The notes: a model not told the origin generated them from the sequence alone. A stretch of 64,000 nt of DNA from Fibrobacter sp. UWB10 (GCF_900182935.1 NZ_FXUE01000002.1:248001-312000); one strand, 5' to 3'. Shown: positions 1 through 64,000, numbered from the stretch's first letter. Numbers and translations: made by a program.

Positions 1-1
1 A

Positions 2-880
2 GACTACATTATTGTCGAAGACACGACCAGTACGGATTCGGCGTCAACGACGGCGGTGATTGCACCGGGGTCTCTCCGTGAATGTGCTTACAAGGAAGGC
101 CCGGTATGGGTGCTGTTCGAAAAAGACGGTACTTATAACCTGCAGGCTCCGCTCCGTTTGAAGTCCGACAAGACATTCGATGGCCGCGGCCGCGATATCC
201 GCATTTCGGGCATGGGTGTGCTTACCGATGCATCGAGCAACTTGATCTTTGAAAATCTGACCTTTACGGCGCCGTCTATTACAGCGCAAGATACGACCTC
301 TCGCCGCGCCCTTTCGATCCATAACCGTACGCATCATGTGTGGGTGGATCATTGCACCTTCGAGGAATACCCGCTGGTGGAATTCGATGTGAAGCGCTGC
401 TCGCATAATGTCACGATTTCTTGGTCTCGTTTTGAAAATGCTCAGACGGGTGTGCTGTTCGGACTTGCCGGCGATATCATTATGGATACTGCCCAAAGCC
501 TGACAATGCATCACAATTACTTTGAGGGACTCTCTCGCGACGGAATTCTTGCTCATGGAGGCAAACTTCATGCCTACAACAACTTCTTCTACTCTTTAGA
601 TTTGTCGGGCGTGGTATGTTCAGATTCCGCTACCTGCCTGATAGAAAAGAACATCTTCAATAACGAAATGCCTGTGACGTTATACCGCTGGTATTACGAA
701 GACGGGGCTCCGGTGGATTCTACCGTGGGCTTTGCCAACATGAAGTCTAACTGGCATACAGGCGGTGGCGAAGATTCCATTACCGATGCTCGCGGCTACA
801 AGCCCGACTACAAGTATACGGCAGATGCTGCCGATGCTGACCTTGCTTTGTCTGTCAAAAAAGAGAGTGGTGCTCGATGA
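2..880 (+). CDS. Pectate-lyase-like protein (PL1 superfamily), 5' end missing
   Basis: The reading frame is open from base 2 and runs off the left edge, so the N-terminus and any signal peptide are missing. The visible part reads as a right-handed beta-helix of the pectate lyase 1 type: a DGRG turn, then VWVDHC (near base 340), then NVTISWSRF and finally a conserved histidine-NN stretch (KLHAYNN). These enzymes cleave pectate by beta-elimination outside the cell. One oddity: where PL1 enzymes carry an R-x-P-R-x-R-x-G catalytic segment before H-x-x-NN, this protein reads SRDGILAHGG, so the usual catalytic arginine may be absent. The next gene overlaps its stop by 4 bp, and a secreted esterase follows, which fits a plant-wall role. 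The superfamily is fairly certain; activity is not. Confidence 0.8.
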   Translation, partial: DYIIVEDTTSTDSASTTAVIAPGSLRECAYKEGPVWVLFEKDGTYNLQAPLRLKSDKTFDGRGRDIRISGMGVLTDASSNLIFENLTFTAPSITAQDTTSRRALSIHNRTHHVWVDHCTFEEYPLVEFDVKRCSHNVTISWSRFENAQTGVLFGLAGDIIMDTAQSLTMHHNYFEGLSRDGILAHGGKLHAYNNFFYSLDLSGVVCSDSATCLIEKNIFNNEMPVTLYRWYYEDGAPVDSTVGFANMKSNWHTGGGEDSITDARGYKPDYKYTADAADADLALSVKKESGAR

Positions 881-1194
881 AAGAAAAACTGCCTGCGTTC
901 CTGTTCATGCTCGCAATTCCGTTGTCAATCGTGCTTTACCTGAAGGTAGAGGCGGCCTCGGGTTCTGAAATTGTGGCGCTACTTTCGGCGGTGGCTTGCT
1001 ATTTGGTCATCTTCTTTTTGCTGGCATTGTTCTTCAATTCCCGCGCGAAAGATGCCGATGGTAAGGCAATCTCGGCCTTGGATAACTTGTTTGCAGAAAA
1101 AAAGACAAAGGCTGAACTTGCCCGTGAACAGATTCTGCGCATGCAAAAGGAACTAGAGGCTAAAAGAGCTTTAGAAGATAAGCTTGAGCCTTAG
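877..1194 (+). CDS. Small two-helix membrane protein, unknown function
   Basis: A 105-residue protein whose ATG overlaps the pectate-lyase stop (ATGA), so the two are probably translationally coupled. Residues 7-25 and about 30-52 are hydrophobic and look like two transmembrane helices. The rest (about 55-105) is charged and probably helical, rich in Lys/Glu/Ala (AKDADGK, then EKKTKAELAREQ), which suggests a short cytoplasmic coiled coil. I do not recognise a family. Its coupling to a polysaccharide lyase gene is the only functional hint. Confidence 0.7.
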   Translation: MKEKLPAFLFMLAIPLSIVLYLKVEAASGSEIVALLSAVACYLVIFFLLALFFNSRAKDADGKAISALDNLFAEKKTKAELAREQILRMQKELEAKRALEDKLEP

Positions 1195-1228
1195 GCGCCT
1201 TATTGCAAACAAAATTATCTCCTTTAGC

Positions 1229-1234
1229 TATATT
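1229..1234 (+). promoter_or_regulatory. Probable -10 box of the esterase gene
   Basis: TATATT followed by TGGCCCG, 19 bases before the ATG at 1254, with a ribosome-binding site (AAGGAG) in between. It matches the TATATT/TAAATT box seen before many genes in the window. No clear -35 box is visible. Confidence 0.55.
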
Positions 1235-1253
1235 TGGCCCGTAAGGAGATTAT

Positions 1254-2591
1254 ATGAAGAAACTCGCCCTAATTATCGCTTTTGCGGTAGCCTTTTCTGG
1301 TGCCGCAGAACGCTACAAAGACCGCATGTTTGACGTTTCTGTCCAGAAAAATGTCGTTTATGCAGCCAAAGTAAATCACCTCAAAACATTAAATTCCATT
1401 TCGACTGCCGCGATTGCGTATGCCGTATTGAATGATGGTATGCCGGTTTATCTTTATGAAAATGAGACGGACTTGACGCAAGTCGACTTGCACATGGACA
1501 TTTACCAGCCGAAAAAAGATACCGAAAAGAAACGCCCTGTAGTTTTGGTGATGCATGGTGGTGCTTTTGCGGCAGGCTCTAAGAACGATTATGATCAGCA
1601 TTCGATTACCTATTGCGATTCTTTGGCCGCTCGCGGTTATGTGAGTGCTGCTGTGGAATACCGCTTGGGCATTACGGCGGTCATCAAAAATAAGGCTCTC
1701 ACCGTCGATAGCCTCGATTTCTCGAGAACGGTGTATCGCGGGATTCAAGACGTTCGTGCCGCGGTTCGTTACATTAGGGCAAATGCTGACGAATTGGGCA
1801 TTGATCCGGATCGCGTTTACTTGATTGGCAATAGCGCAGGCGCAATCCTTTCGCTCGAAAACATCTACATGGATAAAGAGTCTGAAATCCCGGCGGCAGC
1901 AAAGAGAACTCCGGATTTGGGCGGCCTCGATGCTTATGGCGTGCAGGGGTATGGTTCTCAGGCGAATGCCGTAGCTGCCTTGTGGGGTGCTGTGCATGAT
2001 CCGAAAATTATTGAAGATGTGAAAAAGCCGGTTCTCTTGGTGCATGGCAAGGCTGACAGTACGGTCGTATTCAAAACGGGTCGCCCCTTGAGCAATATTG
2101 CTGTCGTTCTCGAAAACCTGATGCCTTCTGCTGCGGCAACGGTTGGGGCGCTTGCTTTTCATGTGGGGACTCCGACACTTTACGGTAGCTATGTGATTGA
2201 CTCGGTCCTTACGGCAAGCGATGTGGAACACGATACCTACTTTGTCGATGGCCAACCCCATGAATTTTACGACTACGATGATTACGACGTGAAGGTGCAA
2301 AAGAAGGTTTTTGATTTTCTGTATGGTCTGACTCAGAAGCCTGCTGTTCGCGATCGCATTGTGCTTGCTTTGGCTAAGCCGTCTGCAATTCGCATGGGTG
2401 AAAATAACATGTGCTTTACGGTGGCAACAGGTCGTAATCTTGCATACGCCGTGACGGATTTGCGCGGCCGTATCGTTAAGAACGGTGTTGTTTCTGCGGG
2501 CGAAACGGTCGATTTTAGAGACCTTGAACGTGGCGTGTATGTGCTTCGTGTAAAGGGCGAACGCGCTATCCGCTTTGGTCTTTCCCGCTAA
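1254..2591 (+). CDS. Secreted alpha/beta-hydrolase esterase with C-terminal sorting-like domain
   Basis: A 445-residue protein with an N-terminal signal peptide (about residues 1-18). The hydrolase domain follows: an oxyanion-hole motif HGGAFAAGS near residue 100, the nucleophile elbow GNSAGA near residue 195, and a late GQPHEFYD segment that may supply the catalytic histidine. This pattern fits carbohydrate or carboxyl esterases of the esterase/lipase superfamily, which remove acyl groups from plant polysaccharides. The last 75 or so residues form a separate beta-rich module (LAYAVTDLRGRIV, then LERGVYVLRVKG). It resembles C-terminal domains of the type IX secretion kind, so export to the surface is plausible but inferred. 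The ATG at 1254 is preceded by AAGGAG. Confidence 0.8.
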   Translation: MKKLALIIAFAVAFSGAAERYKDRMFDVSVQKNVVYAAKVNHLKTLNSISTAAIAYAVLNDGMPVYLYENETDLTQVDLHMDIYQPKKDTEKKRPVVLVMHGGAFAAGSKNDYDQHSITYCDSLAARGYVSAAVEYRLGITAVIKNKALTVDSLDFSRTVYRGIQDVRAAVRYIRANADELGIDPDRVYLIGNSAGAILSLENIYMDKESEIPAAAKRTPDLGGLDAYGVQGYGSQANAVAALWGAVHDPKIIEDVKKPVLLVHGKADSTVVFKTGRPLSNIAVVLENLMPSAAATVGALAFHVGTPTLYGSYVIDSVLTASDVEHDTYFVDGQPHEFYDYDDYDVKVQKKVFDFLYGLTQKPAVRDRIVLALAKPSAIRMGENNMCFTVATGRNLAYAVTDLRGRIVKNGVVSAGETVDFRDLERGVYVLRVKGERAIRFGLSR

Positions 2592-2618
2592 AAAACGCCA
2601 AAATCTAAACTTTCTAAA

Positions 2619-2646
2619 GCGCCCTTTCATTTCGGAGGGCGTTTTT
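2619..2646 (+). terminator. Rho-independent terminator after the esterase gene
   Basis: GCGCCCT and AGGGCGT form a short GC-rich stem, closed by a TTTTT run. It lies 28 bases after the stop codon and just before the RNase P RNA promoter. Confidence 0.75.
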
Positions 2647-2647
2647 C

Positions 2648-2653
2648 TATATT
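2648..2653 (+). promoter_or_regulatory. Probable -10 box of rnpB
   Basis: TATATT directly after the esterase terminator. A start site 7 bases downstream falls at about 2660, exactly where a 7-bp P1 helix of RNase P RNA can begin. Confidence 0.6.
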
Positions 2654-2659
2654 TGGGGT

Positions 2660-3021
2660 GGGGTGGCGGATGGCCGCCGGCGCAAGCTGGAGGAAAGTCC
2701 GGGCACCACAGGGCAGGATGCTGGATAACGTCCAGGCGTGGAAACACGACAGAAAGTGCAACAGAAAGTAAACCGCCGGCCGCAAGGCAGGTAAGGGTGA
2801 AATGGCGAGGTAAGAGCTCACCGCATTCCTGGTGACAGGGATGGCACGGTAAACCTCATCCGGTGCAAGACCAAGCAGAATTCCGTTCACGCAAGTGAAC
2901 CTGGGGCGGCCCGCACCAGCTGGAATTCGGGTAGGTTGCTTGAGGCGGTCGGTAACGATTCGTCCAGAGAGATGGTCATCGCCTTCGCAAGAAGGAACAA
3001 AACCCGGCTTACAACTGCCCC
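2660..3021 (+). ncRNA. rnpB: RNase P RNA (bacterial type A)
   Basis: The catalytic RNA of ribonuclease P, which trims the 5' leader from tRNA precursors. The conserved core is easy to see: GGAGGAAAGTCCGGGC at about 2689-2704, CAGGGCAGGATGCTGGATAA after it, the GGTAAACCTCATC region, GGGTAGGTTGCTTGAGGC near 2929-2946, AGAGAGATGGTCATCGCC, and the 3' ACAAAACCCGGCTTA element. The ends were set from P1: GGGGTGG at the 5' side pairs with CTGCCCC at the 3' side through 7 pairs, two of them G-U. Length is about 362 nt, normal for the family. Candidate ORFs across this stretch are not genes. Confidence 0.95.
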
Positions 3022-3027
3022 TATTTG

Positions 3028-3056
3028 AAGGCTTCCGCTAACAGCGGAAGCCTTCT
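3028..3056 (+). terminator. Strong hairpin just after rnpB
   Basis: GAAGGCTTCCGCT pairs with AGCGGAAGCCTTC around an AAC loop: a perfect 13-bp stem starting 6 bases after the RNA. There is no T run, so it may act as a processing or stability element as much as a terminator. Confidence 0.5.
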
Positions 3057-3186
3057 CCAACTAGGGCGGGCTTCGCCCTCCCTAATACCCTCCTTTCCCT
3101 TCGCGGGCAACCGCTAACAGCAGAGGCCTTCTCCGATTAGGGAAGGCTCCGCCCTCCCTAAAACCCTCCTTTCCCATTGCAAAAAT
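3035..3186. repeat. Two tandem copies of a 76-bp repeat
   Basis: Copy 1 starts at 3035 and copy 2 at 3111. Both begin CCGCTAACAGC and continue through GCCTTCTCC, TAGGG, a variable spot, GCCCTCCCTAA and ACCCTCCTTTCCC. The copies differ at scattered positions and copy 2 fades out near 3180. A related TAGG...GGCTCCGCC...CCTAA stretch appears at about 34412-34433, so part of the unit seems to recur in the genome. Confidence 0.75.
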
Positions 3187-3252
3187 ACAACAATCGCGAA
3201 ATCGCTCGTTGTATTTTATCTTATATTTACTTTATAACGTACGGGAAATATT

Positions 3253-3558
3253 TTGAATAAAGAAAAACTGAGTAAATTGATTCTGCGCATTGAGGCTGCC
3301 ATTGGCGTAATCGCTATGCTCATGGGAACAATCCTTACGGTAGCCGTGTGGAACGAAGGTTATTTTGTTGGCGCCATGATGATGATTGTTACGGGCGCTA
3401 TCAGCGTATTTCTCGGTTTCAAGGAATTGGTTCAGCCGAGCGACCATGTGTTCCACTGGCTTCCGCTGTTCTATAAAATCGTGCGACGTTCCTTTTTCTT
3501 CTTGAATGTGGTCTTGATCGGGCTTGTCATTTTGACTGTCGCCCCGATGCTTGAATAA
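3253..3558 (+). CDS. Small membrane protein, unknown function
   Basis: A 101-residue protein with three hydrophobic segments: about residues 15-34, 38-56 and 80-98. I do not recognise the family. The likely start is TTG at 3253, with a TATATT box at 3222-3227; the first in-frame ATG lies inside the first membrane helix. It converges with recG, whose stop is 10 bases away. Confidence 0.65.
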   Translation: MNKEKLSKLILRIEAAIGVIAMLMGTILTVAVWNEGYFVGAMMMIVTGAISVFLGFKELVQPSDHVFHWLPLFYKIVRRSFFFLNVVLIGLVILTVAPMLE

Positions 3559-3567
3559 TTTGTGCGA

Positions 3568-5616
3568 TTAATGCACGCCGTCTTCGTTGGCGGATTTCTT
3601 TTCGCTGTACCAAAGCTGGATTTTTTCGCGGGCGTCTTCATCGAAGGCGTCTTTGTCTTTTAGAATGTTTTCGGCCATTTGCAGGGTCTGCGCAATCAAC
3701 TCTTGGTCGTGAATCCAGTCAAACCAGCGGAATACCCAGCTGCCGCTCTGTTCGTTGCCTTCCAGGTTGCCGGCGCCGCGAGTCTGTAAGTCGAGTTCTG
3801 CAATTTCAAAGCCGTCGTCAGTATGGCTGAATTGCGTCAGGCGTTCTAGCGAGTTTTCGGCAGCTTCGCCATCGGGCAACATCAAGAAACACCAAGCCTG
3901 CATATCGCCGCGACCGACACGCCCGCGTAACTGGTGCAGTTGCGCAAGTCCGAAACGGTCGGGCTGGTCGATGGCCATAATGTTTGCTTCGGGCACGTTC
4001 ACGCCGACTTCGATGACGGTTGTTGCCACTAGAATATGGACTTCTCCGGCAGCGAATCGCTTGAGAATGGCTTCGCGTTCTTCTTCGTCCATTTGGCCGT
4101 GAATGCCTTCTACAACAACGCTGGAATCAAAAGCACGCAATTCATTGACTACATCTTCGACACTGCGGGCATTGCCTTCATCGTCGCTGCCGACTCGGCT
4201 TACAATCCAGTAGCAAAGATTTCCGCCCTTCGCCTCGCTGCAAATGAATTTCTTCATGTCATTTCGCTTGTCGGGGCTTACCAGACGCGTTTTCACGGGC
4301 TTTCGGCCTGCAGGCTTTTCCTTGATAGATATGACCTGTAAATCGCCGTATAAGGTCATAGCGAGGCTTCGGGGAATCGGTGTCGCGCTCATCACGAGCA
4401 TGTCGGGGTATTCGCCCTTCGAAAGCAAGGCTTCGCGCTGGTTCACGCCAAAGCGGTGTTGTTCGTCGATAATCACGAATCCGAGCTTTGCAAAAGTCAC
4501 ATCTTTCGAGAACAGCGCATGCGTTCCGATGACCGCCTGACAAAGCCCCATCTGGAGCTCGCCCAGAATCTGGCGCTTCTCGGCGGCGGGGGTCGCCCCA
4601 ACTAAAAGTTGTATGCGCATTCCTGCGGCCTCAAAGAACGGTTTCATCTGCTTAAAATGCTGTCTGGCCAAAATGTCGGTCGGCACCATCAATGCGCATT
4701 GCTCGCCAGCGCCGCACACGGCCAGCATGGCGAGCAGGGCGACCACCGTCTTGCCACAGCCCACGTCACCTTGCAATAGGGCGTGGAATTGCTTTTTGCC
4801 ATTCAGGCCATCGATAATGCGGTTGAGCGCCGCGTCCTGCCCTCCGGTCAAATTGAACGGCAAGCGCGATTTGGCAAGCATCACCTGGCCCAAATCAATC
4901 TGTCTTTCATGCCCGCGAATCTTCTGGCTTTCGCGGCGCTTCACCATGCGCAAGCAGAAGGGGAGCAGTTCAAGAACTTTCAATTCCTGCTTGGCCTTGC
5001 GAATCGAATCAAAATCGGCGGGCTTGTGCAGCACGCGCAAGTCGTTCAATACGGCGTTAAAATGCAGGTAGTCCGTCAGTTCCTTCGGGCAAATTCCTGA
5101 CAGCGTCAATGCCGGAAAATGAAAGATGACGCTGTACCAGTTGCGGAGCGCTTTCTGAGTAATGCGCGCTTTGGTCATGGCTTCGGTCATGGAATACACC
5201 GGCAGAATCTGCCCGCTGAACTGTTCGTCGTCGTCCATGGGCTGCATGTCGGGGTGCGTCATTTGGAGTCCGCGGTATTCGCCTACAACGCCCGTGGCAA
5301 GCCAGCGTGTGCCCGGTTGCAAGCGCCTGCTCTGGTAAGAGGCTCCCTTAAAGAAAGTCAGCGTAATTTCGCCAGTGCCGTCGGCAAGAGTCGCCACAAA
5401 TCGGCTGCCGCGCCCGCGAATAACGCCTCCGCGTATAATTTTCCCGATTACAACGGCGCGTTCGCCTACGTGCAAGTTCCCGATAGAACTGACCTTGGTC
5501 TGGTCCAGGTACGTGCGCGGAATATTGTACAGAAAATCCGAAAGCGAAACAATTCCCGCTGACTTCAAAGCCTCAAGGCTTTTCGGGCCCATCTTGGGGA
5601 GGTTGCTCAAATCCAT
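3568..5616 (-). CDS. recG: ATP-dependent DNA helicase RecG
   Basis: RecG reverses stalled replication forks and moves branched DNA during repair. The 682-residue length is normal. An N-terminal wedge/OB-fold domain (residues 1-240, with NLPKMGPKSLEALKSAG at the front) is followed by two helicase lobes. Walker A is GDVGCGKTVVAL near residue 285, the DEAD-box-like motif is DEQHRFG near 390, then SATPIPRS, ATTVIEVGVNVPEA and a QLRGRVGRG motif. It is the last gene of a minus-strand run (GspE-like, MCE, recG) with a 9-base gap to the gene before it. Confidence 0.95.
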   Translation of the reverse strand: MDLSNLPKMGPKSLEALKSAGIVSLSDFLYNIPRTYLDQTKVSSIGNLHVGERAVVIGKIIRGGVIRGRGSRFVATLADGTGEITLTFFKGASYQSRRLQPGTRWLATGVVGEYRGLQMTHPDMQPMDDDEQFSGQILPVYSMTEAMTKARITQKALRNWYSVIFHFPALTLSGICPKELTDYLHFNAVLNDLRVLHKPADFDSIRKAKQELKVLELLPFCLRMVKRRESQKIRGHERQIDLGQVMLAKSRLPFNLTGGQDAALNRIIDGLNGKKQFHALLQGDVGCGKTVVALLAMLAVCGAGEQCALMVPTDILARQHFKQMKPFFEAAGMRIQLLVGATPAAEKRQILGELQMGLCQAVIGTHALFSKDVTFAKLGFVIIDEQHRFGVNQREALLSKGEYPDMLVMSATPIPRSLAMTLYGDLQVISIKEKPAGRKPVKTRLVSPDKRNDMKKFICSEAKGGNLCYWIVSRVGSDDEGNARSVEDVVNELRAFDSSVVVEGIHGQMDEEEREAILKRFAAGEVHILVATTVIEVGVNVPEANIMAIDQPDRFGLAQLHQLRGRVGRGDMQAWCFLMLPDGEAAENSLERLTQFSHTDDGFEIAELDLQTRGAGNLEGNEQSGSWVFRWFDWIHDQELIAQTLQMAENILKDKDAFDEDAREKIQLWYSEKKSANEDGVH

Positions 5617-5625
5617 GGCGAATGC

Positions 5626-6672
5626 CTACGGTTGTTCGGGTTCCGCTTTTTCGGTATTAGACTTTTCGGCGCGTTCGCGAGCCTTTGCGCGTGCAGTCTT
5701 TCCAATCAGGTTGAAATTCTTCCAAGTGAAGGGCTTGACCGGGTTGCCGTTTTCGTCAAGAATCTTGATGCCCTTGGTATCGATGGCACGCACGATTTCG
5801 TTCAGCTTGGTCACCAGTTCGTTCACCTTGTCGGCCATTTCCGAAGAATACAGAATCTTGCTGTACAAGGAATCGTTTTCGATGGTGGTAATCAGCTCGT
5901 TCGTCTTGTTGGCGCCTTCCGAAATCTTCTGCATGGCGTTTTCGGCAAGAGCAATCTTTTCGTTAATGGTGCCGGTGACGGTTTCGATAGCAGAATCTGC
6001 CTGGACTGTAATATCGTGCAAATTGCGGCTGGCGACGTTCGCTTGAACGAACAAGTTGTTCAGCGCCGGTTGCAATGTCGTCAAAGTTCTTTCGGTGTTG
6101 GAAAGGGCGACTTCGATGTTCTTAACTACATATTCGACAAGGTCGCTTGCAGAACGGTGTGTTGAATCGCCATTGGTGACCAGGTGAATGATTTGCCGTA
6201 TGGTTTCCACCTGTTCGTTCACGTTTTCAATATAGCGCAAAACTTCGGCAATGCCCGGTTCAAAATGTCCGGTGTGAATGTAGTCGTCGGGGAGCACCTT
6301 GCCGGTCTTGGACGGAATGATTTCGAGCCTGCGCTGGCCCATAATCGCGTAGTTGATGTTGTTGAACTGGGTTCCTTCGCGAATAATGATTGGCTCGTTA
6401 AACTTGATTTCGACGCGTGCTCGGTCGCCAAGCCACTGCACTTTGCCGATTGTTCCGACGGTGTAACCGCGAATCACAACCTGGTCTTCGGGCTGCAATG
6501 AACCGAGTTCATCGAAATCGACCTGAATGATCTTTTGGGCTTCGTGATGGGCATCCCACATACCGTAGGCGATAATGGCAAATAGCCCAAATAACGCTAC
6601 GAGTGAAATGTAACCCAATGCACGGTCGGAAATCTTCATGGACTGAAATGTAGTAAAAATCTCATCCCACAT
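5626..6672 (-). CDS. MCE/MlaD-family lipid-transport substrate-binding protein
   Basis: A 348-residue protein with one N-terminal membrane helix (about residues 20-40) and an MCE domain at about 45-125 (VDFDELGSLQPEDQV, then VRGYTVGTIG). The rest is a long, mostly helical region of the kind that forms the tube or needle in MCE hexamers. Family members bind and pass phospholipids between the inner and outer membranes, normally working with an MlaE permease and an MlaF ATPase, neither of which is in this window. Its start overlaps the end of the upstream ATPase gene by 11 bp, so the two are probably co-translated. Substrate is unknown. Confidence 0.8.
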   Translation of the reverse strand: MWDEIFTTFQSMKISDRALGYISLVALFGLFAIIAYGMWDAHHEAQKIIQVDFDELGSLQPEDQVVIRGYTVGTIGKVQWLGDRARVEIKFNEPIIIREGTQFNNINYAIMGQRRLEIIPSKTGKVLPDDYIHTGHFEPGIAEVLRYIENVNEQVETIRQIIHLVTNGDSTHRSASDLVEYVVKNIEVALSNTERTLTTLQPALNNLFVQANVASRNLHDITVQADSAIETVTGTINEKIALAENAMQKISEGANKTNELITTIENDSLYSKILYSSEMADKVNELVTKLNEIVRAIDTKGIKILDENGNPVKPFTWKNFNLIGKTARAKARERAEKSNTEKAEPEQP

Positions 6673-7936
6673 TCCCTAATACTCTTCTGATTTCAGGTTC
6701 GTCAGTCAATCCCGCTTGAACTAGTCTCATTGCGTTTTCCCGGAGTGTTCCATCTACGTAATTGCCGTCGGGCTTTAGAATCTCGACAACCGCTTGGCGA
6801 CCCGAATAGGGGAGCGCTTGGGCCGGGCGGCAGCGGACTAGGCGCTGGGCCATAATGCCTAGGTGCGATTCTTGCAGGGCCGTGCGCGAAATGCCTAAAT
6901 CTTCGAGGCGGGTGTAACCGGCCTTGGCAGAATTCGTATGCAATGTCGAAACCACCAGGTGTCCGGTTTGAGCGGCACGGAGCGCGATTTGCGCGGTTTC
7001 CTGGTCACGAATTTCACCCACCATAATCACGTCGGGGTCTTGGCGCAATATGGCGCGGAGTGCGGAGGCAAAAGTGAAACTGCATTTTTCGTTCACTTGC
7101 ACTTGTGCCGCACCTTCAAGCGGATATTCCACTGGGTCTTCAATCGTCGTCACATTCACTTGCTTATGCAGAATTTCCTGCAACCCAGCGTGGAGAGTCG
7201 TTGTCTTTCCAGAACCTGTCGGCCCTGTCACCAAGAATAATCCTTGCGGGCTGTTGAACACCTCTTGCAAAAATTGCAGGTGCGCTTTACTCAAACCAAG
7301 TGATTCTAGCTTTGTGTGTGGTCCGCGGGCGAGGGGTGAAAACGCAATCGGGCTACTCGTTGTCGGTAAAATCCGGAGTACCGCTTTTTCGCCCCCCTGA
7401 ACGGGGAGCGTGCTCACACGGATGTTTGCTGTATGCTTAAGACCCTCGAAATGAAAAGAACCATCATGCGGAATTCTTTTGTCTGTAATATCGATTTCAG
7501 AAAGAATCTTGAGTCGGACCAATACCGGCTCGCTAATCCATAAAGGCAAGTTCTTGAAATCGTTCAACAAGCCGTCTTGCCGTAAACGCACACGTAGTGA
7601 TTGACCTGTAGGCTCCAAGTGAATATCAGTCGCTTTCAAATCAATCGACTGCTCAATCAGGCTATCGACTAAGTTCACAATCGGCTCGGACTCCCAAGAA
7701 GTACTTTGGGCACTTTCGGGCTTTAAAATGGCGTCTTCGATTCGGTCGCAATTCTTGCTTAGCAACAGGTGAATTTCGGCCTTGCTCTTGACGCATGCGT
7801 TTATGGGGGCGCCAAGCTCTGTCCGCACCTTTTGCAGCAAGAATTCATCGCTGTCGTTTGTGACCGCAATACTCAAATTGCCAAGTAGGGCGACCTCGTG
7901 CTCGCGACACCATTTTGTAGAAAGCTGTGGTTCCAT
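6662..7936 (-). CDS. GspE/PilB-type secretion or pilus ATPase, compact form
   Basis: A 424-residue ATPase of the type II secretion / type IV pilus motor family. The catalytic core is complete: Walker A GPTGSGKTTTLHAG, an Asp box (TTIEDPVEYPL), Walker B DPDVIMVGEIRD and a His box (TGHLVVSTLHTNSA). It is short because the CxxC zinc module normally found near the C-terminus is missing: the sequence goes straight from QRLVRCRPA to SGRQAVVEIL. No other type II secretion or pilus genes lie nearby, so what it powers is unknown. I chose the ATG at 7936 because a TATTTT box ends 6 bases before it. The upstream in-frame ATG at 7978 has no such support. Confidence 0.85.
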   Translation of the reverse strand: MEPQLSTKWCREHEVALLGNLSIAVTNDSDEFLLQKVRTELGAPINACVKSKAEIHLLLSKNCDRIEDAILKPESAQSTSWESEPIVNLVDSLIEQSIDLKATDIHLEPTGQSLRVRLRQDGLLNDFKNLPLWISEPVLVRLKILSEIDITDKRIPHDGSFHFEGLKHTANIRVSTLPVQGGEKAVLRILPTTSSPIAFSPLARGPHTKLESLGLSKAHLQFLQEVFNSPQGLFLVTGPTGSGKTTTLHAGLQEILHKQVNVTTIEDPVEYPLEGAAQVQVNEKCSFTFASALRAILRQDPDVIMVGEIRDQETAQIALRAAQTGHLVVSTLHTNSAKAGYTRLEDLGISRTALQESHLGIMAQRLVRCRPAQALPYSGRQAVVEILKPDGNYVDGTLRENAMRLVQAGLTDEPEIRRVLGNVG

Positions 7937-7942
7937 ACCGCG

Positions 7943-7948
7943 AAAATA
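7943..7948 (-). promoter_or_regulatory. Probable -10 box placing a leaderless start on the GspE-like gene
   Basis: TATTTT on the minus strand, with only CGCGGT between it and the ATG at 7936. A transcript starting about 7 bases after the box would begin at or next to the start codon. Confidence 0.5.
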
Positions 7949-8018
7949 AAAAACATTCCCGCGCATGCGTGCAAACACCTGATTGCAAAAATTTTAGCCG
8001 GATTGTCTTTTTGTGAGT

Positions 8019-8173
8019 CGAACGGTATCAGTGAGCCCAAAGCGACTCGTCTGAACGAGTCGTGTGGGCGACCTTTGACCACTTAGTGCTTTAGCACTTA
8101 TGTGGGCATGGCCACCTTTAGGTGGTAGTGAGCGCTTTGGGTACGTACTTAGTGTGATTGGTCGCGAACGGTA
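8019..8173. other. Cloverleaf-like hairpin cluster flanked by a 9-bp direct repeat
   Basis: This gene-free stretch lies between the GspE-like promoter and the terminator of the RND operon. A closing stem CCCAAAGCG (8036-8044) / CGCTTTGGG (8133-8141) encloses three hairpins: CGACTCGT-CTGA-ACGAGTCG (8043-8062), CCAC..AGTGCT-TT-AGCACT..GTGG (8079-8105) and GCCACC-TTTA-GGTGGT (8111-8126). The motif CGAACGGTA occurs on both sides (8019-8027 and 8165-8173). It is not a tRNA: there is no T-arm or acceptor. It could be a structured RNA or a small mobile palindromic unit. Confidence 0.5.
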
Positions 8174-8174
8174 C

Positions 8175-8204
8175 TAAAAAGTCCCGGTCGAATGACCGGG
8201 ACTT
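8175..8204 (-). terminator. Terminator of the efflux operon
   Basis: On the minus strand AAGTCCCGGTC and GACCGGGACTT form an 11-bp stem around a 4-base loop, ending in a T run. It lies 25 bases after the RND permease stop. Confidence 0.85.
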
Positions 8205-8228
8205 ACTTCTCTCTCTATTGTCTAAATC

Positions 8229-11200
8229 TTATGCTTTATGGCGCTGGAAATTCTTCTTGATATTTCCGGCTTTCTTTTTCGCCTTGTGGAAGATGGCGTT
8301 CGGGAGCCAGAAGAAGGTCGGCACCAAATACATGGTCAGGATTGCAGACACAATCAAGCCACCCACAGAGGCGATACCCATCGGCTGGGTCATGGCAGCC
8401 ACGTTACCACCGAGAGCGAATGCCAGCGGAAGCTGGGCCACCACAGAAGCGAACGTTGCAAGTACAATCGGCTGGAACTTGTTTTCGCCTGCGGTCATAA
8501 TGGCTGAACGTCTTCCCATAGCGCCACTTCGTAGCAGTCGGTTTGCTTCGTCAAGCAATAGAATGGCGTTGTTCACCACCACACCGATAAGCATCACGAT
8601 AGCCATGAGGGCGATCATCGAAAGTGCCTTGCCGGTAACGATAAGGGAAAGAATCACGCCTATAGCACCCATCGGGATTGTCGTCATAATAATGAACGGC
8701 TGGGCAAAGCTTTCAAGGAGTGCAATCAACAGAATGTAGGTGAGGATGATAGCCATCACGATGGCCGTCTTGAATTCGTCCACCATGTCATTCTGCATGT
8801 CTGCGTTGCCGCCAAAGCCAAACGAAATTCCTTCGGGAACCTGGTCCTTCATTTCTGCGGCGAGCGCTCCGACCTTGCCCATGATTTCACCGGTGGTGTG
8901 TCCCGGCAACAAGTTCATCGAAACGTCAACACGTCTCATCTTGCGCTTACGGTCAATACGGGTCGGGCCTGCACCGTCTTCAATGAAGAACAGCTCGTTG
9001 GCATTTACGTATCCCTTGGGCGTCAAGATGGGAAGGTTTTCGATATCTGCGTGGCTTTGACGGTCTTTTTCCATCATACGCACGTACACGTCATATTCTT
9101 CACCGTCATCGGTATACTGGCCTGCTTCGTAACCGCTAACAGCAATGTAGTTGTAGGTGGCGACGGTCTTTAAGGTCACGCCGTAATCGGCGAGCGCCTG
9201 ACGGTTCGGGAGAAGTCGAATTTCGGGCTTACCCGCTTCGTAGCTCATCTTCACGTCGACGACACCTTCGATGGTTTCCTTGATTTTATCCATCACGATT
9301 TCGGAAGCCTTCACCACGGAGTCGGCGTGCAGACCGCTCACTTCGAGCACCACGTCACCGGCGGAGTTGTTCTGCATTTCAGAAGCAGAAGTAGACTTAA
9401 TTGAAATAAAGGCGTCAGGAATATTTGCAAGGTAAGGACGCAGCGAATCGACGATTTGGTCGGTACTACGAGTACGGCCTTCCCAGTCCTTCAAGAGCTT
9501 GACACGCATGGTAGCCTGGTTTACGGTCGTAAAACCGTTAGAACCACCCACGTTCATGCTGTAGTGCACAATTTCGGGAACACCCTTGACTCTCTCTTCG
9601 ATAATACGTGCAACGCTGTCGGTGGTTTCGATGTTAGTACCCACAGGCATTTCAAGCTTCACCGAAATCATGCCCTGGTCCTGTTTCGGCATCACTTCGA
9701 CGGTCAAGAAGTTCTTCGCAAGAACACCCACAAAGAAAATTCCTGCGCCAAGTGCAACGACTTGGAATATAACACCCGGAACAGAAAGGCAGAACGAAAG
9801 GGTCTTGAGGTATACAAAGCGAATTCCATTCAAGGCCTTGGGGAAGAGCGCAAGAATACGGTCAAGAATCGAGGGCTTTTCTTCGATAATGTTTCCGTTT
9901 TCATCTTTCTTCTTGCCCTTGAACAAGTAGGCAGCCATGAGCGGTGTCAAGGTGAAAGTCACCAAGAGCGACACGAAGGTTGCAAACACCATGGTCAGAC
10001 CGAACGTTCTAAAGAAGATACCGGCAATGGACTTCATGAAGGCAATCGGCACGAACACGCAAACGTTGGTGAGTGTCGAAGCCATGATGGCGACCATGAT
10101 TTCACTGGTGCCTCGGTAGGCGGCTTCTTTCGGGTCAAGTCCAAGTTTTAATTTTTCGTTAATGTTTTCAAGCACCACGATAGAGTTTGTCACCAACAGG
10201 CCCACGGAACTCGACAGAGCCATGAGCGACATCATGTTGATACCGAATCCGGCGAAGTACATAAGCGTAAATGCACCAATCACGGAAATCGGCATCGTAA
10301 GGGCCGCAATGAACATGGTCGAGAACTTGCCGAGGAACAAGAGCAAAAGTCCAGCCGTAAGGCCGATTGCGATAACGATATTCTGAATCACGTTGTCGAT
10401 AGCTTCGTTCACGGCTTCAGACTTGTCGTAAACCAGGTGAAGTTCGAATCCTTCAGGCAAGGTCTTCTGGATTTCGGCCATGCGCTTGAGCACGCCTCTC
10501 GAAACTTCAACCACGTTAGCGTCGGAACGCTTCTTGATATCGAGTGAAACAGAGTTCGTTCCGTTGAAGCGTGATGCAGAAGTAATCGATTCAACCGTAT
10601 CCTTGACTTCAGCGATTTCAGAAAGCTTGATTACGCCTGTTTGGGTCGGAATATCCAGGTCGCGCATTTCGTCAAGGCTGGTGAACTTACCTGCGGTACG
10701 CACCGTCGTATTCTTGTGCTTGCCGATGACTTCACCGATCGGGTTGTTGACGTTAGCTTGTCCGAAAATTCCCATGATGGTCGCAATGTCTACATTGCGG
10801 TCGATCATTTTGTCCTTGTCAAGTTCAATGGAAATCTGGCGTGTGGTACCACCGAAAAGGTCTACGCTTGCCACACCCGGAACAGAGGTGAACAGCGGTT
10901 CGATTTCGTCTTCCACCTTTTGACGGAGTTCCGTGGAGTTTAGCGGACCCGTAAACGAAATGGACATGATGGCGGCACCGTTAATGTCGACCTTCGAAAT
11001 AATCGGGGCCTGCACGGCATCCGGGAAGTCGGCTGCGGCAAGTTCAATCTTGGAACGCACGTCGTTTGCAGCTACGTCCACGTTGATACCCATGTTGAAC
11101 ATGGCAACCACGATACCGTAGTTTTCAAGGCATATCGACTGCACGTAGTCGATACCGTCCACCAGTTCCACCTGTTCTTCAATAGGCTTGATGATGGTCG

Positions 11201-11375
11201 TTTCGATTTCTTCGGGGTTTGCGCCCGGGTAAATGATGGTGCCGGTGACCACGGGGACGTCGAATTTCGGCATCAGGTCCACCACCATCATGCTGTAGGT
11301 GTAGAGACCGAAAACCACCACGGTCAAAATGACCATGAGCATGGTTATCGGTTTATAGATACTGGCCTTAATCAT
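8229..11375 (-). CDS. RND-family efflux permease (AcrB/HAE1-like) with altered proton-relay residues
   Basis: A 1048-residue inner-membrane pump of the RND superfamily, normal in length, with two repeats of a periplasmic loop and membrane helices. It exports small molecules with its partners, the lipoprotein adaptor and TolC-like channel encoded just upstream. The gene order is channel, adaptor, permease, with gaps of 18 and 13 bases. Where AcrB has the proton-carrying pair Asp-Asp in helix 4 (GLLVDDAIVV), this protein has GLLVTNSIVV; where AcrB has the helix-10 lysine (AKNAIL), it has VNNAIL. The usual proton relay is therefore missing, as I recall for some RND proteins from other phyla. Substrate unknown. 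Confidence 0.9.
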   Translation of the reverse strand: MIKASIYKPITMLMVILTVVVFGLYTYSMMVVDLMPKFDVPVVTGTIIYPGANPEEIETTIIKPIEEQVELVDGIDYVQSICLENYGIVVAMFNMGINVDVAANDVRSKIELAAADFPDAVQAPIISKVDINGAAIMSISFTGPLNSTELRQKVEDEIEPLFTSVPGVASVDLFGGTTRQISIELDKDKMIDRNVDIATIMGIFGQANVNNPIGEVIGKHKNTTVRTAGKFTSLDEMRDLDIPTQTGVIKLSEIAEVKDTVESITSASRFNGTNSVSLDIKKRSDANVVEVSRGVLKRMAEIQKTLPEGFELHLVYDKSEAVNEAIDNVIQNIVIAIGLTAGLLLLFLGKFSTMFIAALTMPISVIGAFTLMYFAGFGINMMSLMALSSSVGLLVTNSIVVLENINEKLKLGLDPKEAAYRGTSEIMVAIMASTLTNVCVFVPIAFMKSIAGIFFRTFGLTMVFATFVSLLVTFTLTPLMAAYLFKGKKKDENGNIIEEKPSILDRILALFPKALNGIRFVYLKTLSFCLSVPGVIFQVVALGAGIFFVGVLAKNFLTVEVMPKQDQGMISVKLEMPVGTNIETTDSVARIIEERVKGVPEIVHYSMNVGGSNGFTTVNQATMRVKLLKDWEGRTRSTDQIVDSLRPYLANIPDAFISIKSTSASEMQNNSAGDVVLEVSGLHADSVVKASEIVMDKIKETIEGVVDVKMSYEAGKPEIRLLPNRQALADYGVTLKTVATYNYIAVSGYEAGQYTDDGEEYDVYVRMMEKDRQSHADIENLPILTPKGYVNANELFFIEDGAGPTRIDRKRKMRRVDVSMNLLPGHTTGEIMGKVGALAAEMKDQVPEGISFGFGGNADMQNDMVDEFKTAIVMAIILTYILLIALLESFAQPFIIMTTIPMGAIGVILSLIVTGKALSMIALMAIVMLIGVVVNNAILLLDEANRLLRSGAMGRRSAIMTAGENKFQPIVLATFASVVAQLPLAFALGGNVAAMTQPMGIASVGGLIVSAILTMYLVPTFFWLPNAIFHKAKKKAGNIKKNFQRHKA

Positions 11376-11388
11376 TCAGAATCATCTC

Positions 11389-12432
11389 CTATTCAACGAT
11401 CAGCACTTTGTCGCCGTCGTTCATCTTGGACTGGCCTTCGACAATCACGGTTTCGCCACCTTCAAGACCTTCTGTAATCTGCACATCGTTCTTGGTCTGC
11501 ACGCCAAGCTTCACGATCTTGCGAAGGGCCTTGCCTTCGGCATCGACAGTCCAGATGACGTTAATGCCGTTGCGGTAAACGATTGCTTCGGCAGGAACCA
11601 CGATGCCTTCCACCTGGCGGGCGTCAAGTTCTGCGGTCACGTACATGCCGGGCAGGAGCTTCTTGGCCTTGTTGTCGAACGTAATTTCAACCGGGAAGAA
11701 GTGTGTTGTCGGGTTTGCGGCGAGCGGAATCAGGGTCACCTTACCCGTGAACGTTTCGTCGGCGACAGTGACTTTGGCAGATGCGCCCTTCTTGAAGAAT
11801 CCGATGTCCTTGCTGGTGACGTTCAACTTCAAGATAACCTTGTTGAGCTTTGCAATGGTTGCAAACTGAGCGCCCGGTCCCGGAGTCTGGCCAACCTTGA
11901 ACTTGATTTCGGTCACCACGCCTGCTTCAGGAGCGAGAATCAAAGTGGCGCGACGAGCTGTTTCGAGGCCCATCTTTGCGACCTTGAGTTGCATTTCCTG
12001 GCTGTCCATGTCCTGTTGGCTAATGCCTCCCTTGGCATGGAGTTCACGCATGCGTTCGGTTGCTTTTTCAAGAACAGCGATTTTTTCTTGTGCTTCCTGG
12101 TACTGGGTGTTGTCGCCTGTAAAGAGGTATTCGGCGATTACCTGGTCCTTCTGGACGGTGGAACCCACTTGCACGTTAATCTTTGCAATCGGGTCGCCCA
12201 TCTTGCAGATGGCGCTGTTCTGGTTGATGCCTTCGATTGTGCCACTGAACTTACGCACGTCGGTAAGTTTCGAGGTGGCGGCCTTGACTACGCGGGCAGG
12301 CTTGCCTTTTTCTTTCTGGATTTCTTCGATGGTCGAAGCCTTCTTTTCGGCATTTTCTTCTTTCTTGTCGCAGGCGACAAGCATCAGCGATGCGACAGCG
12401 ATAGTCAGGAGGGTTTTAACAGTCTTGTTCAT
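11389..12432 (-). CDS. RND periplasmic adaptor (membrane fusion) lipoprotein
   Basis: A 347-residue HlyD/AcrA-type adaptor that bridges the inner-membrane pump and the outer-membrane channel. It begins with a lipoprotein signal ending in LMLVAC (Cys about residue 21). A lipoyl-like half (GDPIAKINVQVGSTV, about 80-95), a short helical hairpin (about 110-150) and the second lipoyl half (PEAGVVTEIKFKVGQ) follow, then a beta-barrel and a membrane-proximal domain. It lies between the channel and permease genes in one operon. The family call is firm; which compounds are exported cannot be told. Confidence 0.9.
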   Translation of the reverse strand: MNKTVKTLLTIAVASLMLVACDKKEENAEKKASTIEEIQKEKGKPARVVKAATSKLTDVRKFSGTIEGINQNSAICKMGDPIAKINVQVGSTVQKDQVIAEYLFTGDNTQYQEAQEKIAVLEKATERMRELHAKGGISQQDMDSQEMQLKVAKMGLETARRATLILAPEAGVVTEIKFKVGQTPGPGAQFATIAKLNKVILKLNVTSKDIGFFKKGASAKVTVADETFTGKVTLIPLAANPTTHFFPVEITFDNKAKKLLPGMYVTAELDARQVEGIVVPAEAIVYRNGINVIWTVDAEGKALRKIVKLGVQTKNDVQITEGLEGGETVIVEGQSKMNDGDKVLIVE

Positions 12433-12450
12433 TCTTTCCTCTTTCTCTTA

Positions 12451-13860
12451 TTAATATTCACCGGTGGCCTGAAGGAGGGCGTTGTAAGCCTTGTTCCAAT
12501 TTACGATAGCTTCCATGTAGCCGAGCTTCGCCACGCGAAGGTCGTTTTCTGCTGCGAGAAGGTTCAGCTGCGTTTCTCGTCCGAGCTTGTAGCTGTCGTT
12601 GGTCAGGTCGTAATTCTTTTGAGCCAGGTCGATTTGGCGCTTGGCAATTTCAATCTGGGAATTAGCGTCTTCGAGCGTGTTGGCGCAAGATTCAATCTGC
12701 ACGCGGAATCCACGTTCAGCGGTTTCCTTCTTGATTTGCGTGCTACGCAGATTCGACTTTGCCTGAACCACGGCTTCCTTGGTTTTCATACCGTTGAAAA
12801 GGTTCATCGTGAAGTTCAGGGCAACGTACTTGTTGATGTTTTCGTCCCAATCGGGAGCGTCCCACTGATAGAAGTGGTTCTTGTTGTTCGTATACTTGAG
12901 TCCGCCAATCAAAACCAATGTCGGCTTGTAGCCGCCTTCTTCAATCGAAACGTTCTTTTGGAGCATTTCTTCGGAAGCTTCGAGCATCACCAGTTCCTTA
13001 CGGCGCTTTTTCACGTTTGCCATGGCGGTGTCGGGGAAGGTATAGCCTTCCAGCGGATCGCGAAGGTCACCCTGGAATTTGACGTCGGAATCCCATTCAA
13101 GGCCCATGGTGTTAAGGAGGGCGTTGCGTGCGAGAACGCGCTTCTTTTCGGTGCTGGCGATTTCAGAGGTCAGCTGGTCCATCTTGAGCTGCACACGAAT
13201 CAAGTCCAATTCGGTAGCGAGGCCGCTTTTGAGGGATTGATCCACGAAATTCAGGTTTTCCTGCAACAAATCTTTGGACTGTTGCAGAATAACGATAGCG
13301 GAATCCAGGTAAATGAGCTGGTCGAAGGCGTTTTCGACATCGTAACGGACGGTTGCCTTGGCGTTGTCCAGGCTAACTTCCTTCATGTGCTTGTAAGCCT
13401 TCGCAATTTCGATACCTGTGCCGACCTTGCCCTGGGCGTAAAGAATCTGGGTGGCGGTGATGCCCACAGAGGATTGCCAGCGGTAGCCCTGTTGAGACAT
13501 ACCGTAAATCAGGCCGTCAATGGCACCTGCATTCACGTAGTCGTAGACGGTAGGAGCACTGCCGTCTTCTGCTTTCGTGCTGTTCAAGGTGTTGTAAATG
13601 GGCTTTTTGTTTTCTACGTCGTCCAATCCGAAAATACGTGTAACGGTTGCGCTCAGGTCAACCGTCGGAAGGGCGTTGCCGTAGCCGGCATCTACTTGGG
13701 AATTTGCCGAAATGACTTCTTCTTCGGCGGTTTTTACGTCCGAGGACTTTTCAAGGGCGATTTTGACGGCTTCATCACGTGTGTAGGTCGTGGCCCAAAT
13801 CGTTTGGGGGACCGCAATGCACAGAGCCAGAGCCGATAATGCTGCTAATTGCCTTGACAT
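12451..13860 (-). CDS. TolC-like outer-membrane efflux protein
   Basis: A 469-residue outer-membrane channel of the TolC family, first gene of the efflux operon. A signal peptide (about residues 1-23) is followed by two copies of long alpha-helical hairpins. Typical pieces are TYTRDEAVKIALEKSSDV near the N-terminus and ETQLNLLAAENDLRVAKLGY near the C-terminus. The ATG at 13860 was chosen because TAGGAGATGGA lies directly before it and the signal peptide then starts cleanly. The longer frame to 13953 adds 31 residues without export character. Confidence 0.9.
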   Translation of the reverse strand: MSRQLAALSALALCIAVPQTIWATTYTRDEAVKIALEKSSDVKTAEEEVISANSQVDAGYGNALPTVDLSATVTRIFGLDDVENKKPIYNTLNSTKAEDGSAPTVYDYVNAGAIDGLIYGMSQQGYRWQSSVGITATQILYAQGKVGTGIEIAKAYKHMKEVSLDNAKATVRYDVENAFDQLIYLDSAIVILQQSKDLLQENLNFVDQSLKSGLATELDLIRVQLKMDQLTSEIASTEKKRVLARNALLNTMGLEWDSDVKFQGDLRDPLEGYTFPDTAMANVKKRRKELVMLEASEEMLQKNVSIEEGGYKPTLVLIGGLKYTNNKNHFYQWDAPDWDENINKYVALNFTMNLFNGMKTKEAVVQAKSNLRSTQIKKETAERGFRVQIESCANTLEDANSQIEIAKRQIDLAQKNYDLTNDSYKLGRETQLNLLAAENDLRVAKLGYMEAIVNWNKAYNALLQATGEY

Positions 13861-13962
13861 TCCATCTCCTATATACATTTTGCGGTGCAAATGTAAAAAA
13901 ATGTTGCTCCATATATAAGGGTGAAATGTCGAATTTGGGGACGAAATGCACAATTTTGGGGA

Positions 13963-13993
13963 TAAAAAACAGCCTGCCGAGAGGGCAGGCTGT
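13963..13993 (-). terminator. Terminator after ybaB
   Basis: CAGCCTGCC and GGCAGGCTG form the stem, followed on the minus strand by a TTTTTT run. It lies 25 bases after the ybaB stop and ends the dnaX-ybaB transcript. Confidence 0.85.
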
Positions 13994-14017
13994 AGTGGTG
14001 AAAATTTGAGCAGAAAA

Positions 14018-14326
14018 CTACATCAGACCGGGGATTTTCATGCCGCCGGTAATGCCGCTGATGCTTTCCTGGGTGGCATCGTCTTTTTTCTTGACGGCGG
14101 CGTTGATAGCTGCCATGAGCAGGTCTTCGAGGGCTTCCACGTCGTCTTTGTCGACTGCATCGGGATTGATCTTGATCATGGTCAGAACGCCCTTACCGTT
14201 CATGGCGACTTTAACCATTCCGCCACCGGCTTCGGCTTCGAAGCTCTGTGCCTTAAGATCGCTCTGTGCCTTCATCATCTTGCTCTGCATCTTCTGGAGA
14301 TCGCGAAGCATTTTGCTCATGTCCAT
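14018..14326 (-). CDS. ybaB: Nucleoid-associated protein, YbaB/EbfC family
   Basis: A 102-residue DNA-binding dimer of the YbaB/EbfC family, which coats and bends DNA. Family signs are the N-terminal helix with repeated Met/Lys/Gln (MLRDLQKMQSKMMKAQ), the central GGGMVKVAMNGKG strand pair and a C-terminal helix starting DLLMAAINAAV. Length is typical. It follows dnaX by 41 bases, an arrangement conserved in many bacteria. GAGGAAAA precedes the ATG. Confidence 0.92.
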   Translation of the reverse strand: MDMSKMLRDLQKMQSKMMKAQSDLKAQSFEAEAGGGMVKVAMNGKGVLTMIKINPDAVDKDDVEALEDLLMAAINAAVKKKDDATQESISGITGGMKIPGLM

Positions 14327-14367
14327 AGTGTTTTCCTCGTTAAATGTTTTTGGGGTAATATAGAAAA

Positions 14368-16128
14368 CTATTCGTCACTTTCAGTGGTGTCGCAGCCTTC
14401 TGCTTGTTGCGGTGCGGCCATGGGTCGGCTGCTCTTGTGGCTGTAAATCAGTTCGGCTTGGAAAAGTTCCTTGAGCTTCTGAAGCCCGGGTTCTTTCTCC
14501 AAATCTAGCTGGTAGGGCGACATTTGGGCCTGTTTGCGAATTCGAAGTTCCGATTCGTTAAAGGCTCGGCTCTTGAGGGTCAAATCCACCGGTGTCTGGA
14601 GCATTTCTTCGAGCATTTGCTTGATTCGCTCCATGTATTCGGGGTGGTCTTCCATTTGCTTTACGCCCCAGGCGTCGCTTGCGTTGTCGCCCAAGTAGGT
14701 AAGTGCAATGGGGAAGGGGGTGGCCTTTAAGTCGCCGGTTTCAAGGACGGTGTCGTTCAGGGCGACCGAGAAGGCGAAATCACCAGAGTCGGCAATGCGG
14801 GCCTTTACAGAGCCCCAGGCGGCTGAAATTTCATAACGGCTGTAAACGTCGCCATTGTAACCGCTGGCAATGCCGTTTTGGAGGGCGGCAAAGGGATTTT
14901 CGTCTTGTTGCTGTAAAGCCTTGGCTTCTTCCTCGGCTTCCAGCATATTTTGAACATCAGTTACTTTTTTTTTTAACGCCTCGTCGGAGGCGCTTTTCGG
15001 GTCGTTGATGGCGGCAAGCGCACGCCTTAGGTCCGTAAGCCTGTCGAGCCATGCCATGCGAGCAAACGTGGTTTCTACCAGCAGGCGCGGGTTCGTGCTG
15101 TAGCGAAGCGTTCCTTGCAAGTCAATCAAAAGCTTGCTGATGCGTAGAATGTCGCCGTTCTTGAGTTCGGGCACCACGCTCTTGTACTTGGTGAACATTT
15201 CTTCGGAAATGTTCAATGCATCCGGGGTGAATGCATCGAGACGGGCGTAAAGCAGGTTGCGCAGGAATTTGCCGAATCCGTCGAGGAGCGGCGTGAATTC
15301 GATACCGCGCTTGCAGGCGTCGTCCACCATCTTGAAACAGCCCTTCAGGTCGTGGCTTTCGATGGAGGAAATCAACGAGAAGAACAGTTCTACCGGCGGA
15401 ATTCCGAGGACGCCACGGACTGCGTCGGCGTTCATTTCGTTGCCGGTGAATGCGTAGGCCTGGTCAAAGTAGGTGAGGCCATCGCGCATGGAACCGTCGG
15501 CTTTTTCGGCGAAAATATCGAGCGCTTCGTCGGTTGCGTTAATGCCTTCTTGTTCGCAAATGTAACGCAGGCGGCTACGGATTTGTTCGATAGTCAGACG
15601 CTTGAAATCAAAGCGTTGCACACGGCTGAGAATCGTCTGCGGGACCTTGTTGACTTCGGTCGTTGCAAAAATGAAAATCACATGTTCAGGCGGTTCTTCG
15701 AGTGTTTTGAGGAGCGCGTTGAAGGCTCCTGTCGAAAGCATGTGAACTTCGTCGATAATGAAAATCTTGTATTTGCCGATAACGGGCGGGTATTGCACGC
15801 GTTCAATCACATCGCGGATGTTGTCGACGCCAGTATTGGAAGCGGCATCTATTTCGAACACGTCCATCGGGTTTCCGCCGGCAATGTCCTTGCAGCTTTC
15901 GCACTCTCCACAGGGGTGCAGCGGGTCGCCGCCTTTGCAGTTCAGCGTGCGGGCAAGGATTCTGGCACTGGTAGTCTTACCGACGCCGCGGGTTCCGGTA
16001 AACAGGAATGCATGGTGGAGTCTGCCTCCTTCGATTGCGTTTTGAAGGGTTTTTGCGATATGTTCCTGACCGACCATGTCGGCGAAAGATTGCGGACGCC
16101 ACTTACGGGCCATTGCTACGTATGCCAT
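14368..16128 (-). CDS. dnaX: DNA polymerase III subunits gamma/tau (clamp loader)
   Basis: The clamp-loader ATPase that puts the sliding clamp on DNA; 586 residues from the chosen start. It has the standard N-terminus (MARKWRPQSFADMVGQEH), Walker A GTRGVGKTT at 45-53, four zinc-binding cysteines (CKGGDPLHPCGECESC) and the DEVHMLS motif. Domain III is followed by a charged linker and a tau-like tail. The start MAYV at 16128 is favoured because a TATATT box ends 7 bases before it. At codons 385-388 the mRNA carries ten A's in a row; either alternative frame meets a stop within three codons, so a shorter gamma form of about 388-390 residues may also be made. Confidence 0.95.
   Translation of the reverse strand: MAYVAMARKWRPQSFADMVGQEHIAKTLQNAIEGGRLHHAFLFTGTRGVGKTTSARILARTLNCKGGDPLHPCGECESCKDIAGGNPMDVFEIDAASNTGVDNIRDVIERVQYPPVIGKYKIFIIDEVHMLSTGAFNALLKTLEEPPEHVIFIFATTEVNKVPQTILSRVQRFDFKRLTIEQIRSRLRYICEQEGINATDEALDIFAEKADGSMRDGLTYFDQAYAFTGNEMNADAVRGVLGIPPVELFFSLISSIESHDLKGCFKMVDDACKRGIEFTPLLDGFGKFLRNLLYARLDAFTPDALNISEEMFTKYKSVVPELKNGDILRISKLLIDLQGTLRYSTNPRLLVETTFARMAWLDRLTDLRRALAAINDPKSASDEALKKKVTDVQNMLEAEEEAKALQQQDENPFAALQNGIASGYNGDVYSRYEISAAWGSVKARIADSGDFAFSVALNDTVLETGDLKATPFPIALTYLGDNASDAWGVKQMEDHPEYMERIKQMLEEMLQTPVDLTLKSRAFNESELRIRKQAQMSPYQLDLEKEPGLQKLKELFQAELIYSHKSSRPMAAPQQAEGCDTTESDE
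14965..14974 (-). promoter_or_regulatory. A10 slippery run in dnaX, possible gamma/tau frameshift site
   Basis: On the mRNA strand the sequence is GCG TTA followed by AAA AAA AAA and GTA ACT GAT. One added A gives ...AGT AAC TGA; one lost A gives ...AAG TAA. Both alternatives stop almost at once, just after domain III. Thermus thermophilus dnaX makes gamma by slippage at a run of nine A's in the corresponding place. Confidence 0.6.
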
Positions 16129-16135
16129 GTGCGGG

Positions 16136-16141
16136 AATATA
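16136..16141 (-). promoter_or_regulatory. Probable -10 box of dnaX, near-leaderless
   Basis: TATATT on the minus strand with CCCGCAC before the ATG at 16128. No ribosome-binding site fits in the gap, so the transcript probably starts at or next to the ATG. Confidence 0.5.
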
Positions 16142-16162
16142 GTAAAAGGCGAGAGCAGCGGC

Positions 16163-16228
16163 AAAATAACTTGTTATTTTGACATTGCCGAGCCGTACTA
16201 TATGCGTTCTGAAAGAACGCCATATAGT
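16163..16228. repeat. Two perfect palindromes upstream of dnaX
   Basis: AAAATAAC-TT-GTTATTTT (16163-16180), then ACTATATG.CGTTCT...AGAACG.CATATAGT (16197-16228). They lie in the gap between dnaX and the next plus-strand gene. Neither has a clean T run, and no function is evident. Confidence 0.5.
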
Positions 16229-16346
16229 AAAAAAGTGTGAGATGTGTAATGACTGATGTGAATTGGCCAATTCCACATTCCTCATTTCACATTTCACATT
16301 CAACATTTTTTGTATTATTTGTCCAAGATAACTAGCGAGGTTTACG

Positions 16347-16724
16347 ATGAATCCGGATTTGGCTCTTTTGATTCTTTCTTGGCAGGTGGCATGCCTGTAT
16401 CACGAAACTGAAACTGAAAAATTGTTGGATGGTTCCACTTCGGCAACAGAAGCCGAAAGTGATACGCTCGATGCGATTCATGATGAAGTGACCCCGAATG
16501 TCTCTTGGGATGATTTCAACAATACCTACGCCAAGTTCAAGTCGGCCAAAGACCGCGCCGCTGCTTGCATTGAAGCCCTCAAGAATGAGTCTGGCGAATT
16601 CAAGAGCAAGGTGCTGGAATCTATGCTCCGCGTGGCGAATGCTTCTAAAGAAGACGATAACGAAAGCAACGTATCGCCTGAAGAAATGGACTTTATTCAG
16701 CAGATTCGCGAAGCGCTGGAATAA
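16347..16724 (+). CDS. Acidic helical protein, unknown function
   Basis: A 125-residue protein with no signal peptide or membrane helix. It is acidic and looks all-helical: an N-terminal helix (NPDLALLILSWQVACLYHE), an acidic stretch (about 30-50), and a C-terminal block in which an acidic, possibly metal-binding, segment (NASKEDDNESNVSPEEMDF) precedes a last helix. That ending faintly recalls TerB-like domains, but I cannot confirm it. The start ATG follows AGCGAGG. It stands alone between dnaX (divergent) and pheT (convergent). Confidence 0.6.
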   Translation: MNPDLALLILSWQVACLYHETETEKLLDGSTSATEAESDTLDAIHDEVTPNVSWDDFNNTYAKFKSAKDRAAACIEALKNESGEFKSKVLESMLRVANASKEDDNESNVSPEEMDFIQQIREALE

Positions 16725-16771
16725 AAGCCTGCTTGGCTTGCGGCGCCAACCACTGCAAATTTTGAAAAAAG

Positions 16772-16801
16772 AAACCGCCGAGGAAATTGCCTCAGCGGTT
16801 T
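16772..16801. terminator. Bidirectional terminator between two convergent genes
   Basis: AAACCGC and GCGGTTT form the outer stem and GAGG/CCTC the inner stem. It is flanked by A-rich sequence on the left and TTAATTTTT on the right, so it can stop transcripts from both the acidic protein gene and pheT. Confidence 0.8.
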
Positions 16802-16823
16802 AATTTTTGATAGCGAATGCGAC

Positions 16824-19259
16824 CTAGCGGAGAACGATGTCGCCGTTAGCGACGAGCTTGTCACGCAGCTTGTTGTGTGCCTTGTTGACTTCGTCGTCGG
16901 TAAGCGTGCGGTCCATGGCCTGGTAGGTCAAGCTGTAGACCAGGTTCTTCTTGCCGGCTTCGATCTTGTCGCCTTCGTAGATGCTCTTGAGCGTAATCTT
17001 CGCGAGGTTCTTCGGGTTCAGACCCTTGATGCGAGCGAGAATCTGCTCGTGAGTCATGGTCTTTTCGACTTCGATAGAAATGTCGCGGCTAGACGGTACC
17101 TGGCGACTGAACGGTTCGAACACGATCTTCTTGTGGGTAGCGTGTTCCATCTTGTCCATGTCGAGTTCCATCACGTAGGTGGTGTAGCCGATTTCGAAGG
17201 CGGCCATGGCGGTCGGGTGGAGTTCACCCATGGTGCCGAGCACCACGCCATCGGCGAGGACTTCGACTTGCTTGCCCGGGTGCAGGAAGAGTTCTGCCTT
17301 AGCCGGAACGCGGAATTCTACTACGAGGCCCACGCGCTTGAGGAAACTCTGCACAAAGCCCTTGAAGGCGGCAAAGTCAATCTGAGCGGGCTTGTCGTTC
17401 AGCGGGTTCACGTCGAAGGCGCCTGCAATCGTGAGGGCGACCAAGTTCGATTCGTCGAAGCCCGGATCGCGTACATCCTTGCGGTCACGCTTGAACTGGC
17501 CCTTGGCAACTTCGAACAGACGAACGGAACCGGGGCGGTTCTTTTCGTTTTCGGCAACGCTCTTGAGCAAGTTCGGAAGGAGGCTGGTCGGAACTACGCC
17601 GAGTTCGTCGGAAAGCGGGTTCAACAGAGCTGCGGGCTTGCTGCGGCGGTCGTCATTTTCGGCGCCGAACAGAGCTTCGGTGCGGGCCTTGCTCGTAAAG
17701 CGGAGGCTCAAGCATTCATGCAGACCCATTGCAGACAAGGTCTTGCGGATCTTGCGGTTCAGGACTTCGATCGGCGGAAGTTCGTTCGGCTGCATCTTGA
17801 AGCTCGGCAGCGTGTACGGGATGTTGTCGAAACCGATAAGGCGGGCGACTTCTTCGATGAGGTCGACTTCGCGTTCGAGGTCGGGGCGGTAGCCCGGAAT
17901 CTTGAAGGTGATGGATTCGGCATCCTTTTTCACGACTTCGAGGGCGATACCCGTGAGGTACTTTTCGATGTCAGCTGCGGCAATCTTCATGCCGATGACT
18001 TTTTCGGCGCGGGCAGTGCGGAGCGTGACTTCGTTCAAATTCTTCTTGTGGTCGTCGCCGGTGTATTCGACGGTGCCCTTGAGAATGCGGCCACCAGCGA
18101 CTTCCTGAATCATGGCGCAGGCGTAGCGGCTGTATTCGTCCTGGGTGGTAAAATCAATTTCGCGTTCGAAGCGGTAGCTGGAATCGGTCGAGATGCAAAG
18201 GCGCTTGGCCTGCTTGCGGACGATGGTCGGGTTGAACCAGGCGCTTTCGAGGAACACGTTCTTGGTGGCATCGACAATTTCGGATTCAACGCCGCCCATC
18301 ACGCCGGCTACGCAAGCCGGACGGTCGCCGTCGCAAATCACGAGGTCGCTTTCCAGCAGTTCGTGAGCGGTGTGGTCGATGGTTTCGATCTTTTCGCCCT
18401 TTACAGCGCGGCGGACCTTAATTTTGTTGCCATGCAGCTGGTCCATGTCGAAGCTGTGGAGCGGCTGGCCCACGTCCATCAGAATGAAGTTCGTGATGTC
18501 GACCACGTTGTTGATGCTGTTCATGCCCACGGCATGCAGGAGCTTGGCTAGCCAAGCCGGAGATTTTTCAACCTTCACGTCCTTGATGACGCGGCCCACA
18601 TAGCGGGAGCAACCGCAACCCGGAACCACTTCGAGGCTGATAGCAGAGCTGGCGGCTTCGGAATCTTCCTTGAGTTCGTAGGCGAGCGGCTTGAGCGGAC
18701 GGCCGAACTTGGCGGCGAGTTCGCGGGCCACGCCACGGTGGCTGAGGGCGTCCGGGCGGTTCGGGGTCACGTTCAGTTCAAAGCAGACGTCGTAGAGGCC
18801 GAGGCTCACGAACGGGGTGCCGGCAGGAATGCTGTCGTCGAGAACCATGATGCCGGCGTGGTCGTCAGAAAGGCCGATTTCGTCTTCGGCGCAAATCATA
18901 CCGAAACTTTCGACGCCGCGAATTTTAGACTTCTTCATCTTGAGCATGGTGCCGTCGGGGAGCGGAAGTTCTGCACCGATCGGGGCAAGCACCACGGTCT
19001 GGCCGGCGGCTACGTTCGGGGCGCCGCAAACAACCTGGATGGTTTCTTTGCCGTTATTGACGGTCGTGATGTGCAAGTGGTCGCTGTCCGGGTGGGCTTC
19101 GCAGGTGAGGACCTTCGCCACAACGAGCTTTTCATAAACCTTGCCCGGTTCTTCGGTACCTTCGACTTCCAAGCCGATGGAGGTCAATGCCTTTGCAACT
19201 TCTTCCGCATTTTCCGGAAGATCCACATGACGTCTGAGCCAATTCAAAGAAACTTTCAT
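16824..19259 (-). CDS. pheT: Phenylalanyl-tRNA synthetase beta subunit
   Basis: The beta chain of the alpha2-beta2 enzyme that charges tRNA with phenylalanine; 811 residues, normal length. Domains in order: a tRNA-binding OB fold at about 40-150 (VAKVLTCEAHPDSDHLHITTV), the B3/B4 editing domain (RPDALSHRGVARELAA region onward), a B5 domain, the catalytic-core-like fold, and a C-terminal FDX-ACB anticodon-binding domain (FEPFSRQVPSSRDIS near 720). pheS is not within the window. The long ORF on the opposite strand across this gene is only a shadow. Confidence 0.95.
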   Translation of the reverse strand: MKVSLNWLRRHVDLPENAEEVAKALTSIGLEVEGTEEPGKVYEKLVVAKVLTCEAHPDSDHLHITTVNNGKETIQVVCGAPNVAAGQTVVLAPIGAELPLPDGTMLKMKKSKIRGVESFGMICAEDEIGLSDDHAGIMVLDDSIPAGTPFVSLGLYDVCFELNVTPNRPDALSHRGVARELAAKFGRPLKPLAYELKEDSEAASSAISLEVVPGCGCSRYVGRVIKDVKVEKSPAWLAKLLHAVGMNSINNVVDITNFILMDVGQPLHSFDMDQLHGNKIKVRRAVKGEKIETIDHTAHELLESDLVICDGDRPACVAGVMGGVESEIVDATKNVFLESAWFNPTIVRKQAKRLCISTDSSYRFEREIDFTTQDEYSRYACAMIQEVAGGRILKGTVEYTGDDHKKNLNEVTLRTARAEKVIGMKIAAADIEKYLTGIALEVVKKDAESITFKIPGYRPDLEREVDLIEEVARLIGFDNIPYTLPSFKMQPNELPPIEVLNRKIRKTLSAMGLHECLSLRFTSKARTEALFGAENDDRRSKPAALLNPLSDELGVVPTSLLPNLLKSVAENEKNRPGSVRLFEVAKGQFKRDRKDVRDPGFDESNLVALTIAGAFDVNPLNDKPAQIDFAAFKGFVQSFLKRVGLVVEFRVPAKAELFLHPGKQVEVLADGVVLGTMGELHPTAMAAFEIGYTTYVMELDMDKMEHATHKKIVFEPFSRQVPSSRDISIEVEKTMTHEQILARIKGLNPKNLAKITLKSIYEGDKIEAGKKNLVYSLTYQAMDRTLTDDEVNKAHNKLRDKLVANGDIVLR

Positions 19260-19331
19260 CGTATTATCCTTTATGACACGGTGTCGTACCCGTGCCTGCT
19301 TAAAATTCGGTGGTAAATTTAGAAAATATGG

Positions 19332-22175
19332 TTATTCTGTAAAATTGATATCTAGCGTTTTTATCAAAGAATCAAGACGATGGGTCAGTTTGGCGGCCCC
19401 GGCTTCGGATAGGTGATCGGTGTCGTTTGCCATATCGTCTGTATAATCATGATTTCCCATATTATTCTCATCCATTAGAATGAAATTCGGATAGGTAATA
19501 TTTAAATCAGCAATTTCTTGAATAAGCCTTGGCATGTCGCTTCTCCGCAGTCCGGCACGCCCAAAGGCACTTGTTTCGTTGTAGCGAGGATTTTGTGGTG
19601 TGATAACGCCAATAACGGTAATTCCGTTTTCATTGCAAGTCTCAAGCAGTTGCGCGAATTCGTTGAAATTGCTTTGATAGATTTCAAAATTTTCGTCGAG
19701 CCAATTAGAATCTGTTGTAACGGCGGGTTCACCCCATCCGTGAGCAACGTCTGCTAGGAATCCTCTTGTCGGTCTGTGTTTGTTTGCTGTTTTAGAAGGC
19801 CCTGGAGAATTGTATGTAGCTTCAAATAATCCTTCTGGATACTCGTCTTTCCAATAGTTATGATTTTTATCGTAGACGTATCCCGGATAAGATTTGTAGG
19901 CTTCGTAGAACATGTTTTCGGAATTCATTCCGTCGTTGCCGCCTCTGTCAGGGTCTATCGAAATGATGAGTAGCTTTAGATTCTTATAATGCGGCAAAAC
20001 GTAATTGTGGAAGAACTCGTTGTTCGAATGAATGATTGTTCCGCCAACGGCCAAGTTTACAGCAAAAATGGGTTCGCTGAAAAGCAGTGGGTTTACGCCT
20101 CGGTATGTGCGCGATGAACCTAAAATAACGGTGTTCGCAGTATCCTTATATTGCCATAACATCTCCATTTTGTATCGGAGAATATTAGCTCTTGTATAAA
20201 CGCCGCTGGTGTTGTAGTACATTCCCGCGCTGTCTAGGTCAAGATGGAATGTCGTGTCGACTTCGGTAGAATCTTCGACTGTGGGGATAATCTTTTGAAT
20301 ATTCTTGACCCAAAGATTCGGGTGCCAAAGTTCATCGCCTTCGGCCAAATCGATAATGCTGCTGTCAATGAGGTTGATCAATACGATTTTGGTGTGTGCG
20401 CCGTTTACGTTGGTAAGGGTGGCGACAATGTTTGTGTTTTCGCCATCGGTAGTCCATTCGGAATGATCGAAAGTGTAGCCTTCGGGAGCCTTGATGGTCT
20501 GAATGAGTTTTCCGGTGCTGTCGGCAATAAGAATTTGCTGGTGTGTGGCATAATTGCTGCCAACGAACGCCTTTCCGGTTTTTCCGCCAAAGTCTAGGAA
20601 CGCAACTCGCTTGCTGCCGTCCTGTGCGAGCGAAACATTGCAAGCCTGCTCGCTGTTGTACCAAATGGATTCTTTGTCTGATACTCTTGCTCGTAAAAGT
20701 CGTGCGCCTGAAACGGCGAGCGAATTGTCTTCATGGATGCCGCCGTGGTATGCGCCATCAAAAAGCTTTTGCGGGGTGCCGAATTCGCCGTTTGCAAAAG
20801 TAACCTGCCATGTAGAGGCAGCTTTGAATGCGGTTTCGTCTTTGTTGTTGCCTGCGTCGGTTACGTATACGATGGCGGTGTCGCCGTTTTCGAGAATTCG
20901 CCAGCGAGGAATGGCGGCACTTTTAACATTCAGCTTTATCGGTTCTGACGGATTTTCTGTGTCAAGGCTCTGTACGTAAACGGAAGAAGTCCCGCTGATT
21001 CCCTCGTAGCCGGTGCTGAAAGCGACCCATTCTCCGTCAGGAGAAATTTCGGGGTGGTAGGCGTTGATGTCGTTAGAAAGTTCCGTGACGGAAAGCGTGC
21101 CATCGCTGTAATCAATGTAGTTGATTTTCCCGTTGACATCGTTACGGAATGCGAGTTTTGTATTGTATGATTTCGTGAAATTCTTGACGGTTTCGGAGTT
21201 TGCAATCGGTGTGACGATGCTTGCCGTAGAGTTTCCGTCGCTGTTCATCCACAAGGCGTTGGGAATTGCTCCGAGAGCAAGGCGGAATCCGACATATTCT
21301 GCTCGTGTCGATGAGGTGACGGTGTAGACATCTCCGCGGCTGTAAGGATTGAGTTCTGCAACGCTAGAATTGTAACCGCCACCTTTGACGATTCTTTCGC
21401 CCATGTCGCCACCATCGGGAGCGCCGACGTAGTTTGAAACGGTTGTGTCGCGGAATAGTCCGAGCCAGTCGTTGACCCATTCCATCGCGTTGCCGGCCAT
21501 GTCGCAAAAGCCAGCGGAGTTGGAATCTTTACTGCAAACAGGGTGGAGCTTGTATTCAGAGTTACTGTTGTTCCAGCTGTTCTTGGTGTCCCATGCGAGT
21601 GTTGTGGCGTAGACCCATTCCGCTTCGGTCGGGAGTCGGTAGCCTTCGACATCGGCATGAAATGCGAATCCCTCTAGATTGGTGCAGTGCTTTTCGTCGT
21701 CGAAGATGGCGCTGCGATAGGTGTATACGGTGTCGCGCTCTTCGATTTTACTTTTGGCGTTTGCAAAAAGGATGGCGTCGTAGTAGGTAATGTCGGTGAG
21801 GGGGAGGCTGTCGTTTTCACATTTGCCGAAGGTCTTGAGTTCTGCTTTTTTGGCAATGCTTGCGTATTCGCCACAAGTGACTTCATGAATGTCCATGTAA
21901 AAGTCGTAATCAAGTGAGACTTTCATGGCGGGGCGTTCGTTGGCTTTAAAAGATTTGTCATTAGTTCCCAGCATGACTTTGTCGCCGGAGAGACGAAGCA
22001 TTCCTTCGATTTCTTGAGTAGAGTCGTTTTGGACGGTATCTTCTGAAGCGGGAGAGACCTCGGTTGTGTCAATGACGGGCAAAACGGCCGTCTCGTCTAC
22101 GGGAGGCGTAAACGATTCGCTATTGCTACAAGCAATAAAATAGAGGGACACTATGAGTGCCAAAAGAAACTTCAT
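19332..22175 (-). CDS. TIGR02171-type lipoprotein: FGE-like, beta-propeller and SGNH-like domains
   Basis: A 947-residue lipoprotein (signal ending SLYFIAC, Cys about residue 16) matching the Fibrobacter paralogous family TIGR02171, whose role is unknown. Three parts are visible. Residues about 60-300 resemble formylglycine-generating enzyme/sulfatase-modifying domains (YRLPTEAEWVYA, DMAGNAMEWVNDW, YVGFRLALG), but the catalytic cysteine pair is not at its usual place. Residues about 320-630 read as TolB/WD40-like propeller blades (YHPEISPDGEWVAFSTG). Residues about 680-940 look like an SGNH hydrolase (VILGSSRTYRGVNP, then DTDHLSEAGAAKLT). AAGGAGA precedes the ATG. It probably sits on the outer surface; substrate unknown. 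Confidence 0.85.
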   Translation of the reverse strand: MKFLLALIVSLYFIACSNSESFTPPVDETAVLPVIDTTEVSPASEDTVQNDSTQEIEGMLRLSGDKVMLGTNDKSFKANERPAMKVSLDYDFYMDIHEVTCGEYASIAKKAELKTFGKCENDSLPLTDITYYDAILFANAKSKIEERDTVYTYRSAIFDDEKHCTNLEGFAFHADVEGYRLPTEAEWVYATTLAWDTKNSWNNSNSEYKLHPVCSKDSNSAGFCDMAGNAMEWVNDWLGLFRDTTVSNYVGAPDGGDMGERIVKGGGYNSSVAELNPYSRGDVYTVTSSTRAEYVGFRLALGAIPNALWMNSDGNSTASIVTPIANSETVKNFTKSYNTKLAFRNDVNGKINYIDYSDGTLSVTELSNDINAYHPEISPDGEWVAFSTGYEGISGTSSVYVQSLDTENPSEPIKLNVKSAAIPRWRILENGDTAIVYVTDAGNNKDETAFKAASTWQVTFANGEFGTPQKLFDGAYHGGIHEDNSLAVSGARLLRARVSDKESIWYNSEQACNVSLAQDGSKRVAFLDFGGKTGKAFVGSNYATHQQILIADSTGKLIQTIKAPEGYTFDHSEWTTDGENTNIVATLTNVNGAHTKIVLINLIDSSIIDLAEGDELWHPNLWVKNIQKIIPTVEDSTEVDTTFHLDLDSAGMYYNTSGVYTRANILRYKMEMLWQYKDTANTVILGSSRTYRGVNPLLFSEPIFAVNLAVGGTIIHSNNEFFHNYVLPHYKNLKLLIISIDPDRGGNDGMNSENMFYEAYKSYPGYVYDKNHNYWKDEYPEGLFEATYNSPGPSKTANKHRPTRGFLADVAHGWGEPAVTTDSNWLDENFEIYQSNFNEFAQLLETCNENGITVIGVITPQNPRYNETSAFGRAGLRRSDMPRLIQEIADLNITYPNFILMDENNMGNHDYTDDMANDTDHLSEAGAAKLTHRLDSLIKTLDINFTE

Positions 22176-22253
22176 ATTTTCTCCTTAGACCTCCCGATCC
22201 CTTTGTAAAAGTACAAAAAAATTTTTTGGAGGTGGAGAAAAGTCTAGAAGTTC

Positions 22254-23318
22254 TTATCGGTGTTCGTGGCGGATTGGCTTTAGCTGGTCCACGACGCTTT
22301 GCAGTTCCTTAGGAAGTGGGCAATCAAGCACGATTTTATCGCCGTGCCACACAAATTCCAAACGGCAACTGTGCAAGAAGAGGCGGTGGAGCCCGAGTTG
22401 CTTTTTGACTTCGCGGTTGAGCGCGAAATCGCCGTAGCGGGTATCGCCGAGGAGCGGGTGCCCAATGCTTGCGAAGTGGGCGCGAATCTGGTGCATACGG
22501 CCAGTTTCGAGCTTGATTTTCACGAGGTCGTAGCCTTCGTAATGCTGTTTGACTCGGTAATGCGTAATTGCCTTCTGGGCGTCTTTGCCGGTTTCGCCGA
22601 CCTTCATTTTGCTGCCCTTGGCGGCATCGGTGCGAGTAAGCGTCTCGTCGATGGTTCCCTTGTCTTTTTTGAGGTTGCCTTTAACGAGAGCGTAATAGAA
22701 CTTGTCGACTTCGTGTTCGCGAATCATGCGCGTAAAGTCGCGGAGCGTGTCGCCGTGGAGGGCGGCGATAATCATGCCGGAAGTTTCTTGGTCGAGGCGG
22801 TGGGCGATGGTGGGCTTAAAGTCGAGCCCTTCGCGGCGGCCCCATTCCCACAGGTATTCTACAAGGCTCTCGCCGGGGCGAGTGCCGGAGCCCGGTTGGC
22901 TTGCAAGGCCCGAGGGTTTGTTCACGACCACATAGTCTTCGGTTTGAATGACTATGTCGAGTTCCTTTGCGCCCCAGCCGGATTGTTTTTCGGCAGAAGA
23001 GGCGCTCTTGCCCCAGGTCGATTTAGCTTTTGCAAAACCTGCGTTAGATTTTGCTTCTTCGTTTTGGCTTGCGGGGAATTGGATGACATTGGTGGCGCCT
23101 TGGGAATCCGCATCGACGCTCTTAAAGTTTTCATAGATGCAGACGGTGTCGCCTTCTTGCAACATTTGATTCGCCTTGCCCACAACGCCATTCACACGGA
23201 CTTTCTTTTTGCGAATAACGGCGAAAAAGACCGACAGCGATTCGTCGGGGAATGCCTTGCGCAAAAAACGGTCGAGGCGCATGTTGGCAAAATTGCGGTC
23301 AATGACTCGGGTAATCAT
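22254..23318 (-). CDS. RluA-family 23S rRNA pseudouridine synthase (RluC/RluD-like)
   Basis: Converts uridine to pseudouridine in RNA, most likely 23S rRNA. An N-terminal S4 RNA-binding domain (residues 1-70, RLDRFLRKAFPDE) is joined through a low-complexity linker (about 75-115) to the catalytic domain with the HRLDQETSGM signature, whose Asp is the catalytic residue. The C-terminal TGRMHQIRAHFASIGHPLLGD motif is also intact. At 354 residues it is slightly long because of the linker. Its ATG overlaps the FAD dehydrogenase stop by 4 bp (ATGA). Which uridine is modified cannot be read from the sequence. Confidence 0.92.
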   Translation of the reverse strand: MITRVIDRNFANMRLDRFLRKAFPDESLSVFFAVIRKKKVRVNGVVGKANQMLQEGDTVCIYENFKSVDADSQGATNVIQFPASQNEEAKSNAGFAKAKSTWGKSASSAEKQSGWGAKELDIVIQTEDYVVVNKPSGLASQPGSGTRPGESLVEYLWEWGRREGLDFKPTIAHRLDQETSGMIIAALHGDTLRDFTRMIREHEVDKFYYALVKGNLKKDKGTIDETLTRTDAAKGSKMKVGETGKDAQKAITHYRVKQHYEGYDLVKIKLETGRMHQIRAHFASIGHPLLGDTRYGDFALNREVKKQLGLHRLFLHSCRLEFVWHGDKIVLDCPLPKELQSVVDQLKPIRHEHR

Positions 23319-24919
23319 AAGCTTTCCTTTTTCGCGTAGTGGGCGAGTCGCACGCCGTCGGCGGCGCTAGTGACGATTCCGCCGGAATATCCGGCGCCTT
23401 CGCCGAGCACAAACAGGCCCTTGGTATTCACGCTTTCAAGCGTTTCGTTGTTGCGACTCATGCGTAGTGGGCTGCTGGTGCGTGTTTCGGGGGCGACAAT
23501 TAGGCCTTCCTCGATGAATCCAGGAATCTTCTTGTCAAAGTTCTGGAATCCTTCGGCGAGGCTCTTGCAAATGGTTTTGTCCATCCAGTCCCACAGATTG
23601 CTTTGCACAAGCCCGCAGGGGTAGGTGGATTTCGGAAGCGATATGTCTTCGCGGTGGGCGAGGAACGCCTTGATGGTTTGGGCCGGAGCGGCGTAACTCT
23701 TGCCGCCGACCGCGTAGGCGTCGCTTTCGATTTTGCGCTGGAATTCAAGCCCGCCGAAGAGCTTGTCGCTTGCGGCAATGGGCACGGCGATGGCGCCGTT
23801 GGCGAAGGGACCATTGCGGCGGCTGTAACTCATGCCGTTGGTGGCAAGGGTCCCGGGCTCTGAGGCGCAGGGCACCAGAACGCCACCCGGGCACATGCAG
23901 AAACTGTAGGCGCTGCTCGATTTGTTTAGTGTCGGGGTGGCGAGAAAATATTCGGCGGAACCCGTGAGCTTGGTGTCTACATTCAGACCGAGTTGGCGCA
24001 TGTTGATAAGCGCTTGCGGGTGCTCGACGCGCACGCCCATGGCAAAAGCCTTGCTTTCGAGCGCGACGCCACGGGCGTGGAGTATTTCGTAAATGCTCCG
24101 GGCAGAATGCCCGACGGCGAGCACCAAGGCTTCGCAGGGTTTCCAATTCGCCTGAGAACTTGGCGTTGAAACGTCTCGCAGCTGGATCGCCGCAATGCGG
24201 CTATCCTTAATCTCGATGTCTTCAAGTGCTGTGCTAAAATGAATCTTGCCGCCAAGTTTTGCAATTTCGGCGCGCAGTTCTCGCAACAAGAGCACTAAAC
24301 GATCCGTGCCGATATGTGGCTTGGCGAAGGTCACGACCGATTCGTCGACTCCAAAGTCGACCATGTCGTGTAGAACCTGTTCCACGAACAGGTTCCGGGT
24401 GCGGGTATTAAGCTTCCCGTCACTGAATGCCCCCGCACCGCCTTCGCCAAAAAGCACGTTGCTGTAGGCGTTAAAATTCCGGTCGACAAAGAATCGGCGA
24501 ATATCGCGGAAGCGTTCTTCTACGCATTTGCCCTGCTCGTACAAATCGACGGCAAAACCTTTACGTAGCAAATGTAATGCTGCCCAAAGTCCACTCGGGC
24601 CTGCGCCAATCACGTCTACATGCCCGGGCATTGCGACGCTGTTTTTCTGCGGGTCGGTCTCTAAACTTTCTTTGTCACGTGTTGCCGCTACAAGTCCCTT
24701 GGCGTGATTTCCTGTGGCGCGGACTTCGCGCTTCAAGTCGAAAATCACGTTGTAAGACCACTTAGGGTCTCCTTTGCGACGGCTATCCAACGAAAAACGC
24801 TCCACCTGCAAATTGAAAATTTCTTCGGGGTGCAGGCGGAGTTCTTTGGCCAAAGCCTCGCGATACTTGCCTTTCTTGGCAAGCGCAACGCTTAGTTCTC
24901 TGTAGCGGTAGGTGAACAT
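23315..24919 (-). CDS. FAD-dependent dehydrogenase (COG2509-like)
   Basis: A 534-residue flavoprotein. The N-terminal 90 residues form a small domain (TYRYRELSVALAKKGKYREAL), then comes the FAD-binding motif VIGAGPSGLWAALHLLRKG near residue 105, further motifs (GEGGAGAFSDGKLNTRT) and the C-terminal LFVLGEGAGYSGGIVTSAADG segment that closes the FAD site. This pattern fits the uncharacterised FAD dehydrogenases of COG2509; the substrate is unknown. I chose ATG at 24919 because GGAGGTG abuts it; the longer frame would need a TTG at 24928. It lies 18 bases downstream of the barrel gene. Confidence 0.85.
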   Translation of the reverse strand: MFTYRYRELSVALAKKGKYREALAKELRLHPEEIFNLQVERFSLDSRRKGDPKWSYNVIFDLKREVRATGNHAKGLVAATRDKESLETDPQKNSVAMPGHVDVIGAGPSGLWAALHLLRKGFAVDLYEQGKCVEERFRDIRRFFVDRNFNAYSNVLFGEGGAGAFSDGKLNTRTRNLFVEQVLHDMVDFGVDESVVTFAKPHIGTDRLVLLLRELRAEIAKLGGKIHFSTALEDIEIKDSRIAAIQLRDVSTPSSQANWKPCEALVLAVGHSARSIYEILHARGVALESKAFAMGVRVEHPQALINMRQLGLNVDTKLTGSAEYFLATPTLNKSSSAYSFCMCPGGVLVPCASEPGTLATNGMSYSRRNGPFANGAIAVPIAASDKLFGGLEFQRKIESDAYAVGGKSYAAPAQTIKAFLAHREDISLPKSTYPCGLVQSNLWDWMDKTICKSLAEGFQNFDKKIPGFIEEGLIVAPETRTSSPLRMSRNNETLESVNTKGLFVLGEGAGYSGGIVTSAADGVRLAHYAKKESL

Positions 24920-24937
24920 CACCTCCAAATTTAAAAA

Positions 24938-27900
24938 TTAGAACACGTAATTTACGCGGACACCGCCGTAAATATCCTTGTATTCGTCACTCAAGTTATC
25001 CGGGCGGTGGTAATAGGCTGCACCCGTATACCATTCCGAGCTCAAACGCTTGGTGTGGTTTACTCGCAGGTTTATGTTGCCCAACACGTCCATTTCGGTT
25101 TCGTCTTCGCTTTTGCCGTTCTCTTCCCAATCTGTGTTCAGGTAACGGAATTCAGCGGAAAGGCCGAGAATCAGGAATCGATTCCGGAACGGAATTTCGA
25201 ATTCATCGTCAATTGTGAATTCCCGTTCGGTCATGTCGTTGCGTTCGTAGTTCTTAAAGCGGGGAGTAAAACCAAAGTGATTCTGAATATTATTCAAATT
25301 GGTTGTTGCCGAAAGTGGGTAAGCGTGTTCAAAGTAGTCTGCGCCGCCAAAATAGTAACCCAGCTTAGCCCAAGTTGTATTCGAAAGATTCATGCCTTTA
25401 ATCAAGTCGTCTTTATAGAACTTGGAATCGTCGGTGCGGAGAGTCCAACGTCCGCCGGCTCTGAACGTGGTATTGAAAGCCTTGACAGAAAGGTCCAAGT
25501 TCCATGTGTTCTTGTAGATTCTTTCCTGGAATTTAGAAGCGAGATATTCTTCGCCCCAAAGTCCCGTGTACTGAGCCCAGCGTGCAGCGTCCACTTCGGT
25601 AATCGTTTCTCCGTCAACGATTTCGGTTGTTGCGTTGCCCATGCGTGCGGCAAACCAATCATCTTTATAAATACCGTCTTCCAGAATATAGTTACCACGG
25701 AGTTGGTAGGGACGGTACTGGGTGCGGTATTCCAGATTGTATCCGACATTCACGTCGATGTTTTTTCCAATTTTGAAATCGTTTCCCAAAGTCCAGTTCT
25801 GAATGTATTTGGTTCGGTCATAATCCAGTTCGTGTTCGTCGAACCATTTGGAATTGTCGTTGCTGTAAAGTCCCCATTGGGTTCCTTCGCCAAGGCCAAA
25901 GAGATTGTTTTTGCCATCTTTTGCGGCATTCTCGATATTAAGGGCGTACCCAAAGTTAAGCGTCCAGAAGTCTGTGATAATTTGCTTGATGTTGGCGCCG
26001 AATTCACGAGTGTCCGAAAGCTGATCCGGAGAACCTGCGCTGTAGAAGTCTTCACCAATATATTTGAGGTGGGTGGAAATCGATGTCTTGTAAATGTTCC
26101 AGTAGAGCGAAGCTCCGAAGGCGAAATTCTGACTGCCCCAATTGAGACCCATTACGCGGTCTTCGTCACGGTCACTGTCGTAGTTCTTCTTTAGCGTCTT
26201 GGCTTCGCGAATCAAAGTACGCAAGGAATCGCGCATTTGCGGACGAGTCAAAGTGGTATTACCGCCAAAGATTTCTTCAAGTTCTTCTGCCGAAAGCGAA
26301 TTGATTTTGTTTTCGTTTATCATCAGTTGACGGAGCTTCGCCATCGATGTCGTGCTGATTCCGGCTTGGGTAAACACCTTGTTGATTGCGCGTTCCCTGA
26401 AAACGTCGGCGGTGTCGGCACGGCCAACAGCAATTTGTCCGTTCAGTTCGATATCGCCGGGGTAGAATAGCCAATTTCCGTCGGCGTACAAAGTGAGCGA
26501 TTGTTGTAAGGGCTCGCTTGTAATGGTGGTGCGGCTTCCGCCATCGCGTAGGAGCGGATCGTGAATTTCATCATCGGCGTAAATGGCGCCTAAGCTAATG
26601 TCAAAGTGGCGAAGGGGAGCCCATTTGACAGATCCTCCGTAAGCAAGGCGTTGTGCCTGGGCTTCACCATCTTCTATATAGTTCTTGTAAATATCGGGGT
26701 GGCGGTCTCCAATCAAATAGGGCTTGCGGTTTTCTCCAAAGAATCCGTTCAATTCTAACACAGGCTGGTTGGCGTTATTCTTGAGGAGTGATAGCGTGTA
26801 GCCGATACCAAAGATCGGGAGCGAAGTCATGTAGAGGTCACCGCCGGTTTGAGTAAAGTCACCCAACACAAATTTGTGGTAGCTGTCAGTGTAGGTCAGC
26901 GTAATCGGATTCGGCGAGAAATAGTTCCAAGTGTTGGCGGAAATGTCTCCGTTGAATTCAATGGACTTGCCGTCGGTCGATTGCATCAAAAGATAAATGC
27001 TCGCGTCTGTTCCAAAACCGGGAACTTCGAAGCTGTTCGAGGTGCGTTCTCCATGCACCTTGCGGGTCTTTATGTGATGGTAGTGGTTGTCGAGAGAAAC
27101 GCTACCGATAAGGCTCCAAGGCTTTTGTGTGGAATCCGCTTTGTTTTCGTTTGCCTCTTTTTGTGCAAATAAGTCTGCGATTTTATCCTTAGCATTAATC
27201 GGGCGGCTTTCGATGCCTGGAATTTCAGGACTTGCAGGGAGTGCCTGTGCGACACCGTTGTAATCCTTCTTGAATTCGGTTTCGTTTCCTCCAATGCTTT
27301 CAATGACGCCTTTATCCAAAACGTCTGCGGAACTTGCTCCCACTTTGTTGTTCTTTACTTGGCTGTTGGTGAAAGACAAGTGGTTGTTAGCCATGTTCAA
27401 AACGGCATACGAGTTCTTTTCAAAGTTTGCCGAAGTTACTTCTGTAATGGCGAGCGGGGCGTTGTAAAGGGCGACGTTATTGTCGGCGAAATAAACATCG
27501 AAAATGTTGGCATCGCTGTAACTGTCAATATGGACTGCGGCACCGTTGTTCTTGGTGAACTGCGTTCCGCTGATTGTCACCTTTGAATTCTTGGCGTATA
27601 CGCCGCGGTTCGATGTTTCTTTGATTTTGCTAGACAGAATACTGGCTGCACTATTTTCAATGACAATGCCGTTTGCAGCACCAATGATAATGGAACCTCT
27701 GATTTCAGAAGGCTCGCTACCGGTAATAAAGATTCCCTTCCAGTCTCCGTTTTGTGAATTGCTCGCTGCTGAAGTGAATACGACTTCATCGTCTCCTAAA
27801 CCAGCCGCAACAAACTGGCCTTTGACATAAAGACCTGTTCCTGGAGCGAATTGAAGCTTGACGCCCGGTTCTATAACGAGAACCTGGTTTGGCTCAACGG

Positions 27901-28057
27901 TGATATCTCCGGTGACGGTATATGGAGATTGGTCAACTTTGATAAATCCGTGGACAGAACCGCTTAGTGGCGTTCCTTGTCCTAAAGCGGACGGTTCCTG
28001 GGCGTATGTCAAAACGGTCGTTAGGGCGATAATTGAAAAAAGGACGCTGTTTTTCAT
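24938..28057 (-). CDS. Outer-membrane protein with N-terminal beta-helix and C-terminal beta-barrel
   Basis: A 1039-residue secreted protein with a signal peptide (about residues 1-19). Residues about 30-270 form repeated short strands typical of a right-handed parallel beta-helix (ITVEPNQVLVIEPGVKLQFAPG, then runs of IIIGAANGIVIENS type). From about residue 310 to the end the sequence alternates aromatic and polar residues and ends in ...NYVF; a terminal Phe is usual for outer-membrane barrels. The family is not one I can name. Its ATG overlaps the FecR-domain gene stop by one base (TAATG), so the two are coupled. A surface assembly or adhesion role is a guess. Confidence 0.75.
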   Translation of the reverse strand: MKNSVLFSIIALTTVLTYAQEPSALGQGTPLSGSVHGFIKVDQSPYTVTGDITVEPNQVLVIEPGVKLQFAPGTGLYVKGQFVAAGLGDDEVVFTSAASNSQNGDWKGIFITGSEPSEIRGSIIIGAANGIVIENSAASILSSKIKETSNRGVYAKNSKVTISGTQFTKNNGAAVHIDSYSDANIFDVYFADNNVALYNAPLAITEVTSANFEKNSYAVLNMANNHLSFTNSQVKNNKVGASSADVLDKGVIESIGGNETEFKKDYNGVAQALPASPEIPGIESRPINAKDKIADLFAQKEANENKADSTQKPWSLIGSVSLDNHYHHIKTRKVHGERTSNSFEVPGFGTDASIYLLMQSTDGKSIEFNGDISANTWNYFSPNPITLTYTDSYHKFVLGDFTQTGGDLYMTSLPIFGIGYTLSLLKNNANQPVLELNGFFGENRKPYLIGDRHPDIYKNYIEDGEAQAQRLAYGGSVKWAPLRHFDISLGAIYADDEIHDPLLRDGGSRTTITSEPLQQSLTLYADGNWLFYPGDIELNGQIAVGRADTADVFRERAINKVFTQAGISTTSMAKLRQLMINENKINSLSAEELEEIFGGNTTLTRPQMRDSLRTLIREAKTLKKNYDSDRDEDRVMGLNWGSQNFAFGASLYWNIYKTSISTHLKYIGEDFYSAGSPDQLSDTREFGANIKQIITDFWTLNFGYALNIENAAKDGKNNLFGLGEGTQWGLYSNDNSKWFDEHELDYDRTKYIQNWTLGNDFKIGKNIDVNVGYNLEYRTQYRPYQLRGNYILEDGIYKDDWFAARMGNATTEIVDGETITEVDAARWAQYTGLWGEEYLASKFQERIYKNTWNLDLSVKAFNTTFRAGGRWTLRTDDSKFYKDDLIKGMNLSNTTWAKLGYYFGGADYFEHAYPLSATTNLNNIQNHFGFTPRFKNYERNDMTEREFTIDDEFEIPFRNRFLILGLSAEFRYLNTDWEENGKSEDETEMDVLGNINLRVNHTKRLSSEWYTGAAYYHRPDNLSDEYKDIYGGVRVNYVF

Positions 28058-29934
28058 TACGGGACCCCGTATGTTTTGGGTTTTTCAAGAATTTCGCCGC
28101 TCTTTAAAGTGACTGTTACCTTGATTTTGGTCGTGCCGTAGGGGATGTTGACCTGTTGGTCAATATGGTTTGACTGTAAATCCGTACCGCGAAGTATCTG
28201 GTTCTGCTTACCGGGTTGCGAAATCACGATTTGCTTGATGTAAATCGGGTCGTTTTGCGGAAGCCCTGTGACCGAGAAGCCAAAAGATCTAGGAATGGTT
28301 CGTTTGTCTGGCGGAGACGGCACACGCGGAAGAAGTTCAATGTCGCCATTGTCGAAGCGGATTTTGGCAGTCTTGATGGGCGGGAAGCATTCAAGAGTCT
28401 TGCTGATTTTGTCCTTGTTTCCGGCAAGATCTTCAACCTGGAATGTATAAAGATGTACACCCTGAGTCAAATTTTGGGTAAACTTGCTGTCGTTTTCGAA
28501 GTAAGATTCCTTTTGGATGACATTGTCAACGAAGAAGGTATAAATAGATTTGTCTCCTTTGCTTTGATCAAGAGAAAGCGATGCTTTGCACTTGTTTACA
28601 GAAAGCGTTAATTTAGGAGGCAACAGGTTTACGGTCTTGCAACTCTTGATAACCTTAAGCGGTATGGTTTCTTTGTACTTGCCGTTGGTAGACGATGTGT
28701 AGTTCACATAGATATTTTTTTCGTCCCAGTTCCCGTTTTTATCGGACACGGGAATTGAATGCGTAAATTGTCCTTTTGCGCTTAGCGGTATAAGGTTTGC
28801 CGAAGTGTATTTGCCGAGCGAAACCGTGAGATTTGCTTGCAGGTCGGTTGTGTCAAATGTTCCTTCGACTGTGGCCATTGCTGGGTCGCAAACTTCTAGC
28901 GGAGTTCCTGATGTGATGGTTAGGGGCGCTTTTGAAGTAGATTCGTTCGGATTTGGGGCGTAATAGGTTGTTACGAGTCCGCACTGGAATGAGGTTGAAT
29001 TATCTCCATCAAAGAAACAGGTGACGGGGAATTTCTTTTGACCGACTTCGGTGGGTTCCCAGTCGACGTTGATGCTGATTTCAGAACCATTGGAACGGAT
29101 TGGCTGGTCAAAAATGCGGACGTGTGTTCCCTTGGTGCAGGTTGCCTTGATGGTCTGTTTCGGAGAATAGACCGTGTCGGGGAGTGCGGTAATGGAACAT
29201 TTAATCTTGCTTTTTTGTTCGTTTATGCGCTTCGAAATTTGCTTGTCTTTTTCGTGAATGGCTTTCTGGAGCGAATCAAGGGAAATAGAGGTGTTGCTCA
29301 GGAGCGTGTCGAGGGCGTTAAAGAGTTGCGAATTTCCCGACGAGGCAAGTTCGAGAATGAGAAGTCCCTTTTTACAATAAACAATAGTCTGACCACCTGT
29401 AATAGAGGTCATGTTTTGATTTTCGTCGGGGGTAAAGTCAAGATTTCCGGTTGCAAGAGATGCAATGGAGCAGCTGTTCGATACGCCCACAAAGCCGTCT
29501 GTACCTCGGATGGCGGCGGTGGAGTTGCCGGTCTTGAACTTGAATTTGCTCTTGTTGTTCGCCTGCTTTTGCACGTCGAACTTCATGCTGCCTTTTTTGA
29601 CGACGGTTTCAAAATTGTTTTCGCCGTTTTCAAAAGAAAGCTTCGTGATGGCGACAAAGGTGTTTTCCTGAATGCTGAAGGAACCGCCGTCGGGGAGTGC
29701 GACGATGACTTCGGATTCCAAAAGGGTTTCGATGTTGTCGCCTTCCTTGACGTTTTTGGCTTTTTTAAGGCCTGGAGTCGGTTCAGAAGACTTTACCACC
29801 TGCTTTTCAGAATTGCGGTAAAGGAATACTTCACCCACAGCGTAGTGGATTTTAGCAGTTTTTGCAGCAAATGTAACCCCGACAAGAATGGCTAGAAGGG
29901 CGGCTTGAAGGCTAAAAAAACGTGAAAAAGACAT
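28057..29934 (-). CDS. FecR-domain secreted protein with Ig-like repeats
   Basis: A 625-residue exported protein with a signal peptide (about residues 1-22) and no membrane helix after it. Residues about 25-180 match a FecR domain (YAVGEVFLYRN, VKEGDNIETLLESEVIVALPDGGSFSI, then GNSTAAIRGTDGFVGV). A helical stretch (about 220-260) and several Ig-like beta domains follow. No sigma factor or TonB receptor is nearby, so it is probably a periplasmic or surface scaffold, not an anti-sigma regulator. The start at 29934 follows GCGAGGC and begins the signal peptide cleanly; the frame is open further upstream without export features. It is first in the unit with the barrel gene. Confidence 0.8.
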   Translation of the reverse strand: MSFSRFFSLQAALLAILVGVTFAAKTAKIHYAVGEVFLYRNSEKQVVKSSEPTPGLKKAKNVKEGDNIETLLESEVIVALPDGGSFSIQENTFVAITKLSFENGENNFETVVKKGSMKFDVQKQANNKSKFKFKTGNSTAAIRGTDGFVGVSNSCSIASLATGNLDFTPDENQNMTSITGGQTIVYCKKGLLILELASSGNSQLFNALDTLLSNTSISLDSLQKAIHEKDKQISKRINEQKSKIKCSITALPDTVYSPKQTIKATCTKGTHVRIFDQPIRSNGSEISINVDWEPTEVGQKKFPVTCFFDGDNSTSFQCGLVTTYYAPNPNESTSKAPLTITSGTPLEVCDPAMATVEGTFDTTDLQANLTVSLGKYTSANLIPLSAKGQFTHSIPVSDKNGNWDEKNIYVNYTSSTNGKYKETIPLKVIKSCKTVNLLPPKLTLSVNKCKASLSLDQSKGDKSIYTFFVDNVIQKESYFENDSKFTQNLTQGVHLYTFQVEDLAGNKDKISKTLECFPPIKTAKIRFDNGDIELLPRVPSPPDKRTIPRSFGFSVTGLPQNDPIYIKQIVISQPGKQNQILRGTDLQSNHIDQQVNIPYGTTKIKVTVTLKSGEILEKPKTYGVP

Positions 29935-30083
29935 AAAGCCTCGCTTTATAGTAACATTCTGCCGTAAATATATGTATTTTTTTTGCATACTTAGAATGTG
30001 TGCAATACACCTAAGTAATGAAATAAAGACTTTTTTCAAAGCATTTTGAAAGAAGGTCGAAACCTATAACTACAGGACTGAAT

Positions 30084-30368
30084 ATGGAAGTTGAAGAACT
30101 GACCGTTGCCTATAGCGATGAAGATACCGGTGAAGAAGTCATCAAGGAAATCGGCAAGGAAATCCTTTCGAAGGGTGCATGGCCGACCGTGATGTTCTTT
30201 TACCAGGAAAGGGACCCGAAGACCGGTGAATTTACCGAACCCAAGGTGTCGCTGCGCCGCTACCGCAAGATGGCGGGCAATTTCAAACCCCAGGGCAAGT
30301 TCAAGATTACGGGCAAGGCACAGGCCGAAGCTATCATAGACGTCCTCAAGAAGTGGTATAACATTTAA
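30084..30368 (+). CDS. Small conserved-looking protein, unknown function
   Basis: A 94-residue soluble protein with no signal peptide. The middle (GAWPTVMFFYQERDPKTG, then VSLRRYRKMAGNFKPQG) and a final helix (KAQAEAIIDVLKKWYN) suggest a compact alpha/beta fold. I do not recognise the family by name. Its TAA overlaps the ATG of ybeY (TAATG), so it is translationally coupled to an rRNA-processing gene and may act with translation, but that is only context. The divergent FecR-domain gene starts 149 bases away. Confidence 0.7.
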   Translation: MEVEELTVAYSDEDTGEEVIKEIGKEILSKGAWPTVMFFYQERDPKTGEFTEPKVSLRRYRKMAGNFKPQGKFKITGKAQAEAIIDVLKKWYNI

Positions 30369-30850
30369 TGCCAGACCCTGCTAGTCGAAAGAAGAAGTAT
30401 AATATCGAGTTCCTTTGCGAGGGGGACATCGAGGCTTTTCCGTATAAGGACAAGTTCGAAAAGATGGCTCGCAAGCTCCTTGCCGAAGAAGGCAAGGAAA
30501 AAGACGTGAATATCGTGCTCTGCACCGACGAGTTCGTGCGCACCATGAACCGCGACTATCGCGGTCTCGACAAGGTGACCGACGTTCTTTCGTTTGAATG
30601 GAAAAACGAACTTGGAGTCGAAATCCCTGAAGATGAGGCCATGCTCGGCGAAATCTACATCGCCCGTGAGCAGGTGCGCCGCCAGGCTCCCGAATACGGC
30701 AACACGTTTTACGCCGAAATGAAGCGCGTGATTGTACACGGGCTTTTGCACCTTTCGGGCTACGACCACATCAAGGCCGCTGACCGTAAGGTCATGCGCA
30801 AGCGTGAATGCGAATTCCTGGGACTTGACCCGTACAAGGAAGGTGCCTAA
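30368..30850 (+). CDS. ybeY: Endoribonuclease YbeY (16S rRNA maturation)
   Basis: A 160-residue zinc-dependent RNase needed for 16S rRNA 3'-end maturation and ribosome quality control. The zinc-binding signature HGLLHLSGYDH is complete near residue 122, and the N-terminal RxMNRDYRGLDKVTDVLSF pattern typical of the family is present. It overlaps the genes on both sides by one base (TAATG each), so the three genes form one translational unit; linkage of ybeY to a CorC-like gene is common in bacteria. Confidence 0.95.
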   Translation: MPDPASRKKKYNIEFLCEGDIEAFPYKDKFEKMARKLLAEEGKEKDVNIVLCTDEFVRTMNRDYRGLDKVTDVLSFEWKNELGVEIPEDEAMLGEIYIAREQVRRQAPEYGNTFYAEMKRVIVHGLLHLSGYDHIKAADRKVMRKRECEFLGLDPYKEGA

Positions 30851-32199
30851 TGGAATCTTCTGAAAGTTACGCCGTCGCGTTCCTAGTTGTTTTTGTCCTG
30901 ACATCGTTCTCGTTTTCGCTGATCAAGGCTGCTTTTAGCGCCATTTATGCCAAGCGTGACGCTCGTGACCGTGAAGGTCGCGAAGAGGTGGTTGCATCCC
31001 TGGTGGAACTGCCGGGCTTTAACGAGACGATTTCGATCGGTCGCATCTTCTGTAACGTGGGTGCGGGCGTTCTGGGCTTTTACCTGTTCCAGATGATTCC
31101 CTGGAACTGGGTGCAGGACTACTGGTTCCTGGCTTTTGCCGCTTACCTGGTGGTCGCATGCATCGGCATTTACACCATTACGGTGTTCTTGGCGAACCTG
31201 CTCGGGAACTTGAAGCCGGACACTTTTGCAGTGGTGCTGATTCCGCTGTTCAAGTTCATTCGACTCCCGTTTGCGCTGCCGGCAAAGATTTGCCACCTGC
31301 TCTTTGTCAAGATTCTGAAGGTCTTGGGCTACGATTCCAAGTTGAGCTTCTTGCCTGAAGAACGCCGCGACGCTGTGCAGGCTCAGGCCGACCTTTCGGA
31401 TGAGGCTGACCCCGATGCCGAAGGCCTGGAACAAGAAGAACGCCAGATGATTTTGAACATCTTCGACTTCGTGGAAACTCCGGTGCGCGAAATCATGACG
31501 CCGCGTGTGGACATGTGCGCCGTCGAAGCCGGTACTCCGCTTGAAGAATTGGTGAAGGTCTTGAATACCGAACGCCATTCCCGCTTGCCGGTGTACAAGG
31601 AAACCGTCGATAACATTGTCGGTATTCTTTCGAACCGTGACTTCTTGGAATGGTACACTGAACACCGCGACGAACCGTTTGATATCATGAAGCTTGTGAT
31701 GCCGCCGGTATTCGTGCCTTACCACAAGAAGATTGACGACATGCTCACCGAATTGCGCAAGACGGGTAACCAGCTCGCCATCGTGGTGGATGAATATGGC
31801 GGAACCGCTGGCCTTGTCACGCTCGAAGACATTCTCGAAGAAATCGTGGGCGAAATCAAGGACGAAGATGACGTGGACGAAGATGAAGACGTGCAACGCC
31901 TTAAGGATGGCCGCTTCATTCTCGACCCGATTATGACGCTTTCCGATTTGGAATACAAGCTCGGCGTGGAACTCGAAGCTCCCGAAAATTCCCATGTGGA
32001 AACGCTTTCGGGCCTGATTCAGGCAACACTCGGCATCATTCCGTCTCCTGGCGCCGAAGTCACCATCAAGGGGTACACTTTCCGCGTGCTCAAGATGGAC
32101 GGTACCCGCATGGAAAAGGTGCTCATGATCCAGCCCGGCAAGGGCAAGACCAAGAACATCAAGGCTGTGCCCCGCACACAAGCGTTCAAAGTCGTGTAG
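30850..32199 (+). CDS. CorC/HlyC-family membrane protein with paired CBS domains
   Basis: A 449-residue protein of the hemolysin-C/CorC family, which is linked to magnesium or cobalt efflux. The first 150 residues carry about three hydrophobic helices in the position of the usual DUF21 membrane domain, though the match is loose. Two CBS domains follow at about 210-330 ([60 protein letters not shown]), then a CorC_HlyC domain near the C-terminus ([14 protein letters not shown]). The order fits the family. It is the last gene of the ybeY unit. Confidence 0.88.
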
Positions 32200-32237
32200 T
32201 ACTGAGTCATGGGCTCGGGGCAAAGCCCCTTAAAGAT

Positions 32238-32268
32238 AAAAAAAGCAGCATTTCAATGCTGCTTTTTT
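32238..32268 (+). terminator. Terminator of the ybeY unit
   Basis: AAGCAGCATT and AATGCTGCTT pair around a short loop, with A's before and TTTTTT after. It starts 39 bases after the CorC-like stop. Confidence 0.85.
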
Positions 32269-32278
32269 GCTTAAGTAG

Positions 32279-32318
32279 AGATCCTTCGACTTCGCCTAAC
32301 GGCTTCGCTCAGGATGAC
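32279..32318 (-). repeat. GTCAT...GATCT palindromic repeat, copy A
   Basis: Read on the minus strand it begins GTCATCCTGAGCGAAGCC and ends GAAGTCGAAGGATCT. Similar units with the same ends occur at 34649, 39020 and 63692. Confidence 0.6.
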
Positions 32319-32365
32319 ACGTTCGTGTCACTTCCTACCGCCTATTTTCTACTGTCTACTAATCA

Positions 32366-34210
32366 CTACAGCTCTTCCACTGCTTCGGCGCGGAGGTTCT
32401 GCACGATGTGGTCCTGACGCTGCGGCGTGTTGTTGCCCATGTAGTAGGCGAGCATCTTGCCGAACGAGGCATCGGGTGGAAGCACCACCGTTTCAAGGCG
32501 CATGTCTTCGCCGATGAACTGGCCGAATTCTTCCGGAGAAATTTCGCCGAGACCTTTGAATCGAGTGATTTCGAGGCCGGTCTTGCCGATTTCCTTGGCG
32601 GCTCTGTCGCGTTCCGTTTCGTCGTAGCAGTACTTGGTCACCTGTTTGTTACGCACGCGGAAAAGCGGCGTCTGCAGAATGAACAGGTGCTTCTGTTCCA
32701 CGAGTTCGGGGAAGAACTGCAAGAAGAAGGTCATCAAGAGCAGACGAATGTGCATGCCGTCCACATCAGCATCGGTTGCGATAATCACCTTGTCGTAGCG
32801 GAGGTTCTCGAGACCGTTTTCGATATCGAGAGCGTGCTGCAGTAGGTTGAATTCCTCGTTTTCGTACACGACCTTCTTGGTCATGCCGAAGCTGTTGAGC
32901 GGCTTACCGCGCAAGCTGAACACGGCCTGCGTCTGCACGTTGCGAGCCTTGGTAATAGAACCCGAAGCAGAGTCACCTTCGGTAATGAAGATCATGGTTT
33001 CGCGGTTCAACTGATTCTTGACGTCGGTCAGGTGAATTTTGCAGTCGCGGAGTTTGCGGTTGTGCAGGTTCGCCTTTTTCGCACGGTCGTTCGCAAGCTT
33101 CTTGATGCCCGCGATTTCCTTGCGTTCACGTTCGTTCTGCGTAATGCGGTTTAAAAGGGCCTTTTCGGTTTCCGGATTCTTGTGCAGGTAGTTGTCGAGC
33201 TGCGAGGCGACGTAATCCACAATCCAGGTACGCAGTTGGGCGCCACCCGGAGCGACCGTCGTCGAACCGAGCTTGGTCTTGGTCTGCGATTCGAAAACCG
33301 GTTCCTGAATGCGCACGGAAATGGCGCCGATAATGCAGTTGCGCACGTCGGCCGGGTCCAAGTCCTTCTTGAAGTGGTCGCGGGCACCCTTCACGATGCC
33401 TTCACGGAAGGCCTGCTGGTGTGTACCGCCCTGCGTGGTGTGCTGACCGTTCACAAAGCTGTAGTAGTGTTCGCCGTACTGGTTGCCGTGGGTAAAGGCG
33501 ACTTCGATGTCGTTTGCCTTAAAATGGGCCACCGGGTAGCGGATAGAATCGTCCACATGGTTCTGCAACAGGTCCAGGAGCCCGTTCGGGCTGTTGTAGG
33601 TCTTGCCGTTCATCACCAGCGAAAGGCCGTTGTTCAGGTAGGCGTAGTTCCAGACCTTTTCTTCCATGTAGCCCGGCAGGAATCGGAAATTCTTGAAAAT
33701 GCTGGCATCCGGTTCAAAGTAGATTTCGGTACCGTTCTTTTCGGTCGTATTCTTTTCGCGTTCTTCGCGGACAAGCTTGCCCTTGCTGAATTCGGCTTCC
33801 TTCACGCGGCCGTCGCGGAAACTCCTGACGATAAACTTGGTCGAAAGCGCGTTCACCGCCTTGGTACCCACACCGTTCAAACCTACCGACTTCTGGAAGG
33901 CTTCGGAGTCGTACTTACCACCGGTGTTAATCTTCGATACGCAGTCGATGACCTTGCCGAGCGGAATACCGCGGCCAAAGTCGCGCACGCGGGCGCTGTG
34001 GTCTTCAATGTCTATGATAATCTGCTTACCGGCACCCATCACGAATTCGTCGATGGAGTTGTCGATAATTTCCTTAACCAGCACATAAATGCCGTCGTCG
34101 GGGCTGTTGCCGTCGCCGAGCTTGCCGATGTACATACCCGGACGTTCGCGGATATGTTCGTTCCATTCCAGTGTTCTAATGCTGTCTTCGGTATACTTTG
34201 CTGCTGCCAT
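32366..34210 (-). CDS. parE: Type IIA topoisomerase ATPase subunit (ParE/GyrB)
   Basis: A 614-residue ATPase subunit that pairs with a ParC/GyrA-type cleavage subunit not in this window. The GHKL ATPase motifs are clear: [13 protein letters not shown] near residue 50, DFGRGIPLG, and [14 protein letters not shown] near 110. The TOPRIM part has [14 protein letters not shown] near residue 410 and [14 protein letters not shown] near 465. The length and sequence fit the ParE side of the family better than a full GyrB; which one it serves as cannot be proved from one subunit. The 34210 ATG has a TAAATT box 22 bases before it. Confidence 0.85.
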
Positions 34211-34232
34211 AGTAATTAGAAACTCTCGTTAA

Positions 34233-34238
34233 AATTTA
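34233..34238 (-). promoter_or_regulatory. Probable -10 box of the topoisomerase gene
   Basis: TAAATT on the minus strand, 22 bases before the ATG at 34210. It is the same box type as before rnpB and dnaX. Confidence 0.45.
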
Positions 34239-34534
34239 AGTCGGTACAAAGATAAACAATTTTTTTGACAGCTGAGTGTCAAAATCGCTCCAGACACAAT
34301 ATAGCAAAAAGCATACGCCTGGTGTGCGAATGTGCAGTAAAAAGTGTTTTTACATGGAAAAGGGGGAAGAATCCCCCTGCCTCGCACTTCGTTGCTCACC
34401 ACCCTCTCGCCTAGGTGGCTCCGCCCCCTAACACCCCCGATGGATCCACACGGATGGGGAATCACTAACGTGATTCCTGTTTTAATAATTTAAATTTGGA
34501 AAAAAGGTTCTTTTGAGGTTACCGGAGGTCTTCT
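34239..34534. other. Divergent intergenic region, no gene
   Basis: Gene-free stretch between the topoisomerase gene and a lipoprotein gene. It holds TTTGACA-GCTGAG-TGTCAAA (near 34264-34284), GGGGG-AAGAAT-CCCCC (near 34361-34376), a GC-rich TAGGTGGCTCCGCCCCCTAA stretch and GAATCAC-TAA-CGTGATTC (near 34459-34476). A TAAATT box near 34490 and GGAGG just before the GTG at 34535 serve the lipoprotein gene. I see no RNA gene in it. Confidence 0.5.
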
Positions 34535-35698
34535 GTGAAGATTTTTAACGCTTTGGCTCTGTCCATTCTCCTAGCCCTGCTCGCAGCATGTGGCGATGAA
34601 TCCTCTTCTTCTGTTTCGCCGGAACCGGGCGACGGTTCTTCGTCTTCTGTCATCCCCGCCTCGAGCGGGGATCTCCAATCCTCGTCTTCTCAAAAGAGTT
34701 CCGGCAAGGATAAGTCTTCTTCCTCGATTGAAGAGAAATCCTCTAGTTCCGTAAGCGGTAAGAATAGCAGTTCGTCGGTGGTTGAGTCGAATAGTAGCGA
34801 GGAATTTCATCTTTGCGAAAATGGGGATAATGTGACTGCTGAGGGTTTGAAGACTATCACGCACTATATTTGTGAGAACAATAACTGGGTTGTCGTATAC
34901 ACAGTTCGAAAAGATTCCCTCGATTCTCTCGCTGCAATTGAAAAAAATAAGGAACACCCTAATTTGGATAGCCTTTTTGCTGGCTATCGTGGAGAATATC
35001 TAGAGTTTGAAGACCCTCGAGACGGTCATAAGTACAAGTATGTTGAGTTTATTTGGCATTCCGAGGATGGTAAGGGAAGGGATACCTTCTATGTGATGGC
35101 CGAAAACTTGAATTACGGTAAAATGGTATTGGGCGGAGCAACGAAATTTGACGACAAAGTGACAGAAAAACTATGCTACGTAGATGACGAATGGTTCTGC
35201 GATAACCATTTTGGCGGTCTTTACACTTGGGCCGAGGCAATGAATTTACCCAAGGTTTGCGATTCTGTTGCCGTGGACAGTAATGACGCGTGCAAGAGTT
35301 TTGCAAATGCTGTCAAGAGCGTTAGCGATCCTCGGGTAGTCCGTTGGCAAGGAATTTGCCCGGACGGTTGGCATATTATGAATCAGTACGAATGGGCGCA
35401 TACTACAAAAAATTCTAGTAGTCTCCGTTCTAAGGCTGTATGGGAAAAAAATGCTGGTTCAAATAGTTCTGGCATGGCGATTATTCCAACTGGAGAATGG
35501 GTTAGAGGGAAGGATTTTTCCGGAATCCATGAATTTGTTAATTATTGGATGCCTACTGAGTTGAATCAAAAGAATGCAAAGAACATCTTTTTTTCATCTG
35601 TTTCGCAATCTTTAGACTCTGATGGAAATTCAGGTGGAAAAAATATGTTTGAGCCAGTCCGTTGTGTGATGGATGCTAACAACACCTTGACTCACTAG
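34535..35698 (+). CDS. FISUMP-domain lipoprotein with Ser-rich linker
   Basis: A 387-residue lipoprotein, GTG start with GGAGG before it. The signal ends LALLAAC (Cys about residue 19). Residues about 24-90 are a serine-rich linker of SSSS blocks, typical of Fibrobacter surface proteins. The C-terminal half carries the FISUMP (TIGR02145) domain: FYVMAENLNYG near residue 190, an FGGLYTWAEAMNL segment, CPDGWHIMNQYEW and a late PVRCVMD ending. The domain's role is unknown; it is common in outer-surface proteins of Fibrobacter. A palindromic repeat of the intergenic type lies in frame within the linker and encodes VIPASSGDL. Confidence 0.88.
   Translation: MKIFNALALSILLALLAACGDESSSSVSPEPGDGSSSSVIPASSGDLQSSSSQKSSGKDKSSSSIEEKSSSSVSGKNSSSSVVESNSSEEFHLCENGDNVTAEGLKTITHYICENNNWVVVYTVRKDSLDSLAAIEKNKEHPNLDSLFAGYRGEYLEFEDPRDGHKYKYVEFIWHSEDGKGRDTFYVMAENLNYGKMVLGGATKFDDKVTEKLCYVDDEWFCDNHFGGLYTWAEAMNLPKVCDSVAVDSNDACKSFANAVKSVSDPRVVRWQGICPDGWHIMNQYEWAHTTKNSSSLRSKAVWEKNAGSNSSGMAIIPTGEWVRGKDFSGIHEFVNYWMPTELNQKNAKNIFFSSVSQSLDSDGNSGGKNMFEPVRCVMDANNTLTH
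34649..34674 (+). repeat. GTCAT...GATCT palindromic repeat, copy B, inside a coding region
   Basis: GTCATCCCCGC-CTCGA-GCGGGGATCT lies in frame in the Ser-rich linker of the FISUMP lipoprotein. Its ends and palindromic core match the intergenic copy at 63692-63718. Confidence 0.6.
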
Positions 35699-36019
35699 TT
35701 CTTTTTGGGTGCGGGAAAAGCGGAGGCGAGAGCCTGACCGCAAAGCGAACATTCCGGAACGGCCATGTGAGCGTGCGGTGCAGGCTGAGACGGAGCGCTC
35801 TTCGCAATAGGGGACCTTATTAAACTCATCAGAAATCACGTTAGTGATATCGATAAATGCGTAAGGCGAGTGAAACAGGATTGCTTGCAAGCCTACTTCC
35901 GTGCCTAGCATTTAGTACGTTAGTACAATCAGCGTGATAATCATATTAATAAAAAATGCCGTTAGGCATTTCCAATCCGTGTGGCTATTAAGTCAAATTT
36001 CTTGGCAATAAAAGTTTTC
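35699..36019. other. Hairpin-rich intergenic region, no gene
   Basis: A 321-bp gap between the FISUMP lipoprotein and psd. It holds GCGG-AGGC-GAGA-GCCT (near 35718-35736) and several short hairpins with 4-base GTTA loops: ATCAC-GTTA-GTGAT (near 35836), GTAC-GTTA-GTAC (near 35914) and AATGCC-GTTA-GGCATT (near 35954). I see no open reading frame with coding character and recognise no RNA family. Confidence 0.45.
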
Positions 36020-36025
36020 TATCTT
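36020..36025 (+). promoter_or_regulatory. Probable -10 box of psd, near-leaderless
   Basis: TATCTT followed by TGGCCGT and the ATG at 36033. No ribosome-binding site fits between them. Confidence 0.5.
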
Positions 36026-36032
36026 TGGCCGT

Positions 36033-36884
36033 ATGAATACTGCTTTTTATGTCTTTATGAAGTTGTTGCCGAAGAATGCCGCTAGCCGTGCCTTCGGTGC
36101 TTTGACTCGCCTCAAGTTGCCCGTGATTTCGAAGGCAATGCGCAATGCTTTTGCGAGTTACTACAAGCTGAACATGGAAGAATCGGAATTCCCGATTGAT
36201 CATTACGCAAACATTGGTGAACTTTTTATCCGCAGGCTCAAGCCGGGAATGCGCCCGATTGCTGATTCCGAAATCGTGTCGCCGGTGGACGGAGTGCTTT
36301 CGCAGACGGCGACGTTCGACGAAAAGCAGGAATTGATTCAGGCCAAGGGCAAGACTTACACGCTCAAGGACCTGCTTCGCGACGAAGAAATGGCTGCCCG
36401 CTTTGAAGGTGGCGCCTTCGCAACGATTTACCTTGCTCCGTTCAACTACCACCGCATTCATAGCCCCGTGAAGGGCGAGGTGGTGGATGCGAGCTACTGC
36501 CCGGGTACACTTTGGCCGGTGAATGTCGGCAGCGTGGAACGCGTAGAAGGCCTGTTCTGCATCAACGAACGCCTTACGAGCCACTTGCGCTTGGACGACG
36601 GTTCCGAAATGCTGGTGGTGAAGGTCGGAGCCACGAACGTGGGCCGTATCGGGGTTGCCTACACGGACGAACTCTTGGTGAATGCGGGCAAGCTCCCGCG
36701 CAACTGCAAGCGCTACGACTGGAAACCCGCTCAGAAAATCACCGTGGAAAAGGGTGGCGAACTTGGCCGCTTCGAAATGGGCAGCACCGTGATCCTCGTG
36801 GTCGACAAGAAAATCCGCGAAAGGAATCCGGGACTCTTCCAGAGCCGCGTAGGAACTGCCGTGAAGGTGGGCGAGGCCCTCTAA
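36033..36884 (+). CDS. psd: Phosphatidylserine decarboxylase proenzyme
   Basis: Makes phosphatidylethanolamine from phosphatidylserine at the inner membrane. The 283-residue length and layout fit the bacterial proenzyme. Family blocks seen: SPVDGVLSQ near residue 87, the APFNYHRIHSPVKGEV block near 135-150, and the C-terminal cleavage site GST within FEMGSTVILV near residue 250. Self-cleavage before this serine yields the pyruvoyl group. The start ATG lies 7 bases after a TATCTT box. The next gene's promoter overlaps the psd stop. Confidence 0.93.
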   Translation: MNTAFYVFMKLLPKNAASRAFGALTRLKLPVISKAMRNAFASYYKLNMEESEFPIDHYANIGELFIRRLKPGMRPIADSEIVSPVDGVLSQTATFDEKQELIQAKGKTYTLKDLLRDEEMAARFEGGAFATIYLAPFNYHRIHSPVKGEVVDASYCPGTLWPVNVGSVERVEGLFCINERLTSHLRLDDGSEMLVVKVGATNVGRIGVAYTDELLVNAGKLPRNCKRYDWKPAQKITVEKGGELGRFEMGSTVILVVDKKIRERNPGLFQSRVGTAVKVGEAL

Positions 36885-36901
36885 TATTTTAGGTTTTGCC
36901 G

Positions 36902-37768
36902 ATGGTCTCGGTCAAGCGATTTATTCACGATGAGCCCGCGTTGTTCAAGGCGACGGCGGAATTCGTGCGGTTGTTTGCCCGAATCGATGACCCGGTTCTT
37001 ACGGTTGCAAAGCAAGAAAAGGGCGCAAACGAACGCATCGCGTGGACGCTTTTAGGCACGGCACTTTTTCAAGATGTAAGCTACCCTGAATTTGTGACGC
37101 TTTTGCAGGCGCTGAACGAAAAATTCCCTGGTGAAAAACTCTGGACGCTGCCGGTGCCGAAGGCGCAGGATATTGAATCATGCGTAGAATCAGCATTCGG
37201 TTGCCGCACCTGGTCCATGTTCGAAAATGTGGCAGGAATTTTCTGGAGTGTCGGACTTTTTGTGCGCCGGCACGGGAATTTACAGGAATGGCTCAAGTCC
37301 CGCACGCCCGAAGAAATCTGGCGCGATTTAGGCGAGATTTATTTTATGGGCAAGGGAAACCCGCGCCCGAAAGTTTGCGCCGCGATTTACCGCTTGCTTG
37401 CGCCCGCACCGGTGGGGCTTTCGCTCGACTGTGCGCCTTCGCCTAAATGGCCGCCCTTGCCGCTGACCATGGGCGCTCGCCGCTACCTCTCAATTCTTGG
37501 GCCAGCAAGCGACGGCTTTGCGGACTTGGAGCCCGCGCAAAAGCAAAAGCTTGCGATTGACATGTATGTGGCGCTTGTGCAGCATTTGATGGAACAATCC
37601 GAGAATGCCGAGGTGAAAAAGTCAAAGGTTGACGCCTTGACCGCCTACGTGGCCGCACACAGCCTGCAATTCTACTTGGAAGACGGAACCGACGGCTTTA
37701 TTTGCCGACATTTTACCGACCATTGCCGCAAATGCCCCCTGCGGGAATATTGCAGTTTTGCAGAGTAG
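36902..37768 (+). CDS. Endonuclease III-like protein with [4Fe-4S] cluster loop
   Basis: A 288-residue soluble protein. The C-terminus carries four cysteines spaced C-x6-C-x2-C-x5-C (CRHFTDHC, CRKC, CPLREYC), exactly the iron-sulfur loop of endonuclease III. Upstream, GNPRPKVCAAIYRLL then GLSLDCAP place a Lys and an Asp 19 residues apart, close to the spacing of the catalytic Lys and Asp in that family, but the helix-hairpin-helix is weak and about 110 residues separate the Asp from the cluster instead of about 50. It may be a divergent HhH-GPD DNA glycosylase. ATG at 36902 was preferred to the TTG 6 bases upstream; a TAATAT box overlaps the psd stop. Confidence 0.6.
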   Translation: MVSVKRFIHDEPALFKATAEFVRLFARIDDPVLTVAKQEKGANERIAWTLLGTALFQDVSYPEFVTLLQALNEKFPGEKLWTLPVPKAQDIESCVESAFGCRTWSMFENVAGIFWSVGLFVRRHGNLQEWLKSRTPEEIWRDLGEIYFMGKGNPRPKVCAAIYRLLAPAPVGLSLDCAPSPKWPPLPLTMGARRYLSILGPASDGFADLEPAQKQKLAIDMYVALVQHLMEQSENAEVKKSKVDALTAYVAAHSLQFYLEDGTDGFICRHFTDHCRKCPLREYCSFAE

Positions 37769-37810
37769 AAATTTCTAAGCTCTACCAACTAAGTTCTACC
37801 AACTATTAAC

Positions 37811-37816
37811 TAAATT
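37811..37816 (+). promoter_or_regulatory. Probable -10 box, leaderless start of the lipoprotein gene
   Basis: TAAATT followed by TAGGCT and the ATG at 37823. The gap leaves no room for a ribosome-binding site. Confidence 0.5.
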
Positions 37817-37822
37817 TAGGCT

Positions 37823-38662
37823 ATGCGTTTTTCTTCTCGATTCTTTAAGATGGTTCTGGTTGCAAGCGTTGTCGCGCTTGTGGCAGGCTGCCAAAAGAAA
37901 GTGGAAAAACCGATTGATTATTCCTCGATTACTTACAAGCGTTTGAGCCCGGCTTCGTTCAAGGCTGATTCTTCGAAGAATGCTGAAATTCCTTCGTTGG
38001 AACGCCGCTACGATTACCGCTACGCCATTATGCTTGGCGATACGCTTGGTGTGTCGGTGCTTGAATTCGAAAGCGATGTTTACGCGCTTGACTATTACAT
38101 GAACAGCGGACATTTCCAGGGGAGTATCCCGATTCTGAGGGGAAACTTCTTGGAACAGAGTTTCCGCGCTGACAAGCGCATCTTTATCTTTAGGCATGAC
38201 AGCTACCGCCGTTACGAGCGCGCTGACCTGGAAGATTACGTGCGCAAGTTCCCGGGCTACCATGGTGGATTCCCGCAGGCGTTCTTGAGCTTGCCGTTTG
38301 AACACCGCGAACAAGGCCGCGCCTCTATAGAAACCCGATTCTTTATGGGCGTCAAGTCGACCTTCCCAGTGTTGGTGCAAAGCTACCGCGACGGCAACCT
38401 GCGCTGGAATGTGGCCCGCAGTTGGGACCAGGTAGAATCTGATGCGTTTGAAACATGGGCGTCGGGTCTTAAGCAGGTGACTCCGAACGAAATTGTTACG
38501 GCAAATGATTGCGTTTACTTTGAAGCGGGCGAAGGCTCTTACGGAATCGCAAGTCGTTTGTCTGGTGGGCGAGTTGCCGTTGTCTGGGGCTATATGTCTT
38601 GGCCGGACTTGGAACGCACGTTCTTTACCGCCAGCGACCGCATTTTTGAGGCTCGTTTTTAA
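37823..38662 (+). CDS. Lipoprotein of unknown function
   Basis: A 279-residue protein with a lipoprotein signal peptide ending ALVAGC (Cys about residue 23). The rest is a soluble, mixed alpha/beta protein, rich in aromatic residues (SLERRYDYRYAIMLG, ADLEDYVRKFPGYHGGF). I recognise no catalytic motif or named family. It stands between the endonuclease III-like gene and a GerW-like gene, each with its own -10 box, so no functional link is clear. Confidence 0.75.
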   Translation: MRFSSRFFKMVLVASVVALVAGCQKKVEKPIDYSSITYKRLSPASFKADSSKNAEIPSLERRYDYRYAIMLGDTLGVSVLEFESDVYALDYYMNSGHFQGSIPILRGNFLEQSFRADKRIFIFRHDSYRRYERADLEDYVRKFPGYHGGFPQAFLSLPFEHREQGRASIETRFFMGVKSTFPVLVQSYRDGNLRWNVARSWDQVESDAFETWASGLKQVTPNEIVTANDCVYFEAGEGSYGIASRLSGGRVAVVWGYMSWPDLERTFFTASDRIFEARF

Positions 38663-38673
38663 CTTTTATTTGT

Positions 38674-38679
38674 TATATT
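38674..38679 (+). promoter_or_regulatory. Probable -10 box, leaderless start of the GerW-like gene
   Basis: TATATT followed by AAAGAC and the ATG at 38686; a transcript would start at or next to the start codon. Confidence 0.5.
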
Positions 38680-38685
38680 AAAGAC

Positions 38686-39015
38686 ATGGCTATTGAAAAA
38701 CTTGCAGAAACTCTTTTGGAAAAGCTCCGTTTCATCACTAAGGCGGAAACGGTTATCGGTAACCCCATTCAGGCCGGTGAATCTACCGTTGTGCCCGTGA
38801 GCCGCGTGTCGGTGGGCTTCGGTTTTGGTGGTCACCAGTCCAAGGGTGATACTTCTGCCTCTGGCGGTGGCGCCTCGGTGGAACCGGTCGCCTTCCTCGT
38901 CATCAAGGGTGACGATGTGCGCGTGATGCCCATTAGCAAGGACAGTTCGCTTGTCTCCAAGGTCATGGACATCGTGCCCGACGTGGTGAACAAGTTCAAG
39001 AAAAACGAAGATTAA
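38686..39015 (+). CDS. GerW/YtfJ-family protein
   Basis: A 109-residue protein matching the GerW (YtfJ) family: an N-terminal helix (LAETLLEKLRFITKAETVIG), a conserved VVPVSRVSVGFGFGG core near residue 35, a Gly/Ser-rich loop (SASGGGASVEP) and a final VAFLVIKGDD strand and helix. In Bacillus the family member is involved in spore germination, but relatives are found in many non-sporulating bacteria, where the role is unknown. No membrane helix or signal peptide is seen. Confidence 0.85.
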   Translation: MAIEKLAETLLEKLRFITKAETVIGNPIQAGESTVVPVSRVSVGFGFGGHQSKGDTSASGGGASVEPVAFLVIKGDDVRVMPISKDSSLVSKVMDIVPDVVNKFKKNED

Positions 39016-39019
39016 TAAC

Positions 39020-39052
39020 GTCATTGCGACCCTCGAAGAGGGAAAGCAATCT
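39020..39052 (+). repeat. GTCAT...AATCT palindromic repeat, copy C
   Basis: Begins GTCATTGCGACCCTC and ends GAGGGAAAGCAATCT. The layout is like copies A, B and D but with TTGCG/AGCAA arms. It lies directly after the GerW-like stop. Confidence 0.6.
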
Positions 39053-39070
39053 TAATCAATTTTATAAACG

Positions 39071-39100
39071 AAAAAGCCTCGGTTTTCACCGAGGCTTTTT
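39071..39100. terminator. Bidirectional terminator between the GerW-like gene and serC
   Basis: AAAAAGCCTCGGT and ACCGAGGCTTTTT pair around TTTC, giving T runs on both strands. Confidence 0.85.
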
Positions 39101-39127
39101 GAATTGTTTCGAGAGGGTTCGGATTAA

Positions 39128-40234
39128 TTAACCGAGAACCTTCTTTTCGAAGTCGCCGAGGCAGTCAACGAGAGCCTGCACGCCTTCGACCGGCATTGCG
39201 TTGTAAATGGATGCGCGGAAGCCACCCACAGAGCGGTGACCCTTGAGCTGCTGCAGACCGCGAGCCTTTGCGAATTCGAGGAATTCCTTAGCGAGATCGT
39301 CAGCCTTGTCAGCGGCAACCACGTCCTTGTTGAACACGAACGGAACGTTCATGATGGAGCGGTCTTCCTTAGCAGCAGTACCGACGAACACCTTGGAGTT
39401 GTCGAGGGCGCTGTAAAGGAGAGCGGCCTTGGAGCGGTTCACCTTTTCGATAGCGTCCACGCCACCGAATTCCTTGAGCCACTTGAGGGTGCGGTTCATC
39501 ACGTACACGGCGAATACCGGAGGAGTGTTGAACATGTTGGCAGCGTCAATGTGAGTCTGGAAGTTGAGCATGGTCGGGATGGTGCGGTTCACCTTGCCGA
39601 GGAGGCCCTTCTTGATGATGGTAACAGTCACGCCAGCGCAGCTGATGTTCTTCTGAGCGCCACCGTACACAACGCCGAAGTCAGACACGTTGATCTTACG
39701 AGCGAGGAAGTCGGAGCTCACGTCAGCCATGAGGAAGCCAGACTTCGGCTTCGGGAAGTTGTGCCATTCGGTACCGTAGATGGTGTTGTTGGCAGTCACG
39801 TGGAGGTAGCTGGCGTTGTCGGAGAGCTTCAGGTTCTTGTCGATGCGGCTGTAAGTTTCAGACTTGGTGTCGCAAGCGGCGAGAGCGTTACCGAACTGCT
39901 TAGCTTCCTTGTAAGCCTTGTTTGCCCAGACACCGGTCAGAGCGTAGTCGGCCGTAGCGTCCTGGTCGAGGAAGTTCATCGGGAGCATGCAGAACAAAAG
40001 GGAGCAACCACCACCGAGGAAAACGATGTCATAGTCTTCAGGGATGCCCATCAATTCACGGAGGTACTGTTCCGTCTGGGCGAACATGTTTTCAATCGGC
40101 TTTGAACGGTGACTCATGGAGAGAATGCTGATGCCGCTGTTTTCGAAGTCGATGCATGCAGCAGATGCTTCCTTGAGTGCCTGTTCGGGCAGGACAGACG
40201 GTCCTGCGCTAAAGTTATAGACTTTATTTGCCAT
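39128..40234 (-). CDS. serC: Phosphoserine aminotransferase
   Basis: A pyridoxal-phosphate enzyme of serine biosynthesis (3-phosphohydroxypyruvate to phosphoserine) and, in some bacteria, pyridoxine synthesis. 368 residues, normal length. Clear motifs: YNFSAGPSVLPEQAL at the N-terminus, GGGCSLLFCMLPMN (cofactor phosphate site), the lysine loop YGGAQKNISCAGVTV and GHRSVGGFRASIYNA at the end. The start MANKVYN at 40234 has AAAGGAA before it; the frame extends 10 residues further upstream without support. Confidence 0.95.
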   Translation of the reverse strand: MANKVYNFSAGPSVLPEQALKEASAACIDFENSGISILSMSHRSKPIENMFAQTEQYLRELMGIPEDYDIVFLGGGCSLLFCMLPMNFLDQDATADYALTGVWANKAYKEAKQFGNALAACDTKSETYSRIDKNLKLSDNASYLHVTANNTIYGTEWHNFPKPKSGFLMADVSSDFLARKINVSDFGVVYGGAQKNISCAGVTVTIIKKGLLGKVNRTIPTMLNFQTHIDAANMFNTPPVFAVYVMNRTLKWLKEFGGVDAIEKVNRSKAALLYSALDNSKVFVGTAAKEDRSIMNVPFVFNKDVVAADKADDLAKEFLEFAKARGLQQLKGHRSVGGFRASIYNAMPVEGVQALVDCLGDFEKKVLG

Positions 40235-40385
40235 GGTTGTGTTCCTTTTTGTTTTGCCCCGCATGGTTTACGGGGACTCTTAAATTACGCGCGTAAAAAT
40301 AGCAAAATACGGCTTTTTCGGCTACTGTTTTTTGACGTGAGATAAAACTCTTATGATGAACTGCAATGGGAATGCGATGGAGCGC

Positions 40386-40415
40386 AAAAAGAAAATGGCA
40401 GACTTTCGTCTGCCA
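40386..40415 (-). terminator. Terminator after the HD-like gene
   Basis: TGGCAGAC and GTCTGCCA pair around a 4-base loop; on the minus strand a TTTTC-TTTTT run follows. Confidence 0.8.
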
Positions 40416-40457
40416 TAAAAATGTTTCTGAACTCAGAAATCCGAATTCGGAATGGGG

Positions 40458-40982
40458 TTACACGCCGAGGGCTTCGATAGCCGCCTGGTACTTCTTGAGG
40501 CGGAACTTGGTCTTGAGTTCGCGGCGTTCCTGACGCTTGATGTACTTGTCTTCCAAAAGCACGTTCAGAATGGCGCTCTTGGCCTTGGCCATCAGCGGGT
40601 CATCCTTGAGGGTACCCATGAACTTCACGAATTCCTTTTCGCGGGCTTCGTAGTTTGCTTCTTCGGCGGGGACACCTTCGGCCATCAGCTTGCAGCTGTA
40701 TTCGTCGATCCAGCCCTGGTTCTTGTGGTAAGTCATCTTCTGGATCTTTTCGACCATGTCGGCCGGAACGCCCATAGCGATCACTTCTTCAGGGGTTTTC
40801 TTGGTAGAATCGGTAATCAAGTCCTGCAAAATGGCGAGCGTTTGAACCTCTTCGGATTCACCCTTGTTCTTGAGGTAGTCTGCAACGTTCTGCAGAAAAT
40901 CAATGTAGGGGCCGCCGGCCTTGTCCATCTGGTTCTTGTGGACGTCGGCTGCAATTTTGTAGGCTTCAGCGTAAGAAAGCAT
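40458..40982 (-). CDS. Degenerate HD-domain protein related to (p)ppGpp hydrolases
   Basis: A 174-residue soluble protein. The N-terminus follows the HD-hydrolase pattern of RelA/SpoT-type enzymes (AYKIAADVHKNQMDKAGGPYIDFLQNVADYL), but the metal-binding His-Asp is changed: where the family has LLHDVVED, this protein reads LQDLITD. The first His (VHKNQ) is kept, the HD His is a Gln and the Glu is a Thr, so hydrolysis is doubtful. The C-terminal half is helical and basic at the end (YIKRQERRELKTKFRLKKY). AAAGGAT precedes the ATG. It may bind nucleotides without cutting them; this is inference. Confidence 0.65.
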   Translation of the reverse strand: MLSYAEAYKIAADVHKNQMDKAGGPYIDFLQNVADYLKNKGESEEVQTLAILQDLITDSTKKTPEEVIAMGVPADMVEKIQKMTYHKNQGWIDEYSCKLMAEGVPAEEANYEAREKEFVKFMGTLKDDPLMAKAKSAILNVLLEDKYIKRQERRELKTKFRLKKYQAAIEALGV

Positions 40983-41137
40983 AATTATCCTTTTAATAAA
41001 TAAAATCTTTTGGCACCCGACGGTGCTATACCCTCAATATATATAATCAAAAGCGAAAAAAGTGTCACGTTTTTGTGTTATTTTCAAAAAATGAACAGTT
41101 TTTCCGCTTTTGGGGGTAGCTCCGCCAGGTTTGGACC

Positions 41138-43411
41138 TTACTTGTTGTTCGCGCGGATCAAGTTGAGGGCGGAGCCAGCCTTGAACCATGCCCACTGCTG
41201 TTCGTTGTAGGTGTGGCTGAGGGCGATGTTGTCGACAGAGCCATCCTTGTGGTGAGCAACGAGGGTGAACTCGGAACCCGGGGCGAACTTGGTGAGGCCA
41301 ACGATGTCGAACACGTCCTGTTCCTGGATCTTGTCGTAATCGGCAGCATTCTTGAAGGTGAGGGCCAGCATGCCCTGCTTCTTGAGGTTCGTCTCGTGAA
41401 TGCGGGCGAAGCTCTTCACGATTACGGCCTTCACGCCGAGGAAGCGCGGTTCCATGGCAGCGTGTTCGCGGCTGGAGCCTTCACCGTAGTTTTCGTCACC
41501 AATCACGATGGAGCCCGTACCCTTGGCCTTGTAAATCTTGGCAAGTTCGGGGACTTCCTTGTATTCACCGCACTGGCAGAGGACCTTGTTCGTTTCGCCG
41601 TTGAAAGCGTTCACGGCGCCGATGAGCATGTTGTTCGAAATGTTTTCCAAGTGACCGCGGTAGTTGAGCCACGGACCGGCCATGGAGATGTGGTCGGTGG
41701 TGCACTTGCCCTTGGCCTTGATGAGGAGCGGGGCGCCGGCGATGTCCTTGCCGTCCCAAGCCGCGAACGGAGCGAGAGCCTGGAGGCGCTTGCTTTCGGG
41801 ATTGATGGAAACGGTAATCTTGGAACCGTCGACCGCAGGAGCCTGGTAGCCGGCGTCCTTGACTTCGAAGCCCTTCGGCGGGAGTTCGCATTGTTCCGGC
41901 GGGTCAAGCTTCACGGCCTTGCCCTCGTTGTTCACCAGGGTGTCGGTCATGGGGTTGAAGCGGATGTCGCCGGAGAGGGCGGCAATCACAGCCATGAGCG
42001 GACTAGCCACAAAGGCGTGGGTGTTCGGGTTGCCGTCGGCGCGCTTTGCGAAGTTGCGGTTAAAGCTATGGACGATGGTGTTGAGTTCCTTCTTGTCGGC
42101 ACCGGCGCGGTCCCAACGGCCAATGCAAGGACCGCAGGCGTTCGTCATGATGGTGGCACCGAACTGCTTGAACAAGTCGATGAGACCATCGCGTTCGGCG
42201 GTGTAGCGCACCTGTTCGGAACCCGGGTTGATGAGGAGCGGGCATTTCGGGGAAAGACCCTTGGCGAGAGCCTGCTTGATCATGTTTGCTGCCATGAAGA
42301 GGTCTTCGTAGCTGGAGTTCGTGCAAGAACCGATGAGGGCGGCGCTTACGACCGGCGTAGATTCCGGCTTCGTTTCGGTGGCCTTGAGGGATTCTGCCAT
42401 GTCGGTCACGGCGTAGGCGCGGTCCGGGCTGAACGGGCCGTTGAAGTGCGGCACGAGCGTGCTCAGGTCAATTTCCACGACGCGGTCAAAGAACTTTTCC
42501 GGATTTGCTTCGACTTCGGGGTCGGCCTTGAGGTGTTCTGCAATCTTGTCGGCAGCGGCGGCCACGTCGGCACGGCCAGTCACCTTGAGGTAGCGGCTCA
42601 TGGAATCGTCGTAGCTGAAGGTGGAGCAGGTAGCGCCCACTTCGGCACCCATGTTCGCAATCGTTGCCTTGCCGGTAGCGCTGAGGCTACGTGCGCCTTC
42701 GCCGAAGTATTCGATAATGGCGTTGGTGCCGCCCTTCACGGTCAAGATGCCTGCGAGCTTGAGGATGATGTCCTTCGCGGTAGCGAAGCCCTGGAGTTTG
42801 CCGGTGAGCTTCACGCCGATCATCTTCGGGTATTTGAGTTCCCACGGAAGGCCGACCATGGCGTCAACAGCGTCTGCACCGCCCACGCCAATCGCGAGCA
42901 TGCCGAGGCCGCCAGCGTTCACGGTGTGGGAGTCGGTACCGATCATCATTCCGCCCGGGAAGGCGTAGTTTTCGAGCACCACCTGGTGGATGATGCCTGC
43001 ACCCGGGAGCCAGCAGTCAATGCCGTACTTGGCGGACACGGACTGGAGGAAATCGTAAACTTCCTTGCTTTCTTCCTTCGCGCGGGGCAGGTCCTTTTCG
43101 ACACCTTCGCGGGCGATAATCAAGTGGTCGCAGTGCACGGAGCTGGGTACTGCCACGCGGGCCTTACCGGCGGTGGTGAACTGCAAAAGGGCCATCTGGG
43201 CGGTAGCGTCCTGCATGGCCACGCGGTCGGGGTGGAATTCGGCAAAATCCTTGCCGCGTTCATAGGTCCTGTTCTCGGCGCCATCGATCAGGTGGCTGTA
43301 GATAATCTTTTCGGCGAGGGTGAGCGGACGGCCCAGCTGCTTGCGGGCAGCTTCAACGCGGGCGGGAATGCGGGCATAGACGCCCTGGATCATGTCGAAA
43401 TTGAAAAGCAT
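41138..43411 (-). CDS. Aconitate hydratase (aconitase)
   Basis: Interconverts citrate and isocitrate in the TCA cycle; 757 residues, the mitochondrial/AcnA-like type with the swivel domain at the C-terminus. The three cluster cysteines are present: [10 protein letters not shown] near residue 370 and ACGPCIGRW near residue 435. Substrate-site patterns such as [21 protein letters not shown] and [21 protein letters not shown] are intact. It stands alone, between the HD-like gene and the FISUMP gene. The long ORF on the other strand is an artefact of codon bias. Confidence 0.95.
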
Positions 43412-43470
43412 AGTCTCTTGGGGGTTTAGGTTGAATTTTCGGGCGTAAAGATAGAAAAATCAGACAGAAT

Positions 43471-44760
43471 TTAGTCCTTTACGCAACGCAGACTGCGACC
43501 TCGAACGAGCAGAGTCCCTTCATCGACTCCGTATCCGTCCTTGCCAGTGGTTGCAACGATGTGGTAAGCTAATGCACGATTGTTAGCGCATTCGCTACAA
43601 TATTTGGCGGTAGATGTCCAAACGTATGCGCGCTTCCCGTTGGGGAAAAGTTCCGAGCCGTAGGTGTTACTGACTGGGAGGAGTGCAAATCCCAATTCGT
43701 TTGTCGCAATGTCTTCGTTCCCGTCAGAGTCGTATTGCCATCCGCAGGTGGATCTCAGTTTTACGATGCCTCCCCGGCAATCTGGGAAACTTGTCTTGGT
43801 TTCGTCATCGCATTCCGCGCCAACGGCCTTGCTCAAAGTCATCCATTCAGAAATCGTGGGAACATGCCAACCGCTAGGACAAATTCCCTGCTGGGGATTT
43901 TCCCATTTTCCGAAAAGGGAGTCCTTAATTAAACCAGCTTCCATCATTTCATCGGTATTGAAATTCATGACGCCCATGAAATTATAGAGCTGCCCGTACA
44001 GGGCGCAACTGTCTGCATTCGCATCGCACCAATGGTTGCCTGCCAGGTTGGGCGTTTTTTCTTCGTCGGCGTAAGCCAGGTTTTCCGCCATCCAGGTCTG
44101 TTCCCCGATTTTAACGGTGGCGTAGAACTGACCGTCGCGTTCGTCCTCTAGGCAGTGGTATTCAACGTCCGGGTTCAGGAATTTCCAATTGGGCTTCGAC
44201 TTGCCTTCGCAGCCGATAACCGTGGGAGCCTTGTCGTAAAGGTGGCAGGAAATCTGCACCGCCGAAGACGAAATTGCAATTGAAGATGAAGACTTAGGCG
44301 ATTCCGAGGAAGAACTACTCTTCACGGTTCCTGCAGGGCAGGGCTTGATTATTTCAGGATACCAGGTTCCGTCTTTACAGGTGACAAGTATCTTGCTGTC
44401 TTCCGTCAGCAGGACGAGCCCTTCTTTATCGCAGTTGTTGCCTTTATATGCCTGATACTCTTCCCAGGAGGGAATGACTTCGTTGTAGCGGACGCTCGTG
44501 ACGCATTCCTTCATCGTGGGAATGGTGCTGGAGCTGCTGAGGTCCGTTGAAGATGAACTTTTTTCATTGTTTGTCGCAGAACTTTTGCCTTGTTCTGAAC
44601 CAGCTTTGTCAGATACAGAGCTCGAAGATTCCTTTAGGTTGGATTCTTTTGCACTGCTGGAACTTTCGGAAGGTTCTTGAGTTGGCGATGTGCTGGATTC
44701 GTCATCTCCACAGGCGATAAATGCGAAGAATGTAAAACAAATGAATAATTTTTTGATCAT
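43471..44760 (-). CDS. FISUMP-domain lipoprotein, second copy
   Basis: A 429-residue lipoprotein (signal ending FFAFIAC, Cys about residue 17) with serine-rich linkers at about 22-90 and 145-165 (blocks like SSSSAKES, SSSSTDLSSSS). The FISUMP domain is well preserved: DGQFYATVKIGEQTWMAENL near residue 215, then LYGQLYNF, CPSGWHVPTISEW and RGRSLRCVKD at the end. The linker is interrupted by a small cysteine-containing module (about 85-145). It starts 36 bases after the GH5-glycosyltransferase gene with AGGAGG before the ATG, so the two are probably one operon and the lipoprotein may serve that system on the cell surface. Confidence 0.88.
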   Translation of the reverse strand: MIKKLFICFTFFAFIACGDDESSTSPTQEPSESSSSAKESNLKESSSSVSDKAGSEQGKSSATNNEKSSSSTDLSSSSTIPTMKECVTSVRYNEVIPSWEEYQAYKGNNCDKEGLVLLTEDSKILVTCKDGTWYPEIIKPCPAGTVKSSSSSESPKSSSSIAISSSAVQISCHLYDKAPTVIGCEGKSKPNWKFLNPDVEYHCLEDERDGQFYATVKIGEQTWMAENLAYADEEKTPNLAGNHWCDANADSCALYGQLYNFMGVMNFNTDEMMEAGLIKDSLFGKWENPQQGICPSGWHVPTISEWMTLSKAVGAECDDETKTSFPDCRGGIVKLRSTCGWQYDSDGNEDIATNELGFALLPVSNTYGSELFPNGKRAYVWTSTAKYCSECANNRALAYHIVATTGKDGYGVDEGTLLVRGRSLRCVKD

Positions 44761-44796
44761 TTTTTCCTCCTTTATTTATAACAAAAGATAGAAAAA

Positions 44797-47700
44797 TTAC
44801 CGGCTTGCGATGCGGTGGGCGACGTTGTTCCAAAGGTTGTCAATGTGGCCTTCGCCAAGCCGCAGGCGTTGCGGTAGCGTAGGCTTTCTATCGTAGAGCA
44901 TCTGTATATATTCGTCTTTTTGACCATGGAAGTCGAGAATTTCTATGGTGTAGACACTGGGAATGTCGGGATTGCAAGAGTTGTGGATGGAAACGACGGT
45001 TCCCTGGACATTTAAATTGTATTTGCTGTTTGAAATATGAAGTTCGATGGGTTCGCCTAAATAAAGTACGTCCAGTTCGTCCGTGTAAATGTCGACACCA
45101 TGTTCCAAGAGCTTTGTCGTTATGCCGTCAATTTGGCGGCCATCTTCTTTCTGAATGGTAATCATTTCGGCGGCGCGGACCTTGACGTTTTCGCCATCGG
45201 AATCTCGGCCCATTCCTAGGAATATGCACATCGTCAGGTAGTATGTGTTGCGAAGTAGCCAGAAGAGAACTGCCAAAATTCCGATATATTTCAAGGCTAT
45301 CAGCATGTACGACATGCGGATAATGCCCGCAACCGTTAATGCAAGCAGGACCACGAAGGGAACAAGGCTTCGCTTGTCGATGGTTTGTCGCTTGTTGGAC
45401 TTTTCTTTTTTGGTGACCTTGAATGTAGAAAGGGTGATACCCAAGGTTTCCTTGATAATCGGAATAAGCAAGAATGGCATGACCGATGTCTCGTAAATGC
45501 CGCTCCAGCGGGACGAAATTTTTCCTTGGCTTGTAATTCTTAATGCAACCATCGAAAGCAAATGCATGGGGAGCCAGAACAAGGCCAGGTCAACCAAGGT
45601 GCACTTGAAAATCGGAATGCAGAAAACGGCAAACATCAAAGGAGAAATCAGGTAAATCAAGTTCTTGATGGGCGAGAACCAATAGAGCACGGAACTGAGG
45701 TAACTGAGCTTTTGTGATAAGTCCAGCTTGCGGTTGCGCAGGAACTTGAGCTGCTTTGCGGTGGCAATCACGCCGCGACCCCAGCGGGTGCGCTGCTGCA
45801 CGTGCTCCTTGAAGGTCGAGGGGGCTAAGCCCGAGGCCAATGGTTCCGAAAGGCCGAGGCTCACAAAGCCCGCTGATTCAATCAGCATGCCTGTGGCAAA
45901 GTCTTCGGTAATGGATTTTGTATAAAATCCACCAATGGCTTCCAGTGCCTTGCGCGAAATAATCGTGTTTGATCCGCCGTAAATCACGCTGTTGGTAGAT
46001 GTCTTGGCCGCTTCGATGACGTCGTAGAAAAAGTCCTGTTCGTTAGGAACCTTGGTCTCGGCGTAAAGATTGTGCTGGAATACGTCGGGGGTATAGAAAG
46101 ATTGCGGGGTTTGTATAAATCCCAGCGGTCGGCGCTTTTCTTCGGGGAGGCTTTCGTTGATGCGTTCGGCGTCCACAAAATAGGGAATTGTCTTGAGCAG
46201 GAACTTCCTCTGCGGAATCATGTCGGCGTCAAATGTCACTACGTAAGGCGAATGGGTACGTTCCAGAGCCTTGTTCAAGTTTCCGGCCTTGGCGCCTTCG
46301 TTGTCTGGGCGGTCAAAATAATGGACTCCGAGTTCTTCGGCAAGTTTGCGCATTTCAGGCCTGCGATGGTCATCGCACAGGTAAATGTGAACCTTGTTCT
46401 TGTCGGGGTATTCCATATACTTGCAACCGATAATGGTCTTGCGTAAAAGTTCGGGCGGTTCGTTATAAGTCGAAATAAAGATGTCCACATCGGGGTAGTC
46501 TTCGTCGGCGATTTTAGGGAGCGGGTGCTCGCGAAATTTGAGCATGCTGCTGTAGTGAATCATGGATTCGCAAAAGCCGAGAATCTCGATGACTAGCAAG
46601 ATGCAGCTTCCGATAATCGCAATCCAGCCGTAGGCAAAGGGAATGGAACAGGAAACGCGCCAACAAAGGTAAATCAAGGTGCAAAAAGAACTTGAAAACA
46701 GGAACAGGTCGCTCAGAATGACTTTGCTGGGCTTGGAATTGAACTTTAATGCGCCTTTATCGGGGCTGTACTTTAGCAAGTCATCGTAGGTTTTGATTTT
46801 TTGAGTCTTGAATCTTTTTTTGAACTTGTGAAAGAGAAGGGTGATGAAAAGAATAATGAATACAGGGATGGCGAATAGGGCCCAAACCTTATAGGGCGCG
46901 GTGCGAGCCATTAACTTGAATTGGGATTTCGGTTCGTAGGCAAGCTCGATTTTGTCTATGTCGGTTCCCTGGAAAATGGCCTTCGCAAATTGGCCCGAAA
47001 GCGTAAGGTCTTTGTCAGTCAAGGAATCCGTGGCGTACGAATCGTCCTTGATCATGGAGGCTTCTTCTTCTTTATTAGACAGGCTCCAAATCGTGTAGTT
47101 TAAATGCAGGGAATCGAGCAGTCGGTACCATGTTTTTACGCTTTCAAAATCAATTTTCCCATCACCGGTTTCTTCGCAGAGGCCGCTTTCTGAAACAAAG
47201 ATGGGTGTTCCTTGCCCAACAACTTCGCGGAGCTTGGCCCGAAATTCGTCTTTGTGCGAGGTCGCGTAAAAATGGAACGTGTACATGATGTTTTCAAAAT
47301 TTATCGGATCTTTAGCCGGGAATTGAATTTCTCGGTCGTAGTTTGGTGTACCGATTAAAATCAATGCATCGGGCTTGTGCCTGCGGATGACGGGAATGAT
47401 GATATTCGCATATTCTTTAATATCTTCCCAGGTGCAGTCGCCGTTGGGTTCGTTGCAGATTTCAAAAATCACGTTCGGGACATTTGCGTATTCCTTTGCC
47501 ATCATATTGAAAAAGTTGATGGCTTCGGCGAGGTTTTCGTTCGGGTTGTTGTCCGTAAGAATGTGCCAGTCGACCATCACGTACATATCGTTGTCGATGG
47601 CATATTGGACTCCCTTTCGCAATATTTCGAGGTTCTTTTGACGGTCGCCATGCACATAGTCGTCCGAATACATGGCGAGGCGGATCAGGTTCGTGTTCCA

Positions 47701-47937
47701 TTCGGTGCTCAACTGCTTGAAAAGTCCGTTGTTCACGAACTGCGGAAACCAGGTGAGACCATGGGTGCTTGCACCCCTCAGTACGACCTGCGTTCCGGCT
47801 TCGTCGTAAAGGCCGGTTCCTTGTACATGGAGTTTTCCGTTTATGGAGGGGCGTGCAACCATGGCGCTGGCTGAAATAGTTATAGCCAAAATCAATAACG
47901 CGATGGTTTGTAAAATGTGAAAATCGGACTGTTTCAT
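44797..47937 (-). CDS. GH5 endoglucanase-type domain fused to a BcsA-like cellulose synthase with PilZ-like tail
   Basis: A 1046-residue fusion. After a signal or anchor helix (about 9-26), residues about 35-330 form a GH5 hydrolase with acid/base E163 (ICNEP), nucleophile E250 (IFVSESG), H222 and R86. A membrane helix (about 350-370) leads to a BcsA-type glycosyltransferase: two further helices (about 405-455), DVD (484-486), DD at 522-523, DAD at 570-572, TED at 677-679 and QRTRW at 715-719. The channel helices (about 745-900) include a gating-loop motif FKVTKK at 839-844. Residues about 915-1005 resemble PilZ, but the c-di-GMP motifs RxxxR and (D/N)xSxxG are not clear. The hydrolase would face the periplasm beside the glucan exit. 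Product (cellulose or another beta-glucan) unknown. Confidence 0.88.
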   Translation of the reverse strand: MKQSDFHILQTIALLILAITISASAMVARPSINGKLHVQGTGLYDEAGTQVVLRGASTHGLTWFPQFVNNGLFKQLSTEWNTNLIRLAMYSDDYVHGDRQKNLEILRKGVQYAIDNDMYVMVDWHILTDNNPNENLAEAINFFNMMAKEYANVPNVIFEICNEPNGDCTWEDIKEYANIIIPVIRRHKPDALILIGTPNYDREIQFPAKDPINFENIMYTFHFYATSHKDEFRAKLREVVGQGTPIFVSESGLCEETGDGKIDFESVKTWYRLLDSLHLNYTIWSLSNKEEEASMIKDDSYATDSLTDKDLTLSGQFAKAIFQGTDIDKIELAYEPKSQFKLMARTAPYKVWALFAIPVFIILFITLLFHKFKKRFKTQKIKTYDDLLKYSPDKGALKFNSKPSKVILSDLFLFSSSFCTLIYLCWRVSCSIPFAYGWIAIIGSCILLVIEILGFCESMIHYSSMLKFREHPLPKIADEDYPDVDIFISTYNEPPELLRKTIIGCKYMEYPDKNKVHIYLCDDHRRPEMRKLAEELGVHYFDRPDNEGAKAGNLNKALERTHSPYVVTFDADMIPQRKFLLKTIPYFVDAERINESLPEEKRRPLGFIQTPQSFYTPDVFQHNLYAETKVPNEQDFFYDVIEAAKTSTNSVIYGGSNTIISRKALEAIGGFYTKSITEDFATGMLIESAGFVSLGLSEPLASGLAPSTFKEHVQQRTRWGRGVIATAKQLKFLRNRKLDLSQKLSYLSSVLYWFSPIKNLIYLISPLMFAVFCIPIFKCTLVDLALFWLPMHLLSMVALRITSQGKISSRWSGIYETSVMPFLLIPIIKETLGITLSTFKVTKKEKSNKRQTIDKRSLVPFVVLLALTVAGIIRMSYMLIALKYIGILAVLFWLLRNTYYLTMCIFLGMGRDSDGENVKVRAAEMITIQKEDGRQIDGITTKLLEHGVDIYTDELDVLYLGEPIELHISNSKYNLNVQGTVVSIHNSCNPDIPSVYTIEILDFHGQKDEYIQMLYDRKPTLPQRLRLGEGHIDNLWNNVAHRIASR

Positions 47938-47944
47938 GCTTTGA

Positions 47945-47950
47945 AAGATA
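47945..47950 (-). promoter_or_regulatory. Probable -10 box of the GH5-synthase gene
   Basis: TATCTT on the minus strand with TCAAAGC before the ATG at 47937, another near-leaderless arrangement. It is 43 bases from the divergent SulP-gene box. Confidence 0.45.
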
Positions 47951-47993
47951 ATAAAAGCCCAATTTTACCCTTAACAAAGGGTGTAAATTTTCC

Positions 47994-47999
47994 TAAATT
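47994..47999 (+). promoter_or_regulatory. Probable -10 box of the SulP gene
   Basis: TAAATT followed by TGGCCGCG; the ATG at 48029 lies 29 bases downstream and has GGAG before it. Confidence 0.5.
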
Positions 48000-48028
48000 T
48001 GGCCGCGTTCCTAAGATTGGAGACCCCC

Positions 48029-49930
48029 ATGCCCAATATTAACGCCAAAGAGTCCGTCAAGAATTTCCTTGCTGGAGTCAAGACGACCGTTACCCCTGAA
48101 TTGTTCCGCACAATCCGCAGGGGCTACGACAAGAAGAACTTCGTAAGCGACCTCATGTCGGGCCTGATTGTGGGCATTCTGGCGCTCCCGCTTGCCATCG
48201 CTTTTGCAATTGCTTCGGGTGTGGGTCCGGAACAGGGCCTTTACACGGCAATCATCGCTGGCTTTACCATTTCGCTCTTGGGCGGTTCCCGCTTCCAGAT
48301 TGGTGGCCCGACGGGTGCTTTTATTGTGATTGTTTACGGTATCGTGAGCCAGTACGGCTACGATGGCCTTGCCTCGGCAACGCTTTTGGCCGGTATCTTG
48401 TTGATTATCTTTGGCTTGGCCAAGTTTGGCGCTATCATTAAGTTTATCCCGTATCCAGTAACCGTGGGCTTTACCGCCGGTATCGCTATTATTATTGCTC
48501 TTGGTCAGGTGCCGAACTTCTTCGGTCTGCGATTCCTTTCGAAGGATCCGGCCGATGCTGTGGGCAAAATCAAGCTTTATGCTTCTTCTTTGGATACCAT
48601 TAATATTTATGCTGTGATTGTGGGCCTTGTGGCTCTGGCCGTTTGCATTCTTTGGCCGAAGATTACCACGAAGGTTCCGGGCTCCTTGATTGCTATTATC
48701 GTGGCGACAGTGCTTGTGAAGGTTTTGGGCTGGGACGATCCGATTACGGGCCATGGCGTGGTGACCATTGGCATGAAGAACCACATTCCGAGTGGTTTCC
48801 CGGTGCCGCACCTGCCGAACATTAGCCTCGAAATGATGCAGAAGGTGTTCCAGCCGGCTTTGACGATTGCCATTCTCGGTGCCATCGAATCCCTTTTGAG
48901 CGCTGTGGTGGCTGACGGTATGACCTCGACCAAGCACCGCTCCAATACCGAACTTTTTGGCCAGGGTGTGGCTAACGTGCTTTCTCCGATGTTTGGCGGT
49001 ATTCCGGCTACGGGTGCTATTGCCCGTACGGCTACGAACATCCGTAATGGTGCCGTGAGCCCGATTTCTGGCTTGGTGCATGCGATTGTTTTGCTCCTCA
49101 TTATGCTGGTGCTTGGTAAGTATGCCGAAATGATCCCGATGGCAGCCCTTGCCGCTGTGCTTTTCCAGGTGGCATTCAATATGTGCGGCTACCGCAGCTT
49201 TATCAAGATGTTCAAGGCTCCCAAGAGCGATGTTGCTGTGATGCTTGTGGCTTTCTTCTTGACCGTGATTATCGACCTGACTGTCGCAATCGAAGTGGGC
49301 GTGCTTTTGGCCGCAGTGCTCTTCATTAAGCGCATGAGTGACGTTGCCGAAGTGGAAACGGTGACCGAAGCTCTTAAAGAAGACGACGAAGAAGCGGCTC
49401 ATAACGAGCTTAGCCGCCAGGTGCCGAAGGGCGTTGCTGTGTACGAACTTGCCGGTTCGCTCTTCTTTGGTGCGGTCGACAAGTTTAAAGATACCATGGC
49501 CCGCATCTCAGACAAGCCGAAGATTCTTATTCTGCGTATGCGTAGCGTTTCAAGCATCGATGCCGCCGGTATCCAGATGATTGAGGACTTGCTGAACCGT
49601 TGCAACCGCGAAGGTACGCAGTTGTTGCTCAGTGGCGTGCATGCCCAGCCGGTGGTCGCGCTTACTCGCGCCGGAGTGCTCAAGCAGCTCGGCGAAGAAA
49701 ACGCCCTCGGTAACATTGATGCCGCTCTCAACCGTGCCCGCGAACTCTTGGGCCTTCCGATTGTGGACGCCTCTCACGAAGTGCAGCCTGCACCTACCGT
49801 GTCTTGGGAAAAGAACCTCGACAAGCCGTGGATGCCGGAAGAATCCAATGCTGCAATCGCCGAAGAAACGCCGGAAGTTATCGCCGAAAAGATGATGGAC
49901 GAACCGGTTGTAAAGATCGAAGAAAAATAG
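48029..49930 (+). CDS. SulP-family anion transporter with STAS domain
   Basis: A 633-residue inner-membrane transporter of the SulP (SLC26) family, which carries sulfate, bicarbonate or other anions. After a short cytoplasmic start come about 14 membrane segments, including the family signature region GLIVGILALPLAIAFAIASG and FQIGGPTGAFIVIVYG. The C-terminal part (about 475-590) is a STAS domain (ILRMRSVSSIDAAGIQMIEDLL), followed by an acidic tail. The ATG at 48029 was chosen over an upstream frame because GGAG precedes it. The anion cannot be told from the sequence. Confidence 0.9.
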   Translation: MPNINAKESVKNFLAGVKTTVTPELFRTIRRGYDKKNFVSDLMSGLIVGILALPLAIAFAIASGVGPEQGLYTAIIAGFTISLLGGSRFQIGGPTGAFIVIVYGIVSQYGYDGLASATLLAGILLIIFGLAKFGAIIKFIPYPVTVGFTAGIAIIIALGQVPNFFGLRFLSKDPADAVGKIKLYASSLDTINIYAVIVGLVALAVCILWPKITTKVPGSLIAIIVATVLVKVLGWDDPITGHGVVTIGMKNHIPSGFPVPHLPNISLEMMQKVFQPALTIAILGAIESLLSAVVADGMTSTKHRSNTELFGQGVANVLSPMFGGIPATGAIARTATNIRNGAVSPISGLVHAIVLLLIMLVLGKYAEMIPMAALAAVLFQVAFNMCGYRSFIKMFKAPKSDVAVMLVAFFLTVIIDLTVAIEVGVLLAAVLFIKRMSDVAEVETVTEALKEDDEEAAHNELSRQVPKGVAVYELAGSLFFGAVDKFKDTMARISDKPKILILRMRSVSSIDAAGIQMIEDLLNRCNREGTQLLLSGVHAQPVVALTRAGVLKQLGEENALGNIDAALNRARELLGLPIVDASHEVQPAPTVSWEKNLDKPWMPEESNAAIAEETPEVIAEKMMDEPVVKIEEK

Positions 49931-50004
49931 AACTTTATTTGTAATTCTTAGGAATTAGAAAACCTAAAAAAACGCTAAATTTCGTAAGATTTTTGCAAGT
50001 TTGT

Positions 50005-50040
50005 GACGGAAATCGCATTGTGATTTCCGTCTCTTTATTT
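50005..50040 (+). terminator. Terminator after the SulP gene
   Basis: GACGGAAATC and GATTTCCGTC form a 10-bp stem with a 7-base loop, followed by TCTTTATTT. Confidence 0.8.
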
Positions 50041-50062
50041 ATGTGCAATTTGTATCTAATTT

Positions 50063-50188
50063 ATGGACATGACTAAGAACATTACCTTACAGTCTGCACA
50101 GAAAGCAAAAATCTTCTGGAACTTCGCATTTAACTATCTGGTTGCATTTGGCGGAGTGACCTGGGTTCTTGTTCACTGCTTCTGCTAA
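50063..50188 (+). CDS. 41-residue membrane peptide
   Basis: A small open frame of 41 codons. After a short polar start (MDMTKNITLQSAQKAK) comes one hydrophobic stretch (about residues 17-40, FWNFAFNYLVAFGGVTWVL) ending in HCFC. It could be a single-pass membrane peptide. TAATTT lies directly before the first ATG, matching the leaderless pattern seen elsewhere. It sits between the SulP terminator and purN. Short frames can arise by chance, so this needs homologues to support it. Confidence 0.45.
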   Translation: MDMTKNITLQSAQKAKIFWNFAFNYLVAFGGVTWVLVHCFC

Positions 50189-50196
50189 TTTTTTTC

Positions 50197-50202
50197 TAAA
50201 TT
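50197..50202 (+). promoter_or_regulatory. Probable -10 box of purN, leaderless
   Basis: TAAATT followed by TGCGCCC and the ATG at 50210; there is no space for a leader. Confidence 0.55.
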
Positions 50203-50209
50203 TGCGCCC

Positions 50210-50800
50210 ATGTTTAAAATAGGCGTGATGGCTTCCGGTGGAGGAAGCAACTTTAAAGCAATTATTGACCGCATTGGCGAGGGCGACCTCGAAGCCCAAT
50301 GCAAGTTCCTGATTACCAATAATGGTGGTTGTGGGGCTGTTTCTCATGCAGAATCCTACGGAATACCTGTATTCCATATTTCGGGCAAAACGCACCCCGA
50401 TACGGCGGCCTACGAAGCAGCCCTTTTAGAAGTCATCGATCGCTACGATATTGATTTGTTGATTTTGGCTGGCTACATGAAGGCTTTGCCTGTAAGCCTC
50501 ATTAAAAGGCTCCCGGACCGCATTCTGAACATTCACCCGTCGCTTTTGCCCAAGTATGGCGGTAAGGGCTTTTTCGGAATTCACGTGCACGAAGCGGTGA
50601 TTGCCGCGCACGATACAGAATCGGGCCCGACGGTTCACCTGGTCAGCGAAGAAATCGACCAAGGCCGAGTTCTTGCGCAGACTCGCGTGCCTGTTGAAGA
50701 AGGCGATACTCCGGAAACGCTTGCTGCCCGAGTGCTGGTGCAGGAACACGCCCTCTACTGGAAGACGATTAAGGATTACGCCGCTCAAATAGGCTTGTAG
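50210..50800 (+). CDS. purN: Phosphoribosylglycinamide formyltransferase
   Basis: The folate-dependent GAR transformylase of purine biosynthesis. 196 residues, normal length. Motifs: IGVMASGGGSNFKAIID at the start (GAR binding), LAGYMKALP, HPSLLPKYGGKGFFG with the catalytic His, and the later DTESGPTVHLVSEEID segment with the catalytic Asp. It lies 3 bases ahead of rnhB, so the two are co-transcribed. Confidence 0.95.
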   Translation: MFKIGVMASGGGSNFKAIIDRIGEGDLEAQCKFLITNNGGCGAVSHAESYGIPVFHISGKTHPDTAAYEAALLEVIDRYDIDLLILAGYMKALPVSLIKRLPDRILNIHPSLLPKYGGKGFFGIHVHEAVIAAHDTESGPTVHLVSEEIDQGRVLAQTRVPVEEGDTPETLAARVLVQEHALYWKTIKDYAAQIGL

Positions 50801-50803
50801 CCC

Positions 50804-51562
50804 ATGAAGTTCAAGGTTCCGGCATTTCTCGAAGGAATAGAAGCTCCTGTTGATGGCGAAATTGCCATGCGCAAGTTCGCCACGCAAGCAGGGGAGAACG
50901 CAATCGTAGTCGGTATCGACGAAGTCGGTCGTGGCCCGCTTGCTGGCCCGGTTGTGGCATGTGCGGCTGTCCTTAAGGCGCCCGATGCGCTTCTGACGCT
51001 CAACGATTCCAAGAAACTCACGCGCCCCAAGCGCGAAGCCATGTACCAGGACGTGCAAGATGCCTGCGCCTGCTTTGCTGTAGCGAGCGCCTCGGTCGAA
51101 GAAATTGACCGCATGAACATTCTGGAAGCGGACTTTTTGGCTATGCGCCGCGCCCTGCAGGCCCTCGGCATGCCCGGAATTCACGAATCCGCCCCTCAGA
51201 TTCCGGTATTCCAGAAAGGCTCCTTTGCCGAGGTTTTCGGCTCGCCGCTCAAGGCCCAGAGCTCATTGCTCATTGCCGTCGATGGCAACCTCAAAATTCA
51301 TGGGATTCCCGAAGAAATGCAGATTCCCGTGGTCAAGGGCGATGGCCGCATTGCAAGCATCTCGGCGGCCTCGATTTTGGCGAAAGTCTTCCGTGACCGC
51401 TACATGGATGACCTCGAAAAGAAATTCCCCGGCTACGGCTTCAACAAGCATGCCGGTTATGGAACCAAGGCTCACCTTGACGCAATCCGCCGTCTCGGCA
51501 TGACTGCGGAACATCGTAAAAGCTTTCACCCCAAGAGTTTACAAACCGAGCTAGATCTTTAG
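50804..51562 (+). CDS. rnhB: Ribonuclease HII
   Basis: Removes RNA from RNA-DNA hybrids and single ribonucleotides from DNA. 252 residues. The acidic active site is visible: GIDEVGRGPLAGPVVACAAV (Asp and Glu) near residue 43, an Asp in the SLLIAVDGN segment, and the KGDGRIASISAASILAKV motif, followed by a KHAGYGTKAHLDAI block typical of the family. An N-terminal extension of about 40 residues precedes the core. It is 3 bases downstream of purN and followed by a terminator. Confidence 0.95.
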   Translation: MKFKVPAFLEGIEAPVDGEIAMRKFATQAGENAIVVGIDEVGRGPLAGPVVACAAVLKAPDALLTLNDSKKLTRPKREAMYQDVQDACACFAVASASVEEIDRMNILEADFLAMRRALQALGMPGIHESAPQIPVFQKGSFAEVFGSPLKAQSSLLIAVDGNLKIHGIPEEMQIPVVKGDGRIASISAASILAKVFRDRYMDDLEKKFPGYGFNKHAGYGTKAHLDAIRRLGMTAEHRKSFHPKSLQTELDL

Positions 51563-51613
51563 GCCCATTTTTGTAAACTTTTGTTTCTTACGATATTGTT
51601 GCAAATTTTACCT

Positions 51614-51643
51614 AAGACCCCGGAAACTTTTCCGTGGTCTTTT
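51614..51643 (+). terminator. Terminator of purN-rnhB
   Basis: AAGACC..GGAAA and TTTCC..GGTCTT form the stem, followed by a short T run. The next -10 box starts 3 bases later. Confidence 0.7.
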
Positions 51644-51645
51644 GC

Positions 51646-51651
51646 TATATT
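51646..51651 (+). promoter_or_regulatory. Probable -10 box of the tol cluster
   Basis: TATATT directly after the rnhB terminator; it gives a leader of about 45 bases with a strong GGGAGGTGA ribosome-binding site. Confidence 0.5.
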
Positions 51652-51701
51652 GTTGCCAAACAACAAGATACGAGTCTTTTTCCGGCTAACGGGAGGTGAT
51701 T

Positions 51702-52394
51702 TTGAACAATTCGGTACCTTTACTCCAAATGCTTACGCAGTCCGATATCGCGACGATCGTGATTTTGGGCATTTTGGCTATCATGTCGCTCGGTTCATGG
51801 GGCATTATCATTGTAAAGTACATCGTGAATCGCAAGAACCAGCGCGCAAACGTCGTGTTCTTCCGCGATTTTATTAACGTGCGCCAGTTCGTGGAATTGC
51901 AGGGACTCTGCGAAACCGCAGACGACAGTGCACTCCGCAGCTTGACCTCCGAAGTGCTTAAGGAAGCATCCAAGTTCAGTAACTTCGTGAGCTACGATTC
52001 CATTCAGCACCGTGCATCGCTTTTGGAAGACACCATCCAGCGCTCGATTGAAGGCCTCCGCCTGACTGAAGACCGCTACCTTGGCTTCTTGGCTACCTGC
52101 TCGAACCTTGCCCCGTTCTTCGGACTTTTGGGTACGGTGTGGGGAATCATGGTCGCCTTCTTCCAGATTGGTCAGCATGGTTCTGCAGACCTTACCGTGG
52201 TCGCTCCGGGTATCGCTATGGCTTTGATTACGACGGTTGCAGGCCTTGTGGTTGCAATCCCTGCTTCTGCCGGTTATAACTATTTCACCGCCCGCAATGG
52301 TCAGAACGAAATTTCGTACTTCAACTTCGGCTCCCAGGTGCTTAGCCTCTTTAAGCGCGGTGACTTGCTCGCTCTTGAAGAAGTGGCTGGCTAG
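51702..52394 (+). CDS. tolQ: TolQ/ExbB-family proton-channel protein
   Basis: Inner-membrane motor protein that, with TolR, uses the proton gradient to drive Tol-Pal. About 230 residues with three membrane helices: 15-40, 135-160 and 175-195. The family's conserved core (LATCSNLAPFFGLLGTVWGIM, then GIAMALITTVAGLVVAIPA) is intact. I took TTG at 51702 as start, 5 bases after GGAGG; the GTG at 51696 overlaps the ribosome-binding site. Context with TolR, TolB and Pal favours TolQ over ExbB. Confidence 0.9.
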   Translation: MNNSVPLLQMLTQSDIATIVILGILAIMSLGSWGIIIVKYIVNRKNQRANVVFFRDFINVRQFVELQGLCETADDSALRSLTSEVLKEASKFSNFVSYDSIQHRASLLEDTIQRSIEGLRLTEDRYLGFLATCSNLAPFFGLLGTVWGIMVAFFQIGQHGSADLTVVAPGIAMALITTVAGLVVAIPASAGYNYFTARNGQNEISYFNFGSQVLSLFKRGDLLALEEVAG

Positions 52395-52402
52395 GAGGCA
52401 TA

Positions 52403-52810
52403 GTGAAGCGCAGTCGCGGTAAAGAACTTAAGCAGGAAATGAACCTCACGAACATGATTGATATCGTGTTCGCCATTCTGATTGTGTTCATTATTTCTGC
52501 GCCTCTCATGAGCCAAGGTGTCAAGGTGGACCTGCCTAAGGCAGAAGCCCCGACCATGGAACAAGAGAAGCTCTTGAAGGTTTCTATCACACAAAACGAG
52601 GAACTCTACATTGCTGACATGATGGTCGACTTTGCGAGTTTCAACAACGTGTTCAAGTCGCTCTGGAACGGCGAGATGGCGGTGGTCATCAATGCCGATG
52701 AGTCTGTGAACTATGGCCTTGTGATGAAAGTGGTGACCCAGGTGCAAAAGCTCGGGGTGACCAAGCTCGGATTCCTGACGATGAATCCCAAGGAAAAACC
52801 GGGGAAGTAG
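52403..52810 (+). CDS. tolR: TolR/ExbD-family protein
   Basis: Partner of TolQ in the proton-driven motor. 135 residues with one membrane helix at about 14-33 (MNLTNMIDIVFAILIVFII), where the Asp in NMIDIVF is the conserved proton-carrying residue, followed by a periplasmic domain (VDLPKAEAPTMEQEKLL and a VVINADESVNYGLV segment). GTG start with AGGAGG before it. The next gene begins at the base after its stop. Confidence 0.92.
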   Translation: MKRSRGKELKQEMNLTNMIDIVFAILIVFIISAPLMSQGVKVDLPKAEAPTMEQEKLLKVSITQNEELYIADMMVDFASFNNVFKSLWNGEMAVVINADESVNYGLVMKVVTQVQKLGVTKLGFLTMNPKEKPGK

Positions 52811-53560
52811 GTGAGCGAAGAAAGAAACATCCAATACTTCTCGTCGCAAGATGATGGAACGATGGTGAAAATCATCGTGTGCGCTGTAGTATTCCACTTG
52901 CTCGTTGCGGGAATTTGCATCGCTTTCCATTTTGTGAACTTTAAGCATGAACCGGAACCGATTCCGGTGTTTGAAATGGTGCAGGTTAACCAGCCGGTGC
53001 AGCCGCGTCCGAAACCGCCACGCCCGAAGCCGGTAGAACCTAAGCCAGAACAGCCCAAGCCGATTGAGCCTAAGCCCGAACCGAAGCCGAAGGTGGACCA
53101 GCAGTTGCCGCCTGAACCTAAGGTCGAAGAAAAACCGCCCGAACCGGAGCCGGTGGAAGAACCCCAGCCGGAACCAGAACCGGAGCCGGAACCGCAGGAT
53201 GATTTTGAAGTAGACGATCTGGATTTGCCGACGGCTGTCGAAGCCCCGAGCTTGAATCCGGTGGGATCCGTGGATATGGACCCGCTTATGCAAGTTTATC
53301 TGGAACGTTTAAAACAAATTATCATGAGTAATTTCAATCCGCCTTCGAACTTGAACGTGCGTCGCGATGTAAAGACCACGGTGCAGTTTACGGTGGACCG
53401 CTTTGGCGGTATTACAGCGATTACCCTCAAGCGTAGTTCTGGAAATAAGACTTGGGATCATTTGTCAGTTCGTGCAGTACAAATTTCTAAGGTTCCGGAG
53501 CTTCCGCCTAACTTTAGAGCCCCTTCGTTGGTTCTTCACTTTAATTTCACGCCAAATTAA
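52811..53560 (+). CDS. tolA: TolA/TonB-like energy transducer
   Basis: A 249-residue protein with one membrane helix near the N-terminus (about 20-40), a long proline-, glutamate- and lysine-rich spacer at about 55-125 (repeats such as EPKPEQPKPIEPKP) and a C-terminal TonB/TolA-type domain (QYTVDRFGGITAITLKRSSG-like region near 190). It would reach across the periplasm from the TolQ-TolR motor. The spacer is closer to TonB than to the Ala-rich helix of TolA, but its place between tolR and tolB argues for the TolA role. GTG start, directly after tolR. Confidence 0.82.
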   Translation: MSEERNIQYFSSQDDGTMVKIIVCAVVFHLLVAGICIAFHFVNFKHEPEPIPVFEMVQVNQPVQPRPKPPRPKPVEPKPEQPKPIEPKPEPKPKVDQQLPPEPKVEEKPPEPEPVEEPQPEPEPEPEPQDDFEVDDLDLPTAVEAPSLNPVGSVDMDPLMQVYLERLKQIIMSNFNPPSNLNVRRDVKTTVQFTVDRFGGITAITLKRSSGNKTWDHLSVRAVQISKVPELPPNFRAPSLVLHFNFTPN

Positions 53561-53594
53561 GGTGATAGTGGTCTGGGGTAGCGAAAAATTGTAT

Positions 53595-53600
53595 TATATT
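53595..53600 (+). promoter_or_regulatory. Possible internal -10 box before tolB
   Basis: TATATT 20 bases before the ATG at 53621, in the 60-bp gap after the TonB-like gene. It may give tolB-pal-cpoB extra transcription. Confidence 0.4.
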
Positions 53601-53620
53601 GAACAAACGAGTGGATTAGA

Positions 53621-54913
53621 ATGGAAAAAATGAGATTTCTTGCAAGCGTCGCTGCCTTTGCGCTGGCCATGCTGCCGGTGACATCGCATGCGACCATCGA
53701 TACGATTGCCGTAGATGTGGGTATTTCTGTCTTTAAGACGATGCCCATTGGCGTTGTTCCTTTTGCAGAAAAGAAGTCCATTGACTGGATCGAAGAAAAA
53801 CCGCATTTGATTGTGACCCGTGATGCAAATCTTTCGGGCCGTTTCGACGTTGTTTCCTCGGACAAATTCGACCTGCCTTTGTTCAGCAAGACTCATGCCA
53901 AGCATTACATTACGGGTAAGGTGACTCCTGTCGGTAAGTTGCTGAAGGTGGAATGTTTCTTGTATGCATCGCAGACCAAAGACGTGATGCTTGGTGAATC
54001 TTATACGGTGGAACAGAAGGATATGCGCCGTGCCTTGCACCAGTTTTTTGACCAGGTGATTTACCGCCTGTGGGGTGAACGCGGTGTGGCATCGACCAAG
54101 CTTGCCTATGTTTCCAAGATTGACGGCGTTAAGCAGGTGGTGGTTTCTGATTACGATGGATTCCATCGCAGCCAGATTACCCGCGACACGACCATTAGCA
54201 TGATGCCTGTTTGGATGAAGGGTAATGCTGGCCTTTACTATGTGAATTTCAAGACGCACCGTCCGAAGCTTTATTCCAAGACTTTTGGCGGCGTTGAAAG
54301 ATCGGTGTTCCCGCAGTTGGAACAGACCTATAGCCCGGCTGTAAACCCGAAGACGGGTGAACTTTTGTTCTCGAGCACGGTTGACGGCAAGACGGATTTG
54401 TACATCGGTGATCCTTCTACGGGTAGGGCTAAAAAGTTTGCTTACCTCAAGTCGAACCAAACTAGCCCGGCATGGAGCCCGTACGCATCGGAAGTGCTCT
54501 TTACGAGTGATCGTGGCGGTGGCCCGCAGATTTTTGCAATGGGTAAGGATGGTTCCGATTTGCGCCGCGTGACCTTTATGGGCCGCTATAACGAACGTGC
54601 CAGTTGGTCGCCCGAAGGTGACCGCATTGCCTATACTTCGATGGATGCTGGCCACATGAACATTTATACCTGCGCTCTCGATGGTTCTGACATTGTGCAG
54701 CTCACGAGCAACGCCGGCAACAACGAACACCCCACTTGGTCGCCTGATGGCAAGCTGATTGCTTTTGCTAGCAACCGTAGCGGTTCGTATCAGATCTACA
54801 TTATGAGAAAAGACGGCTCGAACGTGACCCGTATTACCAATTCCGGTGAAAACACTTCGCCCACGTGGTCTTTTTTCTACGACGATTTTAAACAACCAAC
54901 AAAAGGAAGGTAA
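53621..54913 (+). CDS. tolB: Tol-Pal system beta-propeller protein TolB
   Basis: Periplasmic protein of the Tol-Pal system that binds Pal. 430 residues with a signal peptide (about 1-20), an N-terminal alpha/beta domain (about 25-165) and a six-blade propeller built of PD40 repeats (PAWSPYASEVLFTSDRGG, ASWSPEGDRIAYTSMDAG, PTWSPDGKLIAFASNRSG). The final blade ends TSPTWSFFY. pal follows after 3 bases. Confidence 0.93.
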   Translation: MEKMRFLASVAAFALAMLPVTSHATIDTIAVDVGISVFKTMPIGVVPFAEKKSIDWIEEKPHLIVTRDANLSGRFDVVSSDKFDLPLFSKTHAKHYITGKVTPVGKLLKVECFLYASQTKDVMLGESYTVEQKDMRRALHQFFDQVIYRLWGERGVASTKLAYVSKIDGVKQVVVSDYDGFHRSQITRDTTISMMPVWMKGNAGLYYVNFKTHRPKLYSKTFGGVERSVFPQLEQTYSPAVNPKTGELLFSSTVDGKTDLYIGDPSTGRAKKFAYLKSNQTSPAWSPYASEVLFTSDRGGGPQIFAMGKDGSDLRRVTFMGRYNERASWSPEGDRIAYTSMDAGHMNIYTCALDGSDIVQLTSNAGNNEHPTWSPDGKLIAFASNRSGSYQIYIMRKDGSNVTRITNSGENTSPTWSFFYDDFKQPTKGR

Positions 54914-54916
54914 AAA

Positions 54917-55504
54917 ATGAAGAACTTCGTGAAACTCGCTGTCGTGGCATCTGCCGCAGCTCTCTGCCTTGTCGCTTGCGCCAAGCAGCAGCAACCCCAG
55001 ACTGAACCGGAAGCCGCTCCGGCTCCTGCCGCTGTCGCTCCGGCTGCTGAACCGAATGCAGATTCTCTGGCTGCTGAACAGGCTCGCCTCGAAGCTGAAC
55101 GCCTGGCTGCTGAACGTGCTCGCTTGGAAGCCGAACGCGCCCGCCTCGAAGCTTTGATCAACCAGATCATGAGCGAAGACGTTTACTTTGACTTTGACCG
55201 TTCTGAACTCACCGAAAAGGCTAAGGAACTCTTGGCTCAGGTGGGCGAACTCCTGATTAAGGAAGAACGCTTCACGATTACGATTGAAGGCCACACCGAT
55301 GCTCGCGGTACTGAAGACTACAACTTCACTCTCGGTGCAAAGCGTGCCATGAAGGTGAAGGAATTCCTCGTTGCTTACGGCATTGACGCCAAGCGCATGG
55401 AATCGGTCAGCTACGGTAAGGAAGCTCCGAAGGTTGAAGGTTCGACCGAAGAAGCTTACTCCCAGAACCGTCGCGCCAACTTCCGCGTGAACATCAAGGA
55501 ATAA
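54917..55504 (+). CDS. pal: Peptidoglycan-associated lipoprotein Pal
   Basis: Outer-membrane lipoprotein that grips peptidoglycan. 195 residues: lipoprotein signal ending ALCLVAC (Cys about residue 17), an Ala/Pro-rich stretch, a helical repeat of AERARLEAE type at about 50-78 (probable coiled coil), then an OmpA-type peptidoglycan-binding domain (YFDFDRSELTEKAKELL, EGHTDARGTEDYN with the binding Asp, and a late RRANFRV with the binding Arg). The coiled stretch makes it somewhat longer than usual. Confidence 0.95.
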   Translation: MKNFVKLAVVASAAALCLVACAKQQQPQTEPEAAPAPAAVAPAAEPNADSLAAEQARLEAERLAAERARLEAERARLEALINQIMSEDVYFDFDRSELTEKAKELLAQVGELLIKEERFTITIEGHTDARGTEDYNFTLGAKRAMKVKEFLVAYGIDAKRMESVSYGKEAPKVEGSTEEAYSQNRRANFRVNIKE

Positions 55505-55579
55505 GATTCTTTAAATTTCGTCCTCGTCTTGCTTGTTGCGGATGAGGAATTATGCGGGTAATTAAAAAGAACTTGTTAT

Positions 55580-56524
55580 ATGAAAAACAAAAAATTGAAC
55601 ATCGTATTTCCCTTGCTTATGGTAGCAGCCCTTACGGGTTGTAGCCAGATGACTGTGCTCCGTACTAAGGAAATAAAGGCTGTCGGCGCTGAAGTTCAGG
55701 CCAACCTTGATTCTGTAGTACAGAGCTTAAAGGCTCAAAACGATTCTCTGCGTGCAGAATTGGCTGCGGCTGACCTTGCTCAGAAGCGCATGCAGGCCGA
55801 AATCACTATGCTTTCGCGCCGTGTGGGCGATGAGTCTGAACGTAACGATTCCAGGCAAGAAGAAATCATCTACCGCTTGGATATGTTGCTCGGCAAGTCC
55901 GACAAGATCTTGGCGAAGAAGGTGGTCGTGAGCGGTGCGCCTACAGCACCGGTCTCCATGGATAGCCTGGAACGCGAAGCCGAAAAGTTGGTTGAAGCCG
56001 AAGCGATGTTCAATACGGCCCGCTCCGATTACCATCGCGGTGAATTCAAGCTGGCTTACAGCGGTTTCAAACAGGTTTATGAACAAATGAAAGAAGGCGA
56101 ACTCGCCGAGAATTCGCTCTACTGGATGGCGCTCTGCCTGATTGATGTGGCCCAGATTGACAAGGCGAAAAAGGTCTTTGCTCGCATGTCGGAAGCCTTC
56201 CCCGACGGTCAGAAGACCTGCCCCGCATTGTTCAAACTTTCGACCCTTTATGGCGAAGAATGCGACATCAACAAGCAAAAGCAGTACCTGCAGAAGATTC
56301 TTTCTACCAAGTCTTGCGAAAAGTCTGCCGAATTCGAACAGGCAGCCGAAATGTTGCAGGAAATCTTGGAAAAAGAAGACAAGAAATCTGCCGGTGAACC
56401 CGTGGAAAGATGCGTGCCTGTGGTTCGTGAACCGGTCAAGCCGACCTCCCGCAAGTCTACAACCAATAACGCTTCTGAACCGACTGCTAGCGCAACCGCT
56501 GAATCGACAGAAGCCGCGCTGTAA
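55580..56524 (+). CDS. cpoB: Tol-Pal accessory lipoprotein CpoB/YbgF-like
   Basis: A 314-residue protein with a signal peptide ending ALTGC (likely lipoprotein), a coiled-coil region (about 30-85, SVVQSLKAQNDSLRAELAA) and TPR-like helices at about 130-260 (FNTARSDYHRGEFKLAYSGFKQVYEQ). This order matches YbgF/CpoB, which tunes peptidoglycan synthesis with Tol-Pal, and its place after pal agrees. The tail (about 275-314) is low-complexity Ser/Thr/Ala. A terminator follows. Confidence 0.85.
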   Translation: MKNKKLNIVFPLLMVAALTGCSQMTVLRTKEIKAVGAEVQANLDSVVQSLKAQNDSLRAELAAADLAQKRMQAEITMLSRRVGDESERNDSRQEEIIYRLDMLLGKSDKILAKKVVVSGAPTAPVSMDSLEREAEKLVEAEAMFNTARSDYHRGEFKLAYSGFKQVYEQMKEGELAENSLYWMALCLIDVAQIDKAKKVFARMSEAFPDGQKTCPALFKLSTLYGEECDINKQKQYLQKILSTKSCEKSAEFEQAAEMLQEILEKEDKKSAGEPVERCVPVVREPVKPTSRKSTTNNASEPTASATAESTEAAL

Positions 56525-56546
56525 CAGTTCAAAATCTTTCAAAAAG

Positions 56547-56579
56547 AAAACTCCGACGATTGATTCGCCGGAGTTTTTT
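56547..56579 (+). terminator. Terminator of the tol-pal cluster
   Basis: AAAACTCCG and CGGAGTTTT form the stem with a loop of about 13 bases, followed by a T run. Confidence 0.8.
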
Positions 56580-56590
56580 GTATAATCGAA

Positions 56591-57273
56591 AACCACCTGC
56601 TAGGCAGGTGGTTCTAAAGAAGCTTTAGCGGTGCTGAAAAAAAATCCTTTGATTATAATTGAAATGCGGCCTGACAACTGCATAACAATAAAATCAAAGG
56701 ATTAAATTCAATGGAAAATATACAAACATTAGCTCATACGAGTTGGAATTGCAAATACCACATAGTTTTCGCTCCGAAATTCAGGAGGAAAGTCTTTTAC
56801 GGAGAGAAACGCCAAGAAATCGGGAAAATCCTCCGGACGCTGTGTGAATGGAAGAAAATCACGATAGTTGAGGCGGAGGTGTGTCCGGATCATGTCCACA
56901 TGTTGCTCGAAATACCACCCAAGTTCGCCGTGTCCAGCGTGGTTGGCTTCTTGAAAGGGAAAAGCAGTGTGCAGTTGTACGAACGGTTTCCCGAATTAAA
57001 GTTCAAATACAAGAACAGGGAGTTTTGGTGTCGAGGTTACTATGTTGACACGGCTGGAAAAAATGCAGTTAAGATAGCGAATTATATTCGACATCAACTG
57101 GATGAAGACCGGCTTGGGGAGCAATTGACCATGATGGGTAAACTGTAGCCCGCTTGCGGGCATGCCGGTAGGGACCCGTACGCCAGTGCCAGACCGTCAA
57201 CGCGTGTGACGCGTTGCTAGTATCCTAGGGCTATGCCCGTATATGAAGAACCGCCGGCTACGCCGGCGGGTCA
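56591..57273 (+). mobile_element. IS200-type insertion sequence (IS200/IS605 family)
   Basis: About 683 bp with a single transposase gene. The left hairpin AACCACCTGC-TAG-GCAGGTGGTT (56591-56613) and the right hairpin AACCGCCGGC-TAC-GCCGGCGGGT (57249-57271) share the same layout and loop, so they probably mark the ends. A 12-bp inverted repeat AATCCTTTGATT/AATCAAAGGATT (56643-56654, 56692-56703) precedes the gene and covers its ribosome-binding site. IS200 is known to limit its own transposase by such a structure. The exact end bases need comparison with other copies. Confidence 0.8.
56711..57148 (+). CDS. tnpA: IS200-type transposase TnpA (HUH, single-Tyr)
   Basis: A 145-residue Y1 transposase that moves the element as single-stranded DNA. 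It is close to IS200 TnpA along its length (LAHTSWNCKYHIVFAPKFRR at the start). The HUH pair is CPDHVHMLLEIP near residue 62, and the catalytic Tyr lies in the DTAGKNAVKIANYIRHQ segment. The frame is intact. AAAGGA at 56697-56701 is its ribosome-binding site and lies inside the upstream inverted repeat, so translation is probably weak. Confidence 0.93.
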   Translation: MENIQTLAHTSWNCKYHIVFAPKFRRKVFYGEKRQEIGKILRTLCEWKKITIVEAEVCPDHVHMLLEIPPKFAVSSVVGFLKGKSSVQLYERFPELKFKYKNREFWCRGYYVDTAGKNAVKIANYIRHQLDEDRLGEQLTMMGKL

Positions 57274-57324
57274 CTTTTTTTAGTCTCTCGTCTGTAGCCG
57301 CGTAGCGGCGTTCTCTCGTCTAGT

Positions 57325-58602
57325 CTACGGTTCGTCGGCGTCGATGACAACTCGGTTGACTTGGGCGCCGAGCTTAGCCATCTTGGCTTCGAAATCTTCG
57401 TAACCGCGGTCCAGGTGGTAAATGCGGCTGATCTTGGTTTCGCCTTCTGCGATTAACGCGGCGAGCACGAGGGCTGCGCTTGCACGCAGGTCGGAGCCCA
57501 TCACGTCGGCGCCTTCCAGCGGAAGCCCGCCCTTGATGGTGGCGGTGTTGCCGCTGAGCGTAATGTTTGCACCCAAGCGTTCCATTTCGGCCACATGCTT
57601 AAAGCGGTCATTGTAGACGGTATCTTGAATCACGCTGTTGCCCGGAACCGACAGAAGTGTCGCCATGAGGGGCGCCTGCATATCGGTGGGGTAGCCCGGG
57701 AACGGGAGTGTCTGAATCGTAATCGGCTTGAGTTCCACATTGCGGGCGTCGACTTCGGCCCAGTCGGGGCCGACGGACACTTTACAGTTCATGTCGCGGA
57801 AGGCATCGAGGGTCGATGCGATGTGTTCGGGAATAATCTTGGTGACCTTGACGCGGCCACGCGTAATGGCGGCTCCACAAAGGTAGGTGCCTGCTTCGAT
57901 ACGGTCGGGAATGGTGACGCCATTACCCGGGCGTAGAGCTTCTACGCCCTGCACCGTAAGGGTGCGCGTGCCGCGACCCTGAATCTTGGCGCCCATACCG
58001 ATGAGGTAATCGACGAGGTTATCGATTTCTGGTTCGAGGGCTGCATTTTGCAACACGCTTGTGCCCTTGGCAAGCGTTGCGGCCATCAGCACGTTCACCG
58101 TGGCGCCTACGCTCGAAATCGGGAAATGGAATGTACCGCCGGGGAGGCGTCCGTCGCAAGTGGCTTCTACGTAGCCGTGAGTCACGGTAATCTTCGCGCC
58201 CAGGGCTTCGAGGCCTTTCAGGTGCAAGTCCACAGGGCGCGGGCCCCAAGCGCAACCGCCCGGGAGAGACACGCGGCAGCGGCCAAAGCGTGCTACCAGA
58301 GGACCGAGCACATAGAAGCTTGCGCGCATGGTCTTTACGAGTTCGTAAGGGGCTTCCAGATGGTCGGCACCACGGGTGTCGATTCTTAAGGTGTGGGCTT
58401 CGCCACCGATGTGGCAACCGATTACGCGCAGCACATCGGACATGGTCTTCATGTCTTTGAGGTGCGGGACGTTCGTGATTTCGGAGACGCCGTCGGCCAA
58501 GAGGGCTGCTGCCATTACGGCAAGGACTGCGTTCTTGGCGCCGGAAATTTCAACTTCGCCGTCGAGCGGCTTTTTAACCTGAGGTACAATAAACTGGTAC
58601 AT
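57325..58602 (-). CDS. murA: UDP-N-acetylglucosamine 1-carboxyvinyltransferase
   Basis: First committed step of peptidoglycan synthesis: adds enolpyruvate to UDP-GlcNAc. 425 residues, normal. The active-site loop LPGGCAWGPRPVDLHLKGL keeps the catalytic Cys that fosfomycin attacks, with a Trp where Ile is usual. Other family blocks: SGAKNAVLAVMAAALLADG at the N-terminus and a YPTDMQAPLMATL segment near residue 300. A TAATTT box lies 5 bases before the ATG, so the transcript is probably leaderless. Confidence 0.95.
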   Translation of the reverse strand: MYQFIVPQVKKPLDGEVEISGAKNAVLAVMAAALLADGVSEITNVPHLKDMKTMSDVLRVIGCHIGGEAHTLRIDTRGADHLEAPYELVKTMRASFYVLGPLVARFGRCRVSLPGGCAWGPRPVDLHLKGLEALGAKITVTHGYVEATCDGRLPGGTFHFPISSVGATVNVLMAATLAKGTSVLQNAALEPEIDNLVDYLIGMGAKIQGRGTRTLTVQGVEALRPGNGVTIPDRIEAGTYLCGAAITRGRVKVTKIIPEHIASTLDAFRDMNCKVSVGPDWAEVDARNVELKPITIQTLPFPGYPTDMQAPLMATLLSVPGNSVIQDTVYNDRFKHVAEMERLGANITLSGNTATIKGGLPLEGADVMGSDLRASAALVLAALIAEGETKISRIYHLDRGYEDFEAKMAKLGAQVNRVVIDADEP

Positions 58603-58607
58603 AGTAA

Positions 58608-58613
58608 AATTAG
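58608..58613 (-). promoter_or_regulatory. Probable -10 box of murA, leaderless
   Basis: TAATTT on the minus strand with only TACTA-type spacing before the ATG at 58602. Confidence 0.45.
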
Positions 58614-58686
58614 ACTTAAATTTTTTGCATTTATAAGATAGTAAAAGTACCGGGTTTTAGGGGCGTGCCCCTAGGAGAGAGGGTAG

Positions 58687-58717
58687 AGAAAAACCCGGCT
58701 GTGTGCAGCCGGGGTTT
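58687..58717 (-). terminator. Terminator after the GYF/RDD gene
   Basis: On the minus strand CCCCGGCTG and CAGCCGGG pair around a 4-base loop, followed by TTTTT. It lies about 25 bases after the gene's stop. Confidence 0.75.
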
Positions 58718-58741
58718 GAACGAGGGAGAAACCTCTCCCTT

Positions 58742-59515
58742 TTAATTATTCTTTTTTCTTTCGTCTTTCGTCTCTCGTCTAATCATATCGTGCACAACTC
58801 TTGTGCGGGCGATGTGGTCGTGGAGGGCGCGGCGCTTGGGGTCGATAAAGACAATCAGGTAGCCAAGGCCGTAGAACATGAGCGTGCATTGCGTAATCAG
58901 GCTTGCGATAAAGCGGAGTGCGGCGCTCACCCAGCTCATGGGTTCACCGTGGGCGACTTCGACATGAATTTTCACGAGCATTTTGCCGGGGGTTGCTGAC
59001 TTGATGGCGGTAAATGCGATAAAGTAAACGGCCTGAATCACGCCCCAAATAATCAGGAACAGGTGCGTGCCGGGAACGTCAATCACCTTGTTCAAGGCCT
59101 CTTCGGAGGTGGGATTGCTAATGTAGGCGTTCATGGCGTCGGCAAGGGTGTTCAGGTCAATCGCCTGAACGGCGCTCATGATCATCAAAATCAAAACGCC
59201 TGTTGCAGACAAAATAACATTGTCGATAAAGTAGGCGATGGCACGGACAAAGAATCCGGCGTAATGCTTGCTTTTGTTGTGCTCGGCAATGATTGCTTCG
59301 AGTGCGGCCTTGATCTGTTCTTCTTCGGAAAGCGGAACTTCTTTGGCTTCTTCGGTATCTTTCCAAGCGACCCAGGCTTCCATGCCCGAATGCCACACTA
59401 AGGTTTCGTCTTTTATTGTGCCGTCTTTTACAAAGTCCCTGATTTCGTCGATATTAAAGGGACCCTTGCGTCGTTCACCGTCTGTTACGGTTTCATCTAT
59501 GTAGTACCAAATCAT
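58742..59515 (-). CDS. GYF_2- and RDD-domain membrane protein
   Basis: A 257-residue protein. Residues 1-60 form a GYF_2-type domain (WYYIDETVTDGERRKGPFN, then VWHSGMEAWVAW), which commonly binds peptides. Residues about 95-250 are an RDD membrane domain: FFVRAIAYFIDNVILS, KSATPGKMLVKIHV, and RRALHDHIARTRVV near the end, with about four helices between them. Function is not known for this pairing; RDD proteins are often transport-related. The start MIWYY at 59515 was chosen because the TAAATT box sits just upstream and the GYF fold begins there. Confidence 0.82.
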   Translation of the reverse strand: MIWYYIDETVTDGERRKGPFNIDEIRDFVKDGTIKDETLVWHSGMEAWVAWKDTEEAKEVPLSEEEQIKAALEAIIAEHNKSKHYAGFFVRAIAYFIDNVILSATGVLILMIMSAVQAIDLNTLADAMNAYISNPTSEEALNKVIDVPGTHLFLIIWGVIQAVYFIAFTAIKSATPGKMLVKIHVEVAHGEPMSWVSAALRFIASLITQCTLMFYGLGYLIVFIDPKRRALHDHIARTRVVHDMIRRETKDERKKNN

Positions 59516-59524
59516 GATGAGCCA

Positions 59525-59531
59525 TAATTTA
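59525..59531. promoter_or_regulatory. Overlapping divergent -10 boxes for the RDD gene and rapA
   Basis: TAATTTA reads TAATTT on the plus strand (59525-59530) and TAAATT on the minus strand (59526-59531). The starts, 59515 minus and 59559 plus, are only 43 bases apart, so one box pair must serve both genes and they probably compete for RNA polymerase. Confidence 0.5.
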
Positions 59532-59558
59532 GAAAAAAAGCTACATTTTGGAGGTATG

Positions 59559-62540
59559 ATGAATTTCAAGATTGGCCAACGCTATGTAAGTCAATCGGAA
59601 CCTACTCTCGGGCTTGGTATAGTCACCGAGGTGCAAGACCGTATTGTTAAGATTTCTTTCCCCGCTGTAAGTGATGTCCGTTGCTACCGTTCCATGGGTG
59701 CCCCTGTGGACCGCTTTGAACTTTCGGTGGGTGATACCGCCAAGAGCGAAAAGGGTATGTCTTTTACCGTGGAATCGGTGAAAGAAGTGGACGGCTTGTT
59801 GGTTTATACGGGCCGCGCCGGCAGACAGATGAAGGAATCTGAACTGAGCGGCAAGATTTCGATTGCGCGTCCTGCGGACTTGTTCAAGGCCCTCATGGAA
59901 AATCGCGTGTCGAACAGTGTGCAGTTCGGTCGCCGTGAATCTGCCATGGAACTTTCTTGCAAGTGGATTTCTTCGCCGGTGCGTGGCATGATTGGCCCGC
60001 GTACCTCGATGATTCCGCACCAGTATTATTTGTGCCAGCGCGCCTGCGACAGTTCGACGCTCCCGCGCTTGATGCTCTCTGACGAAGTGGGTCTCGGTAA
60101 GACGATTGAAGCCGGCATGATTTGGCATGCGCTCAAGGCTCGCGGCCGCCTGACCCGTACATTGATTATTGTGCCCGAAACGCTGAAGCACCAGTGGCTT
60201 GTGGAAATGAAGCGCCGCTTCAACCACTTGTTCACGCTGGTGGACGAAGGCTACATCAAGGGCTTGTTCGTGAACGACGACGATGACCGCCCGAATCCGT
60301 TCACGATTGCAAACGATATTATTTGCTCCATCGACTTCTTGATCAAGCAACCCGCACTGATTGAAGACTTGCTCAAGACGACTTGGGACATGGTGATTAT
60401 CGACGAAGCGCATCACCTGGTTTGCGAAGACGGATTCACGAGCCACGAATATTTGTTGGCTAACGCCGTGATTCAGCGCTCGAAGGGTGTGCTCCTTTTG
60501 ACGGGTACGCCGCTGCAGTTCCATCCGGAATCGCAGTTCAACCGCTTGAAGATGCTCGACCCCGTACGCTTTGCGGACTACAACAGCTTTATCAAGGACC
60601 AGGATGCCTACCGCAAACTGGTGAACGAACTTTCGAAGTTGCCGACGGACCCCGGTCAGACCATGAGCTGGGACGACTTGAACGAATGCGTGCCGAAGAA
60701 GTCGATTATCCGCCCGTGGCTTGAACAGGAAAGCGCAAAGAGCATGCCCGCCGACGAATGGATCCGCCGCATTGTGGATGCTGTGGGTACAGGCTCGGTG
60801 GTGTTCCGCAATACCCGTAAGGGTGTGGGCGGATTCCCGAAGCGCGTGCTCGACGAAATTCCGCTGGAACCGAACAAGAATTACCGCGACATGGTGAACG
60901 TGGCTGCCGAAAATGATTTGGACATGTCCACCGACATTCAGGAAAATGGTTTGCTTTGCACGAGCTATTCCGACGCTTGGGCGCTGGACGAACGCTACGT
61001 GTGGCTCAAGGGATTCTTGAAGGAACATGCCAACGATAAGGTGCTCCTGATTTGTGAATCGATTCAGGTGGTGCAGGCTCTTGAAACGCTCTTGAACGAA
61101 TACATGGGCGAGGGCGCGTTCTCGATGTTCCATGAGAACATGACGATTATGGCCCGCGACAAGGCCGCTGCAAACTTCAGCAGAGAAAACGGCGCGAACC
61201 TGTTGATTGCTTCTGAAATCGGTTCCGAAGGCCGTAACTTCCAGTTTGCTCACCATTTGATTCTGTTCGACTTGCCCCTTGATGCTGCCTTGGTGGAACA
61301 GCGTATTGGCCGCTTGGACCGTATCGGTCAGACCGAAAACATCATTATTCACGTGCCGTATGTGAAGGGCTCTGGCCAGGAAGTTATGTTCCGCTGGTAC
61401 CACAACGGCTTGAACGCCTTCGGTACTCCGATGATGAGCGGTGGCGAATTGTTCCTCAAGTACACCGACGAACTGATTGCCGCCTTGGCCGAACCGCAGG
61501 CATTGCTCCAGAACTTTGTGGACACGGTGATTCCGCAGGTCAAGAAAGACTGCGACACCATGCGCAAGAATATTGAAAAGGGCCGCGACCGCTTGCTGGA
61601 ATTCAACTCTCGCAACCCGGCGAAGGCAAAAGAAATCACCGACGCCATCTTGAAGATTGATGCCGACAAGGACTTGGAAACCCTCGTGTTCTCGTCGCTG
61701 ATGGACCGCGGTCTTGAAATCGAAAAGAGCAAGATCAAGGGCTGCTACATCATTAGCATGGGCACGCAGGTGGAATCGGGCTCAATTCCTGGCATGCCCG
61801 AAAGCGTTGGCATGGCGGGCGCCGGTGGCGGTGGCCGCGTGACGCAGGCTGTCGGAAACTTTGAAGAAAGCTCGGGCGGTGGCGACGAAGATGCTCGCTT
61901 CTGCGATACGTCTAGCTTGACCGTGACCTTTGACCGCAATGTGGCCATGGTGCACGACGAAGTGGACTTTGTGAGCTTGGAACACCCGCTTTCGCAGGGC
62001 GTGATTGACTTTGAAACCTCGCTGGACAACGGTGCTGTGGCTTGCAACATCTGGCAGAATTCCGGAATGCGCGGCCTTGTGATGCAGTACAATTTCGCGG
62101 TGGACTTCTCGGTGGCCGAAGAATGGGGCGTGTCGGACCTTGCTGGCCCGCGCTACATTAGCGTGCTTGTGAACCCGACTGGCGAAGACTTGACCGAAAA
62201 GGTTCCGGAACTGAAGACTGCAAACTTCAAGGATGTGCCTGTTCCGCAGGGCAATGCCGCTGTGAACATGACGCTCAAGTATTTCGGTAAAGAAGGCCTT
62301 GCCATCGCTCGCCGCATTGTGTCTGCCAAGGCAAAGGAAATTGCCGAAGTGGCCGCTGCCGCTGTCGAAGCCCGCGCCGAGCAGGAATACCAGCGTATGA
62401 ACCATTTGCTCAGCATGCGTGGCAAGGCGGGTAATAACACCCAGTTGCAACAGCTCCGCAAGAATGCCCAAGAATGGAAAAAAGTAATTTCGAACCCGCA
62501 ACTCCGCCTCGATGCAATCAGGCTTTTGGTGTGTAGGTAA
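59559..62540 (+). CDS. rapA: RNA polymerase-associated helicase RapA
   Basis: A SNF2-family ATPase that binds RNA polymerase and helps recycle it after transcription. 993 residues. The N-terminal KIGQRYVSQSEPTLGLGIV and Tudor-like region match RapA. Helicase motifs: LSDEVGLGKTIEAGM (Walker A) near residue 180, IIDEAHHLV (DEAH) near 285, LLTGTPLQFHP, and SEIGSEGRNFQFAHHLI with VEQRIGRLDRIGQ near 565-590. A long C-terminal domain follows with a glycine-rich loop (GAGGGGRV). GGAGG ends 4 bases before the ATG at 59559. proB begins 3 bases after its stop. Confidence 0.93.
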   Translation: MNFKIGQRYVSQSEPTLGLGIVTEVQDRIVKISFPAVSDVRCYRSMGAPVDRFELSVGDTAKSEKGMSFTVESVKEVDGLLVYTGRAGRQMKESELSGKISIARPADLFKALMENRVSNSVQFGRRESAMELSCKWISSPVRGMIGPRTSMIPHQYYLCQRACDSSTLPRLMLSDEVGLGKTIEAGMIWHALKARGRLTRTLIIVPETLKHQWLVEMKRRFNHLFTLVDEGYIKGLFVNDDDDRPNPFTIANDIICSIDFLIKQPALIEDLLKTTWDMVIIDEAHHLVCEDGFTSHEYLLANAVIQRSKGVLLLTGTPLQFHPESQFNRLKMLDPVRFADYNSFIKDQDAYRKLVNELSKLPTDPGQTMSWDDLNECVPKKSIIRPWLEQESAKSMPADEWIRRIVDAVGTGSVVFRNTRKGVGGFPKRVLDEIPLEPNKNYRDMVNVAAENDLDMSTDIQENGLLCTSYSDAWALDERYVWLKGFLKEHANDKVLLICESIQVVQALETLLNEYMGEGAFSMFHENMTIMARDKAAANFSRENGANLLIASEIGSEGRNFQFAHHLILFDLPLDAALVEQRIGRLDRIGQTENIIIHVPYVKGSGQEVMFRWYHNGLNAFGTPMMSGGELFLKYTDELIAALAEPQALLQNFVDTVIPQVKKDCDTMRKNIEKGRDRLLEFNSRNPAKAKEITDAILKIDADKDLETLVFSSLMDRGLEIEKSKIKGCYIISMGTQVESGSIPGMPESVGMAGAGGGGRVTQAVGNFEESSGGGDEDARFCDTSSLTVTFDRNVAMVHDEVDFVSLEHPLSQGVIDFETSLDNGAVACNIWQNSGMRGLVMQYNFAVDFSVAEEWGVSDLAGPRYISVLVNPTGEDLTEKVPELKTANFKDVPVPQGNAAVNMTLKYFGKEGLAIARRIVSAKAKEIAEVAAAAVEARAEQEYQRMNHLLSMRGKAGNNTQLQQLRKNAQEWKKVISNPQLRLDAIRLLVCR

Positions 62541-62543
62541 TCT

Positions 62544-63683
62544 ATGAGTGAATTAAGAAAGAATATTCTCGATGAATCCCGTCGCATTGTCGTAAAGATC
62601 GGCTCGCGTATTTTGGTCGACTCCGAAAAGGGCGGCGTTCGTACCCGCTATATCCAGAAGCTTGCTGGTTCTGTGTCGCGCTTGATGGAAGCCGGCAAAG
62701 AAGTTGTGATTGTGACTAGTGGTGCCGTGGGCACCGGCATGAGCCAGCTCGGCTACAAGGAAAAGCCGACGGTTCTCGCTGAAAAACAGGCCTGTGCTGC
62801 CGTGGGTCAGATTGACTTGATGTATGCCTACCGCGAAATGTTCCGCTGGATGCAGCTTTCTGTGGGTCAGATTCTTCTGTCTGCCGAAGACTTCCGCGAC
62901 CGCAATCGCTACAAGAATTTGCAGAACACCATCAAGGCAATGCTAGCCCGTAAGATTGTTCCGATTATCAACGAAAACGACTCGCTCGCTGTAGCCGAAA
63001 TCAAGGTGGGTGATAACGACAAGCTTTCGAGCGATGTGGCGCTGTTCCTTGATGCCGACTTGCTTTTGATTTTCACGGACGAAGACGGACTCTTCGATGA
63101 TAATCCGAAGAAGAATCCGAACGCCCGTTTGCTCCGCTTTGTGCCGGAAATTACGCCTGCTGTTTTGGCCCTTGCGGGTAAGCCCGGTGAAACGGGTTCT
63201 GCCGTGAGTACCGGCGGTATGCGCAGCAAGCTCGAAGCCATCCGTAACGTGACCAAGAGCGGTTGCAATGCGTTCCTCGCCAGTGGTATGAAGGTGTTGC
63301 CGCACGAAGTGATTTTTGAAAATGCCGAAGGCACGCTCTTTGTGGGCTCCAAGAAAAAGCTCAATAGCCGTCAGCGTTGGCTCAGCTTCGTAACGACTCC
63401 GCGCGGGGCCGTGGTGGTTGACGAAGGTGGCGTGAAGGCTCTGCGCGAAAAGCATTCTAGCCTGCTCCCCGTGGGCGTTTGCGCCGTCAAGAAACACTTT
63501 GACAAGGGCGACCTGATTGAAGTCTTGAGTCAAGACGGCGAAGCCGTGGCACGCGGTGTCGCAAAGTTCGACAGCGAAACGTTAAAGCTTGTTCTCCGCA
63601 AGAAGACCGCCCAGGTTCATGAACTCTTGGGCAAGGATGTCGCCGACGAACTGATTCACAAGAACGATCTGGTCGTGTTCTAG
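62544..63683 (+). CDS. proB: Glutamate 5-kinase
   Basis: Phosphorylates glutamate, the first step of proline synthesis. 379 residues: amino-acid-kinase domain at 10-270 (VVKIGSRILVDSEKGGVRT, VTSGAVGTGMSQLGY, PIINENDSLAV, DNDKLSSDVALFLDADLL) and a C-terminal PUA domain (about 285-370, PRGAVVVDEGGVKAL). The layout and length are typical. It is 3 bases downstream of rapA, an unusual neighbour, so it is probably read from the rapA promoter. Confidence 0.95.
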   Translation: MSELRKNILDESRRIVVKIGSRILVDSEKGGVRTRYIQKLAGSVSRLMEAGKEVVIVTSGAVGTGMSQLGYKEKPTVLAEKQACAAVGQIDLMYAYREMFRWMQLSVGQILLSAEDFRDRNRYKNLQNTIKAMLARKIVPIINENDSLAVAEIKVGDNDKLSSDVALFLDADLLLIFTDEDGLFDDNPKKNPNARLLRFVPEITPAVLALAGKPGETGSAVSTGGMRSKLEAIRNVTKSGCNAFLASGMKVLPHEVIFENAEGTLFVGSKKKLNSRQRWLSFVTTPRGAVVVDEGGVKALREKHSSLLPVGVCAVKKHFDKGDLIEVLSQDGEAVARGVAKFDSETLKLVLRKKTAQVHELLGKDVADELIHKNDLVVF

Positions 63684-63691
63684 CTTAGAAT

Positions 63692-63718
63692 GTCATCCCG
63701 GCCCCCGAGCCGGGATCT
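63692..63718 (+). repeat. GTCAT...GATCT palindromic repeat, copy D
   Basis: GTCATCCCGGC-CCCCGA-GCCGGGATCT, directly after the proB stop; a perfect inner stem ATCCCGGC/GCCGGGAT. It matches copy B inside the FISUMP gene. There is no T run, so it is not a typical terminator. Confidence 0.65.
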
Positions 63719-63745
63719 ATTGGTAGATCTTGAACTGAAAATTTG

Positions 63746-63751
63746 TATCTT
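63746..63751 (+). promoter_or_regulatory. Probable -10 box of scpB
   Basis: TATCTT followed by GGTAAGCGT and the ATG at 63761; another short-leader start. Confidence 0.45.
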
Positions 63752-63760
63752 GGTAAGCGT

Positions 63761-64000
63761 ATGGAAGAAAATCAGAATTTGGACGATTTGGCCGAAGAAT
63801 CGGCGGAACTCCCGAAAGTCGAGAGCCAAGAGGATTTGGCCCGCATTATCCAGGCGCTCGTGTTTGCGTCTCCTGACATTGTGACGCTTAAGAAACTGCG
63901 TGAAATTCTGGGCGATTTTTTGGATGCGCGCTTGGTGTCCGATGCTTTGATTGCGGCGAACGATTCGCTGAACAAGATTAATTCCCCGTTTGAAATTGTG
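63761..64000 (+). CDS. scpB: Segregation and condensation protein ScpB, 3' end missing
   Basis: The first 80 codons of a gene that runs off the right edge. After an acidic start (about 25 residues) the sequence LARIIQALVFASPDIVTLKKLREILG and a later DSLNKINSPFEIV match the first winged-helix domain of ScpB, which joins SMC and ScpA in chromosome organisation. Only the N-terminal part is visible, so the call rests on that domain. A TATCTT box lies 9 bases before the ATG. Confidence 0.8.
   Translation, partial: MEENQNLDDLAEESAELPKVESQEDLARIIQALVFASPDIVTLKKLREILGDFLDARLVSDALIAANDSLNKINSPFEIV

Follow-up and report, generated by a model that had tools for sequence, protein, structure and literature searches.

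Why should a bacterium of a cellulose-degrading genus carry a gene that joins a cellulase to a cellulose synthase? Such a gene lies on the minus strand (44797..47937) of a 64,000-nucleotide stretch of DNA from Fibrobacter sp. UWB10, which we call the window. From its ATG start it encodes 1046 residues, in the order GH5, transmembrane (TM) segment, GT2 and PilZ-like domain. An earlier note, made from the sequence alone, had proposed this union of a GH5 hydrolase with a BcsA-type GT2 and had called it notable for Fibrobacter.

Architecture and integrity of the fusion protein

The presence of both enzymes in one chain is borne out by profile and structure searches. Pfam Cellulase/GH5 matches residues 45-289 (E 2e-57) and the top PDB matches over residues 32-320 are Cel5A-type endoglucanases, so that the placement of the N-terminal part in GH5 holds. 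Several Pfam GT2 models match residues 482-772, and BcsA is the top PDB match over residues 418-947. TIGR03030 (CelA) covers residues 412-951 (E 2e-111) with 373 bits, far under its equivalog cut-off of 699: we therefore term the protein BcsA-like and withhold the BcsA name.

The chain opens with a hydrophobic, signal-peptide-like segment, residues 1-27 (47857..47937, minus strand as for all features of the protein), ending in SASA. Recognised from sequence, hydropathy and orthologue N-termini, the segment keeps its character among orthologues; its cleavage is predicted, and the structural model shows a low-confidence helix at residues 2-19. The Cel5A-like catalytic domain with E163 and E250 follows at residues ~32-323 (46969..47844), as placed by Pfam, PDB and Foldseek. 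Hydropathy and the model give residues ~324-466 (46540..46968) to a linker of ~25 residues and three TM helices (348-376, 403-430 and 438-466), counterparts of BcsA TM2-4, with GH5 on the outer face. The GT2 domain and the next four TM helices span residues ~482-906 (45220..46494; Pfam, motifs and model), the gating-loop motif FKVTKK falling at 839-844. Residues 907-1046 (44800..45219) make up a PilZ-like β-barrel and C-terminal helices, assigned by motif comparison, the model and a Pfam PilZ match of 19 bits, below the 22.5 cut-off.

AlphaFold2, with a 97-row alignment, yielded a model of mean pLDDT 90.7 and pTM 0.79, in which the β-strands of the PilZ-like barrel are still present. By Foldseek, the GH5 part matches Cel5A (1a3h) with a TM-score of 0.95 and an rmsd of 1.5, and the remainder matches BcsA (4p00) with a TM-score of 0.76 by target length. 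Of the K/R that flank the first TM helix after GH5, 4 lie on the GH5 side and 7 on the opposite side, which places GH5 outside by the positive-inside rule. Together with the signal-peptide-like N-terminus and the confident model, this distribution agrees with the outward-facing GH5 supposed by the note. Seven TM helices follow GH5 in all. This is the number found in RiGT2, which is without the extra BcsA TM helix that packs against BcsB (PMC10374906). The GH5 domain would sit about where BcsA and BcsB meet, and its cleft may be oriented toward the exit of the glucan channel.

Alignment with PDB entries identifies E163 (NEP) and E250 (SESG) as the two catalytic glutamates of GH5, and the GT2 motifs claimed earlier are all there: DD, DAD, TED, QQRTRW and FKVTKK. 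The first half is a TIM barrel with the canonical active-site residues; the second unites D, D, DxD, TED, QxxRW and FxVTxK with a TM channel, as a BcsA-type GT2 does. All eight GH5 residues checked (R86, H125, N162, E163, H222, Y224, E250 and W284) are invariant in 76/76 fused homologues. The same holds for GT2 residues D485, D523, D570, D572, T677-E678-D679, Q715, R718 and W719, and for F839, T842 and K844 of the gating loop. The putative subfamily, GH5_2, is that of the nearest PDB entries. All 76 fused proteins have Cys or Ser at residue 251 (window 47185-47187), directly after the GH5 nucleophile, a position taken by Trp in the aligned GH5 cellulases; tethering to a synthase and this substitution set the domain apart from Cel5A-type endoglucanases, with which it shares the fold and every active-site residue checked. 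Where dS is unsaturated, each of the three parts (GH5, GT2 and PilZ-like) has a dN/dS of 0.04-0.16. Purifying selection thus acts along the entire chain, and both enzymes look active.

The join is neither a sequencing error nor the product of a chimeric contig, since full-length orthologues, 70-80% identical and each in one ORF without stops, occur in about 20 further Fibrobacter genomes. These orthologues exclude the accidental joining of two genes that the note had named as fatal to its proposal. Patchy presence (23/80 genomes of the genus, two of them with split or frameshifted copies), a truncated second copy in one genome (G060) and frameshifts in a same-species MAG (G136) and in Treponema JC4 might suggest that the fusion in Fibrobacter is a relic or a non-functional join. 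We consider this very improbable: low dN/dS in every domain, invariant active sites and full-length ORFs in most carriers stand against it, and selection has largely refuted it already.

The damaged copies differ in kind. The second copy in G060 (L050, G060:C2:90000-104000, at 4724-7623) occurs in addition to a full copy in that genome; its two pieces correspond to residues 590-1044 of the query and share 77-85% identity with the window protein. The copy in G136 (L063, contig 63), a MAG named Fibrobacter succinogenes, is 98% identical, which agrees with the note's attribution of the host to Fibrobacter, and is frameshifted around residue 852-868, by assembly error or true mutation. In Treponema sp. 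JC4 (L060), the frameshift falls inside the GH5 part.

On the same strand, 36 bp downstream of the fusion gene, lies a gene for a FISUMP-domain protein with a lipoprotein-like N-terminus (43471..44760). This neighbour, 84% identical, adjoins the fusion gene in one other genome too (G123, L049), and it is a possible operon partner.

Distribution and origin

A pattern scan over 84,980 species genomes used the GT2 half only, and the best 80 loci were taken. A GH5 domain lies N-terminal in the same ORF at 79 of them; the search for this domain order across genomes, proposed earlier, thus found it nearly throughout. At the remaining locus, L127, a single in-frame stop falls exactly at the junction of the GH5 and GT2 halves. 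The loci belong to Fibrobacter, two Treponema isolates, Lachnospiraceae including Butyrivibrio isolates, Erysipelotrichaceae, Oscillospiraceae, Christensenella and Coriobacteriia. The architecture singled out for Fibrobacter is therefore real, but that frame was too narrow, as it is common to gut bacteria of four phyla. All record titles that state a body site name the gut (rumen, omasum, abomasum, jejunum or faeces), and the hosts in these titles are sheep, goat, water buffalo, roe deer and horse.

Within each of the wider groups the gene is rare and scattered: it was found in 2/299 sampled Lachnospiraceae, 2/145 members of the Treponema family, 2/298 of the class of a Coriobacteriia carrier and 1/395 of the class of an Erysipelotrichaceae carrier. 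The GT2 tree gathers the fused proteins in a single clade (SH-aLRT 98), whose sister group is un-fused GT2 from Ccs-type operons of clostridia, and nests Fibrobacter and Treponema among Bacillota. The fused GH5 domains likewise form one clade in their own tree (94). Given the patchy distribution, the simplest reading of these trees is one fusion event followed by horizontal transfer among gut bacteria. The viral contigs searched hold no relative, and plasmid records gave partial GT2 matches only, none covering 80% of the query. As a separate observation, a GT2 relative with 38% identity is encoded at L193 (G739:C33:82228-83982), in the class of a Coriobacteriia carrier, within an open frame of 1151 aa that contains one TAG.

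The un-fused relatives, 38-46% identical, lie mostly in operons that also contain MBOAT and DHHW-like genes and, in many cases, a separate GH5 gene; this is the arrangement published for clostridial ccsZABHI (PMC7710045). There, the endo-β-1,4-glucanase CcsZ (GH5) and the GT2 CcsA are separate proteins (Scott et al. 2020, PMC7710045). Like the fusion, the Ccs system combines a GH5 endoglucanase and a BcsA-type GT2, and it has no bcsB, bcsC or GH8 bcsZ. The note's remark that the trimming enzyme is usually the GH8 BcsZ thus stands for proteobacteria, but not for these clostridial operons (PMC7710045). The fusion in turn lacks the Ccs arrangement of a separate CcsZ GH5 with MBOAT/DHHW acetylation genes near the GT2: MBOAT genes occur near 14 un-fused loci versus 1 fused locus.

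A simple joining of ccsZ to ccsA is weakened as an origin. CcsZ of C. difficile belongs to GH5_25 (PMC9693552), unlike the Cel5A/GH5_2-like domain found here, so the donor of the GH5 half need not have been ccsZ. Separate GH5_2-like genes occur in three un-fused operons (L148, L150 and L154), and they form no exclusive grouping with the fused domains. Judging from the trees and nearest matches, the parents were most likely a GT2 akin to clostridial Ccs-type synthases and a GH5_2-like enzyme.

Loss of the c-di-GMP site and possible partner switching

The Bcs system of Rhodobacter and E. coli shares with the fusion the GT2 fold, the TM channel, the TED/QxxRW/FxVTxK motifs and a domain at the PilZ position. 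The fusion differs from it in being without BcsB and without c-di-GMP motifs, and in having its hydrolase in cis, whereas BcsZ (GH8) of Bcs is separate and periplasmic. BcsB (PF03170) is absent from the 80 Fibrobacter genomes searched. The 31 fusion genomes searched from other phyla hold no intact BcsB: their one match, 96 codons long, is interrupted by 4 stop codons, so these genomes encode no BcsB partner of the Bcs kind.

The c-di-GMP motifs RxxxR and D/NxSxxG are kept in 18/18 un-fused relatives and, at the motif positions, in 0/76 fused proteins, two regular-expression matches among the 76 being off-site. The un-fused Ccs-type relatives tested thus have an intact PilZ site, unlike the fused proteins, in which GRDSDxE-like and TxLTEH-like sequence replaces it. 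The window protein reads GRDSDGE and a TxLTEHG/S-type sequence at these positions, and its C-terminal domain does not qualify as a PilZ c-di-GMP receptor. With 32 GGDEF matches in the window's genome (G000), the organism has c-di-GMP signalling; the fusion enzyme appears to have left its control. Against these 32 matches, one PilZ-domain gene scores over the cut-off in the same genome (L035), so most c-di-GMP receptors there would be of other kinds or unrecognised.

Another type of control is suggested by neighbouring genes. Next to the fusion at three Butyrivibrio loci lies a STAS gene, and beyond it come genes for STAS-APH, for a HATPase resembling RsbW and for a SpoIIE phosphatase. In Fibrobacter G121, a STAS gene starts 8 bp downstream on the opposite strand, with a PP2C/RsbW-like gene next to it. 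STAS genes lie within the fetched flanks of 11/81 fused loci versus 1/19 un-fused Lachnospiraceae loci. A PP2C/RsbW-like protein is encoded in 23/23 fusion-bearing genomes of the genus versus 34/57 others (Fisher p 8e-5, uncorrected for kinship). Partner switching may control the fusion synthase in several hosts; the link is suggestive only, because the cassette adjoins the fusion in a minority of loci and lies on another contig in the window's genome. Constant adjacency of the cassette in Fibrobacter was rejected, G121 being the only such case among the loci examined, and so was a neighbouring SulP-STAS gene as part of the system, since none of the 14 other wide-flank Fibrobacter loci shows it near the fusion. 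At one locus (L156:3015-5666), a single chain comprising a MatE transporter, an RsbW-like HATPase and HD-CE adjoins the fusion gene, near a STAS-APH gene.

A proposed self-trimming synthase and its alternatives

We favour, as the most likely reading and one we would back with some confidence, that the fusion is a self-contained synthase, independent of c-di-GMP, and that outside the membrane it cuts the β-glucan it has made. The GT2 would polymerise UDP-glucose on the cytoplasmic side and thread the chain outward through its own seven-TM channel. GH5, which the short linker ties to the first TM helix at its outer end, roughly where BcsA has its extra TM helix and its BcsB partner, would cut the emerging chain and so release β-glucan of limited length. 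The enzyme would work without BcsB and without c-di-GMP, the PilZ-like domain being presumably retained as a structural or regulatory module; in several hosts, control would probably have passed to STAS / RsbW-like / SpoIIE partner switching. Bacillota would release the product as a short exopolysaccharide. In the double-membraned Fibrobacter and Treponema, cutting would yield cello-oligosaccharides that are periplasmic or leak outward; no outer-membrane export gene was recognised adjoining the fusion in these two genera.

The product could instead be mixed-linkage glucan or another β-glycan. RiGT2 (Cgs) of Romboutsia ilealis is a seven-TM GT2 that makes β-glucan without BcsB, and its PilZ domain is required yet unresponsive to c-di-GMP (PMC10374906). 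The fusion resembles it in these TM helices and in being BcsB-free, but RiGT2 has 637 aa, no fused hydrolase, conserved PilZ motifs and a mixed-linkage product (PMC10374906). A synthase of this kind, making (1,3;1,4)-β-glucan that GH5 trims in place of cellulose, is an unlikely but serious candidate. It gains from the five-fold higher activity of clostridial CcsZ on mixed-linkage glucan than on CMC (PMC7710045), while the Ccs-type operons of the nearest un-fused relatives, with their MBOAT and DHHW-like genes, are assigned to cellulose. As no established sequence rule separates cellulose synthases from mixed-linkage ones (PMC10374906), the two products are indistinguishable from sequence.

GH5 could also act in trans on dietary glucan. 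Another reading takes GH5 chiefly for a degradative cellulase tethered at the surface, or for a transglycosylase attaching glucan to an acceptor, with the GT2 serving another purpose such as capsule anchoring or adhesion to plant fibre. Many hosts do live on plant fibre, and the clade-wide Cys or Ser after the nucleophile departs from the aligned cellulases; yet all canonical hydrolytic residues are retained, and the fusion has a single origin and has been inherited as one chain across four phyla. From this co-inheritance we argue that GT2 and GH5 work on one and the same chain, and we hold the degradative or transglycosylase role to be improbable.

Processive GT2 domains are joined to hydrolases or transglycosylases elsewhere: GH17-GT2 fusions (NdvB-like) and OpgH-type synthases combine them in one chain or pathway and make periplasmic glucans of limited length, but their GH family, linkage and GT2 subfamily differ from those of the fusion. 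In the open-licence literature searched, no GH5-GT2 fusion is described; the parts are known, and the GH5-GT2 architecture with its lost c-di-GMP site appears to be new. Tentatively, and with rather more doubt than belief, we see in the self-trimming synthase a one-protein system not described before, spread horizontally among gut bacteria and STAS-switched, that makes, exports and cuts β-glucan into defined pieces without BcsB or c-di-GMP.

If this is true, Fibrobacter, a degrader of cellulose, would also be a maker and shedder of cello-oligosaccharides. Efflux of cellodextrins from Fibrobacter has been reported and costed, with intracellular synthesis assumed, the strain studied being S85 (review PMC4432691). 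S85, the type strain, is not among the carriers retrieved here. Short products of the fusion would fit these reports, and the fusion would be an enzyme candidate for this long-known efflux. What a cellulase does in the company of a cellulose synthase is still debated ground that the one-chain version, maintained in four phyla with both active sites intact, makes directly testable by point mutation within a single gene, and the clade-wide absence of the c-di-GMP site offers a natural experiment on the role of the PilZ domain. Were the product a soluble cello-oligosaccharide or a mixed-linkage glucan, bacteria would themselves supply fibre-like sugar in the rumen, which would bear on cross-feeding.
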